Positions 1-64,000 of a stretch of DNA of 64,000 bases are shown here, in pieces; within the stretch, counting starts at the first letter, position 1, and each line of letters starts with the position of its first letter. Below the pieces are notes generated by a model. The model was not told the DNA's origin. It made no database searches and saw only the letters and a list, made by a program, of their open reading frames with translations. A program made the position numbers and the translations under genes. The DNA is from Mangrovibacillus cuniculi (lineage in GTDB: Bacteria > Bacillota > Bacilli > Bacillales > R1DC41), in NCBI RefSeq assembly GCF_015482585.1, contig NZ_CP049742.1, positions 2,939,001 through 3,003,000 of the forward strand. The letters run 5' to 3'.

Positions 1-1881
1 TTTCTCGGGAAATGTCGTTTCATTTCCCCAAATAATGTAGTTTTTTAGCGCTTTTAGAGGAAAAATCCAGTTGTAACTGTGGTAATACATATAAAAATTT
101 CCCGGAAGTCCTGCTCCTGTCGGATAAGAATAGGTCCAATTGCGTTCCAGTAATTGTTTGCATAAAGATTCCATACCTTTTTCAATACTTAATGCAACAT
201 TAGAAGGTGTGTTTCCTATTGTAGGGTAAACACTGATCAGTCCATCCAAGGCCCAAGCAGTTTGTGAAGGTGTACTGGCGTAAAGAGGTACGTATTGGTC
301 TTTTTGATCACTATAACAAGACTCCCCCCAACCTCCATCTGGATTTTGGGTAGAAAGAAGAAACTTAACAGCTTTTTTTAGCATATCATCATCAGGCTTT
401 ACTCCTACAGATGCCAACCCTGTTACACTAGCCCAAGTGCCATAAATAAAGCACACACCCCACCTACCAAACCAGCTACCATCCTCTCTCTGTTTAGATC
501 GAAGCCAGTCTACAGCTTTTCTTATAGAGGTATGTTCAAGTGTGAAATTTTTATAAGTACCGAAATACTCGATAACTCTCCCTGTTAAATCAGGAGTAGA
601 AGGATCTATTGCCGCTGCTTCAGCGCCATCCATCGGAAATGCAGTATAAATTTTCTTTGTTTTGTTCGGTTCGAAAGCTGGAGATCCTCCAGCTTCGTTT
701 TGCATCGCAAGTAAATATTTTTCTCCTCTATCGATTGCAGCAGTATCAACTTGTTGAAAGTGAAGTGCACGTAGTGCCGCAGATGTGTCATCTAAGTCAG
801 GGTGTATCGTGTTACTATTAGAAAAACCCCAACCACCTGGTTCTACATTCTTTCTTTCTAACGCCCAATCCCCTTTCTTTGTATGCTGATGTTTAAGAAG
901 GAATGGAACAGCTGAAGTAATCACTTGTTTGGTAGCTTGATAACCTGGTGTCTGAAGGACATAAGTTACTAAAGCTGTATCCCAAATGGTAGAAGGGGAA
1001 TTTTCTACATGCTGAATTCTAGGGTTATAATGCCCTAACACACCGTTAACCGCTCTTCTAACTAATGCAGAACCACTTAGGTGTCCAGTAGCTAGTAAGG
1101 CATAAATATAAAAGAATGTTGAACTAAAGTAACTGTAATAAGTACCATCATCTTCTGTTCGATCAAGCATGTAATTCTTCGCCCTATGTAAGGCTTCTTC
1201 AGAAGGATATTGTACTAAATCATGAATGTGTGTAGTAATGTTTTCAAGAAGTTTACGTTGTTCGGTATCGATAGTAGGGCTTCTTTGATCAATAACAAGA
1301 TGTCTAATGGAAGGAGTATGTTTGTTGAAATGGATATATCGCTTGTGCTTAAGAATTAACATAGGAGCTAAGTGAACTCTTGCATAACTGCTAAAGTCGT
1401 AAAAGTGAATAGGGCTCCATGATGGTAAAAGGAGGATTTCTATAGGGATTGGGAAGAACCTACTCCAAGGGTACTGACCGTGAGACGCTAACATAAACTT
1501 TGTAATGGAATGTACTTTATCTAGTCCACCCATGTCACGTATATACGTTTCTGCCTTTTTCATCATAGGATCACTGGCGGCACAAACCCCACTGTACAGA
1601 AGAGCAAAATATGCCTCGACAGTGGAAGAAAGATTTCCGTTTTTTTCATCGTGAAATAACTTCCATGTTCCATCCGCCGTTTGAAGTTTTATTAATCGCT
1701 GTCCTAACACGCGAATTAAAGGGTGATCCTTTTGGTTTAATGAAGTTAGTAAAATCATGGTGTATGCATCCGTCATAATAGGACCTTCAAAAGGAAAACG
1801 AAAAGACCCATCTGACACTTGAAAATCCTCTATAGAGGAAGTTAATTGTTCAATCAGTATGTTAACTCTAGAGATAGACAT
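1..1881 (-). CDS. sqhC: Squalene-hopene/sporulenol cyclase, 3' end cut by window edge
   Basis: This frame is open from an ATG at 1881 to the left edge, giving 627 residues without a stop. Family members are about 630 long, so only a few C-terminal residues are missing. A GGGAG ribosome binding site lies 8 nt upstream. Around residue 360 is the cyclase acid motif (HPDLDDTSAAL, the DxDDTA class) that protonates the polyprenoid, and near the C terminus there are QW-type repeats (QNPDGGWGES) and STPSQTAWALDGL. The family cyclises squalene or, in Bacillus, tetraprenyl-curcumene to sporulenol in the spore membrane. The YSNT/FSNT-type context before DLDDT favours the Bacillus sporulenol synthase branch, but substrate choice is inferred. 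It lies 52 bp downstream of the DUF2294 gene on the same strand and may share its transcript. Confidence 0.9.
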   Translation of the reverse strand, partial: MSISRVNILIEQLTSSIEDFQVSDGSFRFPFEGPIMTDAYTMILLTSLNQKDHPLIRVLGQRLIKLQTADGTWKLFHDEKNGNLSSTVEAYFALLYSGVCAASDPMMKKAETYIRDMGGLDKVHSITKFMLASHGQYPWSRFFPIPIEILLLPSWSPIHFYDFSSYARVHLAPMLILKHKRYIHFNKHTPSIRHLVIDQRSPTIDTEQRKLLENITTHIHDLVQYPSEEALHRAKNYMLDRTEDDGTYYSYFSSTFFYIYALLATGHLSGSALVRRAVNGVLGHYNPRIQHVENSPSTIWDTALVTYVLQTPGYQATKQVITSAVPFLLKHQHTKKGDWALERKNVEPGGWGFSNSNTIHPDLDDTSAALRALHFQQVDTAAIDRGEKYLLAMQNEAGGSPAFEPNKTKKIYTAFPMDGAEAAAIDPSTPDLTGRVIEYFGTYKNFTLEHTSIRKAVDWLRSKQREDGSWFGRWGVCFIYGTWASVTGLASVGVKPDDDMLKKAVKFLLSTQNPDGGWGESCYSDQKDQYVPLYASTPSQTAWALDGLISVYPTIGNTPSNVALSIEKGMESLCKQLLERNWTYSYPTGAGLPGNFYMYYHSYNWIFPLKALKNYIIWGNETTFPEK

Positions 1882-1933
1882 ATACTCGCTCCCTTCTATA
1901 CACTTATATGAGGAGGAGGGTAGAAAAAGGATA

Positions 1934-2305
1934 TTAACTTTCTAGTTTAGCTTCTAGATCTTCACTCATAATGAAGACTTCGATTCTTTCTCCTGTTTCC
2001 GTTGAAATATCACTATGACTAGAAAGGATAGGAAGGCCTGTTAAGTTGGTAATAATCTCTTCAAATGCTTCGCTATGAATTTCTCGCAAAACTTGCCGCA
2101 TTTGTTTGACTAATTTTTTTCCTTCTTCATGCTGGATTAGGTGCTTTTCCTCGATTGTTAACACACCTTTAAAACGAGTAATAACCATATCTTTTACTAT
2201 ATATGTTTTTGTTTCTTGAGGTCCTCTCCCAACTAAATCACGCTGATATTTAATACAAGCTTCACTAATTTCTGCTTCTAGTTTTCTTTTAGGCGATACG
2301 GGCAT
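1934..2305 (-). CDS. DUF2294 family protein
   Basis: A 123-residue soluble protein that I recognise as DUF2294, a short alpha/beta family of unknown function common in Bacillaceae. Visible features are a central QMRQVLREIHSEAFEEII helix and a final acidic strand ending in DLEAKLES. The frame could be opened at a GTG three codons earlier, but that GTG overlaps the ribosome binding site AAAGGAG. The ATG at 2305 has 8 nt of spacing and is the better start. It is followed by sqhC on the same strand. No catalytic motif can be assigned. Confidence 0.75.
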   Translation of the reverse strand: MPVSPKRKLEAEISEACIKYQRDLVGRGPQETKTYIVKDMVITRFKGVLTIEEKHLIQHEEGKKLVKQMRQVLREIHSEAFEEIITNLTGLPILSSHSDISTETGERIEVFIMSEDLEAKLES

Positions 2306-2385
2306 GGTTAGCACTCCTTTCTAAGTTATTGATAATACTAAAAATAGTACAGAAAAGTGTCAATGGAATTTTACAAAAAAATATA

Positions 2386-2414
2386 TTTACAAATAGAGAA
2401 CATGGGAGTATGAT
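2386..2414 (+). promoter_or_regulatory. SigA-type promoter of the ktrAB riboswitch transcript
   Basis: TTTACA (2386-2391), a 17-nt spacer and TATGAT (2409-2414) predict a start near 2421, exactly where the riboswitch-like sequence begins. Confidence 0.65.
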
Positions 2415-2420
2415 AATCCT

Positions 2421-2600
2421 CGTATTCAACTGAAACTGGCTTAATCCTGCATAGCAGGAACGGAGGAACCGATTAATTGGGGTTAATTTTACGTATGTAA
2501 AAGGGATGAAGTACTCTTTCGCCATCCTACCCGTCAGCTAACTTCGTAGGCTAAAGCGAGGGAGGTCATAGAGGCCACCTTTATATCAGGAGGTTTTTTT
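2421..2600 (+). ncRNA. Cyclic di-AMP riboswitch (ydaO/yuaA class) with terminator
   Basis: The leader contains the conserved blocks of the ydaO/yuaA motif in order: GGAGGAACC (about 2462), TTGGGGTTAAT (about 2477), GGGATGAAG, CCGTCAGCTAACTTCGTAGG (about 2531-2550) and GCGAGGGAGG. After the aptamer a short stem (CCACCT with AGGAGG) runs into seven Ts ending at 2600, as expected for an expression platform that stops transcription when c-di-AMP is bound. The genes downstream are ktrA and ktrB, the classic c-di-AMP targets, which supports the call. Confidence 0.85.
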
Positions 2601-2855
2601 GTTGTGTGTGCAGCAGAAGAGCAGCTTGAAGAAAAAGGGGTTTTTTTCATGCATTCAACCAATGGATAACGGAGTAAGGAGAGAGCACTAGAGTGCTTGC
2701 TTTTTACTAAGTAGACCAGGTGGATCGAGGACAGAGACATGCTCACGAAACGTGTTTATTTCTCTATGCCTATTTGGATTCATTTGGTCTTTTTGTTGTG
2801 GGAAAGATTTTGTTGGAAATACTATTGAAAACAGGTAACGGAAGGAAGCGTAACA
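2601..2855 (+). other. Untranslated stretch between riboswitch terminator and ktrA
   Basis: About 255 bases with no convincing ORF. It holds a small perfect inverted repeat, AGCACT-AG-AGTGCT, near 2685-2700, followed by TGCTTTTT, which could act as a second weak stop. The ribosome binding site of ktrA lies at its end. I see no other known element. Confidence 0.4.
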
Positions 2856-3509
2856 ATGAAACAAGTAGTGGTTTTTGGTTTAGGTCGTTTTGGAGGAAAC
2901 TTAATTAAGGCATTTGCTCCGTTAAATATTGAAGTATTAGCTGTTGATAGCCACCAAGATAAGGTGAATTATTTTGCTCAATTTGCAACACATGCAGTTC
3001 AAGCAAATGCTATAGATGAGCATGTATTAAAAGATTTAGGTATTCGCAATTTTGATTTAGCAGTTGTTTCGTTCGGTGATGACATTGAGGCAAGTATTCT
3101 TACTTGTATGCAGTTAAAGGATATTGGGGTTCCCGTAGTATGGGCCAAAGCACAGAATGATTATCATCAAAAAGTTTTAGAAAAAGTGGGAGTTGATCGA
3201 ATTATCCAGCCAGAAAGAGATATGGCTAGACGTGTCGCTCATTATGTGACGTCAGAAAAAGTAGTAGACTTCATCGAACTGTCAGATCAGCACTCTATTA
3301 TTGAAGTGGTTGCAACAGAAAATGTTCACTTGAAAACAATTAAGGACTTAGATTTCCGAGCTAAATTTGGCTGCAGTATCGTTGGTATTCAACGTGGAGG
3401 AGACATGATAGCTGTTCCGATGCCAGAGGAAATGTTAAGAGAAGGGGATGTGTTAATTGTTATGGGACATAATCGTGATTTAGCAAGACTAGAAGAACAG
3501 GGCGTGTAA
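2856..3509 (+). CDS. ktrA: Ktr potassium uptake regulatory subunit (TrkA-N/RCK)
   Basis: This 217-residue cytoplasmic protein gates the KtrB potassium channel. The N-terminal Rossmann (RCK_N) domain shows the nucleotide motif GLGRFGG at residues 8-14 and the ribose-binding aspartate at about 31 (LAVDSH). The C-terminal RCK_C domain occupies about residues 135-217 and in this family binds cyclic di-AMP. KtrA octamers switch with ATP/ADP. It is followed after one base by ktrB and preceded by a c-di-AMP riboswitch, so the nucleotide probably controls both synthesis and activity of the transporter. The ATG at 2856 has a GGAAGGAA site upstream. The pairing with the riboswitch favours KtrA over the paralogue KtrC. 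Confidence 0.92.
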   Translation: MKQVVVFGLGRFGGNLIKAFAPLNIEVLAVDSHQDKVNYFAQFATHAVQANAIDEHVLKDLGIRNFDLAVVSFGDDIEASILTCMQLKDIGVPVVWAKAQNDYHQKVLEKVGVDRIIQPERDMARRVAHYVTSEKVVDFIELSDQHSIIEVVATENVHLKTIKDLDFRAKFGCSIVGIQRGGDMIAVPMPEEMLREGDVLIVMGHNRDLARLEEQGV

Positions 3510-3510
3510 C

Positions 3511-4830
3511 ATGAATTGGCTGAGTAGAACGGTAAACCCATCTCGTTTGTTAATCATTGTTTTTATTATTGTTGGATTGGTAGGTATGCTTTTACTAAAG
3601 CTGCCATTTGCTACAACGGAAAAAATTAGTTGGTTAGACGCTTTGTTTACTTCGATATCAGCAGTTACTGTTACAGGGTTAGTTGTAGTCGATACGGGGA
3701 CAGTATATACATTGTTTGGGCAGTTGGTAATTTTAACACTGATTCAAATAGGTGGATTAGGAATAATGTCCTTTGCTGTTCTAATGTTTATGTTGTTAGG
3801 AAGAAAGATTGGTTTTAAAGAGAGGCTTGTTGTGCAACAATCGTTAAACCAGGCTTCTCTAGGGGGAATTATTAGCCTTGTTAAAAAGCTATTCATCTTC
3901 TCTTTTACGATCGAGTTTTTTGCCATGATGATCTTGGCTATGAAGTGGGTTCCTGAAATGGGTTTTGGTAAGGGACTATATTTCAGTTTCTTTCATTCCA
4001 TTTCCGCTTTTAATAATGCTGGATTTGGACTATGGCCTGATAGCTTAATGAGAGAGGTAGGTAGCCCAGTAGTCAATATCGTTATTAGTTTATTGTTTAT
4101 TCTTGGTGGTGTAGGGTTCACGGTGTTAGTAGATGTTTGGTCAAAGAAGTCTTTTAAGAAATTTAGTTTGCATACAAAACTTATGTTAGTTGGGTCCTTG
4201 GGATTAAATGTTTTTGCTATGTTTCTTTTCTTTATTCTAGAATACAACAATCCTGGAACACTGGGCCCATTATCTCTAGCAGACAAGTGGTGGGCATCGT
4301 ATTTTCAAGCTGTAAGCCCAAGAACTGCAGGTTTTAACTCCATTGATATAGGAGCGATGGAAGAGCCGTCTATCTTTTTTATGATTGCGTTAATGTTTAT
4401 TGGAGCAGGGAGTGCATCGACAGGTGGAGGGATTAAACTTACTACCTTCATTATCATTGTTTTGACTATTGGTGCGTTTTTAAAATCTAGAAAAGAGATT
4501 ACTTTAGGTAGACGAACTGTTGGAGAAACGGTTATTTTTCGTTCCATGTCGATTACGACTTTATCAGCTCTAGTTGTGTTTAGTGCAACGTTTATGATTA
4601 CCCTATCTGATAAACATGAGTTTTTACCATTACTATTTGAAGTCGTATCTGCTTTTGGAACAGTAGGATTGTCAATGGGAATCACCGCAGACCTATCTGC
4701 ACTTGCGAAGTGGATTGTTATTTTTACCATGATGATAGGGAAGCTTGGACCACTTACCTTGGCATTTTCTTTAGCTACAAGTAAACAATCAAAGATTAAA
4801 TACCCGAATGAGGATGTTCTTACGGGATAA
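3511..4830 (+). CDS. ktrB: Ktr potassium transporter membrane subunit
   Basis: A 439-residue polytopic membrane protein of the Trk/Ktr/HKT superfamily. Four M1-P-M2 units can be followed, with selectivity-filter type segments such as SAVTVTGLVVVDTG early, AFNNAGFGLWPDS, SPRTAGFNSID and SAFGTVGLSMG late, each carrying the filter glycine. It imports K+ coupled to Na+ with KtrA as the gating ring. Its start follows the ktrA stop by one base, without a strong ribosome site, which suggests translational coupling. A strong terminator follows directly. Confidence 0.93.
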   Translation: MNWLSRTVNPSRLLIIVFIIVGLVGMLLLKLPFATTEKISWLDALFTSISAVTVTGLVVVDTGTVYTLFGQLVILTLIQIGGLGIMSFAVLMFMLLGRKIGFKERLVVQQSLNQASLGGIISLVKKLFIFSFTIEFFAMMILAMKWVPEMGFGKGLYFSFFHSISAFNNAGFGLWPDSLMREVGSPVVNIVISLLFILGGVGFTVLVDVWSKKSFKKFSLHTKLMLVGSLGLNVFAMFLFFILEYNNPGTLGPLSLADKWWASYFQAVSPRTAGFNSIDIGAMEEPSIFFMIALMFIGAGSASTGGGIKLTTFIIIVLTIGAFLKSRKEITLGRRTVGETVIFRSMSITTLSALVVFSATFMITLSDKHEFLPLLFEVVSAFGTVGLSMGITADLSALAKWIVIFTMMIGKLGPLTLAFSLATSKQSKIKYPNEDVLTG

Positions 4831-4835
4831 CGAAA

Positions 4836-4867
4836 AATAGCTAGAAAGCCTTTGCTTTCTAGCTATT
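4836..4867. terminator. Bidirectional terminator between ktrB and folE2
   Basis: A perfect 13-bp stem (AATAGCTAGAAAG with CTTTCTAGCTATT) and a 6-nt loop lie between two convergent genes, with A-rich and T-rich flanks. Confidence 0.75.
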
Positions 4868-4871
4868 ATAT

Positions 4872-5780
4872 TTAAGAATTAGTTTCGCAGTCTACATGGA
4901 TTTTCGCGTAAGCGTCATGTAAATGAATCGATTCTTCATTACGACACTCAACGGAGAATCGGCTTAGTGCATCCCATTCATATAAGTCAGCAGCGATTAG
5001 ACGTGTTAAATCTTCTACAAAACGAGGGTTCTCATATGCTTGTTCTGTCACACGCTTTTCATCTGGACGTTTTAATACTGGGTATAGCATAGCACTTGCA
5101 TTGGATTCAATAGCATCTAGTAAAGTAACTTTCCAGTCTTGCTCGAATCCAGTATCAGCTTTTAGGTCAGCTTCGACCGTAACGATTCCACGTTGGTTAT
5201 GAGCGCTGTACTCGCTGATTTCTTTTGAACAAGGACAAAGGGTTGCAACAGCAGCAGTCATTCCTACCGTAAATTTTGTTTTTTCTGTATTAGATACTTC
5301 CGCTTTCATGGTAACATCGGCATGGATTAATCCTGGCTTTTCCATCATTGGACTTTGGCGCTCAAAGTACCAAGGGAATGTCATAGAAACGATGGCACCT
5401 GGTTGCTCCATACGATCTGCTAATTCTTTCGCGAAGTCTTCTAGTGTTTCTAGTGTTACTGTCCAGCCGGATTGATGGCGATCATGTAGTGCTTCCGTTA
5501 AGCGTGACATGTTAATTCCTTTTCTCTCTTGGACTAGTGCAGTGGTCATTGTGATATTTGCAATAGTTGTTTGTTGAGAAGGAATAGTGTCTGCAGCAAT
5601 TGTAATGGGATGTTTAACGTTCGTTACACCCACTTGCTGAATGGAGAATAAAAAGTCTTTCGGTGTATTTTGTAAATCAGGCATATCTTCTTTTTTTGTT
5701 GGTTTTGTTCCTTTAATTGGTGGAACAGAACCGAAGTGTTTATGTCTCTCTTCTTTTGAAGGCAATATACGCTTTGACAT
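4872..5780 (-). CDS. folE2: GTP cyclohydrolase FolE2 (type IB)
   Basis: A 302-residue T-fold enzyme that converts GTP to 7,8-dihydroneopterin triphosphate, the first step of folate synthesis. The active-site block LCPCSKEISEYSAHNQRG (cysteines about 182 and 184) is clear. FolE2 is the metal-promiscuous alternative to zinc-dependent FolE and in B. subtilis is expressed under zinc limitation by Zur. I do not see a convincing Zur box here, but the leader holds a strong inverted repeat at 5804-5839. The ATG at 5780 follows AAAGGGAG with 9-nt spacing. Confidence 0.93.
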   Translation of the reverse strand: MSKRILPSKEERHKHFGSVPPIKGTKPTKKEDMPDLQNTPKDFLFSIQQVGVTNVKHPITIAADTIPSQQTTIANITMTTALVQERKGINMSRLTEALHDRHQSGWTVTLETLEDFAKELADRMEQPGAIVSMTFPWYFERQSPMMEKPGLIHADVTMKAEVSNTEKTKFTVGMTAAVATLCPCSKEISEYSAHNQRGIVTVEADLKADTGFEQDWKVTLLDAIESNASAMLYPVLKRPDEKRVTEQAYENPRFVEDLTRLIAADLYEWDALSRFSVECRNEESIHLHDAYAKIHVDCETNS

Positions 5781-5803
5781 TTGTTAGAACTCCCTTTCTT
5801 ATA

Positions 5804-5839
5804 ATACTAGGTAGAAATAAGTGCATGCTTACCTAGTAT
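5804..5839 (-). promoter_or_regulatory. 10-bp perfect inverted repeat in folE2 leader
   Basis: ATACTAGGTA (5804-5813) and TACCTAGTAT (5830-5839) flank a 16-nt loop, 24 bp upstream of the folE2 start. It could be a repressor operator or an RNA hairpin. There is no T run, so it is not a simple terminator. It does not match the Zur box I know. Confidence 0.5.
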
Positions 5840-6033
5840 TTTGTTCGAAAGCATAGGAAAACGCAACTAATAATGTCTAGCCTATGTGTTTGTAGTATTA
5901 TCTCTTCTAGTTTATCTATCCTCTTTCTAGGGCTAGAGAAGAATGGAAATATAGGACTTCTATTATTTCTATTATAAGGGTAAAATCAATAAGTCGATTA
6001 ATGAATATAGTTAAGAGAAATGAGGATTACTTC

Positions 6034-6885
6034 ATGAATATATGGGAATTGATTGTGGCACTTATTTTAGGTGTAGTGGAAGGATTGACTGAATTTGCAC
6101 CTGTCTCTTCTACCGGACACATGATTATTGTGGATGATATGTTATTGCAGTCAAAAGAACTATTAGGTTCTCAAGATGTAGCTAATACATTTAAAGTGGT
6201 AATACAACTAGGTTCCATTTTAGCTGTTGTTATTGTATTTTGGTCTCGTTTTATGGACTTATTGGGAATAAAGAAGCAAGATCAGAGTGGGAGTAGCCGA
6301 TTGACACTTAGTACTGTATTAGTTGGATTACTTCCAGCCATCGTGTTAGGATTTGCTTTTGAGGACTTCATTGATACGTATTTGTTCTCGGTTGAAACGG
6401 TTATTGTCGGATTAGTTGCGGGAGCTGTGTTGATGATTGCTGCTGATTGGAAAGTGAAGCGCGATGAGAAAGCTGGAATTGGTACGAAAATTGATGGATT
6501 GGATGCTATCTCCTACAAAAATGCATTTTTAATAGGTTTGTTCCAATGTATTGCTTTATGGCCAGGGTTTTCTCGCTCTGGGTCAACCATTTCAGGTGGG
6601 GTATTATTAGGCTTACCGTATCGTGCTGCAGCAGATTTTACCTTTATTATGGCTGTTCCCATTATGGCAGGAGCAAGTGGATTATCTGTACTTAAGAATT
6701 TGGAGTATTTTACAGCAGATATGATACCATTCTTTGCAGTAGGATTTGTATCAGCTTTTATATTTGCATTTATTTCTATCCGTTTCTTTTTAGCCTTAAT
6801 AAGTAAAATTCGCTTATTACCATTTGCCATATACCGAATTGTCTTAGCGTTTGTCATTTTAGGTGTTTATTTGAATATGAATTAA
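6034..6885 (+). CDS. uppP: Undecaprenyl-diphosphate phosphatase (UppP/BacA)
   Basis: This 283-residue integral membrane enzyme recycles undecaprenyl diphosphate to the monophosphate carrier for peptidoglycan and wall polymers, and confers bacitracin tolerance when abundant. The two signature blocks are present: EGLTEFAPVSSTGHM at about residues 16-30 and PGFSRSGST at about 177-185. Several hydrophobic helices surround them. An in-frame ATG at 6001 exists, but the ATG at 6034 has GAGGA upstream and gives the normal family length. It stands alone, with its own terminator. Confidence 0.93.
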   Translation: MNIWELIVALILGVVEGLTEFAPVSSTGHMIIVDDMLLQSKELLGSQDVANTFKVVIQLGSILAVVIVFWSRFMDLLGIKKQDQSGSSRLTLSTVLVGLLPAIVLGFAFEDFIDTYLFSVETVIVGLVAGAVLMIAADWKVKRDEKAGIGTKIDGLDAISYKNAFLIGLFQCIALWPGFSRSGSTISGGVLLGLPYRAAADFTFIMAVPIMAGASGLSVLKNLEYFTADMIPFFAVGFVSAFIFAFISIRFFLALISKIRLLPFAIYRIVLAFVILGVYLNMN

Positions 6886-6891
6886 GGTTTT

Positions 6892-6928
6892 GCTCTCCTA
6901 CTCGATGAAGTGGGGGAGCTACTTTTTT
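6892..6928 (+). terminator. Terminator after uppP
   Basis: GCTCTCC pairs with GGGGAGC across a 13-nt loop and is followed by a run of six Ts. Confidence 0.65.
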
Positions 6929-6988
6929 GTACCAAAGGATGGGAAAGCTAAAAAGTCGAGTATGTTTCATTGTGGAAGCGCACCAAAA

Positions 6989-7015
6989 GAAAAAAGCCCC
7001 GTATTAGAGGCTCTC
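6989..7015 (-). terminator. Terminator after the siderophore-binding lipoprotein gene
   Basis: On the minus strand AGCC...GGGCT is followed by six Ts, just past the stop of the binding-protein gene. The stem is short. Confidence 0.5.
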
Positions 7016-7023
7016 AATGTTTA

Positions 7024-7974
7024 TTAAAGATTATTTAAATACCTTGCGATTTCTTCCATTCCTTTTTCACGCTCAATAGGATCCCAGAAACCCCAAGTTG
7101 TAGATAAAGTAAATACTTTACCTTCTTTAACTGCATTCAGACTATTCCAAACATCAGAGTTCACAACAGAATCAAAGTATTCTCCGCTATTAAAGTATGT
7201 AACGTCGAAGATAACGTCTGGATTAAAAGTAGATAAACCTTCTAAAGAGATGTTAACACCAAAATCTTCTGGTAATCCATCAGCAGGAGTTAAGCCCATA
7301 TCGTCAAATAAAAGACTGTTTACCGCATGGTTTTTGGTACCATATACGCGAATATCTTTTTTGTTAATAGATACCGCCATTACTTTTTGATCCCCAAGTT
7401 TATCTTTTAACAAAGTGGCCGTGTCTTTTGCTTTCTGGTCAAGCTCATCGATTACTTTCTGACCTTCTTCTTTTTTTCCGATAGCATCCGCAATCAGAAG
7501 ATGATCTTCTTTCCAATCTCCACCTACTTCTACTACAACAGTAGGAATTGCTTCAGATAATGCATTATAAATTGGTTCGTATCTTTCACTCATGATTACT
7601 AAATCTGGATCTAAGGCTAAGATCTGTTCTGGATCTAACTCATCTGCGTAAGGAATAGCTTCTGTTTCCGCTAATTTTTCAACAAGATGTGGAGCGAATT
7701 CACCGTCGTAGGCCATAACGGCATGTGGAGTATGATTTAGAGATACTAACGTTCCTTCCCAGGAGACGTGAGAAAGAACAATCACTTTTTCGGGATTAGC
7801 AGGTACTTCAGACTCTCCTAAAAAGTGTTGAATTGTTCTTGTTTCATTTGTTTCTGAAACGGTGGTGTTTTCTGTTTTATTTTCGCTAACCGGTGCATTT
7901 TTATTTTCACTACATGCAGTTAACAAAAGGGTTAAAGCTGTAGCAAGTGAAATAGATAATAACTTTTTTTTCAT
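7024..7974 (-). CDS. Iron-siderophore ABC transporter substrate-binding lipoprotein
   Basis: A 316-residue lipoprotein with signal peptide and lipobox LLTAC (Cys near residue 22), then a periplasmic-binding-type fold of the FecB/BtuF class. Blocks such as PEKVIVLSH, DPEQILALDPDLVIMS and the C-terminal GFWDPIEREKGMEEIARYL are typical of siderophore binders. The ATG at 7974 follows GGAGG with good spacing; the frame is open 12 codons further upstream, but those would overlap the Fur box. A Fur box lies 16-34 bp upstream. Its likely membrane partners are the permease and ATPase genes at 15.5-18.4 kb. The exact siderophore cannot be read from sequence. Confidence 0.88.
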   Translation of the reverse strand: MKKKLLSISLATALTLLLTACSENKNAPVSENKTENTTVSETNETRTIQHFLGESEVPANPEKVIVLSHVSWEGTLVSLNHTPHAVMAYDGEFAPHLVEKLAETEAIPYADELDPEQILALDPDLVIMSERYEPIYNALSEAIPTVVVEVGGDWKEDHLLIADAIGKKEEGQKVIDELDQKAKDTATLLKDKLGDQKVMAVSINKKDIRVYGTKNHAVNSLLFDDMGLTPADGLPEDFGVNISLEGLSTFNPDVIFDVTYFNSGEYFDSVVNSDVWNSLNAVKEGKVFTLSTTWGFWDPIEREKGMEEIARYLNNL

Positions 7975-7989
7975 TTTGATTCCTCCGTT

Positions 7990-8008
7990 GTGAATGATTT
8001 TCATTATC
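7990..8008 (-). promoter_or_regulatory. Fur box upstream of siderophore-binding gene
   Basis: Fifteen of 19 bases match GATAATGATAATCATTATC, placed just before the ribosome binding site of the lipoprotein gene. Iron-dependent repression is inferred. Confidence 0.7.
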
Positions 8009-8050
8009 AATTATAAATTAGGGAACACCCAGATGCCATGGACATATCCT

Positions 8051-8779
8051 TCAACATCCATGGACATTTTGTTCCTTATATAAAGTTGGAGACACTCCGT
8101 AAGTGTTTTTAAATACTCTACTGAAATAAAATTCATCATCGAAACCGAGTTGCTTTGCAATACTTTTTACAGAGGCATCACTATCACGAATTAAGCTGGT
8201 AGCTGCATTCATTTTATACTGTTTAACATAGACAGAAGGACTAACTCCAAACTCATTGATGAATTTTTTATACAGTGTGGAAGAGGGTAAATTTAAGTAA
8301 TTACTTAGGTCACTTGTTGTAAGTTTTGTATTTATATTCTCTTGCAAATAATTATCTACTTCTTGTCCAAAGGAGATATTTTTACTATTATGTAGCTGGT
8401 CAATTAGTTGATAAATCGACGATAGGTGTTCGTATGAGGGAGTTTCTGACAAATTATGTATGCAAGTTGCGAAAGGCTTCATATTAAATGGAGGCTTCAC
8501 CTTCCATAAGGAAGTTTTTATAGGCTTATCCCAAGATAATAACCAACAAGAGCTAAGAGGACTCAAGTGGATGTGATATGGCGAAAACGAACAAGTGTTA
8601 TCCCAAATTAGTTGGTGAGTTCTAATCGTAATACTTTCTAAGTTTTTCTGAAGCGTTATATAACCAGATTCCACATAAACCATAAAACTTTTACAATCAG
8701 TACAAGTTATTTTAATATCGATTGAGTTCAATTTTTTTACTGATAAGAGTTGCGGTAACTCCATCATCATCACAATCAC
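8051..8779 (-). CDS. AraC-family transcriptional regulator, iron-associated
   Basis: A 242-residue protein. The last 100 residues form two helix-turn-helix units of the AraC/XylS class (TTSDLSNYLNLPSSTLYKKF and KSIAKQLGFDDEFYFSRVF). The N-terminal 140 residues resemble a ligand-sensing cupin-like half but are divergent. It sits directly upstream of the siderophore-binding gene on the same strand and has its own near-perfect Fur box. In B. subtilis the activator Btr joins an AraC domain to a siderophore-binding domain in one chain; here the two parts are separate genes. The start is uncertain because several ATG codons are clustered at 8764-8779. Confidence 0.82.
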   Translation of the reverse strand: MIVMMMELPQLLSVKKLNSIDIKITCTDCKSFMVYVESGYITLQKNLESITIRTHQLIWDNTCSFSPYHIHLSPLSSCWLLSWDKPIKTSLWKVKPPFNMKPFATCIHNLSETPSYEHLSSIYQLIDQLHNSKNISFGQEVDNYLQENINTKLTTSDLSNYLNLPSSTLYKKFINEFGVSPSVYVKQYKMNAATSLIRDSDASVKSIAKQLGFDDEFYFSRVFKNTYGVSPTLYKEQNVHGC

Positions 8780-8814
8780 CTACAATTACAAATTATGTAT
8801 AGGAATAGTATAAA

Positions 8815-8833
8815 GATAATGATATTCATTTTC
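8815..8833 (-). promoter_or_regulatory. Fur box upstream of AraC-family gene
   Basis: GATAATGATATTCATTTTC matches 17 of 19 positions of the Fur consensus. It lies between the AraC gene and the divergent antiporter gene, so it could affect both. Confidence 0.8.
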
Positions 8834-8905
8834 AATTAGTTTTGTGATGGATAATCTACTAAAGAATACAGTATAGTATGATGGTAGAATACTTACAGAA
8901 AGGAT

Positions 8906-10969
8906 GTGATCATTCTGTTTCCCTTAAACGATCCAGTAATGATTTTTGCCATAGCACTTATCGCTTTCTTTATTTCTCCTATCATCATGAACCGCATAAG
9001 AGTGCCTGGTATCATTGGACCAATCTTGGCAGGTGTTCTTCTAGGCCCTAACGGACTGCATGTTTTAGATAGAGGAGAGACCGTACAATTACTTGGTACA
9101 GTAGGCTTACTATTTATCATCTTTATCGCAGGACTAGAATTAGATCTGAACGGATTTAAACAATACAGACAAAGAAGTATCACTTTTGGACTCTTTTCCT
9201 TCCTTACACCATTTCTTGTGGGGATGTTTTTAAGCGTTCTTTTAGGCTACGACTGGTGGGCGGCAGTTTTACTTGGATCCATCGTTGGATCGCATACCCT
9301 ACTGTCTTATCCAATAGCTAGTCGCCTTGGAATAGCGAAAAACGGAGCAATTACCACCACTATAGGTGGGACGCTTGTTACGGATACACTGGCTATGGTC
9401 GTACTAGCGGTGGTAGCTGGAGCAGCAGTTGGAGATTTATCTATGATCTTCTGGGTAAAGCTAATAGCATCTGCAGTTATCCTTGTGTTAGCGGTGCTCG
9501 TAGGTGCACCCATTCTCTCCAAATGGTTTTTCAGAAATTCCAATGGAGATGGAGTGACGGAATTCCTATACGTAATGGTGGTCCTGTTTGTCTCTGCATT
9601 CCTGGCTAAGATTGGAGGATTAGAACCAATCATAGGGGCATTCTTAGCAGGGTTAGCACTTAATAGATACATTGCGGATGAAGGAATCATCATGAATCGA
9701 GTCCGATTCACAGCCAATTCCTTATTTATTCCATTCTTCTTATTCTCCGTAGGAATGTTAATGGATATCATCGGATTTCTACAAGACCCTAACTCCTGGA
9801 TTGTTACAGCTGGAATTTTAGTATCAGTTATTGGGGGTAAATATGTTGCCACCATTATAGGGGCTAAAATATTTGGTTACACAGGAGACGAACAAAGGAT
9901 TATGTTTGGGCTCTCCATAAACCAAGCTGCAGCAACTCTTGCAGCGACGCTAGTAGGGTTTGACTTAGGTCTACTTGATCAGGCAACAGTCAACGGTGTT
10001 ATTATTATGATCTTGGTTACATGTATGATTGGCCCATACATGACGGAGAAATATGGTCGACGTTTAGCTTCATCTGTTACACAAGAAGAACAAAACGAAC
10101 CAGAAAGAATCTTAATCCCATTAGCAAACCCTGAAACAATGGAATCATTACTAGAGTTGAGCTTTATGGTTAGAAATGCGAAGAAAACATCAGAACCTTT
10201 ATTCCCGCTTACAGTTGTTCAAAAGGAAGTGCAAACAGCTCATACACAAGTTGCATCAGCGGAGAAAATGCTGAACAAAGCCATTTCCTATAGTACAAGT
10301 GCGGAAGTTCCGGTTAGACCTGTAACAAAAGTTGATTTAAACATCGTAAAGGGTATTGAACGTGCCATGACAGAAGAACGTATCACAACATTAGTGATGG
10401 GTTGGAATGGGAAACGATCTGGTGCGCAGATGCTATTTGGTAACGTTATTGACCAAGCGCTAGATCATACGTATCAACGAATGATTGTCTCGAAACTAGG
10501 ACATCCATTACAAACAACAGATCGCGTTGCTGTCGTGATTCCTAATCATGCAAACCAAAAGCCTGGTTTCATGGACTCCCTAGCAATAATAAAAAACATG
10601 GTTGCGCAATTGGGAGCGGAACTAGAAATCCATGTAATTGGACCTGAGAAAGAAATCTATGAAAAAATAGTAGGTGCAGTAAAGCCATCCTTATCCATGA
10701 AAATAATCGGACATCCGACTTGGAAATCGCTAGAAGAATACGTCGAAGAGAAGTTACTTCCAAATGATCTAGTTATCCTTTTAAGTGCAAGAAAAGGAAC
10801 GATTGCATGGCATCCAAAATTGGAAGAATTACCAACTAGATTGGCGCAAAGTGTTCCAAAGAGTTTTGTTATTTTCTATCCTACTGAACAAAAAGAAGTA
10901 GATATGAGGGGAACAAGAGGAACATCTTTGTCTCGTGAATGGATGTTTAATAAGGATTATGAGGAATAA
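8906..10969 (+). CDS. Cation:proton antiporter (CPA2) with C-terminal Usp-like domain
   Basis: A 687-residue protein. Residues 1-385 form about 12 membrane segments of the Na+/H+ or K+/H+ exchanger fold (for example GPILAGVLLGPNGL and PIIGAFLAGLALNRY). Residues 395-687 are soluble and resemble universal-stress-protein domains, a common architecture in Bacillaceae CPA2 members. It probably exchanges monovalent cations for protons; which cation is not readable. The start is unclear. GTG at 8906 lies almost on top of the ribosome site AAAGGA, whereas ATT (8912) or CTG (8915) would have normal spacing, so translation may begin at a rare codon. It ends in a strong terminator. Confidence 0.87.
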   Translation: MIILFPLNDPVMIFAIALIAFFISPIIMNRIRVPGIIGPILAGVLLGPNGLHVLDRGETVQLLGTVGLLFIIFIAGLELDLNGFKQYRQRSITFGLFSFLTPFLVGMFLSVLLGYDWWAAVLLGSIVGSHTLLSYPIASRLGIAKNGAITTTIGGTLVTDTLAMVVLAVVAGAAVGDLSMIFWVKLIASAVILVLAVLVGAPILSKWFFRNSNGDGVTEFLYVMVVLFVSAFLAKIGGLEPIIGAFLAGLALNRYIADEGIIMNRVRFTANSLFIPFFLFSVGMLMDIIGFLQDPNSWIVTAGILVSVIGGKYVATIIGAKIFGYTGDEQRIMFGLSINQAAATLAATLVGFDLGLLDQATVNGVIIMILVTCMIGPYMTEKYGRRLASSVTQEEQNEPERILIPLANPETMESLLELSFMVRNAKKTSEPLFPLTVVQKEVQTAHTQVASAEKMLNKAISYSTSAEVPVRPVTKVDLNIVKGIERAMTEERITTLVMGWNGKRSGAQMLFGNVIDQALDHTYQRMIVSKLGHPLQTTDRVAVVIPNHANQKPGFMDSLAIIKNMVAQLGAELEIHVIGPEKEIYEKIVGAVKPSLSMKIIGHPTWKSLEEYVEEKLLPNDLVILLSARKGTIAWHPKLEELPTRLAQSVPKSFVIFYPTEQKEVDMRGTRGTSLSREWMFNKDYEE

Positions 10970-10994
10970 TGGGTAAATAAACATTAGTGATAGA

Positions 10995-11029
10995 GACTTG
11001 GAGCATATAGTTGCTTCAAGTCTTTTTTC
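10995..11029 (+). terminator. Terminator after antiporter gene
   Basis: GACTTGgAGCA pairs with TGCTtCAAGTC and is followed by six Ts. Confidence 0.75.
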
Positions 11030-11203
11030 TTGTACAAACAGTCACAACTCTAAGGTGACACGTACTGATTAGGATCTCCTTATTATTTACAACGATATGT
11101 TTGCATTTTATTTTGAGACATGTCCTATTGAATAGGTAATAGTTTAGTCGAATTTACTATCTTCCCATATGATAATCCATTACATCTTATAGGGGTGAGT
11201 AGA

Positions 11204-13267
11204 TTGAAGACAATACGGACAAGGATTTTAACCCTTATGTTAACAGTCAGTTTAGTTCCATTTATTATCATCAGTATGATTAGCCTTTGGAATTCTTCTC
11301 GGTTCTTACTAGAAGGTGAGCAGGGGAAGATTGAAGCAATAAGGGACCTGAAAAAGCATGAGATTGAAATGTATTTTAAAGGAAAGTTGTCTGACAACCA
11401 AGTACTTGCACTCGATCCCACTGTTGTAAAAGCTTTCGAGGAATTCTCAGCAGCGTTTGATTTAGGAGGATTAGAGGCGAATGAGTATAAACAGATAGAG
11501 AAAACCTATCAAAGCTACTTTGATTTATATATTAAGGAAAAAGGGTACTACGATTTCTTTCTAATCGATATGGATGGTGACATTATATATACAGTAGCGA
11601 AAGAAAGTGATCTTGGTGAAAATTTATGGGATAGCAGTTTACGTAATTCGACCTTTGCGGATGCCCTAACCCGTTCTTTTCAGGATAAAACAACTGTTAT
11701 CGGTGATTACAAATTCTACGAGCCATCTAAGGAACCAGCAGCATTTATCGTATCACCGCTCCATGATAGTGGGGAACACATCGGTTATGTGGCTACTCAA
11801 CTAAGCGATAGTACTATTAATAATGTGATGCAATCGAGTACTGGATTAGGAGTGACTGGTGATTCTTATCTAATTGGGAGTGATCAACTATATAGATCAG
11901 ATAGTAGATTATCTAGTAAGAAGGATATTGGTGTTACGAAAGTAGAAGATGATCTATTCCAAGCATACCAGGATGAAGGGACCACAACAATTGAATATAG
12001 TACGAAAACCGATGAGAAGAAAATGGTTAGCGCCGTTTCTTCTATAAATATAGAAGGTGTGAATTGGGGAATTGTGACGGAGGTTCATAAAGAAGAGATA
12101 ATGCAACCTATGTACACATTACTGTGGAACCAAATTATTATCGCATCGATAGTAATGATTGTTGTTCTTATTGTTGCGTGGATTTTCTCGCAATCTTTTA
12201 GCAAACCTTTAACTTTATTGGCCAACTATGTCACTACCGTGGCAGGTGGTGATCTTCGAAGTTCCATAGAAGTAGAAGGAGAAGATGAGAGAGCACACTT
12301 AATGAAAGGGTTTAATTTTTTAATAGATTCTTTTAAAGATTTGTTACGGAACATTCAAGCAGCGGCAACACAAGTGTCTACATCTGCAAGTGATCTAACA
12401 GCAAGTGCTTTGTATACATCTAAAGCAGCTGAACAGGTGGTAGAAAGTGCTCAGAAGACATTCGTAGGTTCTAAAGATCAGCAAATGAAGGTAGAAAGTT
12501 TATTGAAAAACATGCAAGTGGGAAAAGAAAAGATGGAAGCATTATCACTTTCCTCTGCACTCATGGAATCATTAACAGAGAAATCCTCTAATTCGGTCGA
12601 ACTAGGAGTGAAGGAGTTAGGAGAGCTAAGAAAAACTATTTCACAAATTGAGCTCACATTTGAAGATACAACTGGAATAATTCATGAGATGGTAAAACAT
12701 ACGGAAAACATTCAAAATGTGATGGAGTTAATAAATGAAATCTCCAATCAAACCAACCTTCTAGCGTTAAATGCAGCAATTGAAGCAGCTAGAGCTGGGG
12801 AAGCAGGCAACGGTTTTGCGGTTGTAGCTAGTGAAGTAAGAAAGCTGGCAACGAAAACAAAACTATCTTCAGAAGAGATTACGGAAACAGCCAAACGAAT
12901 GGTGGAGGAATCTAAAAAAGCCTTAACATTTTCTAATCAAGGTTTAGGTTCCATTAAAGAAGGAGTTTCCGCAGCGGAAAACACTGTTCATGTATTCCGT
13001 GATATTGAAAAGTCTATTGGGCAACTAGTCCCTCAAGTAAAAGAGGTATCTCACATTGCAAAAACAGTGGATAGCACTTTACAATCTACTCAACTAGTCA
13101 TAACAGAAGTGGGCGCACAAGCAATAATGAATGTGCAAAGTGCGCAAAGTGCTATGGAAGCGAGTGAGGCACAATTGTCAGCTGTGGAGGAGATGAGTGC
13201 TTCTGCCGTCGAATTAAATCAAGTAGCGGAAGACCTTAAAAAATCCGCAGACAAATTTAAACTATAG
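11204..13267 (+). CDS. Methyl-accepting chemotaxis protein with dCache-like sensor
   Basis: A 687-residue transmembrane chemoreceptor. A first membrane segment (about residues 10-30) is followed by an extracellular sensor of about 270 residues, a second membrane helix (about 305-330), a HAMP linker and a long signalling coiled coil. The hairpin tip [18 protein letters not shown] lies near residue 515 and contacts CheA/CheW. TTG at 11204 has an AGGGGTGAG site at proper spacing; an upstream in-frame GTG at 11195 lies inside that site. The sensor sequence suggests a small-molecule ligand, but the ligand is unknown. No chemotaxis genes are adjacent. Confidence 0.9.
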
Positions 13268-13282
13268 TAGCTGAGAAAAATA

Positions 13283-13312
13283 TTTACAAAATTAACCTAT
13301 AAATGGTATAGT
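13283..13312 (+). promoter_or_regulatory. Promoter of the rsgA-like attenuator transcript
   Basis: TTTACA (13283-13288), an 18-nt spacer and TATAGT (13307-13312) predict transcription from about 13319. Confidence 0.6.
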
Positions 13313-13346
13313 GATATTATCAAATTCGGAAAGTGAGGGATGACAT

Positions 13347-13415
13347 ATGAGTGTATATATGACTGTAGTAGAAACTCAATTAAATATGGTGGTACATCCC
13401 TCCAAGTGGAACTAA
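13347..13415 (+). CDS. 22-residue leader peptide of rsgA-like gene
   Basis: An ATG preceded by GTGAGGG at good spacing opens a 22-codon frame whose product ends VVHPSKWN. The last codons form the 5' arm (13391-13406) of a long hairpin, so a ribosome on this ORF would block that hairpin. No homologue is recognised. The case rests on position, the ribosome site and the downstream structures, as in translation-controlled attenuators. Confidence 0.55.
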   Translation: MSVYMTVVETQLNMVVHPSKWN

Positions 13416-13523
13416 CCTGTCGTTTCATTACTATTTTCTTCTGCTTGGAAGGATGTGCCGTACTTTGTATCGGACATTAACTTACCAACAGTGGGTCAAG
13501 ACCGTTACGTACGGTCTTTTTTT
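13391..13523 (+). promoter_or_regulatory. Attenuator: anti-antiterminator hairpin plus terminator
   Basis: Arm 13391-13406 pairs with 13444-13459 at 15 of 16 positions. A rho-independent terminator follows (AAGACCGT-TACGT-ACGGTCTT then Ts, 13498-13523). The segment GCCGTAC (13457-13463), partly inside the first hairpin, can instead pair with GTACGGT of the terminator. That gives two mutually exclusive folds upstream of the GTPase gene. Confidence 0.6.
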
Positions 13524-13548
13524 GTACCCAAAATCAGGAGGAAATACA

Positions 13549-14610
13549 TTGAATAGTAAACAATTTGGATGGAACGAAATTAGAGAAACACAACGTCAGG
13601 ATTGGCCAGATACAAACGCCATTCCAGGAAGAGTATTAGTGGAACATAAGCGTATGTATCGCATTGCAACAGATCACGGAGAATTACTTGGTGAGATCTC
13701 TGGTAAGTTGCGTTTTGATGCACTAAGCAGACTAGATTATCCAGCAGTAGGAGATTGGGTGATGATCCACGCAAGGCCAGAAGAAGGAAAAGCAACGATA
13801 CAAGGCATCCTACCTAGACAATCTTTCTTCTCACGTAAAGTGGCAGGAACGACCTTGGAACAACAGATAATAGCGTCGAACGTGGACACTGTCTTTCTTG
13901 TAAATGCATTAAACCAAGACTTCAACATAAGAAGAATGGAAAGATATCTAGTAATGGCTTACGAAAGTGGAGCGAATCCAGTATTTGTTCTGACAAAAGC
14001 AGACTTGTGTGATGATGTGGAGGAGAAGCGCCAACTAGTGGAAAACATAGCATTTGGTGTACCAATCCACGTGGTCAGTGCACGGACAAACACTGGTATG
14101 GAAGAATTAGAGCCTTATCTACAAGAAGGGAAGACAGTTGCTTTATTGGGTTCCTCTGGTGCGGGTAAATCAACGTTAACCAACCTTTTCTTGGGGGAAG
14201 AAGTTCAATTAGTGAAAGAAGTACGAGAAGATGACGACCGCGGGAAGCATACGACCACTCATCGAGAACTGTTTCCATTACCGACAGGAGCGTTACTCAT
14301 TGATACACCGGGTATGAGAGAATTGCAACTGTGGGAAGCGGATAGTTCTAGTGATCATGGTTTTTCTGATATTAAGGAGCTAGCAGAAAGGTGTAAATTT
14401 AGAGATTGCACACACAAAGCCGAGCCAGGCTGCGCAGTGCAAGGAGCAATTATGTCAGGAGAATTAGAGAAAGGTCGTTTTGAATCCTATAAAAAGCTTC
14501 TAAGGGAACTTGCTTTCATGGACAGAAAAGGGGATAAAGTTCTTGAAAAAGCTGAAAGAGCAAAATGGAAAAAAACAAGCCAAATGATGAAGAAGAATTC
14601 CTTTAAATAA
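13549..14610 (+). CDS. rsgA: RsgA-type circularly permuted GTPase (second-copy form)
   Basis: A 353-residue protein that acts in late 30S ribosomal subunit assembly. Motifs run in the permuted order of the YjeQ/RsgA family: OB-fold first, then G4 (TKAD, about 150), G1 (GSSGAGKST, about 200-208), G3 (DTPG, about 252) and a zinc knuckle C-x4-C-x-H-x5-C (about 282-295). The C-terminal tail is rich in lysine. TTG at 13549 follows AGGAGG with 8 nt; the frame extends upstream through the terminator but is not expected to be translated. It is longer than B. subtilis YloQ/CpgA (298 residues) and not in the yloQ neighbourhood, so it is probably a paralogue. Its leader suggests induction when translation is disturbed. 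Confidence 0.88.
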   Translation: MNSKQFGWNEIRETQRQDWPDTNAIPGRVLVEHKRMYRIATDHGELLGEISGKLRFDALSRLDYPAVGDWVMIHARPEEGKATIQGILPRQSFFSRKVAGTTLEQQIIASNVDTVFLVNALNQDFNIRRMERYLVMAYESGANPVFVLTKADLCDDVEEKRQLVENIAFGVPIHVVSARTNTGMEELEPYLQEGKTVALLGSSGAGKSTLTNLFLGEEVQLVKEVREDDDRGKHTTTHRELFPLPTGALLIDTPGMRELQLWEADSSSDHGFSDIKELAERCKFRDCTHKAEPGCAVQGAIMSGELEKGRFESYKKLLRELAFMDRKGDKVLEKAERAKWKKTSQMMKKNSFK

Positions 14611-14615
14611 TACAC

Positions 14616-14655
14616 AAAAGCTAGGAGCGAGAAGTAATTCGTTTCTAGCTTTTTT
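14616..14655 (+). terminator. Terminator after rsgA-like gene
   Basis: AAAAGCTAG and CTAGCTTTTTT flank a 20-nt loop. Confidence 0.65.
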
Positions 14656-14785
14656 CATCTTCAGGAAGGCATCTTGTATAATACCCGTATCCCAAACCTC
14701 CATAAAACTGTCAAATAATCTTGTAACATATAAACGTTTTTCCAGTATAGTTAAGGTAGTAGGGGAATTGGAAGGGGGATATAAA

Positions 14786-15244
14786 ATGTATAAAAAATTA
14801 CTATTAACATGTGCAGCTATGATTACTTTAACAGCTTGCCAGAAAGATACTACTCGAGAAGTACAACAAATGGTAGACGTAGAATTAGAGGTTCCGAGTG
14901 ACCTTGCAGTAAAGGAAGAATCAAGGTTGCAGGCAACTATTTCACAAGGTGGTTCACCTGTTGATGACGCAGATGTAGTAGACTTTGAGATTTGGGTAGC
15001 GAATAATAGAGAAGAGTCCGTTTGGTTATCGGCAGAGCAAGTAGAGAAAGGTAAATACGAAGTTACATATGAGTTTACAGAAGACGGGGTTTACTTTATC
15101 CAAACACATGTTACGGCTAGAGATCTTCACGTTATGCCAGTGGAAGAAGTGGAAGTTGGAGAGGTAACAGAGGAAATGCGTGCTGCTGTACAGGAAGACC
15201 AAGGAAAAGCAGACATGTCGGATACAGGGCATAGTCACCATTAA
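14786..15244 (+). CDS. FixH/YtkA-like lipoprotein
   Basis: A 152-residue exported lipoprotein with signal peptide and lipobox LTAC (Cys about 18), followed by an immunoglobulin-like YtkA/FixH domain (about 28-128) in which VDVELEVPSDL and GKYEVTYEFTEDGVYFIQTHVTA are the recognisable strands. The C terminus ends in a His-rich tail (HSHH), which may bind a metal. The ATG at 14786 has GGGGG upstream; an in-frame ATG at 14768 lacks a site. Relatives are often found near copper or cytochrome oxidase functions, but nothing adjacent supports that here. Confidence 0.78.
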   Translation: MYKKLLLTCAAMITLTACQKDTTREVQQMVDVELEVPSDLAVKEESRLQATISQGGSPVDDADVVDFEIWVANNREESVWLSAEQVEKGKYEVTYEFTEDGVYFIQTHVTARDLHVMPVEEVEVGEVTEEMRAAVQEDQGKADMSDTGHSHH

Positions 15245-15245
15245 A

Positions 15246-15275
15246 AAAGAAGAGACTCGTTGTCTCTTCTTTTTG
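15246..15275. terminator. Terminator after YtkA-like gene
   Basis: AAAGAAGAGAC pairs with GTCTCTTCTTT around a small loop and is followed by Ts. The preceding As make it usable in both directions. Confidence 0.75.
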
Positions 15276-15286
15276 TTTGGGAAAAA

Positions 15287-15540
15287 GCGACCAACCTAGT
15301 GGGTTTGCGACCGAAATCCTGGGGAAGCGACCAATCTAAGTGGTTTGCGACCGAAATCCTGGGAAAGCGACCAACCTAAGTGGTTTGCGACCAAAATCCT
15401 AAGAAAGCGACCAACCTAAGGAGTTTGCGACCGAAATCCTGGGGAAGCGACCAATCTAAGTGGTTTGCGACCGAAACCCTGGGAAAGCGACCAACCTAAG
15501 GAGTTTGCGACCAAAATCCTGAGAAAGCAACCAACCTACT
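15287..15540. repeat. Tandem array, 40-bp unit made of two 20-bp GCGACC half-units
   Basis: GCGACC starts at 15287, 15327, 15367, 15407, 15447 and 15487, with a decayed copy (GCAACC) at 15527: exactly 40 bp apart. A second GCGACC lies midway in each unit, so the word recurs about every 20 bp. Half-units read roughly GCGACCAACCTAAGTGGTTT and GCGACCGAAATCCTGGGGAA. The array fills the space between two convergent genes, directly after a terminator. There are no variable spacers and no coding potential. Confidence 0.9.
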
Positions 15541-15543
15541 CCC

Positions 15544-16371
15544 CTAAACTAATACAGCTTCCTTCTCTACCATCAATTCATCTCTCTCACTAGCCAACTC
15601 GTACGACAAACATAATGGCTTACCACTAATAGGATCTTCTACAATAGTTGCTTCAATTTGAAAGACCGTTCTCAAAACATCTGCAGTCATGACTTCTTCT
15701 GGATCTCCAGCTTTCACTACTTGCCCCTCAGACAACGCAACAAGATAATGAGAAAAGCGTGCGGCATGATTCAAATCATGAAGAACCATGACAATCGTTC
15801 GGCCATCTTCTTCATTTAATTTCTTCAATAAAGTTAAAACTTCTAATTGATGTGCCATATCTAAATAAGTTGTAGGTTCATCCAATATTAGTAAAGGGGT
15901 CTCTTGAGCTAAAGCCATGGCAATCCAAACACGTTGACGTTGTCCGCCTGATAAAGCATCTATTGAACGATGACGAAACTCACTTAATCCAGTAGAATCT
16001 AACGCTCTCTCAACAATTGTATGGTCATCAGCTGTTAATTTTCCAAAGCCTTTTTGATGAGGAAAGCGGCCGTAGGAAACTAATTCGTAAACTGTCAAAC
16101 CACTCGGTGCTTCAGGGGTTTGAGGTAAGATAGCCATTTTTTTAGCTAAGTCTTTTGTTTTTTCTGTATGAATCGCTTTTCCATCTAAATAGGCAACACC
16201 ACTTTTAGGAGAATGAATTCTTGCAACCGTCTTAAGAATAGTAGACTTCCCGCATCCGTTCGCTCCAATAATGGTAGTGATTTTTTCTTCTGGAATCTGA
16301 ATAGATAGTTGATCTACAATGGTTGTTTCTCCGTATCCAATGGTTAAAGATTCTGTACGAATAACTGGCAT
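15544..16371 (-). CDS. Iron-siderophore ABC transporter ATPase (FecE/YusV type)
   Basis: A 275-residue ATPase with Walker A GANGCGKST (about residues 36-44), signature [10 protein letters not shown] (about 137), Walker B LLILDEPTTYLD and the switch histidine in VMVLHDLNHA. It matches the FecE/FhuC class that energises siderophore import, and its length equals that of B. subtilis YusV. It is the last gene of the permease operon, 12 bp after the upstream stop, with an AAGGAGG site. The transporter should work with lipoproteins such as the one at 7.0-8.0 kb. Confidence 0.9.
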   Translation of the reverse strand: MPVIRTESLTIGYGETTIVDQLSIQIPEEKITTIIGANGCGKSTILKTVARIHSPKSGVAYLDGKAIHTEKTKDLAKKMAILPQTPEAPSGLTVYELVSYGRFPHQKGFGKLTADDHTIVERALDSTGLSEFRHRSIDALSGGQRQRVWIAMALAQETPLLILDEPTTYLDMAHQLEVLTLLKKLNEEDGRTIVMVLHDLNHAARFSHYLVALSEGQVVKAGDPEEVMTADVLRTVFQIEATIVEDPISGKPLCLSYELASERDELMVEKEAVLV

Positions 16372-16383
16372 AGGAACTCCTCC

Positions 16384-17388
16384 TTAAGGTGTTTTAATTA
16401 ATAGATAAATGAAATAAGGTGCTCCAAGAAAGGCAACAACAATCCCCACTGGAATGGAACTTGGAGCAATCAATACTCGCGAAACATAATCAGAAAATAA
16501 TAGTAACAGAGCTCCGGTTAAAGCAGCTGCTGGTAAAAGGAACTGATGCCTTGGTCCGACGACTTTTCGTGCAATGTGGGGAGCAATTAAGCCTAAAAAT
16601 GAAATACCTCCACCAACAGAGACGGAAGATCCTGCGAGAGCAACGGCTATGAAAAGCATCAATCGTCGTTCTTTTTCCACATGTGTACCTAAACCAGTTG
16701 CTAAAGAATCACCAAGGTTAAGGACATTTAGATAACGAGCTCGATAAAAGGCAAGAGGGAGTAATACCACTATCCACGGTAATAAACTTAGGACATAGGT
16801 CCAATTTGCTCCCCATATGCTTCCCGTTAACCAAACCGTTGCTTTCATAAAATCTCTTGGATCCATTCGTAGCTGAATAACAATAAGACAGGCTCCAAAT
16901 AATGCGGCTATTCCTATCCCAACTAAAATGAGACGAGATGGTGTCACTACCCCACCTTTCATTGCGAATAAGTAGATAAGAAAGGCTGCTAAACCAGCTC
17001 CTACTAAAGCAAAAATAGGCATGGTATAAATAGTAAGTGCATTGGGCTCTATAGCGTTTCCGCTGACTAAATACAAATACAAGACAACTGCGAACCCTGC
17101 ACCAGCATTGATACCAATGATACCTGGATCCGCTAAATCGTTTCTCGTAACACCTTGTAAAATGGCGCCAGCTACCGCCATTCCAGCTCCAATTAGAAGA
17201 GCTAACACCATTCGAGGTAAACGGAAGGAAAACAAGACTAATTCATCCTGGTCCGTCCCATAACCTATGAAAGTCTTCAACACGTCCAAAGGGGCTATCT
17301 TAATAACTCCTGTATTTAGACTGACGAGGAAGGTAACAAGGATCAGAATAGGAAGTAGCATAAAGAATATTTTTTGAGATTTAGTCAT
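16384..17388 (-). CDS. Iron-siderophore ABC transporter permease (FecCD family), second subunit
   Basis: A 334-residue membrane protein of the FecCD/BtuC family with about 9-10 helices. Conserved blocks include GAGMAVAGAILQGVTRNDLADPGIIGINAGAGF and, near the C terminus, GGGISFLGLIAPHIARKVVG, which contacts the ATPase (each shown here only in part by function). It forms a heterodimer with the upstream permease. Its start overlaps the stop of that gene by one base (TAATG), showing co-translation. Confidence 0.9.
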   Translation of the reverse strand: MTKSQKIFFMLLPILILVTFLVSLNTGVIKIAPLDVLKTFIGYGTDQDELVLFSFRLPRMVLALLIGAGMAVAGAILQGVTRNDLADPGIIGINAGAGFAVVLYLYLVSGNAIEPNALTIYTMPIFALVGAGLAAFLIYLFAMKGGVVTPSRLILVGIGIAALFGACLIVIQLRMDPRDFMKATVWLTGSIWGANWTYVLSLLPWIVVLLPLAFYRARYLNVLNLGDSLATGLGTHVEKERRLMLFIAVALAGSSVSVGGGISFLGLIAPHIARKVVGPRHQFLLPAAALTGALLLLFSDYVSRVLIAPSSIPVGIVVAFLGAPYFIYLLIKTP

Positions 17389-18407
17389 TATAGGCCCCTC
17401 CTATCCTGCCTTGCTAAATATAAAAAGAATGGTACGCCTACTAGTGCTGTGATAGCCCCTACAGGAGTTTCAAATGGTGGATTCACCATTCTAGATCCAA
17501 TGTCCGCTACAACTAAGAGCAATGCTCCGAAAATAGCTGAACAAGGAATTACAACTCTATAATCCACCCCAACTATGTATCTCGTAACATGTGGAATAAT
17601 TAATCCAATAAATCCTACTGCACCTGCCACAGAAACTGCTGCTCCAGTTAACAATAAAACAGAAATAGTAGCAATGGTCTTAATTAATATGGTTTGTTGA
17701 CCTAAACCAATTGCTACTTCATCCCCTAAGCTTAAAATAGTAATAGATCTAGAGATAAATAGGGCTAACAGAAGTCCTATAAAAAAAGCTGGTATTAGCC
17801 ATTGGACTTGTGCCCATGTGACACCTGTAAGCCCACCTGCAAACCAAAAACTAATATCTTGAGCTACATTAAAGTGAATGGCTATTCCTGTAGATATGGA
17901 ATCTAATAGAGCTCCTACTGCTACTCCGGCTAAAGCTAATTTGACAGGGGATAATGTCCCCTTAGCAGCAAAAGCGATGGAAAATACTAATAATGCACCG
18001 AGGCCAGCTCCAAGAAAAGATACAGACATGATTTCTAAAACAGATAGTCCAGGAATAAAGGCAAAAACAATAGCAATGGCAAATGCCGCGCCATCAGATA
18101 CACCCATAATAGAAGGAGAAGCTAAAGGATTTCTTGTCATCCCTTGCATAATAGCTCCAGAAACAGCTAAAGCCGCTCCTACAAAAGCGCTAGCAAGGGC
18201 ACGAGGGATTCGTAATTCGTGAATAATTTGGTGTTGGAGTTCGTTAGGGTTAAAAGAAAGAAGGGAATTCCAAACAGTCCCAAGTTTAATATCTGCTGCT
18301 CCTAAAGAGATAGAAGCTGCCATACTAAAAAGGAGGATTACTAATCCTACAAGACCAGTAATAGTACCGACGATTGGTCGAGATTTTACTTCTTGGTGTG
18401 AAGTCAC
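17388..18407 (-). CDS. Iron-siderophore ABC transporter permease (FecCD family), first subunit
   Basis: A 339-residue membrane protein and the first gene of the operon. It has the family blocks AVSGAIMQGMTRNPLASP and AGAVGFIGLIIPHVTRYIVG. A GTG at 18407 has AGGTG six bases upstream and is preferred; the GTG at 18416 would overlap that site. A Fur box lies 17 bp upstream, so the whole permease-permease-ATPase operon is probably iron repressed. Gene order resembles B. subtilis yfiZ-yfhA with a YusV-like ATPase added, but the substrate is inferred only. Confidence 0.88.
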   Translation of the reverse strand: MTSHQEVKSRPIVGTITGLVGLVILLFSMAASISLGAADIKLGTVWNSLLSFNPNELQHQIIHELRIPRALASAFVGAALAVSGAIMQGMTRNPLASPSIMGVSDGAAFAIAIVFAFIPGLSVLEIMSVSFLGAGLGALLVFSIAFAAKGTLSPVKLALAGVAVGALLDSISTGIAIHFNVAQDISFWFAGGLTGVTWAQVQWLIPAFFIGLLLALFISRSITILSLGDEVAIGLGQQTILIKTIATISVLLLTGAAVSVAGAVGFIGLIIPHVTRYIVGVDYRVVIPCSAIFGALLLVVADIGSRMVNPPFETPVGAITALVGVPFFLYLARQDRRGL

Positions 18408-18423
18408 TACATGCACCTACTTT

Positions 18424-18442
18424 ATTATTGATAATCATTTTC
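18424..18442 (-). promoter_or_regulatory. Fur box upstream of siderophore permease operon
   Basis: The segment contains TTGATAATCATTTTCAA, a 7-1-7 type Fur half-site pair, immediately upstream of the first permease gene. Confidence 0.75.
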
Positions 18443-18586
18443 AATAAGATAAGTATAAATCGTGATGTGTTTATGTGCAACAAAAGTATGGATAATGCCA
18501 TTGCGAAAAGTGTCAATCTATTTCGCTTACAACCATTTACCTCTACTTACTTGTACAGTAGTTGAACAATAGAGGGAATAGTACTA

Positions 18587-18685
18587 CACGATAATAGGCT
18601 AGTAGATATAGCCTATTATCGTGAAATTAATCCAACATATACCTTGAAATGTCCTAATTTTGGACGTTCAAGCCTTTTTTTACTG
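18587..18685 (+). ncRNA. Possible small RNA: long hairpin followed by terminator
   Basis: In the 465-bp gap between the permease operon and the next gene lies a perfect 14-bp inverted repeat (CACGATAATAGGCT, 18587-18600, with 18610-18623; 9-nt loop). About 20 bp further is a terminator-like stem (TTGAAaTGTCC with GGACGTTCAA) ending in seven Ts near 18682. No plus-strand gene lies upstream to need a terminator. A short RNA is one explanation; a divergent regulatory structure is another. I see no clear promoter. Confidence 0.35.
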
Positions 18686-18871
18686 TCAAATGGATAATCA
18701 ATAGGAAATATGTACTAATTTTAACTTCACACTAACGTAGTAAAGAAATTTGTTTTACAATGGTGTTACATCCTTATTAATCTAGTAAATTTTCTTCGTT
18801 TGTTTCAGTAGTAACTTGTGAATTAGAGCTCCCATGTCAAGGATGGCTGGGTGCGGAAAAGGAGTTATTCT

Positions 18872-19351
18872 ATGGCTAAGATTAAAAGTCCATTACCGCT
18901 ATTGAAAATAATAGCAAGTGGACGATTTGAAACGATCTATGTACACAAAGCTGGAATGTGGATGTACTCTTCCCCGAATAAATCGGATTTGGCAGCAATG
19001 TTAAAAAGAGAAGAAATTCAAGAACGTTCTAAAGCTGAGTCAGTTTTTCAATTGTACCGATTAAATGAACAACTTTTGCAAAATACAGAGAGTGATATAT
19101 CTTGGAAGACGGAAATTGAACAAAAATATGTCTCCAAAATGTTTCCTAACGTAACATCTTTTCCTTTTCATTCAAAGGAACAAGCTTTTGAATCTATTTT
19201 TCTACCTTATATAAAATCTACTAGTAGCGAAACAGATGAAACCTTAGTAAAAAAAGAAGCAGAAGAAGAGTATGTAGAATTTATGCTTTCCATTATGTCT
19301 GAGATCTTTGGTGTTCAATTTCAATGGCAGCGTAACGCAAACAAAAAGTAA
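18872..19351 (+). CDS. Uncharacterised 159-residue protein
   Basis: I do not recognise this family. It is a soluble, highly charged protein with no signal peptide or membrane segment. The N terminus is basic (MAKIKSPLPLLKIIASGRFE), the middle has a KREEIQERSKAESVFQLYRL helix and the C terminus is acidic (KKEAEEEYVEFMLSIMSEIF). The ATG at 18872 follows AAAAGGAG with 7 nt; the frame opens earlier at a GTG without a site. It precedes a chemoreceptor gene by 87 bp on the same strand. Confidence 0.6.
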   Translation: MAKIKSPLPLLKIIASGRFETIYVHKAGMWMYSSPNKSDLAAMLKREEIQERSKAESVFQLYRLNEQLLQNTESDISWKTEIEQKYVSKMFPNVTSFPFHSKEQAFESIFLPYIKSTSSETDETLVKKEAEEEYVEFMLSIMSEIFGVQFQWQRNANKK

Positions 19352-19438
19352 TTACTTCAAAAAATTCAGAATATAGGTACGAAATGGCCCTACCACATGG
19401 TAGAATAAAGAAAAGTAGATAGTGAAGGGGCATTCAGT

Positions 19439-20935
19439 ATGTTAGAGACGTTTAAAATAAATGAGTTACGTAGCAAAAATCAGTTTATCTTTTTTATTTA
19501 TATGATTACTATTATTGCGGGGATGGGAGTTGCCATATCGGATAAAAGTATCGAGACAATCTGGAACTATGGTACTCAGTTTGTATTATTAGTCTGTGCA
19601 TACATACTATTTCATCGAGTATTAAAATGGAATAAGTTATATCCTGTTATTAATATCTTTATCATCTGTGGAGGGTTGCTATTCTCTATTTTCTCCATTG
19701 GTGGGTCGTTAGCTGTTGTGTTAATATCCTATTTTTTACTTGTGTTTTCTAGTATTCCTCTACTATGGTCAAGCTTTCTTGTTGGGGTAGTGGGTAGTTT
19801 ATCTGTAATTTTAGTAAACAATCTATATGTGCGAAAACCATTTGAGTTTATTAGTGAGCAACTATCTTATGTAATACTTGTCTACATACTCATTACAGGG
19901 ATGTTAGGAGTTCTAGTCTTTTTAGCAACGAAATCTAACCGCTATACGTTATCGCTACTGGAACAAACCGAAGCAAGAGCAACACAAGAAGAAAAAACTA
20001 GAAAAGAATTATGGGAAGAAGTCACGGTAATGGTAAGGAAGCTAACGGATACAAATGAATACATCCAACAAAACGTACTTGCACAAGAGCAAGTAACAAA
20101 GGTGATTCATGAGTTAGCATCAGGAACAACTGCTCAAACAGAAGAAATTCAAACAATTTCTTCACAGGCAGGTAAAACAGCAGAGAGAATGAATGAATTG
20201 CATACTACAGCCTTTTCTTTACAATCAAATTCCACCGAAATGAATAATGCCATTACGATAAGTTTGGATACTGTAAAAGCATTAGTTAATGAAGTAGATA
20301 AGATGAGGCATCAAACAGAACTTGTAACAGTAGAATTTGAAAAATTACGTTCAACTATACAACATACAGGGGAATTTATTGAAGATATCCATCATATCAC
20401 TGGTCAAACGAATTTATTAGCACTTAATGCATCCATAGAAGCGGCAAGAGCAGGAACAGCTGGTAAGGGATTCGCAGTAGTTGCTAACGAAATTCGTTCT
20501 CTCGCAGAACATACGAAAGCACTTACGGTTGAGATATCAACGAATTTAGAAAGTATGAGTTTATTTAGCGAAGAGACATCTAAAAGAATTGATGATCAAG
20601 TAAATGCACTCCATACAAGTGAAGTAGGTGTCCAAGAAGTAGAAATGAACCTGACAAGCTTATCAGTAAATGTAGAGGGAATTTTATCGTCTATTGAGCA
20701 ACTATTCGGTTTATCACAAGAAGTAAGTGAACAAACAACTGTGGTAGAAAAATCTACGGTCGACCTTGCATCTGTTCTAGAGGAAGCTAGTGCTGGCTTT
20801 GAGGAAATGAGTGCAGCTGTAGAAACAATACAGACAGAAAACGAACAAATCGCTTCATTAATGAAAGAAACAAAAGAATCAGCAGAATTTATTCGTCATA
20901 CGTATACGACTGATAACATGGAAGAGACTGCCTAA
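19439..20935 (+). CDS. Methyl-accepting chemotaxis protein with multi-pass membrane sensor
   Basis: A 498-residue chemoreceptor whose first 165 residues are about five or six hydrophobic helices with short loops and no extracellular domain or HAMP. The remaining part is a signalling coiled coil with the tip [18 protein letters not shown] near residue 325. Receptors of this layout sense signals within or at the membrane; the stimulus is unknown. The ATG has GAAGGGG upstream. A terminator overlaps the stop codon. Confidence 0.88.
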
Positions 20936-20953
20936 TATAGGCGGTCTTTTTTT
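20924..20953 (+). terminator. Terminator overlapping MCP stop
   Basis: GACtGCCT-AATAT-AGGCgGTC is followed by seven Ts; the stop codon is in the loop. Confidence 0.7.
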
Positions 20954-21121
20954 ACATTAATAACGAACCATCAACAGACGGAAGAAGTCGTTATTAGAAG
21001 AATTTTCGTAAAAAAGACTTTACGATCTATCCTTGTTAAGCTCAATTAGCAAATTCTTTGTATAGATATTCTAACTCTTTACATACTAACAAGTAGCAAA
21101 TAATATCGGAGGAATCAGGAC

Positions 21122-22111
21122 ATGACTCATCAAGCAAAATTGACGTCTAGTGAGATTGGTACCCTATGGATGACATATCAACAAAAGACTATGTTCTTAA
21201 GAATCATGGAATTTTTCTTGGAACATGCTGAAAGGGAGGAAGAAAAACAATTACTACAATACGTGTATGATGTTATCTCTCCTTTTCCAGATAGAATTGC
21301 TCAGTTCTTTACGGATGAAGATGGGAAAGCTCCAATAGGGTTTACTAGTGAAGATGTTTCTGTTGGTACACCAAAACTTTACGATAACGGCTATGATATT
21401 ATGTTTATTCGTGTGATGAAACAAATATCAATGGGGATGCACACCTTACATTTAAGTATGTCTTATCGAGAAGATGTTTGTTCATTGTATAGAGAATTAA
21501 CTAGCATTACACAAGAGATATATTCTAAATGTACCGCATACTTAATTGATAATGGACAAATTGCTCGAGCACCTTACGTTCCTATGCCAAAGGCTAATTA
21601 CTTTGTTGACGACAAGAAGTACCTAAAAGGACAGTCTTTACTTGGTGATAAACGGATGTTAAACACCGTAGAACTGGCACATATTTACCAAGGTGTAGAA
21701 TCTAATACGGTAGGATTCATCATGATCAAATCCTTCCATCAAGTAGCAAAAACAGATGATATCAAAAAGTATTTCGCAGAGGGAATGGATTTAGCAAGAG
21801 ATATTATTGTTAAATTTACAAAAGAGATAGAAGATAGTCAGTTACCTGCACCAACTGCATCCGGGGGCAATATTACTAATTCTGTAATATCACCTTTCTC
21901 AGAAAAGTTAATGATGTATTGTACTAGCTTATTTAGCTCTTTCTCTTTAGGAAAGAATGCCATTGGAACTGCATTTAGCTTCCGTAATGATTTACCTGTA
22001 GAGGTGACTCTAATAGCAAAAGATATCTTTGACTATGCTCATTCAGGAGCTAGAATTATGATTAAACATGGTTGGTTGGAAGAGCCACCCCGCATTAAAG
22101 ATTTACATTAA
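21122..22111 (+). CDS. DUF3231 family protein
   Basis: A 329-residue all-helical protein made of two related halves (about 1-160 and 170-325), each a four-helix bundle; this is the DUF3231 layout found in Bacillus and Clostridia. Segments such as SSEIGTLWMTYQQKTMFLRI and NTVELAHIYQGVESNTVGFI start the two halves. Function is unknown; some relatives have been annotated as spore-coat (CotF-like) homologues. The ATG has GGAGG nine bases upstream. It stands alone with a strong terminator. Confidence 0.75.
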   Translation: MTHQAKLTSSEIGTLWMTYQQKTMFLRIMEFFLEHAEREEEKQLLQYVYDVISPFPDRIAQFFTDEDGKAPIGFTSEDVSVGTPKLYDNGYDIMFIRVMKQISMGMHTLHLSMSYREDVCSLYRELTSITQEIYSKCTAYLIDNGQIARAPYVPMPKANYFVDDKKYLKGQSLLGDKRMLNTVELAHIYQGVESNTVGFIMIKSFHQVAKTDDIKKYFAEGMDLARDIIVKFTKEIEDSQLPAPTASGGNITNSVISPFSEKLMMYCTSLFSSFSLGKNAIGTAFSFRNDLPVEVTLIAKDIFDYAHSGARIMIKHGWLEEPPRIKDLH

Positions 22112-22131
22112 TATAATGTAAACTAGAAAAA

Positions 22132-22167
22132 GGACTGGAGAGGGGAATTCCTCTTCAGTCCTTTTTT
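22132..22167 (+). terminator. Terminator after DUF3231 gene
   Basis: GGACTGgaGAGG pairs with CCTCttCAGTCC and is followed by six Ts. Confidence 0.85.
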
Positions 22168-22236
22168 CAAACATTTCAAGTGATATGTTGCAAAAATGTT
22201 ACAATGAATACGGAGCTATTGTGCATAATTTACAAT

Positions 22237-22251
22237 TTGTATACTATACAA
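22237..22251. promoter_or_regulatory. 15-bp perfect palindrome upstream of potA
   Basis: TTGTATA-C-TATACAA lies 97 bp before the potA start, in an AT-rich promoter region. It has the shape of a dimeric repressor operator. The regulator is unknown. Confidence 0.5.
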
Positions 22252-22347
22252 TACATCTGGCTTTTTTAGAGATATTTTTTATTGATTTTACAACTAGTTA
22301 TTTGACATAGATAAAACAAGAGAAATTAGAATGTGAGGGAAAAAAGA

Positions 22348-23448
22348 TTGAGTACAAATACGATTATACGATTTGACCAAGTATCAAAAGTTTACGATGA
22401 TAAGCCTGTTTTACAAGAAGTTAGTTTTGAACTAGAAAGAGGGAAATTCTATACATTACTAGGGCCATCAGGTTGTGGAAAAACAACTATTTTGCGATTA
22501 ATAGCAGGCTTCATTGAGCCCTCTACAGGACTTATGGAATTTAACGGGAAACCACTAAATAAAATTCCAGCTAATAAACGCCAAGTAAATACAGTATTCC
22601 AAGACTATGCACTCTTCCCTCATCTTAATGTCTTTGAAAATATCGCATTTGGTCTTCGTATTAAGAAAATGAAAGAAGCGGAAGTAAAGAAAAAGGTAAA
22701 CCAAGCATTATCCTTCGTAAATTTATCCGGTTACGAATACCGTTCTATCGACGAGATGTCTGGTGGCCAACGTCAACGTGTAGCAATTGCTCGAGCGATT
22801 GTAAATGAACCCGAGGTAATACTGTTAGATGAACCCCTATCTGCACTAGATTTGAAACTACGTACGGAGATGCAATATGAACTTCGCGAATTACAGCAAC
22901 GTTTAGGGATTACGTTTGTCTTTGTTACCCATGATCAAGAAGAAGCATTGGCGATGTCCGATTATATTTTTGTGCTTAATGAAGGGGTTATTCAACAAAG
23001 TGGAACGCCTACAGACATTTATGATGAGCCGATAAACCGTTTTGTAGCAGATTTTATCGGAGAATCTAATATTGTAAAAGGAACAATGGTGAAAGACCAA
23101 CTAGTTCAGTTTGCTAACAAAACGTTTGATTGCGTGGATGGTGGATTAAACCCTAACGAACCTGTAGAAGTAGTTATTCGCCCAGAGGATCTTTCTTTGG
23201 TTTCTACAGGTAAAGGTAAATTGGAAGCTAGAATTGACTCACAGTTGTTTAGAGGAGTTCACTATGAAATTTGCTGTTTCGATGAACAAGGAAATGAATG
23301 GCTTGTTCACTCAACAAAAAAAGCAGAAGTGGGAGAGAGTATTGGATTAGACTTTGAGGCAGAAGCAATCCATATTATGCGACTAGGGGAAACAGAAGAA
23401 GAATTTGATAAGCGATTAGAGTCTTATGGAGATCAGCAGGATGCGTAA
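22348..23448 (+). CDS. potA: Spermidine/putrescine ABC transporter ATPase PotA
   Basis: A 366-residue ATPase with Walker [10 protein letters not shown] (about residues 39-47), signature [13 protein letters not shown] (about 139), Walker [13 protein letters not shown] and a C-terminal TOBE regulatory domain from about 240 to 345. It energises polyamine import with PotB, PotC and PotD. TTG at 22348 follows GTGAGGG with 8 nt and is preferred to the in-frame GTG at 22333, which lies in that site. The potB start lies inside its last codons. Confidence 0.92.
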
Positions 23449-24250
23449 TATAAGTGGAAAAAATATTTATCTGATTCCTTATGCCATTTATATTCTATTG
23501 TTTGTAGTAGCACCTATCGCATTAGTATTTTACTATTCTTTCTTTGATATGAATCAGCAGTTTACGATTGCTAATTATGAGAAATTTTTCACCGCTACTT
23601 ATTTGAAAATGACATTGAGTTCATTCTGGTATGCAGCACTTATAACGTTTTTCTCTTTACTTGTTGCTTATCCGGCTGCTTATTTAATTACTAAACTAAA
23701 GCATCGTCAGTTATGGTTGCTGTTAATCATATTACCTTCCTGGATTAATCTCTTGCTTAAGGCATATGCATTCTTAGGTATCTTTGGAACCAATGGACCG
23801 ACCAATGCGTTTTTAGAAACAATCGGTATTGGGCAACAACAACTGTTATTTACAGACTTTAGCTTTGTTTTTGTTTCCGTATATATTTTTATTCCATTTA
23901 TGTTGCTGCCAATTTATAACGCATTAGAGAAACTAAACCCTTCTTTTGTATACGCATCATTAGATTTAGGGGCTTCGCCTTGGACAACATTTAAACGAGT
24001 GGTCTTTCCATTAACCATTGATGGAGTAAAAGCAGGATGTTTAGCCGTGTTTATCCCTTCCTTATCTCTCTTTATGATTACGAGACTAATTGCAGGGAAC
24101 CGAGTAATTACTTTAGGTACAGCAATTGAACAACATTTCTTAGTAACACAAGATTGGGGAATGGGATCAACTATTGCTGTTTTCTTAGTTATTATCATGG
24201 CTATTATGATGTTTGTTCTAGGTGGTCAAAAGGTAGGTGCTTCTAAATGA
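23441..24250 (+). CDS. potB: Polyamine ABC transporter permease PotB
   Basis: A 269-residue inner-membrane permease with six predicted helices and the EAA-type loop [20 protein letters not shown] (about 178-197) that docks on PotA. The start overlaps potA by eight bases, with GGAG ten bases upstream; an in-frame ATG at 23426 has no site. It pairs with PotC to form the channel. Confidence 0.92.
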
Positions 24251-25044
24251 CAAAGATTCGTTCAGTGGGGAAAGTATATTTAACTGCAGTTTTTCTTATT
24301 TTATATGCCCCAATCGTCTATTTAATGATCTTCTCCTTTAACAGTGGGGGAAACATGGCCAGCTTTGATGGTTTTACGTTTGATTACTATAAAGAAGTAT
24401 TTGCGGATACAAGACTACTAATCATTGTCTTAAACACGCTCGTGATTGCGTTATTGTCTGCAGTGATTTCTACAATCCTAGGGGTTTTTGGTGCTTTAGC
24501 GATAGACTATGTAAGAAGAAAAAGGGTAAAGAATTCTTTACTAGCTTTAAATAACGTTTTAATTGTAAGTCCAGACGTTATTATTGGTGCTTCTTTTTTG
24601 ATTCTGTTTACCATTTTAGGGATTAGATTAGGCTTTACATCTGTCCTACTTTCCCATATTGCATTTAGTGTGCCTATCGTAGTAATCATGGTGTTGCCAA
24701 AACTCCAAGAGATGAGTAGCACTCTAGTAGATGCTGCATTGGACCTTGGTGCAAGCAGATGGGATGTTTTATCTAAAGTGGTTTTACCTTATATAACTCC
24801 TGGTATTTTTGCAGGTTTTTTCTTGGCTTTAACTTATTCTTTAGATGATTTTGCGGTTACTTTCTTTGTAACAGGAAACGGCTTTACTACGCTATCAGTT
24901 GAAATTTACTCGATGGCTCGCCGTGGTATTTCCTTAAATATTAACGCTTTATCCACATTGTTATTCATCTTTACGTTGTTGTTAGTGTTAGGTTATTACT
25001 TCCTAAACCAGCGTACGAGAAAAGGATTGGAGGTGCCTAAATGA
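24247..25044 (+). CDS. potC: Polyamine ABC transporter permease PotC
   Basis: A 265-residue permease with the EAA loop ALDLGASRWDVLSKVVLPYI (about 164-183) and six helices. An ATGA overlap with potB and another with potD make the operon translationally coupled. The final residues are basic. Confidence 0.92.
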   Translation: MTKIRSVGKVYLTAVFLILYAPIVYLMIFSFNSGGNMASFDGFTFDYYKEVFADTRLLIIVLNTLVIALLSAVISTILGVFGALAIDYVRRKRVKNSLLALNNVLIVSPDVIIGASFLILFTILGIRLGFTSVLLSHIAFSVPIVVIMVLPKLQEMSSTLVDAALDLGASRWDVLSKVVLPYITPGIFAGFFLALTYSLDDFAVTFFVTGNGFTTLSVEIYSMARRGISLNINALSTLLFIFTLLLVLGYYFLNQRTRKGLEVPK

Positions 25045-26111
25045 AATCTCTAATTAGAGCATTTGTTGCCGCTTTAGTTGCATCAAGTATCTTACTATTA
25101 GCCATTAACCATTTAAATGCGACAGAAGGATTCTCAGGGAACAATACGTTAACCATTTATAACTGGGGAGATTATATTGATTCCAATCTAATCGACAAGT
25201 TCGAAGAAGAAACAGGAATGAGAGTTATTTATGAAACGTTTGATTCGAACGAAGCGATGATGACAAAAATTGAGCAAGGTGGAACGAACTATGATCTTGC
25301 TATGCCTTCAGAATATGCAATAGATAAGATGAAACAAGAAGAATTACTTATGGAGCTTGATCACAGCAAAATTCCTAACTTAAAGCATATCGATCCTAGA
25401 TTTATGGACCTTCCTTTTGACGAGGGGAACCGTTATTCCGTTCCTTACTTTTGGGGAACAGTAGGTATTGTCTATGATCCAAATGAAATAGATATCGAAA
25501 TTAAGAGCTGGAATGACTTATGGGATCCTAGCTTACGTAATGAGATCTTGCTAATTGATGGAGCCAGAGAAGTAATGGGGTTTGGATTAAACAGTTTAGG
25601 GTACAGTCTTAACGACAAAGACCATTCGCACTTGCAAGAAACTAAAGAAAAGCTCGATACCCTAACACCAAATATTAAAGCAATTGTAGGGGATGAGATT
25701 AAGACGCTTATTCAAAACGGTGATGCTCCAATTGGAATTGTTTGGTCTGGGATGGCTGCTGAAATTATGTGGGAAGTAGAGCATATGCAATACGTTGTTC
25801 CAGAAGAAGGATCTAATTTGTGGTTTGATAATATGGTTATTCCATCTACAGCGAAGAATGTGGATGGAGCTCACCAATTTATTAACTTTATCTTAGATCC
25901 AGAGAACGGTGCAGCAAATGCAGAGTACGTTGGATATTCTACTCCAAACCAAGCAGCAGTAGAATTGTTACCAGAGGATATCTCTGGTGATGAACGTTTT
26001 TATCCAAGTGAAGAGTTGACAGCAAGGTTAGAGGTTTATGAAAACTTAGGAAAAGAAATGTTAGCATATTATAACGAGTTATTCTTAGAATTCAAAATGC
26101 ATCCGAAATAA
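25041..26111 (+). CDS. potD: Polyamine-binding protein PotD
   Basis: A 356-residue extracellular binding protein of the SBP_bac_8/PotD family. Recognisable blocks are LTIYNWGDYIDSNLIDKFEE near the N terminus and VPYFWGTVGIVYDP (about 134-147). It delivers spermidine or putrescine to PotABC. The N terminus is a hydrophobic helix (about 5-24) but has no lipobox cysteine, unlike most Gram-positive binding proteins, so it is either anchored by an uncleaved helix or released. It is the last gene of the operon and is followed by a terminator. Confidence 0.9.
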   Translation: MKSLIRAFVAALVASSILLLAINHLNATEGFSGNNTLTIYNWGDYIDSNLIDKFEEETGMRVIYETFDSNEAMMTKIEQGGTNYDLAMPSEYAIDKMKQEELLMELDHSKIPNLKHIDPRFMDLPFDEGNRYSVPYFWGTVGIVYDPNEIDIEIKSWNDLWDPSLRNEILLIDGAREVMGFGLNSLGYSLNDKDHSHLQETKEKLDTLTPNIKAIVGDEIKTLIQNGDAPIGIVWSGMAAEIMWEVEHMQYVVPEEGSNLWFDNMVIPSTAKNVDGAHQFINFILDPENGAANAEYVGYSTPNQAAVELLPEDISGDERFYPSEELTARLEVYENLGKEMLAYYNELFLEFKMHPK

Positions 26112-26140
26112 AAGAGAGTAGCCGATTGGCTACTCTCTTG
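26112..26140. terminator. Terminator shared by potD and the opposing gene
   Basis: GAGAGTAGCC-GATT-GGCTACTCTC, a perfect 10-bp stem, lies between convergent stops with A- and T-rich sides. Confidence 0.8.
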
Positions 26141-26141
26141 T

Positions 26142-26492
26142 TTATATAAACGCAAGTTGATATATCCCGTAATAAAGTGGAAAGATGAATAATAAAGACG
26201 CAAATCGCAAGAAAAAGGGACCCTCTTCCATCTCTCTGCTTGTTAACTTATGTGGAAAGAATAGCGATCCTGCTATATCCCAGCACAGCCCAACAACAAA
26301 TACGATACGCCATATTTCTTGCGTAAAAATCGTTTGTCCTGTCACAAAACTGAATAATCCAAACCAAGTCACAATGGAGATAATAAAATCAATCAATCCT
26401 AAAATCGTATATTTTCGCCACTCTTCTTTCACATATGCTACGAGTGATAATCCTAACACACCTAAGTAAATTGTCCACAAGAAAAAGCTCAT
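26142..26492 (-). CDS. Small four-helix membrane protein, unknown
   Basis: A 116-residue protein that is almost entirely hydrophobic, with four predicted membrane helices (about 2-20, 29-50, 60-78 and 95-115) and a short charged link (SREMEEGPF). I do not recognise the family. The ATG follows GAAGGAGG at good spacing, so it is a real gene. Confidence 0.65.
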   Translation of the reverse strand: MSFFLWTIYLGVLGLSLVAYVKEEWRKYTILGLIDFIISIVTWFGLFSFVTGQTIFTQEIWRIVFVVGLCWDIAGSLFFPHKLTSREMEEGPFFLRFASLLFIFPLYYGIYQLAFI

Positions 26493-26536
26493 TGATGTTC
26501 CTCCTTCAATCCATCGAACATTATAACAGAAAGTTG

Positions 26537-26561
26537 GTTTAAAAGTCGTCTATATGGGGAA
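26537..26561 (+). promoter_or_regulatory. SigB-type promoter of ywzA
   Basis: GTTTAA (26537-26542), 13-nt spacer, GGGGAA (26556-26561) fits the general-stress sigma-B pattern GTTTAA-N12-15-GGGWAW. The B. subtilis homologue ywzA is a SigB regulon member, which supports it. Confidence 0.55.
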
Positions 26562-26600
26562 CATAATCTTAATTTAGAAAAGATATGGAGGTACACCTTT

Positions 26601-26846
26601 ATGGGATTTATCTTTTATTTAATCGTAGGTGGTATTATTGGTTGGTTAGCAGGAATTATACTTGGTAAAGATATTCCAGGTGGTATTATTGGTAACATTA
26701 TTGCTGGTATTATCGGGTCATGGATTGGTAGTAACTTATTTAATATCGGTCCTGTAGTTGCAGATATAGCAATAATTCCAGCTCTTGTAGGTGCCATTAT
26801 TTTTGTGTTTATAGTAAGTCTTATCTTAAAAGCATTACGCAAATAG
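26601..26846 (+). CDS. ywzA: GlsB/YeaQ/YmgE family small membrane protein
   Basis: An 81-residue protein with three glycine-rich membrane helices; GGIIGWLAGIILGKDIPGG and NIIAGIIGSWIGSNLF are the family signature. Members are stress-induced in many bacteria, but molecular function is unknown. The ATG follows GGAGG with 9 nt. A SigB-type promoter and a strong terminator make it a single-gene transcript. Confidence 0.88.
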   Translation: MGFIFYLIVGGIIGWLAGIILGKDIPGGIIGNIIAGIIGSWIGSNLFNIGPVVADIAIIPALVGAIIFVFIVSLILKALRK

Positions 26847-26853
26847 TTTAGTG

Positions 26854-26905
26854 GAAGCTGTCCACAAGTACATGGCTTTATACTTGTGGATAGCTTTCTG
26901 TTTTT
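26854..26905 (+). terminator. Terminator after ywzA
   Basis: GAAGCTgTCCACAAGTA pairs with TACTTGTGGAtAGCTTTC, then TGTTTTT. Confidence 0.8.
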
Positions 26906-26984
26906 AGAAGGTAGTTTTCATGTATCTAGATGTCCAATAAAAATTTCACTTTTAGCACATAATAAATAAGAGGAGGCTAGAAAA

Positions 26985-27476
26985 GTGCTAAAAGTTTATA
27001 CTAATTTATTACTATTATTCATCATACTTTTTGGTTGTACACCAGTTATTCCAGAGACCTCCTATGATATTTCGGATGATCTTGCGAAGTCGTTTCTACA
27101 AGAGCATGGATACAATATCATTCGGTATGAAGGAAACAAAAAGATGAAAATGACACGAGATTTCATTGAAGAACATGAAGTTCAACTTAGTTGGCAACTC
27201 TTAAGAGAAGATCCATTATCTCTTATAGATAAAGAAATAAACATGCAAGTGTTTCAAGTAACAGACCATGTGTTAGATATGCTTTCTGAATACGATAAGA
27301 CAAAAATTGAAGTATGGATAGTAGATGGAGAAATAGTTGGTGGTACTTCTAAACCAATAACGGATATTGGAGGGAATTTAATAGAGGTAGCACATCAATA
27401 TACCATTTATGGTGAAAGAATAGGGTATAAAGTCAAAAACGGAACAATAGTAAATGGACTGTTACGTAATTTATGA
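26985..27476 (+). CDS. Uncharacterised lipoprotein
   Basis: A 163-residue exported protein. The signal peptide is followed by LFGC (Cys about 18), a plausible lipobox. The mature part begins with a helix (SDDLAKSFLQEHGYNIIRYE) and ends in beta-rich sequence with repeated glycine (GGTSKPITDIGGNL). I do not recognise a named family. GTG at 26985 follows AGGAGG with 8 nt. Confidence 0.65.
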   Translation: MLKVYTNLLLLFIILFGCTPVIPETSYDISDDLAKSFLQEHGYNIIRYEGNKKMKMTRDFIEEHEVQLSWQLLREDPLSLIDKEINMQVFQVTDHVLDMLSEYDKTKIEVWIVDGEIVGGTSKPITDIGGNLIEVAHQYTIYGERIGYKVKNGTIVNGLLRNL

Positions 27477-27569
27477 AACCTTCTTTAGGTAATACTCGTC
27501 TAATTATTAGAATACGATTATACTCTTAGTAGTGATAGTAAGACATGAAGAAATGAGGAGAAGAGAAAA

Positions 27570-28496
27570 ATGAAAAGGATAACCAAGATGCTACTTGTCC
27601 CTCTTTTGTGTTTACTTGTATTACCAACAGGGATTGCTAGTGCAGATACTGGAAATCAAGAAGTAATAAATGAATTACTAGGTGTACCAATTGTAGTTTA
27701 TGGTGAAACCTTAAGTAATGAACAAAAAGAAGAAGTTAAATCAGCCTTTGGAGTAGAAGATGCTTCACAAGTGGAGGAATATACGGTAACAGCGAAAGAC
27801 TTAGCGAGATATATTGGTGGTAATCCTAATTCACGAATGTTTTCTTCTGCGAAAATAACGATGACAGAAGAAGGAACAGGAATTGTAATTAAACGTGTAA
27901 CACCAGGTAATATTACACAAGTAACGGATGAAATGTATATAAATGCGATGATCACAGCTGGTGTGGAAAATGCAGAAGTGGAAGTTGCTTCTCCAGTAGC
28001 AGTAACAGGACATTCTGCATTAGCTGGTATTTATAAAGCGTATGAAGCATCTGGAGTAGAATTGGATGCCGATAGAATGGACGTTGCGAGTGATGAGCTA
28101 GATTTAATGACGGACTTAGTTTCCGAACAAGGTATAGAAGAACAAAAAGTAACGGAACTCTTAACCCAAATAAAGCAACAAATTGCGGAACAAAATCCTG
28201 TAACGCGTGAAGAAGTAGAGCAAATAGTACAAGAACAGTTATCTACATTAGGAATTCAATTAACGGAAGAAGAGCAACAAAGATTGATTGATTTGTTTGA
28301 TCGTATTCGAGGGTTAAATATTAACTTTGATAATGTACGTACGCAATTAGAAGATTTGTCTACCGCTCTACAAGATACGTTACAAAATGTAGTAGAAAAT
28401 GAAGGTTTCTGGAACTCGGTAAAAGAGTTCTTTACCAATCTAATGAATGCTATTTCTAGTATTTTTGGTGGATCGGAAAACGAATCAACAAACTAA
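27570..28496 (+). CDS. DUF1002 family exported protein (YpuA type)
   Basis: A 308-residue secreted protein with signal peptide cleaved near residue 25 (GIASA-DT). The DUF1002 core runs to about residue 220 with typical blocks VEEYTVTAKDLARYIGG and VASPVAVTGHSALAGIYKAY. The C-terminal third is amphipathic and coiled-coil-like, ending in a hydrophobic helix. Length is close to B. subtilis YpuA (about 290). Function is unknown. Confidence 0.82.
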   Translation: MKRITKMLLVPLLCLLVLPTGIASADTGNQEVINELLGVPIVVYGETLSNEQKEEVKSAFGVEDASQVEEYTVTAKDLARYIGGNPNSRMFSSAKITMTEEGTGIVIKRVTPGNITQVTDEMYINAMITAGVENAEVEVASPVAVTGHSALAGIYKAYEASGVELDADRMDVASDELDLMTDLVSEQGIEEQKVTELLTQIKQQIAEQNPVTREEVEQIVQEQLSTLGIQLTEEEQQRLIDLFDRIRGLNINFDNVRTQLEDLSTALQDTLQNVVENEGFWNSVKEFFTNLMNAISSIFGGSENESTN

Positions 28497-28521
28497 TAAG
28501 TGAAGAGACTGGAACATAACT

Positions 28522-28558
28522 AAAAAAGTACATTCAAAAAGACGAATGTACTTTTTTC
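28522..28558 (+). terminator. Terminator after DUF1002 gene
   Basis: AAAAAGTACATTC and GAATGTACTTTTTT form a 12-bp stem with a T run. Confidence 0.8.
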
Positions 28559-28609
28559 TTAGTATTTGACTTCATAATACTGCAGAATTAGTGCTTATAC
28601 AGTATAAAT

Positions 28610-28735
28610 CTTTGGGATTGTAGCGGAAGGGGGCGACTCCTACGGGAAAGGTGGGTTACTGAGACCCCACAGGAGCGTCCCCCTATAGCGGAAATCCCTG
28701 TGCAGTCACTTTCGGTTATTGTCCCAGCCTCTTTC
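28610..28735. repeat. Dispersed GC-rich palindromic element of Bacillaceae type
   Basis: A GC-rich island in AT-rich DNA containing GCGGAAGGGGGCGACTCC, GGGAAAG and TGAGACCCCACAGGAGCG, words I associate with a repeat scattered between genes in many Bacillaceae genomes. It is palindromic in part (GGGGGCGACTCC with GGAGCGTCCCCC). It lies between a terminator and a small gene. Confidence 0.6.
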
Positions 28736-28754
28736 CTTTTTTCGGGTGATGATA

Positions 28755-29045
28755 GTGATAAAACTAGGTTATGAGTGTACAACTAAATACATAAAAGATG
28801 GCATACAAGTCATAAAGAAAGAAAAATATACCTTACGTCTATCAAGGACAGAGATTGACACACATTTTGAACAGTTTCCCCTAGAAATTGTTTTAGATGT
28901 TTCGTATAAGCCATTTTCAGATGGGAGTGGTTTATTATATTTACATACAAATAAAGGAGTTTTTCCGTTTGTAACGTATGACGATACGACAGAATTTATA
29001 AATAGTTACGTTAAACTGAAAAGATATCAACAGTTCATGAAATAA
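28755..29045 (+). CDS. Uncharacterised small protein
   Basis: About 96 residues, beta-rich with a C-terminal helix (TTEFINSYVKLKRYQQF); the pattern recalls small PH-like folds, but I cannot name a family. The start is uncertain: GTG codons at 28746 and 28755 and an ATG at 28749 are possible, and GGGTGAT favours 28755. It lies just before the HD-GYP gene. Confidence 0.5.
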   Translation: MIKLGYECTTKYIKDGIQVIKKEKYTLRLSRTEIDTHFEQFPLEIVLDVSYKPFSDGSGLLYLHTNKGVFPFVTYDDTTEFINSYVKLKRYQQFMK

Positions 29046-29111
29046 TTCTCTTTTTTCACCTTACTATAGTAAAATATAGTAAGAGTGGAAATGCAATGGG
29101 GGAATAAAACG

Positions 29112-30626
29112 TTGAAAGACATTTATAAAAAATTCGTTACTTCTTTATTTATACAATACATATTCGGTTCACTAGTAGCTGTCTTTGGCGTGGGGAGTAT
29201 GTTTATATTCCATTCATTGGATTTACAAAAGCAAGATATATTGACACTGCTGTTCATCATGATGTTCTCCGGTTGTGTCATGGCTGGAGCTGAACTGGCT
29301 TTGTTTAGTAAACATATTAAACCAATACGAAAGATGTTACTTGGTACGAACCCATCTGTACAAGACTGTCAGTTAGCTTATGAGCAGCTTCATCGTTTCC
29401 CGACCTTAACTGTCATTCGAATTATGGGACCACACCTATTTGGTTTATCTATTCCAGCTATCACTCTTTCATATCTAGCAATCTCTTATGGATACCTAGA
29501 GCTTCCTCTGGTATACATAGGATTAGCTTGTACCGGAGCGATATTAATCGCAATGCTTCATGGATTAATCGAGTTCTTCCTGACAATAAGTGCTACTCGT
29601 CCAGTTTTATTAGCTGTGGAGAAATACAGTTTACAAGAATTCAATATCTATCAATCTAAAAGAGAGCAATATTTCTTAAGTTTAAAAAAGAAGCTCGTCG
29701 TAAGTTCCTTATTCTTAGCCACATTCCCTATCATGTTATTTAGTTTGGCAAATCAAGTACGATTGATTGAAACAGGCGTGACAGAAAATATGCGAGAGTA
29801 TTGGGAATGGGCTTTGGTTATTATAGTCGTTGTTGGTAGTATAGCTCTTTTAGGTGCCATGCTATTATTTAAGCATATGCTCTCGCCAATTGATGAATTA
29901 GCCGTTGGTGTAGAAGCTGTAAGAGAAGGAAATCTCCTTCTTTTAGACAATCCATATTCTGACGAATTCTCTAAGTTAATTCGTGGGTACAACCACATGG
30001 TAAATGCAATAGATACGCGGGATGAAGATAACCGTCTGCTGTTAGAAAGTTTTTTTACTGTCATTGCTGCGACGCTAGATGCTAGAGATCCTTACACTGC
30101 AGGGCACTCTGTCCGTGTAGCTAACTATTCTGTGAAAATAGCAAATGCGGTAGGATGGACAGAAAGAGAACAAGAGCTATTAAAGAAATCCGCATTACTT
30201 CATGATATTGGGAAAATAGGAATTAGAGATGAGGTTCTTTTAAAAGAAGGTAAACTAACAGATGAAGAATTTCGCATTATTCAAGAGCACCCTTCCATCG
30301 GTGAGTATATTTTGAAACAAGTAAGATTTACAGAGGATTTATCAGCTATTTTGCCAGGGGTTAGAAGTCATCATGAGCGTTTTGATGGAAAAGGATATCC
30401 AGACCGTCTCCAAGGTGAAGATATTCCGGTGTTTGGTCGCGTTATGGCTGTCGCTGATGCGTATGATGCCATGACTTCTGATAGACCTTATCGTAAAGGG
30501 ATGCCAAAAGAGAAAGCTCTTTCTATCATTAGAGAGGGAAGTGGGACGCAATGGGATCCGTTATTTGCTAGAGTGTTTTTAGATATAATGTCTAGCGATG
30601 AAGAAACGAAAGTAACGGAGGAATAA
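29112..30626 (+). CDS. Membrane-bound HD-GYP c-di-GMP phosphodiesterase
   Basis: A 504-residue protein. The N-terminal half has about six membrane helices, followed by a HAMP-like stretch (about 262-310) and an HD-GYP domain (about 315-500). Catalytic residues are present: HDIGKIG near 364 and HHERFDGKGYP near 420, so cyclic di-GMP hydrolysis is likely. TTG at 29112 has GGGGGA eight bases upstream; the in-frame GTG at 29085 lacks a good site. The EamA gene starts two bases after its stop. Confidence 0.87.
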   Translation: MKDIYKKFVTSLFIQYIFGSLVAVFGVGSMFIFHSLDLQKQDILTLLFIMMFSGCVMAGAELALFSKHIKPIRKMLLGTNPSVQDCQLAYEQLHRFPTLTVIRIMGPHLFGLSIPAITLSYLAISYGYLELPLVYIGLACTGAILIAMLHGLIEFFLTISATRPVLLAVEKYSLQEFNIYQSKREQYFLSLKKKLVVSSLFLATFPIMLFSLANQVRLIETGVTENMREYWEWALVIIVVVGSIALLGAMLLFKHMLSPIDELAVGVEAVREGNLLLLDNPYSDEFSKLIRGYNHMVNAIDTRDEDNRLLLESFFTVIAATLDARDPYTAGHSVRVANYSVKIANAVGWTEREQELLKKSALLHDIGKIGIRDEVLLKEGKLTDEEFRIIQEHPSIGEYILKQVRFTEDLSAILPGVRSHHERFDGKGYPDRLQGEDIPVFGRVMAVADAYDAMTSDRPYRKGMPKEKALSIIREGSGTQWDPLFARVFLDIMSSDEETKVTEE

Positions 30627-30627
30627 T

Positions 30628-31539
30628 GTGAGTAAACAGGAAAATACATGGAAGTTATTTGCAGCCCTATTTGGCCTTAGTGCTATATGGGGTTTATCTT
30701 TTGTATTTATAAAAATATTGGGTACGAATGTAGGTGTGGCTGGAGTTGTCTTTTGGAGGTGTCTAGCCGGTGCTTTTGTCTTACTACCATTTATGATCCT
30801 CCAACAACGTAAAACAAGAAAGAAGATTCCATGGATTCCATTAATTGTAGTAGGAATCATTAATGTTTGTATTCCTTGGCTGCTAATATCTTGGAGTGAG
30901 ACGCTTATTCCAAGTAGTACCGCATCCATTTTAAATGCTACTACTCCGTTATGGGCTCTTTTATTGGGAGCTGTCTTTTTTAAGACGAATGCTACTTTCC
31001 GTCAATTTATTGGTGTATGTATAGGATTCATTGGAATTGTTATTTTACTAGAATGGCGCATAGATGTATTGTGGACCGGAGCATTTGTTGGTGTTGGCAC
31101 TATGCTTATCGCTACATTTTGTTATGCTTTAGGTTCTCATTTAACAAAGAGATGGTTAAACGGCGTATCTGTATTAACGACTGCTACGGTCACACTTTTT
31201 GTTGGTGCTATCGGTGGAGGTTTATTGGCTGTACGAGAGTCACAAGCCTCATTTCTTACCATTGATTCAATAGAAACTGTTTTAGCAATAATTGGCCTAG
31301 GGTGCTTAGGGTCAGGTGTTGCACAGGTCTTATACTATTATATGGTATCGGCTGGATCTGCTCAATTTGCTACAAATGTTACGTATTTAATTCCTGTAAC
31401 TGCCATTGGATGGGGTGCATTTTTGTTAGATGAAATCATTTCACTATATACCTTAACCGGATTGCTAGTTATTTTAGTGGGAGTTTACCTAGCAAGTGGA
31501 AGAAAACTATATGTTCGTCCATCTGTAAGAAAAGGGTGA
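30628..31539 (+). CDS. DMT-superfamily (EamA) transporter
   Basis: A 303-residue membrane protein with ten predicted helices in two EamA repeats (about 8-140 and 155-290). Family blocks WGLSFVFIKI and SSTASILNATTPLWALLLG are clear. It is probably a metabolite exporter; the substrate is unknown. GTG at 30628 follows GGAGG and lies two bases past the HD-GYP stop, so the two genes share a transcript. Confidence 0.87.
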   Translation: MSKQENTWKLFAALFGLSAIWGLSFVFIKILGTNVGVAGVVFWRCLAGAFVLLPFMILQQRKTRKKIPWIPLIVVGIINVCIPWLLISWSETLIPSSTASILNATTPLWALLLGAVFFKTNATFRQFIGVCIGFIGIVILLEWRIDVLWTGAFVGVGTMLIATFCYALGSHLTKRWLNGVSVLTTATVTLFVGAIGGGLLAVRESQASFLTIDSIETVLAIIGLGCLGSGVAQVLYYYMVSAGSAQFATNVTYLIPVTAIGWGAFLLDEIISLYTLTGLLVILVGVYLASGRKLYVRPSVRKG

Positions 31540-31688
31540 TAGATCCTTTTCTTTTTTTGTTGGGAAAATTATTGTTTTCCGCATTTTACTAGATTTCTTT
31601 TTCACTATTTCTCTACTGTTGAATATAATAAATTATCATATTTAGTCGATATACATTTATAGAATAGTCTATCAGGAAGGGGGGATAC

Positions 31689-33536
31689 GTGTTGGAATCA
31701 CCTCAGGGGATATTAATGCAACAACAAGCAAAAATATTAGAGATTGCGAAAAGTCGAGAGATTGAACCAAGTCAATTGCAGAATGCTTTAGTAGAGATAT
31801 GCGGGAAGATGTCCACTTTAGTCAATGTAGAAAGAGTGGGCGTGTGGTTATCTCAAGATGACGATAACAAACTCCATAACTATGCCCAGTATGACAAGCA
31901 AAACGGCCACTACCGAAGCGATACTGTATTAGAAGAATCGTCGTGTATGACGTACTTTAACTTATTACACTCTCACCGAACGATTGCTGTTGATAATATT
32001 TATGAAGATGAGAGAACAAAAGAACTAGTACCATTCTTCCTAGAACAAGCGAGTAGTGTCAGCGCGATGTTAGATGCCCCGATTATTACATCATCAGGCG
32101 TTAAGGGAGTATTATGTTGTGAATCGTTTGTGGAAAGAAAATGGACAGCACAAGAACAGTTATTCGCTGGTACCTTCGCAGACATGATTGCCATTATATT
32201 AGAAAGAATGGAAAGGTTGGAGGTAGAGCGACAACTCGAAAAGTTAGCATTCTTTGATCAGCTAACAGACCTGCCTAACCAAAACCACTATTGTAAATAT
32301 GTGAGTAGTAAAATCGATTTATCACCCGTTAAGCCATTTAATATAGTATATATAAGAATTGATAAATTTGAATATATGCAAGATGTACTAGGTTATGAAT
32401 GTGGGGAAAATTTAGTAAGAGACATAGCCCAAAGACTTGGTGAAAAGAAAAGAAAAGAAGACTTTATTGCTAGAGTAGGAAATTACCATTTTGTTCTTGT
32501 CACAGAACCAATAAAAGAAACTATTTGTAGTAAATTATCCGCCATGTATCAAGAATTAACGAAGCCGTTTTTTACTGCGAATCAAGAGATCTACTGTACA
32601 TTTAGCATGGGAGTCAGTTCGTATCCAGAGCATGGAGAAAAACCAGAAATTTTACTCTCCTCTGCCCGATCTGGTGTATTGCAAAATGCCTCTAAAGTAA
32701 ATAGAGGAGGAATATATCATTTTGAGAAGAATGCTGCTCAGATAATGGAAACAGACTTACACATAGAGATGAACTTGCGTAAAGCGTTAGAATTAGATCA
32801 ATTTGAATTATATTATCAACCTCAGATCAATACGCTAACTCAAGAATTGAAAGGGTATGAGGCGCTTATTCGCTGGAATCATCCTGACTTAGGAATTGTA
32901 TCTCCAGCTAAATTTATTCCAATGGCAGAATCTACTGGAATCATTGTAGAAATTGGAGAATGGGTTGTTGATCAAGCATTATCAACATTGAAAGCTTGGA
33001 ATACAGAGAAATCCAAAGATATCACTATTAGTATTAATGCTTCCGCAAGGCAATTTTTACACAAGGATTTCCCGTCGTTGGTGGGAAAATACCTTGATAA
33101 GCATCAAGTTTGTCCAAGTAAACTAGTTATTGAAATTACGGAATCTTTAGCGTTAGAAAATACAGTGGAAGTTTCTGAGCAACTAACTATCTTTAATAAG
33201 ATGGGAGTAAGTATTTCCATTGATGACTTTGGTGCGGGATATTCATCCTTAACCTATTTGCTTCACTTCCCTGTTTCTACATTAAAATTAGACAGGCAGT
33301 TTATTCAACACGTACATCAAGATCCTAAAAGTATGATCATTATTAAAACATTAATACGACTTGCGAAAGATTTAGATATTAACCTTATTGCAGAAGGTGT
33401 AGAAGAGGAAGAACAGAGTAATTTGCTTCAAGATTTAGGGTGCTATATGATCCAAGGATATCTGTATGGAAAACCGATGCCCAAAGAAGAAGCCTTTCGT
33501 TTTCTCTTAAATAGCAACAAAAATGAATTAGTTTAA
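31689..33536 (+). CDS. GAF-degenerate GGDEF-EAL protein
   Basis: A 615-residue cytoplasmic signalling protein. It has a GAF domain (about 20-175), a GGDEF-like domain (about 185-345) in which the active-site loop reads GNYHF instead of GGDEF, and an EAL domain (about 360-605) with intact EALIRW (391-396), DDFGAGYSSL and KLDRQFI. It should therefore degrade cyclic di-GMP rather than make it, with the GGDEF part acting as a nucleotide sensor. The start may be GTG 31689 or TTG 31692; GGAAGGGGGG lies upstream. Confidence 0.88.
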   Translation: MLESPQGILMQQQAKILEIAKSREIEPSQLQNALVEICGKMSTLVNVERVGVWLSQDDDNKLHNYAQYDKQNGHYRSDTVLEESSCMTYFNLLHSHRTIAVDNIYEDERTKELVPFFLEQASSVSAMLDAPIITSSGVKGVLCCESFVERKWTAQEQLFAGTFADMIAIILERMERLEVERQLEKLAFFDQLTDLPNQNHYCKYVSSKIDLSPVKPFNIVYIRIDKFEYMQDVLGYECGENLVRDIAQRLGEKKRKEDFIARVGNYHFVLVTEPIKETICSKLSAMYQELTKPFFTANQEIYCTFSMGVSSYPEHGEKPEILLSSARSGVLQNASKVNRGGIYHFEKNAAQIMETDLHIEMNLRKALELDQFELYYQPQINTLTQELKGYEALIRWNHPDLGIVSPAKFIPMAESTGIIVEIGEWVVDQALSTLKAWNTEKSKDITISINASARQFLHKDFPSLVGKYLDKHQVCPSKLVIEITESLALENTVEVSEQLTIFNKMGVSISIDDFGAGYSSLTYLLHFPVSTLKLDRQFIQHVHQDPKSMIIIKTLIRLAKDLDINLIAEGVEEEEQSNLLQDLGCYMIQGYLYGKPMPKEEAFRFLLNSNKNELV

Positions 33537-33563
33537 AATCACTTATAGTCAGAATTGATATTT

Positions 33564-33592
33564 TTGACTTTTACATTAATGTAATATATATC
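33564..33592 (+). promoter_or_regulatory. Promoter with 14-bp palindrome in the spacer
   Basis: TTGACT (33564-33569), 17-nt spacer and TATATC (33587-33592). The spacer contains the perfect palindrome TTACATTAATGTAA (33571-33584), placed where a repressor would block RNA polymerase. Confidence 0.55.
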
Positions 33593-33641
33593 CAGAGCCT
33601 CCTGTGAGATAATACGTATATCTTATGAAAAGGAGGCTTTG
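33593..33641 (+). promoter_or_regulatory. Hairpin that covers the ribosome binding site
   Basis: CAGAGCCTCCT (33593-33603) pairs with AGGAGGCTTTG (33631-33641), which contains the ribosome site AAGGAGG of the next gene. An inner stem AGATA/TATCT extends it. It could limit translation, or act as a terminator because TTTGTTTTG follows. Confidence 0.6.
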
Positions 33642-33643
33642 TT

Positions 33644-34078
33644 TTGAGTAAAAGAAAACATCCAACGCTTCAATATGAAACCACAACTAACGAAACACTT
33701 CAACTAAAGTCAATGAAACTATCCTATGCTAAATCAAAAGAGTACATCGAAGTCACCCTCTCGAACTATCTGCGAACACATGTGAACGGCAAAATTCCTT
33801 CCTATTACTTTGATTCCAACACAATGTATGCTTTAACAGAGTTTTATGGCTTACAAATCTATGCTAAAGGCAATCAGTTTGGTGAATACGTTGCTTCTGG
33901 GAATTATGATCCTAAGTTTGAAGATTCAATAGAATGGGAAATAGAAGAAATACTAGGAGAGCTAGAAGAACAAGCAGAAGAAGAATTTACCCGAGAAGTA
34001 GTAGAGTGCTTTCTCCTGGCTGCTAAAAGTATCTTTACACTTGCAAGTGAAGGTGCCATAGACTCATACCAAAAATAG
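33644..34078 (+). CDS. Uncharacterised acidic protein
   Basis: A 144-residue soluble protein with a basic N terminus and an acidic helical C terminus (EWEIEEILGELEEQAEEEFT). No family is recognised. TTG at 33644 follows AAGGAGG with 7 nt, inside a hairpin that hides the site. Strong promoter features upstream suggest a tightly controlled gene. Confidence 0.6.
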   Translation: MSKRKHPTLQYETTTNETLQLKSMKLSYAKSKEYIEVTLSNYLRTHVNGKIPSYYFDSNTMYALTEFYGLQIYAKGNQFGEYVASGNYDPKFEDSIEWEIEEILGELEEQAEEEFTREVVECFLLAAKSIFTLASEGAIDSYQK

Positions 34079-34169
34079 TAGACGAATCGACTTGATGGTA
34101 TAAGAGAGAATGGTGTAAATTGCGAAAATAATTGAAACCTTTTTACTTGTGAAACGTCATATAAATAGA

Positions 34170-34196
34170 AAACAGCTCTAAAAATTAGAGCTGTTT
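34170..34196. terminator. Terminator between convergent genes
   Basis: AAACAGCTCTA and TAGAGCTGTTT form an 11-bp stem with A and T flanks. Confidence 0.7.
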
Positions 34197-34209
34197 ATAT
34201 CTCCTTTAT

Positions 34210-34827
34210 TTATTTAGAAATGAACATTTGTGTCCAGTAATGAGTGTAAGAACCACCCTTGGCATAACCAACACCAATGTGCGTGTATCCACTGCTCAAG
34301 ATGTTTTTACGGTGTCCAGGCGAGTTCATCCAATCACGCACTACTTCAGCAGCTGTCGGCTGACCAGCAGCAATATTTTCTCCAGCAGAACGGTAAGAAA
34401 CGTTAAAGTTTCTCATCATGTCAAACGGAGAACCGTATGTAGGGCTCGTATGAGAAAAATAGTTGTTGTCTCTCATATCTGCTGATTTGTAGCGAGCAAC
34501 ACGGGCTACTTGCCAATCTTGCTTCAAGGCAGGAAGACCCTGTTTTTGGCGCTCTACATTAGTAAGTCTTACAACTTCTGATTCCACGGACTTTGTTCCT
34601 TCGATAGTAGGAATTGTCACGCGATCTCCAGGATAGATTAAATTTGGATTGGAGAACTGGGTATTAGCGGAAATGATTTCAGATAAGCCAATCTGAAAAC
34701 GTTGAGAAATCTTCCACAGAGTGTCACCGGAACGTACCGTATAAACTTCCTCGGCATGAGTGACAGTAGTAATCAGACCAAATGACAATAGTAACAGAGA
34801 GACAATAGAAAAAAGTTTTGTTTTCAT
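34210..34827 (-). CDS. Secreted LysM-CAP domain protein
   Basis: A 205-residue secreted protein with signal peptide (about 1-25, ending THA), one LysM domain (about 28-71, YTVRSGDTLWKISQRF) that binds peptidoglycan, and a CAP/SCP domain (about 80-203) with the motif SPGHRKNIL. It resembles B. subtilis YkwD-like proteins, which are found on the cell wall or spore. Its biochemical role is not known. Confidence 0.85.
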   Translation of the reverse strand: MKTKLFSIVSLLLLSFGLITTVTHAEEVYTVRSGDTLWKISQRFQIGLSEIISANTQFSNPNLIYPGDRVTIPTIEGTKSVESEVVRLTNVERQKQGLPALKQDWQVARVARYKSADMRDNNYFSHTSPTYGSPFDMMRNFNVSYRSAGENIAAGQPTAAEVVRDWMNSPGHRKNILSSGYTHIGVGYAKGGSYTHYWTQMFISK

Positions 34828-35018
34828 AATGGTAGAATGTGTAGCTTTTTTCCATTTTATTCGCGATTTTTATAAAATTTGTTACAGACTTATCAAATTT
34901 AGATGTCAATATGCTATATATGCTATACACAGCAGATAGTAAGGGTTACGATATAAATATAAGAGCAGAAGTCAACGTAAATAGTTCGATACATATATAC
35001 TCAAAAGAGGTGATTCAA

Positions 35019-35153
35019 ATGAAACCTAGTCATGACAAGATGGTCCATTTAATCAAAAAGTTAACAAAAGTCGGAGTTAAAATACAAAAAACAAAATCAC
35101 GTTCTGAGTTACAAACAAACTTAAAAAAAGATCTAAGTATTCCTTCTAATTAA
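35019..35153 (+). CDS. Small basic protein, 44 residues
   Basis: An ATG at 35019 with AGAGGTGA seven bases upstream encodes a lysine-rich helix-forming peptide (KMVHLIKKLTKVGVKIQKTK). The frame runs upstream to 34911, but only this start has a ribosome site. A terminator follows at once, which supports a real small gene. No family is recognised. Confidence 0.55.
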   Translation: MKPSHDKMVHLIKKLTKVGVKIQKTKSRSELQTNLKKDLSIPSN

Positions 35154-35155
35154 TA

Positions 35156-35191
35156 AAAAAACCGTCTGACATAATTGTCTAGACGGTTTTT
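35156..35191. terminator. Bidirectional terminator
   Basis: AAAAACCGTCT and AGACGGTTTTT flank a 13-nt loop; the 3' arm overlaps the last codons of the opposite DedA gene. Confidence 0.8.
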
Positions 35192-35757
35192 CTTTTCTTC
35201 ATAAGTGTATATGCAATAAAGCCAATGACAATCACAATTCCGCCAATTAAAGTAACTAACGTAAAGTTTTCTTCCATAAACACCTTTGCTTGAGCTCCCA
35301 TGGTAACAATTAAAGCAGCTTCCAAAAAGAAACGAGCGCCACGGCCGATAATAGACCAAACCACAAGTGTAGAAAGCTTCATCTTAGAGACCCCAGCAGA
35401 AATAGTAAATACTTTGTATGGGATGGGTGTAAATGCTGCAACCAAAATAGCTACAGGACCATATTTCTCAAAAAGTTCTTCTACTTTTAAAATACTAGAT
35501 TCTTTAAATAGTTTGAGTAAAATAGGTCTTCCTAATTTCTTTCCTATCACCCAACCAAGAATGGCTCCTAAAACAGACGCAACGGTTGTCCAAAGTGCAT
35601 ACCACCAAGCGTTCTCAGGAGATGCAAGTGAAATTGGAATAAGTAATACATCAGGTGGAATAGGGAAAAAGGAAGAATCCGCAAAAGACACGAAAATTAA
35701 ACCCCAAACGCCATACTCCATTAGCCAAGCTTCTATCGCATGAATCATTTCAGACAT
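35179..35757 (-). CDS. DedA/SNARE-associated family membrane protein (YqaA type)
   Basis: A 192-residue membrane protein of the DedA superfamily; signature stretches include FFPIPPDVLLIPISLASP and GAILGWVIGKKLGRP with re-entrant-type loops. DedA relatives act in lipid-carrier or phospholipid flipping and membrane homeostasis. The ATG at 35757 follows AAGGAG with 8 nt; the 17 earlier codons lack a site. It is distinct from the TVP38-type relative at 44.9 kb. Confidence 0.8.
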   Translation of the reverse strand: MSEMIHAIEAWLMEYGVWGLIFVSFADSSFFPIPPDVLLIPISLASPENAWWYALWTTVASVLGAILGWVIGKKLGRPILLKLFKESSILKVEELFEKYGPVAILVAAFTPIPYKVFTISAGVSKMKLSTLVVWSIIGRGARFFLEAALIVTMGAQAKVFMEENFTLVTLIGGIVIVIGFIAYTLMKKRKTV

Positions 35758-35861
35758 GTTAAATCTCCTTGTATACGTTTGTTTAGTAAATCTCCTTGAG
35801 TATACCATGAAAAAAGGAAGGGGAGTTACTGTGAACTAAAATGTAGGTGGCAATTTTGTGG

Positions 35862-36363
35862 CGGCAAAAGCGGTTAAGCAGATAGCTGGGGTCAGGGTTA
35901 CGTGCGGCAAAAGCGCTTAAGCCGCGGGAGGTAGGGTGAGTTTTATGCGGCAAGTCGGAGAAGCCGCAGTAGGGAGGGGAGGTTGCAAGGGGCAAAAGCG
36001 CTTAAGCCGTGGGAGATAAGGTGTATTTTATGCGGCAAGTCGGTGAAGCCGAAGTAGAGAGGAGAGATTGCATGGGGCAAAAGCGCTTAAGCCGTGGGAG
36101 GTAGGGTGAGTTTTATGCGGCAAGTCGGTGAAGCCGCAGTGGGGATGAGAGATTGCATGGGGCAAAAGCGCTTAAGCCGTGGGAAGTAGGGTGAGTTTTA
36201 TGCGGCAAGTCGGTGAAGCCGCAGTAGAGAGGAGAGATTGCATGGGGCAAAAGCGCTTAAGGCGAGGGAAGGGGAATGAGTTTTATACGGCAAGTCGGTG
36301 AAGCCGCAGTAGAGAGGGGAGGTTACGTGCGGCAAAAGCGCTTAAGCCGAGGGAAGGGGAGGC
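35862..36363. repeat. Tandem array of 85-bp units (43+42), hairpin-forming
   Basis: GGCAAAAGCGCTTAAG starts at 35906, 35991, 36076, 36161, 36246 (spacing exactly 85) and 36331, with a degenerate copy near 35863. Each unit has a second hairpin, GCGGCAAGTCGGTGAAGCCGC type, about 43 bp later, so GGC...AAGCC hairpins recur every 42-43 bp. It lies upstream of the DedA gene. Confidence 0.9.
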
Positions 36364-36370
36364 TTTTCAA

Positions 36371-36580
36371 GGCGACAAACGGCGGAAGCCGCCAGGAAGA
36401 GAAACGATTCAAGGCGACAAACGGCGTAAGCCGCCAGAAAGAGAAACGAATCAAGGCGACAAACGGCGGAAGCCGCCAGAAGGGGAAACAATTCAAGGCG
36501 ACAAACGGCGGAAGCCGCCAGAAGGGGAAACAATTCAAGGCGACAAACGGCGGAAGCCGCCAAAAAGGCCACCACCCCTC
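36371..36580. repeat. Tandem array of five 42-bp units
   Basis: GGCGACAAACGGCG starts at 36371, 36413, 36455, 36497 and 36539, exactly 42 bp apart, each followed by GGAAGCCGCCA forming a hairpin. Because 42 is a multiple of 3, spurious ORFs stay open through it. It adjoins the 85-bp array and ends before the terminator-like 3' end of the CNNM gene. Confidence 0.9.
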
Positions 36581-36640
36581 CACACAAAAAAGCCCCAAGG
36601 CAAGTAAACTCACCTTAGGGCTGCAGCATTATCATTTCAC

Positions 36641-38020
36641 TTAATTAGAAAGTACTTCTGCACCTGTATTCTGATTTGTAGTAGTTGGCATCGTCTTGAC
36701 TTCAACAGTAGACTCATCTTCTTGTTCCACTCGTCTAACTTCCACATACTTGATCTGGTGTTCATCCATTTCTTTTACGATAAATTCCACATCTTCAAAT
36801 CGAATAATGTCACTTCCTTGCGACTCGTATTGATGAGTTAACACCCATCCACCTAGCGTATCTACGTCTGAATCGTCAAGGGAAGTACCAAGTAATTCAT
36901 TTACTTCTGAAACCAATACCTTTCCATCAATAACGTAATGATCTTTTTCAATCGTTTGTACCAATGGCACTTCATCTGCATCGAACTCATCTCGGATTTC
37001 TCCAACGATTTCCTCAATGATATCTTCCACGGTTACTAACCCGGAAGTACCACCGTACTCATCCGAAAGAATTGCCATGTGCACTCGCTCGCGTTGTAGA
37101 CGAACAAGGAGCTCGTTGATTGGAATAGAGTCAATTACACGAATGATAGGTCGGATATACGGTTCAAAACTCGTAATTTTCTTACCTTCCATGACATCAA
37201 TAAAGATCTGCTTTACATTAATCATCCCAATAATGTGGTCTTTGTCACCGTCCATCACAGGATAACGGGTATAACGTTCTTCTTTAGCTAGCTGCAAGAA
37301 CGTTTCCATTGTATCATTTTTATCTAATGTAACAATCTCTGTTCGAGGTACCATAATCTCTTTAGCAATACGATCATCGAATTCAAAGATTTTGTTCACA
37401 TATTTAAACTCAGATTGATTGATTTCGCCACTCCTATAGCTTTCTGTCACAATTAGTCGTAACTCTTCTTCTGTATGAGCAATATCATGTTCTGAAATAT
37501 TCTTTAGACCAAATAATCTCACAACAAAACGAGCTGATCCGTTCAGTAACCAAATGATCGGATACATTAAACGGTAGAAGAAGATTAAAGGCTTTGATAA
37601 AAGTAACGTTAATCGCTCTGCTTTTTGGATCGCTACTGTTTTTGGTGCTAGTTCTCCGATAACCACGTGTAAAAACGTAATAACCGTAAAAGCTATAGCT
37701 ATAGAAATAACATGACTAAGATTTTCTGAGATTCCTAGACTAGCTAATGGTCCACCTAATAAATCAGCTACAGTAGATTCTCCAATCCAACCTAGTGCCA
37801 GTGCAGTAATGGTGATACCTAATTGACAAGCAGATAAATACTCATCAAGATTAGAAATTACTCGTTTGGCTGATCTCGCGAGTGGATGACCTTCCTCCAC
37901 AAGTTGATCAATACGTGAAGATCTTACCTTTACGATTGCAAACTCTGATGCGACGAAAAATGCAGTCAAACCGATAAAAATCATCACCAACACTAGGTTC
38001 AATATACTGGGACTGTCCAA
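36641..38020 (-). CDS. CNNM/CorC-HlyC family membrane protein, probable Mg2+ exporter
   Basis: A 459-residue protein with a DUF21 membrane domain (about 1-195), paired CBS domains (about 210-330) and a CorC_HlyC domain (about 345-430). B. subtilis paralogues include MpfA (YhdP), YrkA and YugS; MpfA exports magnesium. Which paralogue this is cannot be decided. The start is TTG at 38020 because homologues begin MDxx...LTAFFVASEFAIVK and a stop lies five codons upstream. A full AGGAGGTGA site lies about 37 bases upstream, beyond a hairpin that can bring it close to the start. Confidence 0.87.
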   Translation of the reverse strand: MDSPSILNLVLVMIFIGLTAFFVASEFAIVKVRSSRIDQLVEEGHPLARSAKRVISNLDEYLSACQLGITITALALGWIGESTVADLLGGPLASLGISENLSHVISIAIAFTVITFLHVVIGELAPKTVAIQKAERLTLLLSKPLIFFYRLMYPIIWLLNGSARFVVRLFGLKNISEHDIAHTEEELRLIVTESYRSGEINQSEFKYVNKIFEFDDRIAKEIMVPRTEIVTLDKNDTMETFLQLAKEERYTRYPVMDGDKDHIIGMINVKQIFIDVMEGKKITSFEPYIRPIIRVIDSIPINELLVRLQRERVHMAILSDEYGGTSGLVTVEDIIEEIVGEIRDEFDADEVPLVQTIEKDHYVIDGKVLVSEVNELLGTSLDDSDVDTLGGWVLTHQYESQGSDIIRFEDVEFIVKEMDEHQIKYVEVRRVEQEDESTVEVKTMPTTTNQNTGAEVLSN

Positions 38021-38028
38021 ATAGTTTC

Positions 38029-38065
38029 CCGACTATCCTAGTTAGAATAGCCGGAGTCACCTCCT
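38029..38065 (-). promoter_or_regulatory. Shine-Dalgarno separated from start codon by a hairpin
   Basis: On the minus strand AGGAGGTGA (38057-38065) is followed by CT, an 11-bp hairpin with AACT loop (38029-38054), eight bases and the TTG start (38018-38020). Folding the hairpin reduces the gap to about ten bases. Confidence 0.6.
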
Positions 38066-38087
38066 GTTTTTTCTGGAATTAAATTTT

Positions 38088-38141
38088 CTCGTTCTCCAGA
38101 TTCTGAGGCGTTAAGGATCCGCTTGAAAAAGGAAGAACGAG
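38088..38141 (-). promoter_or_regulatory. Structured leader stem upstream of CNNM gene
   Basis: CTCGTTCTCC and GGaAGAACGAG form a long-range stem in the 5' leader with a GC-rich internal segment. It does not match the M-box, yybP-ykoY or other riboswitches I know. Confidence 0.4.
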
Positions 38142-38342
38142 GTCTTGCGCGCTGGAAATTCTGCTACTAATTACAGTTGGTTGGAATTGAAGCGTCAATA
38201 CCCCATCCTACCACCCCTTTCAACATGTAGAGTAATAACTATTATAAAAGTGTAAGAGAATTACGTCAAACAAAGGTCAAATAACTTTATAGTACCTTAT
38301 TGTATGAAAGCTTAGTAAAAAGCATGATTAAAAGATGAAAAA

Positions 38343-38367
38343 AGGTAAAAATTGAAACTTTTTACCT
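38343..38367. other. Perfect 9-bp inverted repeat in divergent region
   Basis: AGGTAAAAA-TTGAAAC-TTTTTACCT lies between the CNNM leader and the next gene. There is no clear T run after it on either side. The rest of the 38.15-38.49 kb gap is AT-rich and shows no other element. Confidence 0.35.
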
Positions 38368-38494
38368 GTTAATTCGTCTAACATAAGGGGTATATATAGG
38401 AAAATATTTATTTTTACAAGATGGCTGTTTTTCGTTTTTCCATTGTATAATCAATGGGAGAGACACCAAGAATGAAACATAAGGAGGGAAAGAG

Positions 38495-39238
38495 ATGAGT
38501 GCGTTTCAATCGAACCAACAAATTACCATTCATCTAGACAACACACAATCTGCAGCCGAGTTAAGAGGCGTATATTTTTATGAATGGATGCAAGCTTGGA
38601 AAACTCCAAAGCACCTTCTCTTCTTAAAGCACCCTCTTGGACAAGCACACATTAATCTTCATACATATTTAGAATTTTGGGATAAAGAAGATACCCAACA
38701 GTATTTGCAAACGCCTAAAAAGGTAGAGACGGAATTATGTTGGACAGACTTCAAAGATGAAGAGCAGTTGAATAACTTAGCGCCTCAAGAGGTGGCTGAG
38801 TTGCTGTATCTTGGACATAGAATGATTCCCTTACACCAACCTTTCTTTTCTAAATTAGGTAACAGTATTGTTTATCTAAGTAGAGAAGATGGAGAGCAAT
38901 CTACTATTTTTATGAAAGAGTCTAAAGATTTCTTTACTTCCCTAGGAATTTTATTATCCAATAAGATGTCTTTAATGAAATTGGATTCTACTTTGTTAGG
39001 TATTAAACGAAAAAAAGAATTGCCACCTATTCCATCAACAGTGCTTATGACGTTTGCTACACTATGGGAGGAAGGTCTTTTAATAGACTTAGAAAAAATT
39101 GAATCTACTCGAGGGAAAATTGAACTTCCACTATTTTTACTGGTAGACGACGATGCGAGTAATATAGAAGAAACTACAGTAAGAGGAAAAATCATCTATG
39201 ACCGTAAGTCTAAGGAATGGATGGCTTATGTCTTATAA
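38495..39238 (+). CDS. Uncharacterised 247-residue protein
   Basis: A soluble protein without signal peptide. Recognisable only as a coherent gene: ATAAGGAGG site before the ATG, normal codon use and a strong terminator. It is rich in aromatic residues early (ELRGVYFYEWMQAWKTPKHL) and ends in beta-type sequence (GKIIYDRKSKEWMAYVL). No motif allows a function. Confidence 0.6.
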   Translation: MSAFQSNQQITIHLDNTQSAAELRGVYFYEWMQAWKTPKHLLFLKHPLGQAHINLHTYLEFWDKEDTQQYLQTPKKVETELCWTDFKDEEQLNNLAPQEVAELLYLGHRMIPLHQPFFSKLGNSIVYLSREDGEQSTIFMKESKDFFTSLGILLSNKMSLMKLDSTLLGIKRKKELPPIPSTVLMTFATLWEEGLLIDLEKIESTRGKIELPLFLLVDDDASNIEETTVRGKIIYDRKSKEWMAYVL

Positions 39239-39249
39239 GTAACGAATAA

Positions 39250-39300
39250 AGGGCTAAGACGAAACAGGTACAGTTTTGTCTTAGCCCTATTTGCTTTTTT
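39250..39300. terminator. Bidirectional terminator
   Basis: AGGGCTAAGAC and GTCTTAGCCCT flank an 18-nt loop between convergent genes; T-rich sequence follows. Confidence 0.75.
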
Positions 39301-39308
39301 AAGAAGTT

Positions 39309-39989
39309 CTATAAGCTATCTAATAATCTGTTTGCTTCATCGATATGGATAGAGAACTTTAATCCTTTCTTCACTAATCCTTCTTTTTTAAATTGACTCA
39401 TGATCGAGCTAGTCGTTTCACGTGAAGATCCGACCATATTAGCGATGTCCTGATGAGTCAATTTCATATTAATCGATTGCCAATGATTTTTTCGTTTTCC
39501 GGTTTTTTCGCTTAATTTAACAAGCAAGTAAAGTATTCTGTACTTCACATCTCCAAGAGCAATTTTTTCACTCATGCTGTAAATTTCTTTTAAACGTGTA
39601 GAAAGGATATTGATTAGCTTAAGGGCAATCTTGGGGTTATTTTCAATAAACTTTTCAAACTCTGTTTTACTAATAATGCACAAGTACGTTTCTGTCATTG
39701 CCTCTGCGTATGTATCGTCATCTGTCAACGAAAGGGTGGAAGTTTCTCCGAAAATATTACCATCAATTAAAACATCAATAGTGAACTGTTTACCTGAAGG
39801 GTTTATTTTATACAATTTCACTTGCCCTTTTTTTAGTAAGAATAAAGCTTCAATCGGTTTGTCAGGGGAGAAGATAATAGTCCCTTTAGGAACAGGTCTC
39901 ATCTCGCTTAATTCATCAATAATATGTAATTCTTCCATTGGTAATTCATCAAATAAGCTTATTTGAGACAGTAAAAATAATTTATCCAT
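39309..39989 (-). CDS. Crp/Fnr-family transcriptional regulator
   Basis: A 226-residue regulator with a cyclic-nucleotide-type sensor domain (about 10-125), a dimer helix and a winged helix (about 150-220; HQDIANMVGSSRETTSSIM is the recognition helix). It has no cysteine cluster, so it is not an iron-sulfur Fnr. The ATG at 39989 follows GAAGGAG. A palindrome of Crp/Fnr type lies 35-50 bp upstream, suggesting self-control and control of the divergent glutaredoxin-like and OsmC genes. Confidence 0.85.
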   Translation of the reverse strand: MDKLFLLSQISLFDELPMEELHIIDELSEMRPVPKGTIIFSPDKPIEALFLLKKGQVKLYKINPSGKQFTIDVLIDGNIFGETSTLSLTDDDTYAEAMTETYLCIISKTEFEKFIENNPKIALKLINILSTRLKEIYSMSEKIALGDVKYRILYLLVKLSEKTGKRKNHWQSINMKLTHQDIANMVGSSRETTSSIMSQFKKEGLVKKGLKFSIHIDEANRLLDSL

Positions 39990-40023
39990 GCTATTCTCCT
40001 TCATTAACCTTCTAAAATTAAAG

Positions 40024-40039
40024 TGTAACCTATCTTACA
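40024..40039. promoter_or_regulatory. Crp/Fnr-type palindrome TGTAA-N6-TTACA
   Basis: A perfect TGTAA-cctatc-TTACA lies in the divergent region between the regulator gene and the glutaredoxin-like gene. Confidence 0.65.
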
Positions 40040-40096
40040 GATTATTTATTAAGCATTGAGGTACATTATGGATGTAGAAAAGAGAGGTGAGACAAA

Positions 40097-40342
40097 ACGT
40101 CTAAGCTTTATATAATTGATGGATGCTCCAAATGCAAAGTAATGAGAGATTGGCTTATGGAAAAGGAGATACCTTTTGAAGAAGTGAACATTCTCCAAGT
40201 AATGAATGCAAGAAACGAACTATTTCGTATAATTGGAGAAATCTCTATCCCAGTATGGTGGGATAAAACTTCCAACTCAATTGTAACGTATCAAGATATT
40301 AAAACAAAAATGTATGATTCAAAAAGTAGTGTTATTCACTAA
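40097..40342 (+). CDS. Glutaredoxin-like protein with apparent non-standard start
   Basis: The frame encodes SKLYIIDGCSKCKVMRDWL near its N terminus, a strand followed by a CxxC redox motif, and later SIPVWW, the cis-proline loop of the thioredoxin fold. The full product would be about 81 residues, normal for NrdH/glutaredoxin-like proteins. No ATG, GTG or TTG exists between the upstream stop (TGA at 40088) and the CxxC; the first, ATG 40142, would remove the active site. ACG at 40097 lies at ideal spacing from AGAGGTGA and is the likely start. ATT or ATA codons are alternatives. A Crp-type site precedes it. Confidence 0.6.
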   Translation, partial: TSKLYIIDGCSKCKVMRDWLMEKEIPFEEVNILQVMNARNELFRIIGEISIPVWWDKTSNSIVTYQDIKTKMYDSKSSVIH

Positions 40343-40358
40343 TATAAGATAGCTTACA
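40343..40358 (+). promoter_or_regulatory. Crp/Fnr-type site TATAA-N6-TTACA before OsmC gene
   Basis: TATAA-gatagc-TTACA differs by one base from the upstream site and lies 25 bp before the OsmC start. Confidence 0.5.
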
Positions 40359-40382
40359 TTATAAAAATAAGGAGTGACCTTA

Positions 40383-40811
40383 ATGATTGAAAAAATAACT
40401 GCAGTATCTAAAGGAATGTACACAGAAGGAATCTCTCATAATCATAAGGTTGTTATTGATGAACCGGCTAATATGGGCGGAACAGATAAAGGAGCCAACC
40501 CTTTAGCTACATTACTTGTATCATTAGTAGGTTGTGAAAACGCGATTGCGAACTTTGTAGCAAAGGAAATAGAGTTTGACTTGCAAGGAATTGACTTTGA
40601 AGTAAGTGGTGAAATTAACCCTAAAGGGATGATGGGTGATAAATCAGTACGTCCTTATTTCCAAAAGATTTCTGTAAGAGCAACTGTGCATACATCTGAA
40701 ACGCAAGAACGAGTAGATGAATTACAACGAATAGTTGATGAAAGATGCCCTATTTACACAACAATGGTAGCGGCAGACGTAGAAATGGTTCCTACTTGGA
40801 CAAAAGCATAA
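40383..40811 (+). CDS. OsmC/Ohr-family protein
   Basis: A 142-residue OsmC-fold protein with both cysteines of the peroxidatic pair, one in LLVSLVGCENAIANF and one in VDERCPIYTTM. Ohr/OsmC proteins reduce organic hydroperoxides; this sequence is nearer to the YhfA/OsmC subgroup whose substrate is less clear. The ATG at 40383 follows AAGGAG; the GTG at 40374 overlaps that site. With the glutaredoxin-like gene and the Crp-type regulator it forms a small redox cluster. Confidence 0.85.
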   Translation: MIEKITAVSKGMYTEGISHNHKVVIDEPANMGGTDKGANPLATLLVSLVGCENAIANFVAKEIEFDLQGIDFEVSGEINPKGMMGDKSVRPYFQKISVRATVHTSETQERVDELQRIVDERCPIYTTMVAADVEMVPTWTKA

Positions 40812-40817
40812 TAGAGA

Positions 40818-40850
40818 AGAATCCTGAGATTATATTCTCAGGATTCCCTT
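40818..40850 (+). terminator. Terminator after OsmC gene
   Basis: GAATCCTGAGA and TTCTCAGGATTC form a stem followed by T-rich sequence. Confidence 0.75.
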
Positions 40851-41061
40851 TATCTTTCTATTATAGGCCTCAAAACATTATCGCAAAAAGAGATTACAGT
40901 TACGATAAAGTTTTGAGAGCTATAATAGTGGTACATTAAATTTTGTAGAAAACAAAATACTTATGGTACGTTGAATGCAGGAATTGATCTAAACATACAT
41001 TTAATTCGTATACTTCAATGAGTCTACTGGCACTGCAAAAAACCTACAGGAGGAACACTTT

Positions 41062-42273
41062 GTGAAAAAAATCATCACTTTATGCCTTTCCGCACTGATC
41101 CTAGTGGGATGTTCCAACACACAATCTTATTCTCCAACCGAGGTTCAACAAATGAGTTGGACAGAAGTAAAAGAAGCTGCTTCCGGTCAAGAAGTTCGCA
41201 TGTTCCTTTGGGGTGGCGATGAAGGGATAAATCGTTATATCGATGAATACATGAAACCGCGCCTAGAAAAGCATGGCATTACAATTAAGAGAATTCCGAT
41301 GGACACGCCTGAAATTCTTCAAAAGCTCCAAACGGAAAAGGAAGCTGGAAAGAAGGCAGGGACGATTGACTTAGTCTGGATCAATGGCGAGAATTTTGCC
41401 TTAGCGAAAGAAGAAGAATTACTATACGGCCCCTTCTTAGAGACACTCCCAGTCTATGAATCTAACTATGCTCCGTCAAAAGATCAGTTTTCCATTGATT
41501 TTGGACAGACGGTTGATGGTCTAGAAGCTCCATGGGGGAAAGTTCAATTTGTTTTTCAATACGACGAAAAGAACGTCCAACGTCCACCTGCGTCCCTGGT
41601 GGAGCTGGACCAATGGATAAAAGAAAACCCTGGGAAATTTACGTTTCCAGACCCATCTGATTTCACTGGTAACGCATTTCTGCGACATCTTCTTTACGAC
41701 GCAGTAGGCTTGGAGAAACTACAAAACGGTACCCCAGAAGAAGTCATAGAGGAAGCATGGCCAATAATGATGGAACGTTTAGAAGAGTGGCAACCTAACT
41801 TGTGGAGAAAAGGGGAAACGTATCCAACTAGTTTAGAAGAATTAGATCGCCTATACGCACAAGGTGAGGTATGGATGTCTATGGGGTACAATGAAGCTAG
41901 AGCGGAACATTTCATGGAAAAAGGTATTTTCCCTGAAACAACGAAAACGTTTGTATTAGAAGAAGGTTCGATTGGTAACCATCACTATTTGGCGATACCA
42001 ACTAATTCTCCTAATATCCCAGCAAGTTTAGTTGCTATTAACGAATTTCTTTCCGTTGACGCACAATTAGAGAAACTCCGCCCTACGTATTGGGGAGAAA
42101 ATACCCCTTTAAACGTAGAGTCGTTAAAGCCAGAAGAAAAGAGTAAATTGGAATCTATCTATAGAGGGGAAAGCGTCCTTCCTGCAGAGGAACTAGAGGA
42201 AGTATTTCAACCGGAAGTAGATGCGGCTTACGTTACATTAATTGAAGAGAAGTGGAACAATGAACGAAAATAA
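41062..42273 (+). CDS. YnjB-type ABC transporter substrate-binding lipoprotein
   Basis: A 403-residue binding protein with lipobox LVGC (Cys about 16), then an SBP_bac_1-type fold. The blocks MFLWGGDEGINRYIDEYMKP and GTIDLVWINGENFALAKE are those of the YnjB family (COG4134-type). Its substrate is not known. GTG at 41062 follows AGGAGG with 8 nt. First gene of a seven-gene operon with overlapping or close junctions. The upstream 250 bp hold an AT-rich promoter region without a clear operator. Confidence 0.87.
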   Translation: MKKIITLCLSALILVGCSNTQSYSPTEVQQMSWTEVKEAASGQEVRMFLWGGDEGINRYIDEYMKPRLEKHGITIKRIPMDTPEILQKLQTEKEAGKKAGTIDLVWINGENFALAKEEELLYGPFLETLPVYESNYAPSKDQFSIDFGQTVDGLEAPWGKVQFVFQYDEKNVQRPPASLVELDQWIKENPGKFTFPDPSDFTGNAFLRHLLYDAVGLEKLQNGTPEEVIEEAWPIMMERLEEWQPNLWRKGETYPTSLEELDRLYAQGEVWMSMGYNEARAEHFMEKGIFPETTKTFVLEEGSIGNHHYLAIPTNSPNIPASLVAINEFLSVDAQLEKLRPTYWGENTPLNVESLKPEEKSKLESIYRGESVLPAEELEEVFQPEVDAAYVTLIEEKWNNERK

Positions 42274-43120
42274 TAAGAAAAGTAGGGGCTGGCTCTGGTT
42301 AGCCCCTTCTATTTTCATTATCGGTATATTAAGTACAGCTGGTTTCTTAAAAGCACTACAAAACAGCCTAGCTGCAAATCAACATCCGCTTATGTATTAT
42401 ATGGAACTGTACCAGAATCCAGTATTTTTGAAGTCACTAGGGTTCACAATATGGATTACACTAGTATCTACTATTCTCTCCATTCTTATTGGCTGGGGAA
42501 TTTGCAAAGTGACCGTCCCTTATTTAAAGAAAGCATCTAATAGACTCATCATATGGATTCCAATGATGTTTCCACACTTTGTTTGGGCTTACATGGTCTA
42601 TTTACTAGTAAATCCTAGTGGTGTCATATCTATTACGTTAGTTGAAATCGGTTTAGTAGAAAACAGAGAATCGTTTCCATTGTTAGTACAGGACAAGTGG
42701 GGAATTGGAACAATTATTACTTACGTTTGGAAAGAGGTTCCTTTTGTTATTTTAATGTTACTACCAGCATATGTAGAAATGGATACGAGATACAAAGAAC
42801 AAGCGTCTTTACTGGGTGCTTCTAAATGGAAGGTATTTAAAATCGCAGAGCTCCCATGGATTGCCCCTACTCTTTTAGAGATTTTACTTATCTTAGTCGC
42901 TTTTATCTTTGTTGGATATGAAGTGCCTGCTTTAGTAGGTTCCTCAGAACAAAAAGCGCTTGGTGTTTTACTATTTGATTGGTTTTACGGCGGCAATGTT
43001 GCTAATCGTCCACTTGGCTATGCGCTAGCTGTCAGCTTAACCATAACAATGGGAATCATGGCTTGGTTTGGCTTTAGGAAAGCAAGAACGATGCGACAAA
43101 GGTTGGTGAATAGTGCATGA
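42260..43120 (+). CDS. ABC transporter permease, YnjC N-half type
   Basis: A 286-residue permease with six helices and the EAA loop EQASLLGASKWKVFKIAELP (about 182-201). In E. coli YnjC is one double-length chain; here it is two genes. The ATG at 42260 overlaps the binding-protein gene by 14 bases. Confidence 0.87.
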   Translation: MNENNKKSRGWLWLAPSIFIIGILSTAGFLKALQNSLAANQHPLMYYMELYQNPVFLKSLGFTIWITLVSTILSILIGWGICKVTVPYLKKASNRLIIWIPMMFPHFVWAYMVYLLVNPSGVISITLVEIGLVENRESFPLLVQDKWGIGTIITYVWKEVPFVILMLLPAYVEMDTRYKEQASLLGASKWKVFKIAELPWIAPTLLEILLILVAFIFVGYEVPALVGSSEQKALGVLLFDWFYGGNVANRPLGYALAVSLTITMGIMAWFGFRKARTMRQRLVNSA

Positions 43121-43911
43121 GAACACCTACAAATATTTGGTTCTTTGCGGTTCTAGGCAGTATTTTTCCGCTGCTTCTACTCGTTTGGAAAAGTTTTACC
43201 GGGTTTTTAACCTTTGGAGAACTGGATGTGTCAGATTGGACCATACGAGGATACCGAACGATTTTTCAAGATGTTTTATTAATAGAAGCATTGTGGACTA
43301 CCATTTACATTACCTTTCTTGTCATCTGGATTACGTTAGTGTGTGCCTTTTTAGCAGGACGAGTATTAGCATTTAAAGAGTGGAAAGGGAAGAGTGCGAT
43401 CGAATTGCTCTTATTTTCTCCCTTACTACTGCCTGTTATCGCAATCGCAATAGGTTTACAAATAATCTTAATTAAAATGGGGATTGCTGATACCATACTC
43501 GGAGTGGTGATAATTCACTTACTACCTACGTTACCTTATGCCATTACTATGATGCGTTCAGGAATGGAGAGAATGGGACAGAAGTGGAGAGAGCAAGGGA
43601 TGTTGTTGCATCCGTCCAATGCTAGAACCCTTTTCCTCATTGAACTACCAATGCTATTGCCGACTATTCGAAGTATCGTCTTTTTAACAACCGTCATTAG
43701 CTTAAGTCAGTATGCGCTAACGGCAATCATTGGTGGAGGAAATGTGATTACGTTAGCTCTGATCTTTTTTCCATACGCTAATTCCATTGATGATACGATG
43801 GTGACGGCGTTTGCCTTGTTATTTGCGCTACTACCAATCTTCTTCTTTTTACTGCACGAACTATTATTTCGGATACTCTTCTCAACGTTGAAAAAGAGGT
43901 GGTTAACATGA
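43117..43911 (+). CDS. ABC transporter permease, YnjC C-half type
   Basis: A 264-residue permease with about six helices and an EAA-type loop REQGMLLHPSNARTLFLIEL (about 158-177). ATGA overlaps on both sides couple it to the first permease and the ATPase. Together the two halves should form the channel. Confidence 0.85.
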   Translation: MRTPTNIWFFAVLGSIFPLLLLVWKSFTGFLTFGELDVSDWTIRGYRTIFQDVLLIEALWTTIYITFLVIWITLVCAFLAGRVLAFKEWKGKSAIELLLFSPLLLPVIAIAIGLQIILIKMGIADTILGVVIIHLLPTLPYAITMMRSGMERMGQKWREQGMLLHPSNARTLFLIELPMLLPTIRSIVFLTTVISLSQYALTAIIGGGNVITLALIFFPYANSIDDTMVTAFALLFALLPIFFFLLHELLFRILFSTLKKRWLT

Positions 43912-44861
43912 GCTATGTAGAAGTGAGCAATATTACTAAAACAGTAAAAGATAAAAATCTTTTAGAAAACGTCTCTTTTACAATAGAAAAAGGAGAGATT
44001 ATCAGTTTACTAGGTTCATCAGGAGCTGGGAAGACAACGCTCCTTCGCGTTTTAGCTGGATTAGAATCGGTAACATCGGGGAACATCCTAATTAACGGGC
44101 AAGACGTCACCACTATACCCGCACAAGAACGTGGTGTAGGTATGGTGTTTCAACAACCACTATTATTTCCACAGTTAACAGTCGGAGAGAATATTGCTTT
44201 TGCCATGCAAGCTTCTAAGAAAAAGACCCGATCTGTGAAAGAGTGGTTAGAAGCAGTCGGATTACAAAGCTATGAAACGGTTTACCCGAACACGTTATCT
44301 GGTGGGCAACAACAACGAGTAGCATTCGTTCGTTCTTTGGCAGCATCGCCGTCTCTATTACTGTTAGATGAACCTTTTAGTGCGCTTGATCCATCTACAA
44401 GAGAAGATTTACGGCTATGGTTACGAACGTTTCTTAAAGAGCAGCAAACAACTGCCATCTTTGTGACACATGATATGGAGGAAGGAACTATTATTGGAGA
44501 CAAAATCGCTTGGGTCGAAGAAGGACAAGTGGTGCAAGTGGGTACATCGGAAGAACTAAAAGAAAAGCCAAAACATGAGCAAATTTTAAAGTCTTTGGGA
44601 GAAGGTATTCCGTTACCCACTGGTGGCTTTATTCGTCAAAAACACCTTATGTGGGATACCACACCCCCAACCAACACACATTTTGCGGGTAATGTAATAC
44701 GAACCATTGCAAAAGAAGAAGGAATATATGCATACATCCAAGTAGCAGAACTTGACGCCAATGTTTTAGTAAAAGGTATAAGGTTGGAAGAAGGTCAAAA
44801 AGGCTATCTTACGTTTCCAAAAGAAGCTGTAGAATTTTTAGAGAAGGACGATAACGGATGA
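43908..44861 (+). CDS. ABC transporter ATPase, YnjD type
   Basis: A 317-residue ATPase with Walker A GSSGAGKTT (about 36-44), signature LSGGQQQRVAFVR (about 129) and Walker B LLLLDEPFSALD, plus a C-terminal extension (about 235-317) like a TOBE domain. E. coli YnjD is shorter (217), so this extension is an addition. ATG at 43908 follows GAGGTGG. Confidence 0.88.
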   Translation: MSYVEVSNITKTVKDKNLLENVSFTIEKGEIISLLGSSGAGKTTLLRVLAGLESVTSGNILINGQDVTTIPAQERGVGMVFQQPLLFPQLTVGENIAFAMQASKKKTRSVKEWLEAVGLQSYETVYPNTLSGGQQQRVAFVRSLAASPSLLLLDEPFSALDPSTREDLRLWLRTFLKEQQTTAIFVTHDMEEGTIIGDKIAWVEEGQVVQVGTSEELKEKPKHEQILKSLGEGIPLPTGGFIRQKHLMWDTTPPTNTHFAGNVIRTIAKEEGIYAYIQVAELDANVLVKGIRLEEGQKGYLTFPKEAVEFLEKDDNG

Positions 44862-45487
44862 AAAAAATTTTCCTATTAAGTATTGTTATTGTGGTAGCAA
44901 TTTTGTTTTACTTTCTATTTCCACACATTCAAGATATCTCCCCAACAGCTATTAAAAACTGGTTACAATCGTTTGGGATTTGGGCTCCAGTCATCTTTGT
45001 CGTTGCCTATACGTTTCGTCCGCTTATTCTTTTTCCAGCCTCCATCCTTTCCTTGACCGCTGGATTAGTGTTTGGAGCTTGGCTAGGGTGGCTCCTAATC
45101 ATCCTTGGTGCGATGGGAAGTAGTGCAGTTGCATATGGGATGACGTACGGTGGTTTGGGGAAATTTTTAAAAATTGATCCTTTGCAAAAGTTCCCTAATT
45201 TCCAGAAGAAGCTGGACGAACAGGGATTCTGGTACATTTTTTGGATAAGGTTAATCCCAGTAGTCCACTTTGATCTGATTGGTTATGTAGCGGGTGCAAC
45301 CCGAGTACCATTCTGGAATTTCATGCTGGCAACATTCCTAGGAATACTGCCAGGCACTTTCGTTTATAGTTTTTTAGGCTCTTCTTTTACCTCTGGAGAC
45401 TGGTCAACTATTCTATTAGCTGTTGTATTGTTTTTCCTTGTGACGGTTATACCGATAGTAATCCAAAGAAAGTGGAAAAAAGTATAA
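44858..45487 (+). CDS. TVP38/TMEM64 (DedA-superfamily) membrane protein
   Basis: A 209-residue protein with about five or six membrane segments and the family blocks RPLILFPASILSLTAGLVFG and FWIRLIPVVHFDLIGYVAGA. It corresponds to YdjX/YdjZ of the E. coli cluster. The superfamily is linked to lipid scrambling or flipping. ATGA overlap with the ATPase gene. Confidence 0.87.
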   Translation: MKKIFLLSIVIVVAILFYFLFPHIQDISPTAIKNWLQSFGIWAPVIFVVAYTFRPLILFPASILSLTAGLVFGAWLGWLLIILGAMGSSAVAYGMTYGGLGKFLKIDPLQKFPNFQKKLDEQGFWYIFWIRLIPVVHFDLIGYVAGATRVPFWNFMLATFLGILPGTFVYSFLGSSFTSGDWSTILLAVVLFFLVTVIPIVIQRKWKKV

Positions 45488-45502
45488 GATCGGAGAAAGA
45501 AA

Positions 45503-46084
45503 ATGTTAGACACACATGCAAGAAAATATGTTCAACCAATTTTCACATACAGTGCCAAATGGCTTTTAAAATTAGGGCTATCAGCCAATCAAGTAACAGT
45601 AATAGCATTTATTATTGGCTCCTATACAGGTTTCTTCATTTATTGGGATATGCCATTTATCGCATTGTTTGCTCTGTGGTTTTCCGGATTTCTAGATGTA
45701 GTAGATGGCAGTATGGCACGCCTAACAAAGCCGTCTCCATTCGGTACAGTAATGGATGTAACGTTTGATCGAATAGTAGAAATCAGTGTCATCCTAGGAC
45801 TGGCATTTCGCTATCCAGACGTCATGTGGGCACTTTTATTACTAAGTGTTTCCATCATCGTTTCCATGACCATCTTCTTAACTGTAGGAGCAGTGACAGA
45901 AAAGCAAGGAATGAAATCATTCTATTATCAAGCTGGAATAGCCGAGCGAACGGAAGGGTTTGTTTTATTCAGCATCATGATTTTATTCCCTTCTATTTTA
46001 CTGTGGTCAACGCTACTATTTTTTGCAATCGAACTATTCACAGGAATGCAGCGTTTCTTAGAAGCAAAAAAGATATTGTCGTAA
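45503..46084 (+). CDS. CDP-alcohol phosphatidyltransferase (YnjF type)
   Basis: A 193-residue membrane enzyme with the complete catalytic motif D-x2-DG-x2-AR-x7-G-x3-D-x3-D (starting at LDVVDGSMARL, about residue 68). This class joins a CDP-linked lipid and an alcohol, making phospholipids or, in YnjF relatives, unknown products. GGAG lies eight bases before the ATG. Fifth membrane protein of the operon. Confidence 0.88.
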   Translation: MLDTHARKYVQPIFTYSAKWLLKLGLSANQVTVIAFIIGSYTGFFIYWDMPFIALFALWFSGFLDVVDGSMARLTKPSPFGTVMDVTFDRIVEISVILGLAFRYPDVMWALLLLSVSIIVSMTIFLTVGAVTEKQGMKSFYYQAGIAERTEGFVLFSIMILFPSILLWSTLLFFAIELFTGMQRFLEAKKILS

Positions 46085-46099
46085 CGGGGGAGATATAGC

Positions 46100-47524
46100 A
46101 TGTATGACATCATAGTTATTGGTGGAGGAGCAGCAGGTTTAACAGTTGCAGCAGGAGCAAGTTCTCTGGGTGCGAAGGTAGCACTAGTAGAGAAGTCAAA
46201 ACTTCTCGGAGGAGACTGTCTACATTTCGGATGTGTTCCTTCCAAAGCCCTAATTTCTATTGCAAATCAAGTGGCAGAAGCCAGGAAGACTACCAAGTTT
46301 GGAATGGATGTGTCCGGAGATATTAATGTAGAAAAAGTGATGGAACAAGTACAAAGCTCTATCCGTACCATTCAAGAACACGATGATCCAGACCGCTTTG
46401 AAAAGCTAGGTGTAGATGTTCTCTTTGGAGCGGCAAGCTTTATCACGTCTACGAAAATAAAAGTCGGAGAAAGTAAGACAATAGAAGGAAAAAGAGTGGT
46501 GGTAGCAACTGGTTCAAGTCCATTTATTCCGCCAATAGAAGGTTTAAAAGACATTCATTACTGGACGAATGAGACAGTTTTCACCATGAAACAACTACCA
46601 AAGCGTCTTCTAGTCATCGGTGGAGGAGCTATTGGGATGGAATTGTCTCAAGCATTTGCTAGACTAGGAAGCGAAGTCACGCTAGTAGAAAGAGGTAAAA
46701 CGCTAGGAAAGACTGGTGACAAGGAATTGGTGGGGAAAGTAACAGAGCTTTTAGAGCGAGAAATGACTGTGTTTACTTCAACAGATGTGGAGAAGATATC
46801 TACCACCAATGAAGGGAAAATAATTGCTCTACGTGATCAAACCACTACTTTCACTCTTGAGGTTGATGAAATTATTGTTGCTGCTGGTCGTAAACCAAAC
46901 ACGAGAGAACTTAACCTCGATGGAGTTGGCGTAAAGGTGGACGAAAGAGGACATATATTAATAGACCGATATGGTCGTAGTTCCATTCCAACGATCTTTG
47001 GAATTGGTGATGTCAACGGTCAATATGGCTTTACGCATGCTGCTGGAATGGAAGGAAAAGCAGTGGTGCAAACTGCCGTATTAGGAATACCATCTAAGCT
47101 ATCGTACGAATCTTTCCCTTGGATTACTTTTACGGATCCGGAGTGGTTCCAAATGGGGTTAACAGAAGAGAGTGCCGTGCAACGTTTTGGAAAAGAGAAT
47201 ATCAACATTTATAAATCGTCCTTGGATGAGGTGGACCGTTTTATCGCTGAGCACCGTACAGAAGGAATCGTCAAAATGATTACGAAAAAAGACGGAACGA
47301 TTATTGGTGCCCATGCACTTGGAGTGGGAGCGGGTGATTGGATGCAGACAGTTGTGTACGCTGTACAAAAAAAACAGAAGATAGGCTCCCTTTCCAGAAT
47401 GATCTATCCATATCCGAATCGTGCGGGTGCAGTCCAAAAAACATCCGACTTATATTGGAGAGAAAAACTATTTAACGGTCCTTTTACCAAGATAACAAAG
47501 AAATATATTCAGTGGTTTAGATAG
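46100..47524 (+). CDS. FAD-dependent pyridine nucleotide-disulfide oxidoreductase
   Basis: A 474-residue flavoenzyme. FAD motif GGGAAGLTVAAGASSLGA (about 8-25), redox-active disulfide GGDCLHFGCVPSK (about 41-53), NAD(P) motif GGGAIGMELSQAFARLG (about 174-190) and a C-terminal dimer domain. It is often annotated as mercuric reductase, but lacks the N-terminal HMA domain and the C-terminal vicinal cysteines of MerA. Substrate is unknown. It closes the operon; a terminator follows. Confidence 0.88.
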   Translation: MYDIIVIGGGAAGLTVAAGASSLGAKVALVEKSKLLGGDCLHFGCVPSKALISIANQVAEARKTTKFGMDVSGDINVEKVMEQVQSSIRTIQEHDDPDRFEKLGVDVLFGAASFITSTKIKVGESKTIEGKRVVVATGSSPFIPPIEGLKDIHYWTNETVFTMKQLPKRLLVIGGGAIGMELSQAFARLGSEVTLVERGKTLGKTGDKELVGKVTELLEREMTVFTSTDVEKISTTNEGKIIALRDQTTTFTLEVDEIIVAAGRKPNTRELNLDGVGVKVDERGHILIDRYGRSSIPTIFGIGDVNGQYGFTHAAGMEGKAVVQTAVLGIPSKLSYESFPWITFTDPEWFQMGLTEESAVQRFGKENINIYKSSLDEVDRFIAEHRTEGIVKMITKKDGTIIGAHALGVGAGDWMQTVVYAVQKKQKIGSLSRMIYPYPNRAGAVQKTSDLYWREKLFNGPFTKITKKYIQWFR

Positions 47525-47529
47525 TTATA

Positions 47530-47562
47530 GCCTATCGGTTGTTACAGCCGGTAGGTTATTTT
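47530..47562 (+). terminator. Terminator after the ynj-like operon
   Basis: CCTATCGGc-type stem (CCTATCGG with CCGGTAGG) followed by TTATTTTG. Confidence 0.6.
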
Positions 47563-47625
47563 GTTATGTGACCAGTAACAACTCATCGTCAGCCTCGTGG
47601 TGTGGCCTGCATTTAGAGGAATCTC
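47563..47625. repeat. Dispersed post-terminator element, copy 1
   Basis: It begins GTTATGTGACCAGTAAC (small hairpin) and continues with GTGGTGTGGCC and GGAATCTCC. A second copy lies at 54910-54976. Confidence 0.6.
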
Positions 47626-47631
47626 CTTTCA

Positions 47632-47687
47632 TTGACAGAAAAGTCATAGCGACGTATAGTATGCGTATACTAACTAACGTTCGTTAG
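47632..47687 (+). promoter_or_regulatory. Promoter and TetR operator
   Basis: TTGACA (47632-47637), 17-nt spacer, TATAGT (47655-47660). CTAACG-TT-CGTTAG (47674-47687) lies just after the start site, a typical TetR self-repression operator. Confidence 0.75.
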
Positions 47688-47704
47688 GTAAATGAGGTGT
47701 AACG

Positions 47705-48262
47705 ATGTCAAAGCAAACAGTTATCACAGAAGCGATGAGACTTTTCGCTGAGAAAGGGTATGACGGTGCTTCTTTATCCATGATTGCCAAAGCAGCTGGG
47801 ATGAAGACCCCTTCTTTATATGCGCATGTGGAGTCGAAAGATGATTTGTTCTTAACAGCTTTTTCCGAAGTAATGAAAAAAGAAGAAGAGACGATGAAAC
47901 GGGCGATGAAGGATCAACGAGGAAAAGAACGCTTAAAAGCCATATTTACATTTTACACGGATCCGAATGGTAGGGAACTAGAGCGTGCTTTTTATCTACG
48001 AGCATTATTTTTCCCGCCAGAGCATTTAGAAAAAGATATTAAACAGATGGTTATTCATGTGGAAACGATGATGTCGCATGAATTAGTGCAAACGTTAAGG
48101 GAACTAGAGTTATTGGTTCTAGAAGAAAATTGGATTCATTCTTTCTACGCATTGATGGATGGTTTGCTTTTAGAACAGAGACTGTATGAAGATGAAGAAC
48201 TTCAACAACGTATTGTATCAGCTTGGGCGACGTTAGAAGCATTACTTAAGGAGGAAAAATGA
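47705..48262 (+). CDS. TetR-family regulator of SMR efflux pair
   Basis: A 185-residue TetR protein with N-terminal helix-turn-helix (about 8-55; GASLSMIAKAAGMKTPSLYAH) and a helical ligand domain. It is the first gene of an operon with two SMR transporters and follows a strong promoter with a palindromic operator, so it probably represses its own operon until a drug or cation binds. The gene arrangement matches B. subtilis yvdT-yvdS-yvdR. Confidence 0.87.
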   Translation: MSKQTVITEAMRLFAEKGYDGASLSMIAKAAGMKTPSLYAHVESKDDLFLTAFSEVMKKEEETMKRAMKDQRGKERLKAIFTFYTDPNGRELERAFYLRALFFPPEHLEKDIKQMVIHVETMMSHELVQTLRELELLVLEENWIHSFYALMDGLLLEQRLYEDEELQQRIVSAWATLEALLKEEK

Positions 48263-48263
48263 G

Positions 48264-48602
48264 ATGGCTTGGTTTTATTTGATTCTAGGCGGAATCGTAG
48301 AAGTGGTGTGGGCGACAGGCTTAAAATTATCAGAAGGATTTACTCGTCCTGGCATGACTGCTGTTACGTTAGTAGCTATCATAGTTAGTTTTTACTTTTT
48401 CGCAAAGGCACTTAAATTGTTATCTATTGGTACGGCTTATGCAGTGTTCACAGGAATAGGCGCAGCTGGGTCAGCGGTTGTTGGTATTTTATATTTTCAA
48501 GAATCGTTCTCGTTCTTCAAACTCTTCTTTTTACTAGTGTTGATTGCAGGCATAATCGGCTTAAAGCTAGTAGACGGGGATAAAGAGGAGGCGAAATCAT
48601 AA
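48264..48602 (+). CDS. SMR-family transporter subunit (YvdS/YkkC-like)
   Basis: A 112-residue four-helix protein with the conserved glutamate of helix 1 (GGIVEVVWATGLKLSEGF) used for proton/cation exchange. It pairs with the next gene as a heterodimer. GGAGG lies before the ATG; the gene begins one base after the regulator stop. Confidence 0.88.
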   Translation: MAWFYLILGGIVEVVWATGLKLSEGFTRPGMTAVTLVAIIVSFYFFAKALKLLSIGTAYAVFTGIGAAGSAVVGILYFQESFSFFKLFFLLVLIAGIIGLKLVDGDKEEAKS

Positions 48603-48916
48603 TGGCATGGATGTATTTAATTTTGGCAGGACTATTTGAAGTTGGACTTGTAACGTTTATGAAGTTATCGGATGGATTTACCAAAAAGATTTATTTGGTT
48701 TTAACACTTGCTTCTGGACTAACTAGCTTCTTTTTATTATCAAAAGCACTTGAGTCCATCCCACTTGGTTTAGGATATGGGATTTGGACTGGAATAGGAG
48801 CAGCTGGTGGCGTTATATTTGGGATGATCTTTTTTGGGGAGAAAAAAGACTGGCGCAAAATCCTTTTTGTCAGCATGATTATTGTTGGTGTAATGGGCTT
48901 AAAGATGGCTGGATAA
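48602..48916 (+). CDS. SMR-family transporter subunit (YvdR/YkkD-like)
   Basis: A 104-residue four-helix SMR protein with helix-1 glutamate (GLFEVGLVTFMKLSDGF). Its start overlaps the upstream stop by one base. Paired SMR proteins export quaternary cations or guanidinium; no guanidine riboswitch is present. Confidence 0.88.
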   Translation: MAWMYLILAGLFEVGLVTFMKLSDGFTKKIYLVLTLASGLTSFFLLSKALESIPLGLGYGIWTGIGAAGGVIFGMIFFGEKKDWRKILFVSMIIVGVMGLKMAG

Positions 48917-49051
48917 GTGCCAGTAAAAACAGTGCAAAAGAAAGTGGACGAAATGCCTTGCATATAGTATTGTAACGGATTAGGTAGGTCGCTGATATCC
49001 TAGTAAAAACATGATAAAATAGACAGTGATAATCATATGGAGGAGTAGACA

Positions 49052-50122
49052 ATGAAAACATCCTTATATTTAGTATATGGCGGAAAATCCGCAGAACATG
49101 AAGTGTCCTTACAAACAGCTAAAGCGGTAATTTCCGCTGTAGATAAAGCAAAATACGATATAACACCGATATACATTACTTCTAAAGGCGAGTGGGTTCG
49201 TGGTCCCCAGATTGATGGACCAGTGGACGATGTGAAAAAGCTTCAGTTTTCAAACGAGCAGGCTACTTTATCTGCTCTTTCTATTTTCCAAGATACAGAT
49301 CAAGCAGACCAACCAACCGTTGTATTCCCGTTATTACACGGACCAAACGGAGAAGATGGTACCGTGCAAGGAATGCTAGAACTATTAAACGTTCCTTACG
49401 TTGGAAATGGCGTACTAGCATCAGCAGCTGGTATGGATAAAATTGTAATGAAAAATCTATTTGCTCAAGCTGGATTAGAGCAAGTGAACTACGTTGCGAC
49501 CACAAAGCATGAGTGGAAAGAAAACCAAACAGCTATAATAGAAGAGATGGAGAATCACCTAGGCTATCCTTGTTTCGTCAAACCTGCTAACCTTGGTTCT
49601 AGCGTAGGAATCAGCAAAGCTTCTAACCGAGAAGGGCTAATAGCGGCAATGAACGAAGCGTTAAAATTTGACCGTCGTATTATCGTTGAACAAGGTGTCG
49701 TTGCTCGTGAAATAGAAGTGGGAGTATTAGGTAACGAGAAGCCAGCGTGTTCTGTCGTGGGTGAAATTGTACCGACGAAAGATTTCTATGACTACAAAGC
49801 GAAGTATGTAGATGGCGATACAGCAATGATTATCCCAGCTCAACTATCAGAAGAAATCGTGAAAGAAGTTAAAGAAAAAGCAATCGTGGCATATAAAGCT
49901 CTAGACTGCGCGGGCTTAGTGCGTGCTGATTTCTTTTTAACAGAAGATGGGCAAATTGTCATCAACGAAGTAAACACAATGCCTGGATTTACTCCATTCA
50001 GTATGTTCCCATTATTATGGAAACACGCAGGTGTAGAATATCCAGACTTAATCGAGAAGTTGGTATCGTTAGCTCTTTCTCGCTATGAAGAAAAACAACA
50101 AATTCAACACACAATGGAATAA
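49052..50122 (+). CDS. ddl: D-alanine--D-alanine ligase
   Basis: A 356-residue ATP-grasp enzyme that joins two D-alanines for peptidoglycan precursors. Blocks: [15 protein letters not shown] (9-23), [16 protein letters not shown], the ATP-binding [11 protein letters not shown] and [15 protein letters not shown] with the metal-binding Glu/Asn. Site TGGAGGAG before the ATG. Neighbouring murF uses its product, and alr at 61.7 kb supplies D-alanine. Confidence 0.95.
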
Positions 50123-50128
50123 TAATGA

Positions 50129-50158
50129 AGAAGTGAGGAGCAGTCCTCGCTTCTTTTT
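50129..50158 (+). terminator. Hairpin between ddl and murF
   Basis: GAAGTGAGGA-GCAG-TCCTCGCTTC then five Ts. It lies inside an operon-like gene pair, so it may reduce rather than stop murF transcription. Confidence 0.65.
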
Positions 50159-50175
50159 AAAAGGAGGTCATTCTT

Positions 50176-51552
50176 TTGAAAAAAACAATTAGAGACTTAG
50201 TAGCACTACTGCCATTCTCTCACACAGTACATAACGCACAAGACCGTTTAGACGAAGTGATTGACCATGTGACAATAGATTCTCGAACTGCGAGAGAAGG
50301 AAGTCTATTTGTTCCACTACCTGGTGCAAACGTGGATGGGCATGAATTTGTTGCACCTTCTTTTGATAAAGGTGTAACAGCTTCATTTTGGAAAAAAGGG
50401 ACAGACGGCATGCCTTCTAACGGTGTCATTATTGAAGTGGAAGATCCAGAAATCGCTCTTCAACAACTCTCAAAAGCGTATCGGGATAGCCTTACTTTAA
50501 AAGTCGTAGCAATTACGGGGAGTAACGGAAAAACTACGACGAAAGATATGATTGCGAGTGTGTTGGGAGTAAAAGCAAAAGTACAGAAAACAAAAGGGAA
50601 TTACAACAACCATCTAGGTGTCCCTTTAACATTACTAGACTTAGAAGAAGACACGGATATCTCGATCGTTGAGATGGGCATGAGTGCAAGAGGAGAAATT
50701 CGCTTCTTAACAAAGCTTGCGAGACCAGACTTTGCCGTTGTGACAAATATTGGAGAATCGCACATGCAAGAATTAGGTTCAAGACATGGGATTTCTGAAG
50801 CTAAATTAGAAATTGCAGAAGGCTTAGACACTAGTGGAACGTTATTTTTATGTGGGGACGAACCACTTTTAACAAGGCATATGGATGATCCGCGCGAATA
50901 TGCTGTGAAAACATTCGGAAGAAAAACGGAGAATGACTTGCATTCTTCTGCAGAAGAGATGACTACAACGGGTACTTCTTTCCAAGTGAATGGCTATGAA
51001 AGTAGATTCCACATGCCGGTGCTAGGACAACACAACGTATCGAACGCATTAGCAGCGATTTCTATAGCGAAAGAGTTAGGGTATGAGGAAAGTGAGATCC
51101 AAGGTGGATTAGCAGCCATTGAGTTAACGCCTATGCGTATGCAACTGGTAAACGGTAAGCGTGGTGTTACCATTTTAAACGATGCGTACAATGCTAGTGC
51201 TACATCCATGAAAGCGGCCATCGAATTTTTAGCAGCCTTCCCATTAGAAGATGGCAGAAAAATCGTGGTCTTAGCGGATGCTTTAGAGCTAGGAGATCAA
51301 GAAAAAGAGCTGCATTTGGACGTTGGTCGCTCTATTCCAATGGATGAAGTGGACGTAGTTGTCACATTTGGTGAACTAGGTGGTTGGATTGCAAAAGGTG
51401 CAGCGGAGCAAGCAGCAGAGCGTGTGCATCATTTTGAAGACAAGAAAGCGGCACAAGCCTTTTTAGAAGAGACGGTGACAGCTGGAGATTTTCTATTAAT
51501 TAAAGGTTCTCGAGGCATGAAAGTCGAAGAAACGATTCAATTTCTTTTATAA
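50176..51552 (+). CDS. murF: UDP-MurNAc-tripeptide:D-Ala-D-Ala ligase MurF
   Basis: A 458-residue Mur ligase that adds D-Ala-D-Ala to UDP-MurNAc-tripeptide, the last cytoplasmic step of precursor synthesis. N-terminal substrate domain, P-loop GSNGKTTTKDM (about 115-125), and a C-terminal domain with LNDAYNASATSMKAAIEFLA. TTG start follows AGGAGG with 8 nt. Confidence 0.95.
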   Translation: MKKTIRDLVALLPFSHTVHNAQDRLDEVIDHVTIDSRTAREGSLFVPLPGANVDGHEFVAPSFDKGVTASFWKKGTDGMPSNGVIIEVEDPEIALQQLSKAYRDSLTLKVVAITGSNGKTTTKDMIASVLGVKAKVQKTKGNYNNHLGVPLTLLDLEEDTDISIVEMGMSARGEIRFLTKLARPDFAVVTNIGESHMQELGSRHGISEAKLEIAEGLDTSGTLFLCGDEPLLTRHMDDPREYAVKTFGRKTENDLHSSAEEMTTTGTSFQVNGYESRFHMPVLGQHNVSNALAAISIAKELGYEESEIQGGLAAIELTPMRMQLVNGKRGVTILNDAYNASATSMKAAIEFLAAFPLEDGRKIVVLADALELGDQEKELHLDVGRSIPMDEVDVVVTFGELGGWIAKGAAEQAAERVHHFEDKKAAQAFLEETVTAGDFLLIKGSRGMKVEETIQFLL

Positions 51553-51573
51553 AAAGTAAGGAGTGTGCACAAC

Positions 51574-52272
51574 GTGTCAGTAGGACTTCTTTGTATCCAC
51601 GGCTTTACAGGCGGTCCCTTTGAAGTGGAGCCGCTCGCAACCTATTTAAGTGATAAGACAGATTGGGATATCTCGGTAATAACCTTAGAAGGCCACTCAG
51701 AAAACGGCGTCAGCGACCAAGTTTCAGCAGAAGCTTGGGTAAAGCAGGTAAACGATGCGTACGATGAACTAGCTAGTAAGCACGACCAAGTAGCGGTAGT
51801 TGGCTTTTCCATGGGTGGATTACTGGCGATTGAGTTAGCATCAAAGAAAGATGTGCAAGCTCTGGTACTACTGAGTGCGGCGGCAAGATATGTCTCGCCA
51901 ATCGAGTTTGGTAGAGACGCCATAGGTCTAGTAAAAGCAAGAAAAGAAGGTACATTGCAAGAAAACGAGTTTTACAGAAGAATGCGAGAAAAAGTAGGGC
52001 AAACGCCATCGAAGGCCACATTAGCTTTCATGAAAATGGTCCGACTGGCAAGACCATGCTACTCCTGTGTAGAAGCGCCAACCTTTATCGCCCAGGGGAA
52101 GCGGGACCCAGTAGTAGATCCGTCCAGTGCAATCTATTTAGCAAAAAAGATAGCGTCGGAGGAAAAGGAATTGTTCCTAGACGAAGAAGCAAAGCACGTC
52201 ATCTGTTTATCGCCGAACAGGGATGTATTGTTTGAAAGAGTGGAAAAGTTTTTGCATCAGCATTTAGCGTGA
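51574..52272 (+). CDS. Alpha/beta hydrolase, Est30-like carboxylesterase
   Basis: A 232-residue hydrolase with oxyanion motif CIHGFTGGPFEVE, nucleophile GFSMGG (Ser about 86), and the acid and histidine in KRDPVVD and AKHVICL. It resembles Bacillus carboxylesterase/monoacylglycerol lipase proteins (YvaK, Est30). GTG at 51574 has AAGGAG nine bases upstream; the earlier GTG at 51565 is too close. It is inserted between murF and cshA relative to B. subtilis. Confidence 0.87.
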   Translation: MSVGLLCIHGFTGGPFEVEPLATYLSDKTDWDISVITLEGHSENGVSDQVSAEAWVKQVNDAYDELASKHDQVAVVGFSMGGLLAIELASKKDVQALVLLSAAARYVSPIEFGRDAIGLVKARKEGTLQENEFYRRMREKVGQTPSKATLAFMKMVRLARPCYSCVEAPTFIAQGKRDPVVDPSSAIYLAKKIASEEKELFLDEEAKHVICLSPNRDVLFERVEKFLHQHLA

Positions 52273-52285
52273 AGATAGAAGGGGG

Positions 52286-52320
52286 AAAAGTCAGGTGCCT
52301 TGAGGTGCTTGGCTTTTTTT
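52286..52320 (+). terminator. Probable terminator after esterase gene
   Basis: An imperfect stem (AGTCAGGTGC with GTGCTTGGCT, several G-U pairs) followed by seven Ts. Confidence 0.5.
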
Positions 52321-52352
52321 GGATGTAGATAGTGTTGAAGTGGGCGTTGGAT

Positions 52353-52710
52353 GGCGGCTAAAGGGCTTAAGCCGGCATGAAAAAGGAGAGCGTCGGGCGA
52401 TAAAGGGCTTAAGTCGCCATGAGAAAGGAGTGCCTCGGGCGACAAAAGGCTTAAGTCGCCATTGGAAAGGAGAGCCTCGGGCGACAAAGGGCTTAAGACG
52501 CCATGAGAAAGGAGTGCGTCGGGCGATAAAGGGCTTAAGTCGCCATGAGAAAGGAATGCGTAGGGCGACAAAGGGTTTAAGTCGCCATGGGAAAGGAGAG
52601 CCTCGGGCGACAAAAGGCTTAAGTCGCCATGGGAAAGGAGAGCCTCGGGCGACAAAGGGCTTAAGTCGCCATCGGAAAGAAGTACTTCAGGCGACAAAAG
52701 CGCTTAAGCC
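52353..52710. repeat. Tandem array of nine 42-bp units, same family as 36.4 kb
   Basis: Units of the form GGCGACAAAGGGCTTAAG then TCGCCATGAGAAAGGAG recur at 52396, 52438, 52480, 52522, 52564, 52606 and 52648, exactly 42 bp apart, with edge copies at 52353 and 52690. Each forms GGCGAC...GTCGCC. The last unit merges into the GGCAAAAGCGCTTAAGCCG type of the 85-bp array. Confidence 0.9.
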
Positions 52711-52840
52711 GCAGGTGGAAGGCACCAGAACCAGCGGCAAGTCGGCGAAGCCGCTAAGAAGTGAGGCTGCCCGTGTGTACAAAAGCGCTTAAGCCGCAGG
52801 AAGCAAGCACAGCAACCACCGGCAAATCACCCAAGCCATG
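52690..52840. repeat. Partial 85-bp type repeat units
   Basis: ACAAAAGCGCTTAAGCCGCAGG occurs twice in variant form (52695 and 52778) around AGCGGCAAGTCGGCGAAGCC, matching the two halves of the 35.9 kb array. Confidence 0.75.
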
Positions 52841-53063
52841 ATGTTATGGAATCTCAGCTCCGTAAATAAAGATCTTCACCCAACCGCAAGTTCACTCCCC
52901 TCTCACCAATCCCAAACAAACGTCTAAACCGCTCACAAACTTTCCTAAAAGAAAAAACAAGAAAAAAACACATATGTCAGTAAACCCTTATTTTACCTAA
53001 CAAAAAAGTTGTCTTTCCTGGAATAGTAATCGTTTACATTTCCTTTTTAGTGTAGTTGTCAGA
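52841..53063. other. AT-rich gap before cshA promoter
   Basis: After the repeats I see no gene, repeat or terminator in this stretch. It is AT-rich and leads into the predicted cshA promoter. Confidence 0.4.
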
Positions 53064-53092
53064 TTGAAAAGGAAGATGTTTAGTGGTAACAT
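53064..53092 (+). promoter_or_regulatory. Promoter of cshA leader
   Basis: TTGAAA (53064-53069), 17-nt spacer, TAACAT (53087-53092); predicted start near 53099. Confidence 0.55.
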
Positions 53093-53125
53093 AGCAATAT
53101 CATCGTCCCATAGTATTGATTATGA

Positions 53126-53156
53126 AACTCTTCCGCAAGGAGAGGTTATTTTTTTG
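53126..53156 (+). terminator. Leader hairpin with T run upstream of cshA (possible attenuator)
   Basis: AACTCTTCC-GCAA-GGAGAGGTT with a GNRA tetraloop is followed by ATTTTTTTG, about 190 bp before the cshA start and after its promoter. Confidence 0.55.
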
Positions 53157-53344
53157 TTCACAACATTCAATGTACACTAGGGATATTTTTGTGGATAATG
53201 AATTAAGATAAGTTACGTTCAATATGTGATGGACCTTTAATTGCGACGGATAAAAAAACGCAACATTGCTGAAGGGTTGCAACTGTAAATATAGATAACG
53301 GTGGAACGGTTGATATAAAACGTTTTAAAGGAGAATGAGAACCA

Positions 53345-54862
53345 TTGACTAAGTTTTCAGAGTTAGGTTTAAGCGAACTGACATTAAAGTCAGTTTTAAA
53401 AATGGGTTTTGAAGAAGCAACACCAATCCAAGCAGGTACAATTCCTGTAAGTTTAGAAGGTAGAGACGTAATTGGTCAAGCACAGACTGGTACTGGTAAA
53501 ACGGCTGCTTTCGGTATTCCTTTGATTGAGAAAATCGATGTAAACAACCCTAATATTCAAGGTGTAATTATCGCACCTACACGTGAGTTAGCGATTCAGG
53601 TTTCTGAAGAGCTTTACAAGCTTGGTTACCATAAACGCGCTCGTGTACTTTCTGTTTACGGTGGAGCGGACATCGGACGTCAAATTCGCTCTCTTAAAAA
53701 GAACCCTCAAATCGTTGTGGGTACGCCAGGTCGTTTACTTGATCACATTAACCGTCGTACGCTGAAATTAAAAGACGTGCACACGTTAATTCTTGATGAA
53801 GCAGATGAAATGTTAAACATGGGATTCATTGAAGATATTGAAAGCATTCTTTCTAATATCCCTGAAACAAAACAAACACTTCTTTTCTCAGCTACAATGC
53901 CAGATCCGATTCGTCGTATTGCAGAGCGCTTCATGACAAATCCTGAGATCATCAAAGTAAAAGCGAAAGAAATGACAGTGGAAAACATTGAGCAATTCTT
54001 CGTAAAAGCTGCAGAGCGTGAGAAGTTTGATATCTTAGCTCGTCTTTTAGATACACAATCTCCAGAACTAGCTATCATCTTCGGTCGTACAAAGCGCCGT
54101 GTTGATGAGTTAGCTCGTGCGTTAAATATCCGTGGTTACGCTGCAGAAGGTATTCATGGTGACTTAACACAGGCTCGTCGTATGACAGTTCTGAAGAAGT
54201 TTAAAGAAGGTAAAATTGATGTCCTTGTAGCAACAGACGTAGCTGCTCGTGGTCTTGATATCTCTGGTGTAACACACGTTTACAACTATGATATCCCTCA
54301 AGATCCTGAAAGTTATGTTCACCGTATCGGACGTACTGGTCGTGCGGGTAAACAAGGTATGGCAATGACTTTTGTAACTCCACGCGAAATGGGTTACCTA
54401 CGTATCGTAGAAAACACTACGAAAAAGCGTATGTCTCCACTGAAGCCACCGAGTGCGGATGAAGCGGTAGAAGTTCAACAAAAGCTAGCTTTAGAAAAAA
54501 TTAGAGAGCAACTTGCAGAAGGTAATGTTCAAGATTACCTACCATTTGCTCAACAATTAATCAGCGAGGAAGATCCAGCACAAGTAGTTGCAGCTGTAAT
54601 CAAGCTTATGACGAAAGAGCCAGATCAAACTCCTGTTGATATCACACCAGAAGACAATCTACCAATGAAACGTTTCAATAAAGGAAACGGTGGTGGAGGT
54701 CGCGGTGGCGATCGTAACCGTCGTGGCGGAGACCGTAAAGGCTCTGGCAAGCCTTATAACAAAGGTGGCCGCGGAGGACGCGATAGCCGTGATGGCGATC
54801 GCAAGCGTCGTCAAGGTGAAGGTGGCGGAAGAAAGCCACGTTCTAACAGCTACTCTTCTTAA
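53345..54862 (+). CDS. cshA: DEAD-box RNA helicase CshA
   Basis: A 505-residue ATP-dependent RNA helicase of the degradosome and cold response. Q motif ([10 protein letters not shown]), motif I AQTGTGKT (about 45-52), DEADEM (about 150-155), SAT and HRIGRTGR (about 325-332) are complete. The C-terminal 65 residues are rich in glycine and arginine (RGG type) for RNA binding. TTG start with AAAGGAG about 11 bases upstream. A 245-nt leader with an internal terminator suggests attenuation or cold control. Confidence 0.95.
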
Positions 54863-54871
54863 TATAGTGGA

Positions 54872-54909
54872 AAAGGCAAATCTGTTTTATTGCAGATTTG
54901 CCTTTTTTT
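54872..54909 (+). terminator. Terminator after cshA
   Basis: AAGGCAAATCTG and CAGATTTGCCTT with seven Ts. Confidence 0.85.
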
Positions 54910-54976
54910 GTTACGTGACCAGTAACAACTCCGTGTTGGCCACGTGATGTGGCGGGATCTTAACGGAGTCTCCATT
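54910..54976. repeat. Dispersed post-terminator element, copy 2
   Basis: It begins GTTACGTGACCAGTAAC, continues with GGCCACGTGATGTGGC (hairpin) and ends GGAGTCTCC, matching 47563-47625 in order. Confidence 0.6.
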
Positions 54977-54984
54977 TAAAGGGA

Positions 54985-55250
54985 TGACGGTCGTGAAAGA
55001 AGTGGGTAGAGCAAACTGAGGACCGCCAGAATCGTGAGACGGTCGTGAAAGAAGTGGGTAGAGCAAACTGAGGACCGCCAGCAGCGTGAGACGGTCGTGA
55101 AAGAAGTGGGTGGAGCAAACTGAGGACCAGCAGAAGCGTGAGAAGGTTGTGAAATCAGTGGATGTAGCAAACTGAGGACCACCAGTAGCCCGAGACGGTC
55201 GTGAAAGAACTGGGTAAAGTAAACAGAAAACCGCCAGAAGAAAGAGACAG
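54985..55250. repeat. Tandem array of five 52-bp units
   Basis: GACGGTCGTGAAAGAAGTGG-type starts lie at 54986, 55038, 55090, 55142 and 55194, exactly 52 bp apart, each with GAGCAAACTGAGGACCGCCAG. The later copies are more diverged. It lies between the cshA terminator and uvsE. Confidence 0.88.
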
Positions 55251-55365
55251 CCTTCAAAATAAAATACAAACCGAAAAGACAACCACCACAACCTCAAAAA
55301 TCTTTTATACTACATTCCCCTCACGAAACTCATACTATAACCATCACAATAAAGGATGTGTCGAC

Positions 55366-56328
55366 ATGATTGTTCGTTTAGGATACGTTGCGATGAGTAA
55401 GGAGTTGGTGGGAGCATCTCCTTCTCAAACGATGACATATAAACAATATCAGCAAATTGCAGATGAGGAGGCGGCTAGAAGAAAGTTAGAACGGATAGCG
55501 AAAAAGAATATTCAAAACTGCATAAGATTGCTGCGCCATAATGTAGCAAACGGCATTCAATTCTTTCGCTTGAGCTCTAGGCTCATCCCGCTTGCGAATC
55601 ACCCCGGACTTCCAGATTGGAATTACCTCCGCCCAATCAAAGACGACCTAAAGGAACTTGGAAACCTGAGTAGAGAACATAATATGCGCATTGATTTCCA
55701 CCCTGATCATTTCATCGTCTTTACGACTTCGGATAAAGACATCTTCAAAAGCTCTGCAGAAAGCTTGACGATGCACAAAAAGTTACTCGAAGCTATGGAG
55801 ATACCTCTTGATCACCGTTGCGTACTTCATGTTGGGGGAAGTTACGCGGATAAAGAAAAAACACTTGAGCGGTACATACACAACTTCGGCTTGTTACCAA
55901 GAGATTTACAACGAATGATTATGCTAGAAAACGATGATACAACATATAACGTAGAAGACGCATTATATTTATGTGAGAAGTTAGGACTTCCGCTCGTATT
56001 TGATTTACATCACCATATGGTGTACCACGAGAACGAAGATTGGTTTCAGCACTGGGATCGAATGGTGGATACGTGGAAATTCTCTGAACTGCCGTTAAAG
56101 ATTCACATGTCTAGTCCCCGTTCAGAAAAAGACCCTCGCGCACATGCTGACTTAGTGGATGCAGAAGTCTTCTGGGCCTTTATCCAAAAGATAAAAGGTT
56201 CGGTCAAACAAGTCGACTGCATGATCGAAGCGAAAGACAAAGATCTCGCTCTTTTTGCACTTTGCGATGAACTAAAAAAGAAAGAAGGCATTGAATGGGT
56301 AACACCAGCTGTTTTTCAGGTAAAATGA
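55366..56328 (+). CDS. uvsE: UV damage endonuclease UvsE
   Basis: A 320-residue TIM-barrel endonuclease that nicks DNA 5' of UV photoproducts. Blocks RLGYVAMSKEL at the N terminus, FFRLSSRLIPLANHP, RIDFHPDHF, MLENDDTTYNVEDAL and FDLHHHMVYHE carry the metal-binding His, Glu and Asp residues. ATG at 55366 follows AAAGGAT; the frame is open upstream into the 52-bp repeat, which is not coding. Confidence 0.92.
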   Translation: MIVRLGYVAMSKELVGASPSQTMTYKQYQQIADEEAARRKLERIAKKNIQNCIRLLRHNVANGIQFFRLSSRLIPLANHPGLPDWNYLRPIKDDLKELGNLSREHNMRIDFHPDHFIVFTTSDKDIFKSSAESLTMHKKLLEAMEIPLDHRCVLHVGGSYADKEKTLERYIHNFGLLPRDLQRMIMLENDDTTYNVEDALYLCEKLGLPLVFDLHHHMVYHENEDWFQHWDRMVDTWKFSELPLKIHMSSPRSEKDPRAHADLVDAEVFWAFIQKIKGSVKQVDCMIEAKDKDLALFALCDELKKKEGIEWVTPAVFQVK

Positions 56329-56374
56329 AACTCTAGTCACAACCCAAACGTATAGTTGGGAGAGGGGGATGAAC

Positions 56375-56857
56375 ATGCTTTCAATACCTAGAGAAAAAAT
56401 TAGTCAAAAGGCATTAACCGTTTGGAGAATTTATGGAGCGCTTTTTACGTTAGCTTCACTTATTCCGGTAGGAGTATCAGTGTATTTCGTGTTTTGGGCA
56501 GAGAAAATCTCTGTATGGTTCTTTATTGGTGCTCTTGCACTTGCACTTGTAGTAGCATTCTTCACGATCTACGCTATACCAACTTTGCGCTACAAACGTT
56601 GGCGGTACGAGATTAGAGGAGAAGACCTTCTAATTCAACAAGGATTATTTATTAAAACGCAAACCCTAATTCCGCTAATTCGCGTACAACATGTAGACAC
56701 GATGCAAGGGCCGATTTTACGAAAGTTTCACTTAGCGTCTGTAGAGATATCTACAGCAGCAACTCAGCATGAGATTCCGGCATTAGAGGAAGCAGAAGCA
56801 GAAACATTGCGCCAATGGATTTCCAATTGGATCAAGACGGAGAATCGAAATGAGTAA
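56375..56857 (+). CDS. ydbS: YdbS-like membrane protein with bacterial PH domain
   Basis: A 160-residue protein with two membrane helices (about 22-70) and one bPH2 domain (about 80-155; GLFIKTQTLIPLIRVQHVDT). ATG at 56375 follows GAGGGGG; ATG 56369 lies too near that site. Overlaps ydbT by eight bases, as in B. subtilis. Function poorly defined; the pair affects antimicrobial resistance in Bacillus. Confidence 0.85.
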   Translation: MLSIPREKISQKALTVWRIYGALFTLASLIPVGVSVYFVFWAEKISVWFFIGALALALVVAFFTIYAIPTLRYKRWRYEIRGEDLLIQQGLFIKTQTLIPLIRVQHVDTMQGPILRKFHLASVEISTAATQHEIPALEEAEAETLRQWISNWIKTENRNE

Positions 56858-58304
56858 ACAACGTCTTCATCCAATTTCCGCAGTTTATTTAAGTCTAAAG
56901 AACTTAAAAGAGTTAATCGTTCCTATCCTAATTGGTTTCTTTGCAGGGAACACTGGTGGTCCACCAGGAATCTTTGGAATTGTCGTGAATTACATATGGT
57001 TAGCTATTTTTATTTACATTCTAATATCAGGGATTATTCAATGGAAACGATTTGTCTACTGGGTAGAAGAGGATGAGCTTCGTATCGAACACGGTCTTTT
57101 CGTGAAGAAAAAACGCTATATCCCGGTGGAAAGAATACAAAGTTTAGATGAAACGGAAGGACTCCTTCACAGATCTTTCGGATTAGTACTTGTAAAAGTG
57201 GAGACCGCATCTTCTGGAGGAGCTATTGCCAATAAAGCAGAGGCTGAATTAACAGCTATTACTCGAGAGCAAGCAAAGCAATTAAAAAAAGAGCTTATGA
57301 GGCGAAAAGAGAAAATCGAGGAAGAGTCCGAAGTAGAAGTAGAAGTAGAAGTACCGAAACCGAAGCCTTTCTTTGTGATGAATCCGCAAGAACTATTCAT
57401 CATGGCATCTACGTCGGGTGGAATTGGAATCGTCATTGCGACGGTATTTGCATTTCTCTCTCAATTTGAAGAGTTGATACCATACGAAGTGGTATACGAA
57501 CGAATAGGAGGGATTATCCAATCGGCAACCTTGCTTATCAGTATTCTAGTGTTGTTTGGATTGTTTAGTGCCTGGGCCGCCTCTGTCGTCATCACCATGT
57601 TTCGTTATGCTAACTACCGTGTCACACAGGTGGATCGAGATCTCATTATTGAAAGTGGTCTGCTAGAAAAGAAACAGTGGACGATTCCAATGGACCGAAT
57701 TCAAGCGATTCGTATGGTGAAAAGTCCGATACGAGCACCGTTTGGGTTTGTAACGGTTATTTTGGAGAGTGCAGGTAATGTGAAAATGGATTCGCTAATG
57801 CCAGGTTTCGCGCTCTTTCCGATTGTTAAAGAAAAGCAAGCGGTGGAACTAGTGAGACACCTATTTCCACAGGTGTCACTGGACACACAAGTACAATCGT
57901 TGCCGAAAGAAGTGCGAATTCGCTACATCATCCGTATGGTGTTGTTGACTCTTATCCCAATCATTGTGGCGGTAAGTATTCTTCAGTGGCAAGGATTATG
58001 GACATTAATTCTCGTTCCATTTGCGGTTTTTCTTGGGTTTAAACAATATGAGTCTGCAGGAAGTTACATTGGTGAGGGTGATATTATTGTGCGTTTCCGA
58101 GGTGTTCAAGAGCATACGTTATGGACAATTCGTAAACGCGTCCAATCCATGAAAGTGGTGCAGTCTATTTTTCAGAAAAGAGCAGATGTCACACATCTAC
58201 AGCTCTTCGTGAAATCTGGTATGGCTGCATCTCGTGGAGTAGTGAGAGACCTTTCTTCAGATAGGGCGAAAGAAATGTTAGAGTGGTACGTACCGAAAAA
58301 ATAA
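56850..58304 (+). CDS. ydbT: YdbT-like membrane protein with repeated PH domains
   Basis: A 484-residue membrane protein with three bPH2 domains (about 70-150, 255-335 and 405-480), each after a pair of helices; RIEHGLFVKKKRYIPVERIQ is the first. A charged hinge (EEESEVEVEVEVPKPKP) separates the first two. GGAGAA lies before its ATG. It works with YdbS. Confidence 0.87.
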   Translation: MSKQRLHPISAVYLSLKNLKELIVPILIGFFAGNTGGPPGIFGIVVNYIWLAIFIYILISGIIQWKRFVYWVEEDELRIEHGLFVKKKRYIPVERIQSLDETEGLLHRSFGLVLVKVETASSGGAIANKAEAELTAITREQAKQLKKELMRRKEKIEEESEVEVEVEVPKPKPFFVMNPQELFIMASTSGGIGIVIATVFAFLSQFEELIPYEVVYERIGGIIQSATLLISILVLFGLFSAWAASVVITMFRYANYRVTQVDRDLIIESGLLEKKQWTIPMDRIQAIRMVKSPIRAPFGFVTVILESAGNVKMDSLMPGFALFPIVKEKQAVELVRHLFPQVSLDTQVQSLPKEVRIRYIIRMVLLTLIPIIVAVSILQWQGLWTLILVPFAVFLGFKQYESAGSYIGEGDIIVRFRGVQEHTLWTIRKRVQSMKVVQSIFQKRADVTHLQLFVKSGMAASRGVVRDLSSDRAKEMLEWYVPKK

Positions 58305-58350
58305 ACGAAACCATTCGGGGAGATAAGCTCTCTGAATGGTTTCTTTTTTG
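58302..58350 (+). terminator. Terminator after ydbT
   Basis: GAAACCATTCGGGGAGA and TCTCTGAATGGTTTC with six Ts. Confidence 0.85.
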
Positions 58351-58393
58351 TTTAATAGGCTATAGTAGTAAAAAAGATAAAAAGGGGATTCAT

Positions 58394-59107
58394 ATGCCAA
58401 AAACGATTTTAATAACTGGTGGAACCAACGGAATTGGTAGAGGATTGGTCAATTATTTTCTAGAAAAGGGTTGGAACGTAGCGGCTGCAGACATCCAGCA
58501 CCAAAGTGATATAAAAGAGAGTAATCATTACTTGTTTATCCAAACAGACGTAAGAAAACAAAAGCAAATAGCTCATTTTATAGAGGAAGCGGAGAAGAAG
58601 TTTGGGCAAATCGATGTCCTGGTTAATAATGCTGGTGTTTCTCGCTTCACACCTCTAGAAGATATGACGGAGGAAGAGTGGAACGACGTGCTGCAGACAA
58701 ATTTGAGCAGTGTATTTTTTGGATCGCAAGAAGTCGCGAAAAAGATGAAAGGTCACGGCGGAGCGATTATAAACATTGCTTCGACGAGAGCGTCTATGTC
58801 GGAACCAAACTCGGAGGCATATGCGGCAACGAAAGGCGGGATTGTTGCGTTAACGCATGCACTAGCAGCATCCCTTGCCGATGACAAGATTACGGTCAAT
58901 GCTATTTCACCTGGATGGATTGAAACGGGAGACTACAGTCAATTACGAGATATCGACCATGAGCAACATTTGTCTAAACGAGTAGGAAAGCCTGTGGATA
59001 TTGCAAAAGCAGTGGAATATTTAGCGGATAAGGAAAATAACTTTGTGAACGGTATTAATTTAACGGTGGACGGTGGAATGACAAGAAAGATGATCTATGA
59101 GCATTAA
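58394..59107 (+). CDS. Short-chain dehydrogenase/reductase
   Basis: A 237-residue NAD(P)-dependent oxidoreductase: TGGTNGIGRG (about 8-17), NNAGVS (about 83), catalytic Ser in NIASTRAS and YAATK (about 147-151), C-terminal GGM. It resembles glucose/3-oxoacyl reductase-type SDRs; the substrate is unknown. ATG at 58394 follows AAAGGGG; the longer frame upstream overlaps the ydbT terminator. Confidence 0.87.
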   Translation: MPKTILITGGTNGIGRGLVNYFLEKGWNVAAADIQHQSDIKESNHYLFIQTDVRKQKQIAHFIEEAEKKFGQIDVLVNNAGVSRFTPLEDMTEEEWNDVLQTNLSSVFFGSQEVAKKMKGHGGAIINIASTRASMSEPNSEAYAATKGGIVALTHALAASLADDKITVNAISPGWIETGDYSQLRDIDHEQHLSKRVGKPVDIAKAVEYLADKENNFVNGINLTVDGGMTRKMIYEH

Positions 59108-59143
59108 AAAACTCAAGTGACTAGTCACTTGAGTTCTTTTTAT
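59108..59143. terminator. Bidirectional terminator
   Basis: AACTCAAGTGAC-TA-GTCACTTGAGTT with A and T runs; its centre contains the stop of the opposing small gene. Confidence 0.8.
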
Positions 59144-59270
59144 CTGGCACAGGGTCTACACGATGAGCACTTTCGACATCCAAAGGTTTACGAATGGCTA
59201 AGATAAACCCAATCGCACCAGCGAAAATTAAAAGAGATGCAAATGAAACAACCAATACACCACCAAGCAT
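59121..59270 (-). CDS. 49-residue single-pass membrane protein
   Basis: An ATG at 59270 with GGAGGGG nine bases upstream encodes a peptide with one membrane helix (VLVVSFASLLIFAGAIGFIL) and a charged tail (RKPLDVESAHRVDP). Its stop lies in a terminator, as expected for a gene end. No family is recognised. It lies 56 bp downstream of the rhomboid gene on the same strand. Confidence 0.6.
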   Translation of the reverse strand: MLGGVLVVSFASLLIFAGAIGFILAIRKPLDVESAHRVDPVPDKKNSSD

Positions 59271-59326
59271 GAAGATCCCCTCCTAGTCCAACTTATGCTA
59301 GAAGGAGCAATTGGCATGACGGTTTC

Positions 59327-59929
59327 TTAGTAAAAATGTAATTTGTTTCGTTGAATCCAGAAATATCCGAATGCAAGTCCAATAATACACCCACCAACGT
59401 GCGCAATAATGTTTATTTGTGGTTGAATAAACGTCATAATGAAACCAAGTGCTAAAATTGGTAGAACCGTCTGAGAAGAGTGGCGCGGAATTAAGTGTTT
59501 AGCAAAAAGAATGACGGCTAAGTAGACGCCTAATAAACCATAGATGGCTCCACTAGATCCAACGTGCGTATACATAGGACCCTCAGCGAAAAACGTCATG
59601 ACATTGGCAATAATTCCTGTGCCTAAGTAAGTGAGAATAAAACGTCCTTTACCAAGTGCTCTCTCTAAAGGCGGAGCGAAGATGACTAGTGAAAATGTGT
59701 TGAAAATAAAGTGTCCGAAACCGCTGTGAAGGAAGATCGGAGTGATTAATCTCCACCATTCTCCTAGTTCAATGTAAAGGTTTGTCCCTGCAAACATTCG
59801 AAACATCCAAGGATTTTCTAGAAAAGGAATATCGGTTAAAAGAAACGTAATAACATGGACGATGACGATGGCAGTTACTACCGGGTACCATCTGGTAAAC
59901 TCATTTAATCGTTCATTTCGAATAAACAT
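59327..59929 (-). CDS. ydcA: Rhomboid-family intramembrane serine protease (YdcA)
   Basis: A 200-residue membrane protease with six helices, catalytic serine in GSSGAIYGLLG (about 125) and histidine in IAHVGGCIIG (about 178). AGGAGG precedes the ATG. Divergent from acpS by 45 bp, as in B. subtilis. Natural substrates are unknown. Confidence 0.88.
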   Translation of the reverse strand: MFIRNERLNEFTRWYPVVTAIVIVHVITFLLTDIPFLENPWMFRMFAGTNLYIELGEWWRLITPIFLHSGFGHFIFNTFSLVIFAPPLERALGKGRFILTYLGTGIIANVMTFFAEGPMYTHVGSSGAIYGLLGVYLAVILFAKHLIPRHSSQTVLPILALGFIMTFIQPQINIIAHVGGCIIGLAFGYFWIQRNKLHFY

Positions 59930-59974
59930 GGCAAAACCTCCTAATATAAATAATAGTATGAAAGGACAAGGGAA

Positions 59975-60364
59975 ATGATTATTGGCTTAGGAATAGATAT
60001 GACAGAAATAGATCGTATGGAATCATTACTTACAAGAAAACCTTCTTTTATCGATAGAATACTTACACCAAAGGAAAAAGAGATGATGCCAACTACTACT
60101 AATAGAAGAAGAGCAGAATGGGTAGCAGGTCGATTCGCTGCAAAAGAAGCATACTCTAAAGCACTGGGAACCGGCATCGGTGAGCATTGTTCTTTTCAAG
60201 ATATCGAAATAACCAAACTACCATCAGGTAAGCCGGAGATAACAGGTCCGCATCCAGAAAGCCAGGTAGCACACGTATCTATTACTCATAGTCTACACTA
60301 TGCGATGGCGCAAGTGATAATAGAAGAGCGTAAGGGGTGCGTTAAGCCGCGGCAGGAAACTTGA
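59975..60364 (+). CDS. acpS: Holo-[acyl-carrier-protein] synthase AcpS, C terminus altered
   Basis: A 129-residue enzyme that moves 4'-phosphopantetheine from CoA to acyl carrier protein. Motifs GIGIDMTEIDRM (4-15) and RFAAKEAYSKALGTG (about 50-64) are intact. B. subtilis AcpS has 121 residues and ends soon after AQVVIE; here the frame continues from AQVIIEE into a dispersed repeat and ends KGCVKPRQET. The extra tail probably leaves activity intact. Confidence 0.92.
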   Translation: MIIGLGIDMTEIDRMESLLTRKPSFIDRILTPKEKEMMPTTTNRRRAEWVAGRFAAKEAYSKALGTGIGEHCSFQDIEITKLPSGKPEITGPHPESQVAHVSITHSLHYAMAQVIIEERKGCVKPRQET

Positions 60365-60480
60365 GAAGCCTGAGGAGGTAGCTCTCCAACCACCGGAGGG
60401 CTTATGGAGTTTCCCGAGCGGTTGCACCCCTGAAGCTTGCCAAGATAGAAGAGCGTAAGGGGTGCGTTAAGCCGCGGCAG
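60320..60480. repeat. Dispersed palindromic element flanked by 36-bp direct repeats
   Basis: A perfect 36-bp direct repeat (60320-60355 and 60445-60480) begins ATAGAAGAGCG and contains GGGGTGCGTTAAGCCGCGG. The first copy lies in the acpS end. Between them GGAAACTT...AGTTTCC and GGGGTGC...GCACCCC form a long hairpin. Confidence 0.8.
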
Positions 60481-60541
60481 AAATTAATCATCTGTTTAAC
60501 ATTTTTAAAAAATCTTGTCCCTTTTAGAATATCACGAAAGG

Positions 60542-60576
60542 TTGTCTCATATATTCATATTGCGAGAGTGAGACAA
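60542..60576 (+). other. Inverted repeat in ydcC leader
   Basis: TTGTCTCA (60542-60549) and TGAGACAA (60569-60576) are perfect 8-bp arms about 70 bp before ydcC. Confidence 0.4.
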
Positions 60577-60643
60577 GGTGTGTACGCCACATGCTTCGTT
60601 TCAAGCAACGTGATACGAGACCAAAAAAAGGGGTTGGACACAG

Positions 60644-61660
60644 ATGAAAAAATGGTTAGTTATGGCTTTTTCGCTAATTTTAGTTCTAGCATTAGCAGCG
60701 TGTGGCCAAAAGACACAGGCGGATGTACAGAAAGACCTTACAGAAAAAGTAACAGAGATGAAAGGGTATAAAGCAACTGCGACAATGACTCTTCAAATGG
60801 GAGAAGAAGCGCAGACATATGAAGTAGAAGTATGGCATAACTCTCCATCTTACTATCGCGTACACCTGAAAAACGATGCGAAACAACAAAGCCAAATGAT
60901 CTTAAAAAATGATGAAGGTGTTTTTGTTTTAACACCAACATTAAACAAAAGCTTTAAATTCCAAAGCGAGTGGCCAGAAAACAGCTCTCAAGCATATCTT
61001 CTAGAATCTCTAGTTAAAGATATCACAGAAGATGCAGAAGCAACGTTCAAGCCAACAGAAGAAGCGTATGCTTTCGAAACGAAAACTCGCTATCAACATA
61101 ACAAGATGCTACCTACACAAACAATTACTTTCAATAAAAAAGATCTAAGCCCACAATCAGTTGTGGTAATGGACACAGACCGAAACGAAGTAGTGAAAGT
61201 GGAATTCTCGAAGTTCGAGTGGGACGCAAAGTTTGAAGAAGGCGACTTCGACATGCAAAAGAACATGACAGGTGCTCAATTAGAAAACATGCCAGTAACA
61301 GCAACGCCTGAAGAAGAGTTTGCGGTGAAATATCCTACAGCTGAAATTGCTGGTGTAACATTAATTGAGGAAAAAACAGTGAAAACTGAAAACGGCGAGC
61401 GCGTAGTATTGACGTACGGTGGAGATGAGAAATCATATACAGTTGTACAAGAGCGTTCAGAAGTAGTAGCTACATCTTCTTTTGCACCAACAAACATGAA
61501 TGGTGAAGTAGTAGATCTTGGATTCACAGTTGCTGCAGTAACAGATCGTTCTATCACTTGGACGTATGACGGAGTAGACTACATGGTAGCTTCTACAAAC
61601 CTAACGCCTGATGAGATGGTAATGATTGCTCGCTCTGTTCAAGGTCACATGGTAAAATAA
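60644..61660 (+). CDS. ydcC: YdcC-type lipoprotein (LolA-like fold)
   Basis: A 338-residue lipoprotein with lipobox LAAC (Cys about 20) and a LolA/LppX-type domain (about 30-215), plus a C-terminal DUF4367-like part. Homologues in Bacillus are sporulation-linked (GerS/YdcC). Position between acpS and alr matches B. subtilis. GGGGTTGG site before the ATG. Confidence 0.88.
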   Translation: MKKWLVMAFSLILVLALAACGQKTQADVQKDLTEKVTEMKGYKATATMTLQMGEEAQTYEVEVWHNSPSYYRVHLKNDAKQQSQMILKNDEGVFVLTPTLNKSFKFQSEWPENSSQAYLLESLVKDITEDAEATFKPTEEAYAFETKTRYQHNKMLPTQTITFNKKDLSPQSVVVMDTDRNEVVKVEFSKFEWDAKFEEGDFDMQKNMTGAQLENMPVTATPEEEFAVKYPTAEIAGVTLIEEKTVKTENGERVVLTYGGDEKSYTVVQERSEVVATSSFAPTNMNGEVVDLGFTVAAVTDRSITWTYDGVDYMVASTNLTPDEMVMIARSVQGHMVK

Positions 61661-61663
61661 TAA

Positions 61664-61700
61664 AAGTAGGCTCCTAGGGGAGCCTACTTTTATTATGGAA
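61664..61700. terminator. Terminator after ydcC
   Basis: AAAAGTAGGCTCC-TAG-GGGAGCCTACTTTT, a perfect 13-bp stem. Confidence 0.8.
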
Positions 61701-61719
61701 AAGAAAGAAGGATCTAGCC

Positions 61720-62883
61720 ATGGAGCAGAAAAACAATCTTTTTTACCGAGATACGTGGGTAGATATAGACCTTACACAAATAGAACAAAATATCATTTCA
61801 ATAAAAAATACATTGCCTAAAGGGAAAGAGATTTTTGCGGTGGTTAAGGCAAACGGTTACGGGCATGGTGCGGTAGAAGTAGCAGAGAGTGCTATCCGAA
61901 GTGGAGTGGGTGGCTTAGCGGTTGCTTTTATTGATGAAGCTTTAGTGCTTCGAAACGGGGGAATTACTCACCCAATTTTGGTGCTTGGTGCCTCGAGACC
62001 GCAAGACGTTCCTTTAGCACAAAAGAATAAATTAACGTTAACTGTTTTTAGGCAAGATTGGTTGGTGGAAGCGGAAGGATGGTTGGATTCATCCATCCCG
62101 GTAAAAGTTCATGTGAAAATCGATACCGGAATGGCACGTCTTGGCGTCCGAACGATGGAAGAATTCTTGGCGATGACGGATTGGATTGAAAGTCATAAAG
62201 GTATCGAGTTAGATGGTGTGTTTACGCACTTTGCGAAAGCGGATGAAGACGATCAATCATTTATGTTAGAACAACGGGATAAATTTGTACAGTATGTAGA
62301 GGCGTTGCCTAAAAAGCCGAAATACATTCATCATTCTAACAGTGGAGCTACGATTAAAATTCCAGACGACCCTACGAACATGGTACGAGTAGGCATTGCG
62401 ATGTATGGTTTGCTTCCATCTGAAGAAATGAAGAACGAAATGCCAGCAGGTGTAGCAGAAAGTTTCTCCTTACATTCTCGTTTAATTCATGTAAAAAAAG
62501 TGGAAGCGGGTGAACCAGTCAGTTATGGCTCAACGTATCACACGAAGGAAGCGGCATGGATAGGAACCATCCCTATCGGCTACGCAGACGGTTGGTTACG
62601 TCGTCTACAAGGTGCTGACGTGTTAGTGGGTGGTGTGAGGTGTGAGATTGTTGGAAGAATTTGCATGGATCAATGTATGATTTTGTTACCGACAGAATAT
62701 CCTTTAGGGACACAAGTTACCTTGGTTGGAAAACAAGGAACCGAGCAAATTAGCATGGGAGAAGTCGCTGCGAAGTCCGAGACAATACAATACGAGATTC
62801 CGTGTATTATCTCCTCCCGAGTTCCAAGGCGTTATTTTAGAGAGGGAAAAGATACGAAAGTCATCAACCCTTTACTAAAATAA
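61720..62883 (+). CDS. alr: Alanine racemase
   Basis: A 387-residue PLP enzyme interconverting L- and D-alanine for ddl. PLP lysine in FAVVKANGYGHGAVE (Lys about 43) and catalytic tyrosine in SYGSTYH (about 269). AAGGAT before the ATG. Position between ydcC and ndoAI matches B. subtilis alrA. Confidence 0.95.
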   Translation: MEQKNNLFYRDTWVDIDLTQIEQNIISIKNTLPKGKEIFAVVKANGYGHGAVEVAESAIRSGVGGLAVAFIDEALVLRNGGITHPILVLGASRPQDVPLAQKNKLTLTVFRQDWLVEAEGWLDSSIPVKVHVKIDTGMARLGVRTMEEFLAMTDWIESHKGIELDGVFTHFAKADEDDQSFMLEQRDKFVQYVEALPKKPKYIHHSNSGATIKIPDDPTNMVRVGIAMYGLLPSEEMKNEMPAGVAESFSLHSRLIHVKKVEAGEPVSYGSTYHTKEAAWIGTIPIGYADGWLRRLQGADVLVGGVRCEIVGRICMDQCMILLPTEYPLGTQVTLVGKQGTEQISMGEVAAKSETIQYEIPCIISSRVPRRYFREGKDTKVINPLLK

Positions 62884-63014
62884 GGTATAAAGACCATGTC
62901 AAATGGAGGATAATAGGGAAAGAATGCGGAAAGGTTCTTTTCACCCCAACTTTATCATGGTATGATAGAGGAGGTATAAAGAATCGGTTTGTAGCGATGG
63001 TGGAGGTGTCATTT

Positions 63015-63296
63015 GTGTCTGAATCTAGCGCAAAAACGGAAGTGCTTATTCAATTACCGCAACATTTCTTAGCCGAATTGGATGGTTTTGCGGAGCAAGA
63101 AAACGTCAATCGTAGTGAGTTTATTTATCGTGCTGCGAAGGTATATCTTCGAGAGAGAAAAAAGCGTCAAATCCGTGAAACGATGAGACGAGGATATATG
63201 GAAATGGCGAAAATTAACTTGGAGATTGCTTCTGAAGCACTTCAAGCGGAGTTCGAAGCAGAACATACTGTTGAACGCTTAGTAAGCGGAGGGTAA
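63015..63296 (+). CDS. ndoAI: NdoAI (MazE-type) antitoxin
   Basis: A 93-residue ribbon-helix-helix antitoxin, the same length as B. subtilis Ndo[15 protein letters not shown] and TVERLVSGG are near-identical. GTG at 63015 follows GGAGG; the ATG at 62997 lies upstream of that site. It neutralises NdoA and represses the pair. Confidence 0.93.
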
Positions 63297-63303
63297 AACT
63301 CTG

Positions 63304-63651
63304 ATGGTGAAGCGTGGTGACGTGTATTTTGCAGATCTATCGCCTGTTGTTGGCTCCGAGCAAGGTGGCGTCCGGCCGGTTTTGGTCATCCAGAACGACA
63401 TCGGGAATCGGTTTAGTCCGACTGTTATCGTAGCTGCAATCACCGCACAAATCCAAAAAGCAAAGTTACCTACACATGTCGAAATCGATGCGAAACGTTA
63501 TAAGTTTGAACGTGACTCGGTAATCCTATTGGAGCAAATTCGAACCATTGACAAACAGCGTCTGACGGACAAAATCACACATCTCGACGACGAGATGATG
63601 GAGCGCGTAGACGAAGCTCTGCAAATAAGTGTTGGGCTCATAGAATTTTAA
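63304..63651 (+). CDS. ndoA: NdoA (MazF/EndoA) mRNA interferase
   Basis: A 115-residue RNase that cuts mRNA at UACAU in B. subtilis. [19 protein letters not shown] is almost unchanged from that species. GGAGGG lies upstream of the ATG. Seven bases follow the antitoxin stop. The rsbR gene that normally follows is not in the window; a repeat array takes its place. Confidence 0.95.
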
Positions 63652-63656
63652 GCAAA

Positions 63657-63690
63657 CGTCTTATTCATAAGACGTTTTTTCTTTTTGTAC
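63657..63690 (+). terminator. Terminator after ndoA
   Basis: AACGTCTT-ATTCAT-AAGACGTT with six Ts. Confidence 0.8.
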
Positions 63691-64000
63691 GTGACCAAGG
63701 TGCAGCTTCGGCTGGAAAGTGTGCAGACTCGGGTCAGAAAGTGAGCAGAAGACAGAGATAGTGTGCAGACTCGACCGGAAAGTGAGCAGAAATCGGAAAA
63801 AGTGTGCAGACTCGGCCGGAAAGTGAGCAGACTCGGCCGGAAAGTGAGCAGAAGTGGGGAAAAATGTGCAGATCCGGCCGAAAAGTGAGCAGAAGTCGGG
63901 AAAAGCGACCAAACTTCGGCGAAAGTGACCGAACTTCGGCGAATGCGACCAAACTTCGGCGAAAGCGACCAAACTCCGGCGAAAGCGACCGAACTTCGGG
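63691..64000. repeat. Array with 20-21 bp register (GTGAGCAG/GTGTGCAG, then GCGACC)
   Basis: GTGTGCAG and GTGAGCAG alternate at 63719, 63741, 63761, 63782, 63802, 63823, 63844, 63864 and 63885. GCGACC or GTGACC then continues at 63905, 63925, 63945, 63965 and 63985, exactly 20 bp apart, to the window edge. Linkers carry CTTCGGCGAAA or CTCGGCCGGAAA. It starts with GTGACCA right after the terminator. Confidence 0.9.

Follow-up and report, generated by a model that had tools for sequence, protein, structure and literature searches.

A conserved leader with a predicted ribosome-sensing switch precedes an accessory RsgA-type GTPase gene in Mangrovibacillus cuniculi and its relatives

Attenuation governed by a ribosome on a small leader ORF is a kind of mechanism already known, for instance from vmlR, bmrB and toiL. 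In Bacillus subtilis, the antibiotic attenuator ahead of vmlR has been studied experimentally. It follows an anti-antiterminator/antiterminator/terminator design: a short uORF has its Shine-Dalgarno sequence (SD) inside the anti-antiterminator, the terminator is intrinsic, and a further hairpin lies on the SD of the gene; according to the passages considered here, its cognate drugs stall initiating ribosomes (PMC9226507). The bmrB leader of bmrCD, studied experimentally in the same species, is described in the sections used here as ribosome-mediated attenuation with the same three alternating elements (PMC4191407). In E. coli, ribosomes exposed to tetracycline or retapamulin stop at the start codon of toiL, the uORF of topAI, by which the downstream SD is freed, as stated in the relevant part of PMC12121999. 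Two further cases concern the kind of gene controlled. At the hflXr/rli80 locus of Listeria, a small-ORF attenuator controls an accessory copy of a GTPase that associates with ribosomes (PMC6310831, in the portion considered), and SCO6149, an RsgA/EngC paralogue of Streptomyces, is listed among the WblC-activated genes where tetracycline treatment is discussed in PMC7157823.

Here we describe the leader of a gene, rsgA2, located in a window of 64,000 nucleotides of the Mangrovibacillus cuniculi genome. It is likened to vmlR by design, not by sequence, and vmlR differs in its target, an ABC-F protein; a translational read-out through the SD of the gene exists in vmlR, as far as the passages considered go, and is predicted in the window, but is weak in most relatives. 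The bmrB system differs in that a multidrug transporter is controlled and in that the B. subtilis terminator lies inside the small ORF, as described in the sections used of PMC4191407. Start-codon arrest that frees a downstream SD makes toiL similar to the switch predicted in the window, although toiL acts through translation and Rho in E. coli on an unrelated target, and no intrinsic terminator is mentioned in the part of PMC12121999 used. The attenuator of hflXr shares the accessory GTPase with rsgA2, whereas the GTPase is of the HflX type, the peptide carries an RLR motif and the drugs are lincomycin and erythromycin, according to the portion considered of PMC6310831. SCO6149 is likewise an extra RsgA-type gene, found in a translation-antibiotic regulon, but is regulated by a transcription factor in the passages considered (PMC7157823), and it is likened by its RsgA-type family, not by sequence comparison with RsgA2. 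An RsgA paralogue under an attenuator was not found in the open-access literature searched, nor was such a leader found in the parts considered of PMC8632094, PMC2965389 and PMC7815308.

The rsgA2 product matches TIGR00157 at 183.3 bits (cut-off 100) and PF03193 at 188 bits (cut-off 30), and a second, stronger PF03193 match in the same genome, at C1:919907, represents the other RsgA; the claim of an earlier note on this DNA that the gene codes for a second RsgA-type GTPase is thus borne out. In 15 sequences, GSSGAGKST, DTPG and KxD, which we take to be the GTPase motifs, as well as C282, C287, H289 and C295, presumably the zinc site, are invariant or nearly so. RsgA2 is present in 65 of 101 genomes of the order (protein search, best E < 1e-60, tallied from the result table). 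Its relatives are mostly full-length and approximately 42–65% identical outside the own genome; weaker matches (approximately 31–42% over the GTPase domain) were counted as the other RsgA. A scan of GTDB genomes yielded 80 named loci, mainly in Bacillaceae, Planococcaceae, Paenibacillaceae and other Bacillota, with a few in Cyanobacteria, proteobacteria and others. Among 72,556 plasmid records, 185 RsgA-type matches were found, all below 60% identity and not all of them RsgA2 proper. In one relative, RsgA2 appears in two adjacent pieces (G080:C365:251-1197), likely due to a frameshift or an assembly fault.

The putative promoter, the 22-codon ORF, the strong hairpin at the ORF end and the U7 terminator that the earlier note had placed in order ahead of the gene were all found. 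Three features are additional to that note: a possible pairing of the leader SD with the ORF end (13335-13342:13395-13402), a hairpin at 13453-13477, and an anti-SD (13432-13443) facing the SD of rsgA2 (13535-13546). Coordinates are given in the table; segments are numbered from the leader ribosome binding site (RBS) and start codon (0) and the ORF end (1) to the arms of the first (2, 3) and the second terminator (4, 5). The SD of the leader ORF is GAGGG at 13335-13339. The ORF-end helix joins 13391-13406 with 13444-13459 (15 of 16 bp) and can be extended to 13389-13411/13439-13461; no match to it arose in 60 dinucleotide-shuffled versions of the downstream part (z 8.6). The overall folding of the leader stands out only modestly (z −2.0, 5/200 shuffles). 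Neither for the window leader nor for those of 18 RsgA2 loci did any Rfam family exceed its gathering score. Elsewhere in the window, a c-di-AMP riboswitch (ydaO/yuaA leader, RF00379, 78.7 bits) lies at 2428-2567 (+).

Table. Elements of the rsgA2 leader in the window, with the evidence for each
Feature	Position	Strand	Evidence or remark
Promoter-like site TTTACA-18 nt-TATAGT, TG ahead of -10	13283..13312	+	consensus scan, 10/12
Segment 0, leader SD GAGGGATG, pairable with 13395-13402	13335..13342	+	predicted pairing
Leader ORF, 22 codons, ATG..TAA, MSVYMTVVETQLNMVVHPSKWN	13347..13415	+	strong-SD small ORFs also upstream of RsgA2 in relatives
Segment 1, leader-ORF end; predicted partner segment 0 (OFF) or segment 2 (ON)	13389..13411	+	helix statistics, folding
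Anti-SD TATTTTCTTCTG, predicted on rsgA2 SD in OFF state; overlaps segment 2	13432..13443	+	z 4.3 vs shuffles, folding
Segment 2, 3' arm of ORF-end helix	13439..13461	+	helix statistics, folding
Hairpin 2:3 (ATGTGCCGTAC-TTT-GTATCGGACAT), equivalent of terminator 1 of relatives, minus U-tract	13453..13477	+	folding
Intrinsic terminator AAGACCGT-TACGT-ACGGTCTT (13498-13518), T7 at 13517-13523	13498..13523	+	counterpart of terminator 2 of relatives
rsgA2 SD region CAGGAGGAAATA	13535..13546	+	sequence; predicted to pair with anti-SD 13432-13443
rsgA2, RsgA-type GTPase, 353 aa, TTG start	13549..14610	+	family profiles

Small ORFs were surveyed at 110 loci (L009-L118), and a strong-SD small ORF precedes RsgA2 in 65 of 108 loci, while the same score is reached in 3.7% of shuffled upstream regions. 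For the pairing tests, in which helices were scored ungapped, 79 loci were picked by hand, and the small ORF at each was chosen for the strength of its SD and for where it lies; at a few of them (e.g., L020, L025, L071) a second ORF candidate was taken, as its peptide or position resembled those of relatives. The 31 omitted loci are partly duplicates of loci from the genome set and partly lack a credible leader (e.g., L032, L054, L056, L060, L063, L073, L074). After removal of 8 near-duplicates and of 11 loci that were very distant or did not belong to Bacillota, 60 non-redundant leaders remained. A similar leader is present at most related loci, and the end of its small ORF is able to pair with the leader RBS/start codon or with a downstream segment. 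Measured against shuffled partners, the pairing of RBS and ORF end (0:1) has a mean z of 1.64, with 26 of the 60 leaders at p ≤ 0.05 and 34 missing this level singly; for ORF end and downstream segment (1:2), the mean z is 2.27, 32 leaders reach p ≤ 0.05 and 28 do not. Swapping partners attained the observed mean in 0 of 2000 permutations for either helix. The control, RBS against downstream segment, gave no pairing in the same 60 leaders (z −0.07, 1/60, permutations 1755/2000). Covariation counts in 19 aligned leaders point the same way, since 0 of 500 shuffles attain the score in either state. The anti-antiterminator (0:1) and the antiterminator (1:2) are mutually exclusive and supported in relatives, and in the window foldings the two exchange with ribosome position. 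The small ORF and the hairpins are kept in relatives, so that the lack of conservation which the earlier note had named as refuting its reading does not apply.

In Bacillaceae-type leaders, segment 0 takes in the start codon, e.g., GGGTTGTATTATGAG with TTCATAATACAGCCC in L030, and the conserved peptide FI(A/S/V)QP can be explained by pairing of its RNA with segment 0 including this codon. Between leader ORF and rsgA2, relatives carry tandem terminators (e.g., L012-L028), the second often being GACCGTnnnnACGGTC. An additional pairing of the 3' arm of terminator 1 with the 5' arm of terminator 2 (3:4) has a mean z of 1.6 in relatives (11/21 at p ≤ 0.05; permutation 122/5000 in 15 Bacillaceae-type loci) and is backed by folding of their truncated transcripts; it is weak in the window (0.36). 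In the short-gap leaders L029, L034, L036, L085, L096 and L098, segment 3 is, by eye, the SD of rsgA2 itself, and the same sign of the switch would therefore serve translation. The leader is thus a real, conserved and functional-looking regulatory element.

Similar arrangements were noticed in two other places. The Cyanobacteria loci L062, L070, L064 and L081 carry long small ORFs with a strong SD and an ATGACTG start upstream of RsgA2; those of L062 and L070 are alike, and in both a pairing between RBS and ORF is supported (p 0.04 and 0.01), which suggests the same trick outside Bacillota. In Listeria, a strong-SD small ORF lies about 80 nt ahead of the rsgA next to pnp (L120 1330-1435), by eye a putative SD-sequestering arrangement like that of the translational class.

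The ribosome position that would flip the switch was predicted by footprint folding, in which the bases under a ribosome are made unpairable and the probability of terminator 1 is computed, at equilibrium and thus ignoring kinetics and pseudoknots. In the terminator-based sets (21 relatives plus the window; 35; 22), every locus has a first terminator that could be recognised. A ribosome at codon 1 opens terminator 1 (P < 0.5) in 19 of 22 leaders, at codon 2 in 17, at codon 3 in 16 and at codon 5 in 7; a ribosome at codon 8, codon 12 or the last codon, or none at all, leaves it open in 1/22. Other footprint sizes agree, and after shuffling of the ORF end opening occurs in only 13 of 176 cases. 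In these foldings, the antiterminator of the relatives competes with the intrinsic terminator 1. As opening is confined to early-codon footprints, the switch is predicted to answer a ribosome held at the start and not one at the ORF end. In the wider set of 35 loci, many leaders, chiefly of Paenibacillus, are without a start-codon effect (e.g., L077, L086, L088, L105, L112, L099, L108, L080). In many relatives, terminator 2 does not open at equilibrium, and a clear SD release upon start-codon block is seen at only 6 of 50 loci.

In the window, the ribosome at codons 1-4 gives helix 1:2 a predicted probability of 0.89-0.95, compared to 0.00-0.09 with the ribosome at later codons or absent, in which case the anti-SD sits on the SD of rsgA2 at 0.80-0.97. 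Accessibility of this SD is 0.46-0.51 for codons 1-4 versus 0.01-0.05 elsewhere, i.e., only about one half in the ON state, and the gain is matched by 2 of 200 variants with a shuffled ORF end. Across all states tested, the U7 terminator has a predicted probability of 0.88-1.00, and no transcriptional switch is therefore predicted here. Since SD accessibility shifts and the terminator is unaffected, the best reading of these foldings for the window is a translational read-out in which the anti-SD would release the SD of rsgA2. The opening of the terminator proposed in the earlier note is not predicted in any state, and this read-out is probably wrong for the window genome; as a switched element, the T7 terminator is unsupported, staying formed in folding. 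Its role here may be basal damping or kinetic control not captured by folding, or it may have decayed from the tandem arrangement that relatives have. When the transcript is cut at the terminator, helix 1:2 forms even without a ribosome (0.82). As 1:2 thus wins before the SD of rsgA2 is transcribed, the switch in the window would work only at equilibrium in the longer transcript.

Taken together, we think it probable that a ribosome-sensing attenuator turns on the accessory RsgA GTPase upon arrest at the start of the strongly initiated leader ORF (about codons 1-4). The parts, their conservation and the mutually exclusive pairings are apparent from sequence and statistics; the position of the ribosome that would flip the switch is a prediction from folding. 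Without a ribosome at the leader start, segment 1 would pair with segment 0, and segment 2 would form hairpin 2:3, which in relatives is a terminator or a hairpin on the SD of the gene; in the window, the anti-SD, being free, would cover the SD of rsgA2. A ribosome moving on, or covering the ORF end, would lead to this OFF state too. A ribosome held at the start would block segment 0, so that segment 1 pairs with segment 2, by which terminator 1 would be broken in relatives, while in the window the anti-SD would be taken away and the SD of rsgA2 freed. The natural signal may be initiation-blocking antibiotics, upon which RsgA2 would act on 30S or initiation complexes; judged by the analogous systems, drugs that arrest protein synthesis at initiation probably serve as the trigger.

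Support for a drug-related signal comes from a covariance model, R1, built from 19 leaders, some of which its own genome search finds again. R1 matches the window only at the leader (13325-13521, 25.1 bits, E 0.0027); the whole-genome search with stricter filters did not reach the window leader at E 0.001. In 199 genomes, 61 matches were obtained in 59 genomes, and 59 of the 61 precede RsgA2 (46 adjoin it by tblastn, 13 by protein-search coordinates). The other two, L151 1718-1880 (−) and L152 146-289 (+), with E-values of 9.9e-6 and 4.6e-4 per genome, precede BmrC-like transporters; that a model made from leaders of RsgA2 also picks up those of two BmrC-like genes is a further likeness to bmrB. 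The downstream products begin with MFSVL.KL.WFFK..WKRYM, which we assume to be the start of BmrC/YheI-type transporters. Both transporter leaders have small ORFs and tandem terminators.

The antibiotic-type, ribosome-sensing attenuator with a leader ORF that the earlier note had recognised is supported as a kind, with induction itself a prediction; the inner workings it had proposed are quite improbable. In that model, a ribosome stalled at the ORF end frees the 3' arm of the 15/16-bp helix, which makes a 7-bp pairing with the 3' arm of the terminator and so causes read-through. All parts are present in order, and in the R1 alignment CCGTA..TACGG of the window even falls on the stem of terminator 1 of relatives. 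The competing helix itself does exist in the sequence (GCCGTAC 13457-13463 with GTACGGT 13509-13515), but its predicted probability is 0.00-0.02 at every ribosome position tested, with the terminator at 0.88-0.96 in all positions, and this antiterminator was rejected on folding. Moreover, when the ORF end is covered, segment 2 folds into 2:3, and the inducing ribosome is predicted at the start codon instead. The sign is also reversed, as the ORF-end helix, taken as the OFF helix, is the antiterminator (ON) in relatives. Even less credible is a drug-dependent arrest by the nascent peptide at an internal codon, as in ErmCL, for which the stretch FI(A/S/V)QP or QLNNxxQP conserved in many leaders could be cited. 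However, it is the RNA of this stretch that forms the pairings with the RBS/start codon and segment 2, the N-terminal half of the leader peptides is variable, and a block at an internal codon keeps the OFF fold. Peptide-specific arrest was rejected as the main reading.

RsgA-type GTPases act on 30S maturation, and solved RsgA relatives exist. This, together with the prediction that the trigger is a ribosome detained during initiation at the leader start, would suit a homeostatic GTPase loop, in which the signal read by the leader would be slow initiation on the part of 30S subunits that are defective or immature (lacking RsgA activity, in the cold or during starvation) rather than antibiotics. 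We consider this unlikely, since drugs are pointed to both by the R1 matches upstream of BmrC-like drug transporters and by WblC activation of the Streptomyces paralogue, as presented in the passages considered of PMC7157823.

Attenuation upon arrest at the leader start therefore remains our preferred reading, and for RsgA2 itself a role in coping with initiation-blocking drugs is favoured by analogy, because of the WblC-activated RsgA/EngC paralogue, a line for rsgA in a table on producers of protein-synthesis inhibitors (PMC9290621, in the part considered) and the initiation-type trigger. A more far-reaching and tentative idea is that accessory RsgA GTPases in Bacillota and beyond form an inducible rescue or protection system for initiation-blocked ribosomes: the leader would detect a ribosome stuck at the start, and the GTPase would clear or remodel 30S or initiation complexes, as an initiation counterpart of HflXr or the antibiotic-resistance ABC-F factors. 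A paralogue of a ribosome-assembly GTPase, annotated as an ordinary RsgA, gains a predicted role in the response to a block of translation initiation. If true, the inducible defences directed at the ribosome, which include HflXr and ABC-F proteins, would be joined by a factor of the RsgA type.

Follow-up and report, generated by a model that had tools for sequence, protein, structure and literature searches.

Introduction

The closest described relative of the locus presented here is the ydjXYZ-ynjABCD/ynjE/ynjF gene set of E. coli, which is likewise uncharacterised. Its transporter YnjBCD (COG4134-4136) still carries the label 'uncharacterized transport system', and no function for it was found in the literature searched. 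YnjB has been tabulated as a homologue of polyamine solute-binding proteins (SBPs) (PMC9397018), ynjABCD responds to BaeR overexpression (PMC2731931), and ynjABCDEFI group with Suf and ydhD in genetic interactions (PMC3930520). For the TVP38/VTT proteins (COG0398) of the DedA group, phospholipid scramblase activity has been proposed, and their fusions to pyridine-nucleotide disulfide oxidoreductase domains have been published as a domain statistic (PMC10127716). The DedA protein PetA transports the phospholipid PE (as cited in PMC12893004). How TVP38/DedA proteins are connected with disulfide oxidoreductases is a question that the DedA literature leaves open. Here, we describe an operon that brings these protein families together.

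Organization of the locus

The window, that is, the whole 64,000-nucleotide stretch of Mangrovibacillus cuniculi DNA that was analysed, contains a seven-gene operon at 41062-47524, with all genes on the same strand and a terminator-like hairpin at either end. A sequence-only reading had proposed this operon and its gene families; all seven ORFs were found in the place and on the strand it gave, and domain and curated family profiles agree with its assignments. The overlapping junctions it described are present at four of the six (a 14-bp overlap followed by three 4-bp ATGA-type overlaps), while 15-bp gaps lie at the last two. The features are as follows.

39309..40004, minus strand: CRP/FNR-superfamily regulator, divergent (PF00027, PF13545)
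40091..40342, plus strand: glutaredoxin-like frame with CSKC, a stop-to-stop ORF (PF00462, E 4e-7)
40374..40811, plus strand: OsmC-family protein (peroxide/persulfide-type redox), 5' of the operon (PF02566, E 9e-15)
40819-40846: terminator-like hairpin after osmC, 5' of the operon
40858..40928, no strand assigned: imperfect inverted repeat in the operon leader (29-nt arms, 86% complementary), a possible operator or leader structure
41062..42273, plus strand: YnjB-family solute-binding lipoprotein (GTG start, lipobox Cys17; NF008633, 420 bits; model pLDDT 91.6, SBP fold)
42260..43120, plus strand: permease 1, equivalent to the N-terminal half of YnjC (PF00528; blastp to YnjC)
43117..43911, plus strand: permease 2, equivalent to the C-terminal half of YnjC (PF00528; YnjC is matched by both permease profiles)
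43908..44861, plus strand: ATPase (YnjD) with a C-terminal extension (PF00005, E 1e-39; 37% to YnjD)
44858..45487, plus strand: TVP38/VTT membrane protein, YdjX/YdjZ type (PF09335, E 5e-27; YdjX E 2e-15, YdjZ E 6e-14)
45503..46084, plus strand: YnjF-type CDP-alcohol phosphatidyltransferase (PF01066; YnjF E 2e-16)
46100..47524, plus strand: FAD pyridine-nucleotide disulfide oxidoreductase (PF07992/PF02852)
47527..47559, plus strand: terminator-like hairpin at the 3' end of the operon

Several upstream neighbours are of redox or regulatory type. The divergent CRP/FNR-type protein is a possible regulator of the operon; it has a single Cys and is therefore not an Fe-S FNR, and CRP homologues lie within 9.5 kb of the locus in 7 of 23 Bacilli loci. 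OsmC homologues adjoin the operon in two other loci (L024 and L110), and in the window a terminator-like hairpin stands between osmC and the operon. The glutaredoxin-like frame has no ATG, GTG or TTG start; an ACG is present 3' of an RBS-like GAGGTGA, and a homologue adjoins one further locus (L114), which is an association only. These neighbours in Bacilli, together with the AhpD-like YnjA of E. coli, would fit a role in envelope repair, in which oxidised or electrophile-damaged lipids are flipped by TVP38 and reduced by the FAD enzyme as part of a stress response involving OsmC, glutaredoxin and CRP. Such a role appears improbable, as the module persists in strict anaerobes, where its Fe-S enzyme is of an O2-sensitive type, the E. 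coli operon is FNR-activated, i.e. anaerobic (PMC3688515), and the importer is left without a role. An anti-phage role was also rejected, since PADLOC gave no relevant match, only generic ATPase and flavin matches.

Conservation of the gene set

YnjB, the YnjF-type transferase and the FAD oxidoreductase are present in exactly the same 16 of 61 Bacillales genomes (Fisher 5e-15, before phylogenetic correction), and in five of these 16 the three genes are not all neighbours. Two within-family contrasts also fit their joint presence and absence. Across 299 Bacillota genomes, 20 strong YnjF-type genes were counted, of which 18 are no more than about 4 kb away from ynjB, and strong YnjF-type genes almost never occur without ynjB. 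TVP38 and/or the CDP transferase, together with a redox enzyme, flank ynjBCD in Chloroflexi, Spirochaetes, Rubrobacter, Actinobacteria, Synergistetes, Clostridia, and E. coli, the clustering being seen in seven phylum-level groups or more. The gene association is far beyond chance. In evolution the parts of the operon behave as a unit, and very probably they do so in function too. The neighbourhoods and the identical presence/absence profiles thus both back the earlier proposal of a single pathway conserved among distant phyla. The sequence-only reading had also asked whether the last three genes lose their place beside the importer outside this genus; the profile shared by 16 of 61 genomes and the multi-phylum neighbourhoods show that they do not.

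The importer itself is found more widely. At 21 of 79 ynjBCD loci neither TVP38 nor a CDP transferase occurs within 9.5 kb, and many of these loci have a nucleoside hydrolase and an APH-type kinase instead, which indicates that the importer can serve another chemistry. Two candidate partners were rejected: the arsenosugar-type TIGR04282/04283 genes occur in clostridial loci yet in none of the 61 Bacillales genomes, and MttB and GcvT-like genes 3' of ynjBCD are a single case (L082).

The YnjBCD importer

The transporter set is complete, with the binding protein, two permease domains, and the ATPase encoded together. The binding protein is a true member of the YnjB family (COG4134), scoring 420 bits against a cut-off of 203 for NF008633. 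The ATPase has 317 residues compared with 217 in E. coli YnjD. The extension noted in the sequence-only reading is therefore real, although it is normal rather than special here: relatives mostly have about 320-350 residues, and it is E. coli YnjD that is the shortened exception.

Curated profiles place 2-aminoethylphosphonate and spermidine systems nearest to the ATPase and permeases, and the nearest SBP folds of the binding-protein model include PhnS-type STM0429 and PotD, all structural matches being remote (13-20% identity, TM about 0.6). The alignment served to assess the pocket residues. As the only PDB relatives are distant polyamine, phosphonate, and related folds, no ligand is assigned to the binding protein. 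These matches, the tabulation of YnjB among polyamine SBP homologues, the BaeR response, and one locus (L059) with a TPP riboswitch and thiT upstream of ynjBCD would suit a plain nutrient importer of the polyamine, thiamine or aminoethylphosphonate type, whose partners are merely co-regulated envelope and redox-stress genes. We consider this unlikely. Besides the remoteness of the SBP matches, a scan of 34 loci gave the TPP element at one, with none in the window, and it was rejected as a general thiamine clue; moreover, co-regulation alone does not predict that genes which are not linked should be gained and lost in the same genomes.

TVP38 protein and CDP-alcohol transferase

Its VTT domain and homology to YdjX and YdjZ make the fifth gene product a TVP38/VTT member (COG0398 DedA), presumed to be of the phospholipid scramblase class. 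It is not a UptA undecaprenyl-phosphate transporter (NF052604, 30 bits against a cut-off of 250). TVP38-FAD enzyme pairs stay together when apart from YnjBCD (G004 and G055).

The transferase is of YnjF type by its PF01066 domain, YnjF homology, and complete CDP site (D-x2-DG-x2-AR-x7-G-x3-D-x3-D), a motif invariant in 27 relatives. It has the fold and CDP site of phosphatidylinositol-phosphate synthase (PIPS), and the conserved C-terminal QR of PIPS has a counterpart in its Arg184. However, it shares 24-26% identity with PIPS and does not keep the other acceptor-site residues. By curated score it is not a PIPS (NF045883, 65 bits against a cut-off of 170).

The redox enzyme and its alternation

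The only two Cys of the FAD enzyme are its redox pair, Cys40/Cys45. The CxxxxC is kept in 18 of 18 aligned FAD enzymes, and in all 18 a Tyr (Tyr438 here) fills the column of the catalytic His. Since this Tyr replaces the His of HPT/HPS, the enzyme is not of the glutathione reductase/lipoamide dehydrogenase type despite its CxxxxC. It reaches 428 bits against NF004991 (cut-off 620). Its best PDB match is a mercuric reductase (5x1y), and like MerA it has Tyr in place of the catalytic His, which would favour mercury or metal detoxification. This explanation is largely refuted: the enzyme falls below the cut-off of the MerA model TIGR02053 (355 against 454 bits), it has neither a C-terminal Cys pair nor an NmerA domain, and no mer gene occurs among the profiled neighbours. 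The label 'mercuric-reductase-like' given in the sequence-only reading is thus not supported as a guide to function.

Aerobic-type loci carry the FAD enzyme; in clostridial loci its place is taken by an HdrD-like CCG-domain iron-sulfur protein, which is usually accompanied by a rhodanese. Among 58 ynjBCD loci with TVP38 or a CDP transferase, 23 have the FAD enzyme only, 19 the HdrD-like protein only, and one has both; at the remaining 15 no redox gene is nearby, and in Bacillales it is encoded elsewhere in the genome. The redox enzyme of the module is interchangeable between the FAD type and the unrelated HdrD-like type, which is a new observation. The earlier statement that the FAD enzyme stands in for the sulfurtransferase and AhpD-like genes simplifies too far, because the alternation is with the HdrD-like protein plus rhodanese. 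The idea of a thiol-redox component survives in spirit, given this swap, the recurring rhodaneses and YdjY, and the genetic cluster with Suf in E. coli.

A rival reading is sulfur or selenium trafficking. Its substrate would be a sulfane-sulfur, thiosulfate or selenium compound, dealt with at the membrane by the importer together with TVP38 and the redox proteins, and the transferase would be accessory. Clostridial loci add ExtH-like rhodanese lipoproteins, YedE/FdhT-type Sulf_transp proteins, a TusA-like protein, and a LysR near a selenium-metabolism model; E. coli has YnjE and the Suf link, and DedA has been tied to selenite resistance (Ledgham 2005, as cited in PMC10127716). We hold this to be possible though doubtful, as nearly all Bacilli loci are without YedE, TusA or rhodanese, and the inseparability of the CDP transferase from ynjB is left unexplained. 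A selenium-only role was rejected: the window's genome has no SelD, and in Bacillales SelD is not associated with ynjB (9 of 16 genomes with ynjB against 28 of 45 without, p 0.77).

Proposed pathway

The operon is very probably a Bacilli form of a widespread, uncharacterised YnjBCD-based module. Its reading as a whole in terms of lipid headgroups and sulfur redox chemistry is the likeliest of those considered, being plausible, if short of probable. The reaction chain itself is offered tentatively. YnjBCD would import a small solute, probably cationic or zwitterionic; the sequence-only reading had conjectured that it may be oxidised or thiol-reactive. The YnjF-type enzyme, as a member of its class, would join a polyol or alcohol headgroup, presumably the solute or a derivative, to a CDP-activated lipid. 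TVP38 may then move the resulting phospholipid between leaflets, as the VTT family and the PE transporter PetA suggest. Finally, the FAD enzyme, or the clostridial HdrD-like Fe-S protein, would contribute sulfur/disulfide redox chemistry, with the headgroup or a precursor of it as the substrate.

A more speculative and rather improbable form of this pathway is a transmembrane redox shuttle borne by lipid. Here the YnjF-type enzyme would use a precursor imported by YnjBCD to make a phospholipid whose headgroup carries a thiol/disulfide (or chalcogen). TVP38 would flip this lipid, the interchangeable FAD- or HdrD-type reductases would reduce it inside, and lipoproteins, for instance YdjY or the rhodanese, would oxidise it outside. 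TVP38 and the transferase are both devoid of Cys, which is consistent with such a shuttle and gives no direct sign of a thiol on the lipid. If true, it would be a DsbD-like function carried by lipid rather than by protein cysteines.

Joint gain and loss together with a swappable redox part link genes that had been unexplained one by one, in E. coli and in many other bacteria, into a single pathway that can be tested, which would be either a new phospholipid or a new membrane route for sulfur redox chemistry.

Comparison with known systems

The E. coli locus encodes homologues of YnjB (34%), YnjD (37%), TVP38 (YdjX/YdjZ), and YnjF in the same gene neighbourhood. The sequence-only reading had matched the operon to this set. 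The match holds at the level of families; in arrangement, E. coli differs, since its ynjF lies on the other strand and is not part of the ynjABCD transcript, and a single gene, ynjC, encodes a fused permease where the window has two genes. E. coli also has a short ATPase, two TVP38 genes, the YdjY lipoprotein, the AhpD-like YnjA, and the rhodanese YnjE, with no FAD enzyme at the locus.

Clostridial ynjBCD loci share the importer and TVP38 and/or the CDP transferase. In place of the FAD enzyme they have a non-homologous HdrD-like dicluster CCG Fe-S protein (NF045663-like) with an ExtH-like rhodanese; further genes there are YedE, TusA, LysR, nucleoside hydrolase, kinase, and TIGR04282/04283 genes. 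The reported fusions of COG0398 DedA proteins to oxidoreductases pair the same domains without an importer or CDP transferase, whereas the window has separate genes in a larger set. In B. subtilis the gene order is pssA-ybfM(petA)-psd. The shared logic is a CDP-alcohol transferase, a DedA lipid mover, and a headgroup-modifying enzyme; the B. subtilis transferase belongs to another subfamily and the modifying enzyme is a decarboxylase, whereas the window has a redox enzyme and an importer.

Organization of the operon

ORF analysis of the window places seven genes on one strand, in the order YnjB-family binding lipoprotein, two permeases, ATPase, VTT/TVP38 protein, CDP-alcohol phosphatidyltransferase and FAD pyridine-nucleotide disulfide oxidoreductase. 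The junctions, described as overlapping in the sequence-only reading, do overlap in four cases (14 bp, then three of 4 bp and ATGA type), but the last two are 15-bp gaps. Because of these overlaps and short gaps, and of terminator-like hairpins at both ends, the genes likely form a single transcript.

40819–40846: terminator-like hairpin, 3' of the upstream osmC
40858–40928: imperfect inverted repeat in the operon leader, downstream of the osmC terminator (29-nt arms, 86% complementary)
41062–47524: seven-gene operon, one strand
47527–47559: terminator-like hairpin, 3' of the last operon gene

Other features of the window are as follows.

2428–2567: c-di-AMP riboswitch (ydaO/yuaA leader), 78.7 bits
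39309–40004: CRP/FNR-superfamily regulator containing one Cys; its relatives are found near the operon or beside TVP38-FAD genes in several Bacillales loci (e.g. L181)
40091–40342: glutaredoxin-like frame (CSKC) without an ATG, GTG or TTG start, with an ACG codon after an RBS-like GAGGTGA; a non-standard or lost start codon is possible
47705–48916: TetR-family regulator, then two small membrane-protein genes in tandem, resembling a paired SMR efflux system

Conservation and co-inheritance

The module genes form one conserved unit. The survey covered 80 genome loci encoding YnjB relatives, 15 Bacillales regions and 20 regions from an even phylum sample; ORFs were called and annotated with profiles built from the loci themselves. 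TVP38 and/or the CDP transferase lies within 9.5 kb in 58 of 79 dereplicated loci, and 46 carry a redox gene, for either the FAD enzyme or an HdrD-like protein. These loci come from hosts such as Bacilli, Clostridia, Synergistetes, Spirochaetes, Chloroflexi, Rubrobacter and other Actinobacteria; the set is kept beside the importer well beyond the genus, which supports the proposal of one pathway.

Among 299 Bacillota genomes, YnjB exceeds the cut-off in 26 and a YnjF-type gene exceeds 150 bits in 20, with no scores between 84 and 150. For eighteen of the 20, ynjB (broken in one case) is no more than about 4 kb away. Another is on a different contig, in a genome whose ynjB is at a contig start. 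The last lacks ynjB, yet is adjoined by TVP38 and ATPase genes. At locus L165 (8000–10500), TVP38, a YnjF-type gene and ATPase are left without ynjB, an apparent remnant of a decayed module.

Co-inheritance is strongly supported in 61 Bacillales genomes. YnjB, the YnjF-type gene (all at least 262 bits; no further match at E up to 1e-25) and the FAD enzyme (626 bits or more in every case, against 439 for the next match) each occur in 16, and the three sets are identical (Fisher p 5e-15, in a test that ignores kinship). In each of two families a positive genome can be set against a negative one (G003/G049, G009/G054), and all three genes follow both contrasts. At least one gene is located elsewhere in 5 of the 16 genomes: G006 and G051 have all three separated, and in G004, G010 and G055 it is the FAD gene that lies away from the others. 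The FAD gene keeps a TVP38 gene at its side in G004 and G055 and adjoins a DUF1499 gene in G006 and G051. DUF1499 is fused to the FAD enzyme in Planococcus and is enriched among ynjB-bearing Bacillales (6/16 vs 2/45, p 0.003). It is fused or adjacent to the FAD oxidoreductase in three loci.

L036: 6310–8244
L176: 4925–6738
L178: 5232–7050

The redox slot

Two unrelated enzyme types serve as the redox component, each from a disulfide/sulfur-redox family: the FAD enzyme and an HdrD-like CCG/4Fe-4S protein (NF045663-like). Of the dereplicated loci that have TVP38 or the CDP transferase, 23 carry FAD only, 19 HdrD-like only, one both and 15 neither (alternation p 4e-5, ignoring kinship). Phylum alone does not decide which type is present, because two Bacilli loci, L115 and L117, carry the HdrD type, the latter with both.

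The HdrD-like protein is present in 16 of 18 rhodanese-bearing loci, and clostridial loci additionally hold YedE-type, TusA-like, LysR, nucleoside hydrolase, APH-type kinase and TIGR04282/04283 genes. The module may alternatively serve in sulfur trafficking. A role in selenium handling alone is rejected, since SelD is absent from the window's genome and shows no association.

The FAD enzyme had been called mercuric-reductase-like. The CxxxxC pair (Cys40/Cys45 in the window's protein) and Tyr at the catalytic His position are each found in 18/18 sequences, and the enzyme has no Cys beyond the pair; by the tests applied it is therefore neither a mercuric reductase nor of the canonical glutathione-reductase type. 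TVP38 and the CDP transferase contain no Cys.

Transferase, importer and proposed mechanism

The transferase belongs to the CDP-alcohol class and has a complete active site, invariant in 27 relatives. Its model (pLDDT 89.7) best matches PIP synthases (TM 0.7–0.8); its profile score falls well short of the PIP synthase cut-off.

As modelled (pLDDT 91.6), the binding protein has a solute-binding protein fold with only remote PDB relatives. Its invariant residues (N57, D103, W106, N108, E110, N111, W248, N306) do not name the ligand; they suggest a single ligand class across YnjB-type proteins. The only riboswitch hint at importer cargo is in Clostridium ihumii (L059, 7819–10215), where a TPP riboswitch precedes thiT and ynjBCD. 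In an Anaerolineales locus (L082, 10260–16968), ynjCD precede GntR, MttB-family methyltransferase and GcvT-like genes, hinting at a possible quaternary-amine link.

The imported solute would be a headgroup or headgroup precursor, on which the redox enzyme may act, and TVP38 would move the lipid. COG0398 DedA proteins have been proposed to act as phospholipid scramblases, and where they occur as fusions the partner is most often the same oxidoreductase domains as in the FAD enzyme (PMC10127716). PetA, a DedA protein, is cited in PMC12893004 as a phosphatidylethanolamine transporter.

Comparison with the E. coli locus

No function of YnjBCD was found in the literature, and COG4134–4136 are still termed uncharacterized (PMC9207381). 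FNR activates ydjXYZ-ynjABCD (PMC3688515), and ynjABCDEFI cluster with sufCDS and ydhD by genetic interaction (PMC3930520).

In E. coli K-12 the order is ydjX-ydjY-ydjZ-ynjA-ynjB-ynjC-ynjD-ynjE, with ynjF on the opposite strand. Pairwise matches link the window's binding protein to YnjB (34%, E 5e-61), ATPase to YnjD (37%), TVP38 to YdjX (E 2e-15) and YdjZ (E 6e-14), and CDP transferase to YnjF (E 2e-16). The ATPase extension is indeed missing from the shorter E. coli YnjD, but the long form is the usual state; YnjD is the exception, because relatives are mostly about 320–350 aa. The E. coli-like order TVP38-YdjY-TVP38, in which YdjY carries a lipobox and a CxxCxxxC motif, recurs in Clostridium loci L046 and L098. 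The module is widely conserved, and the E. coli ydj/ynj locus is of the same kind.
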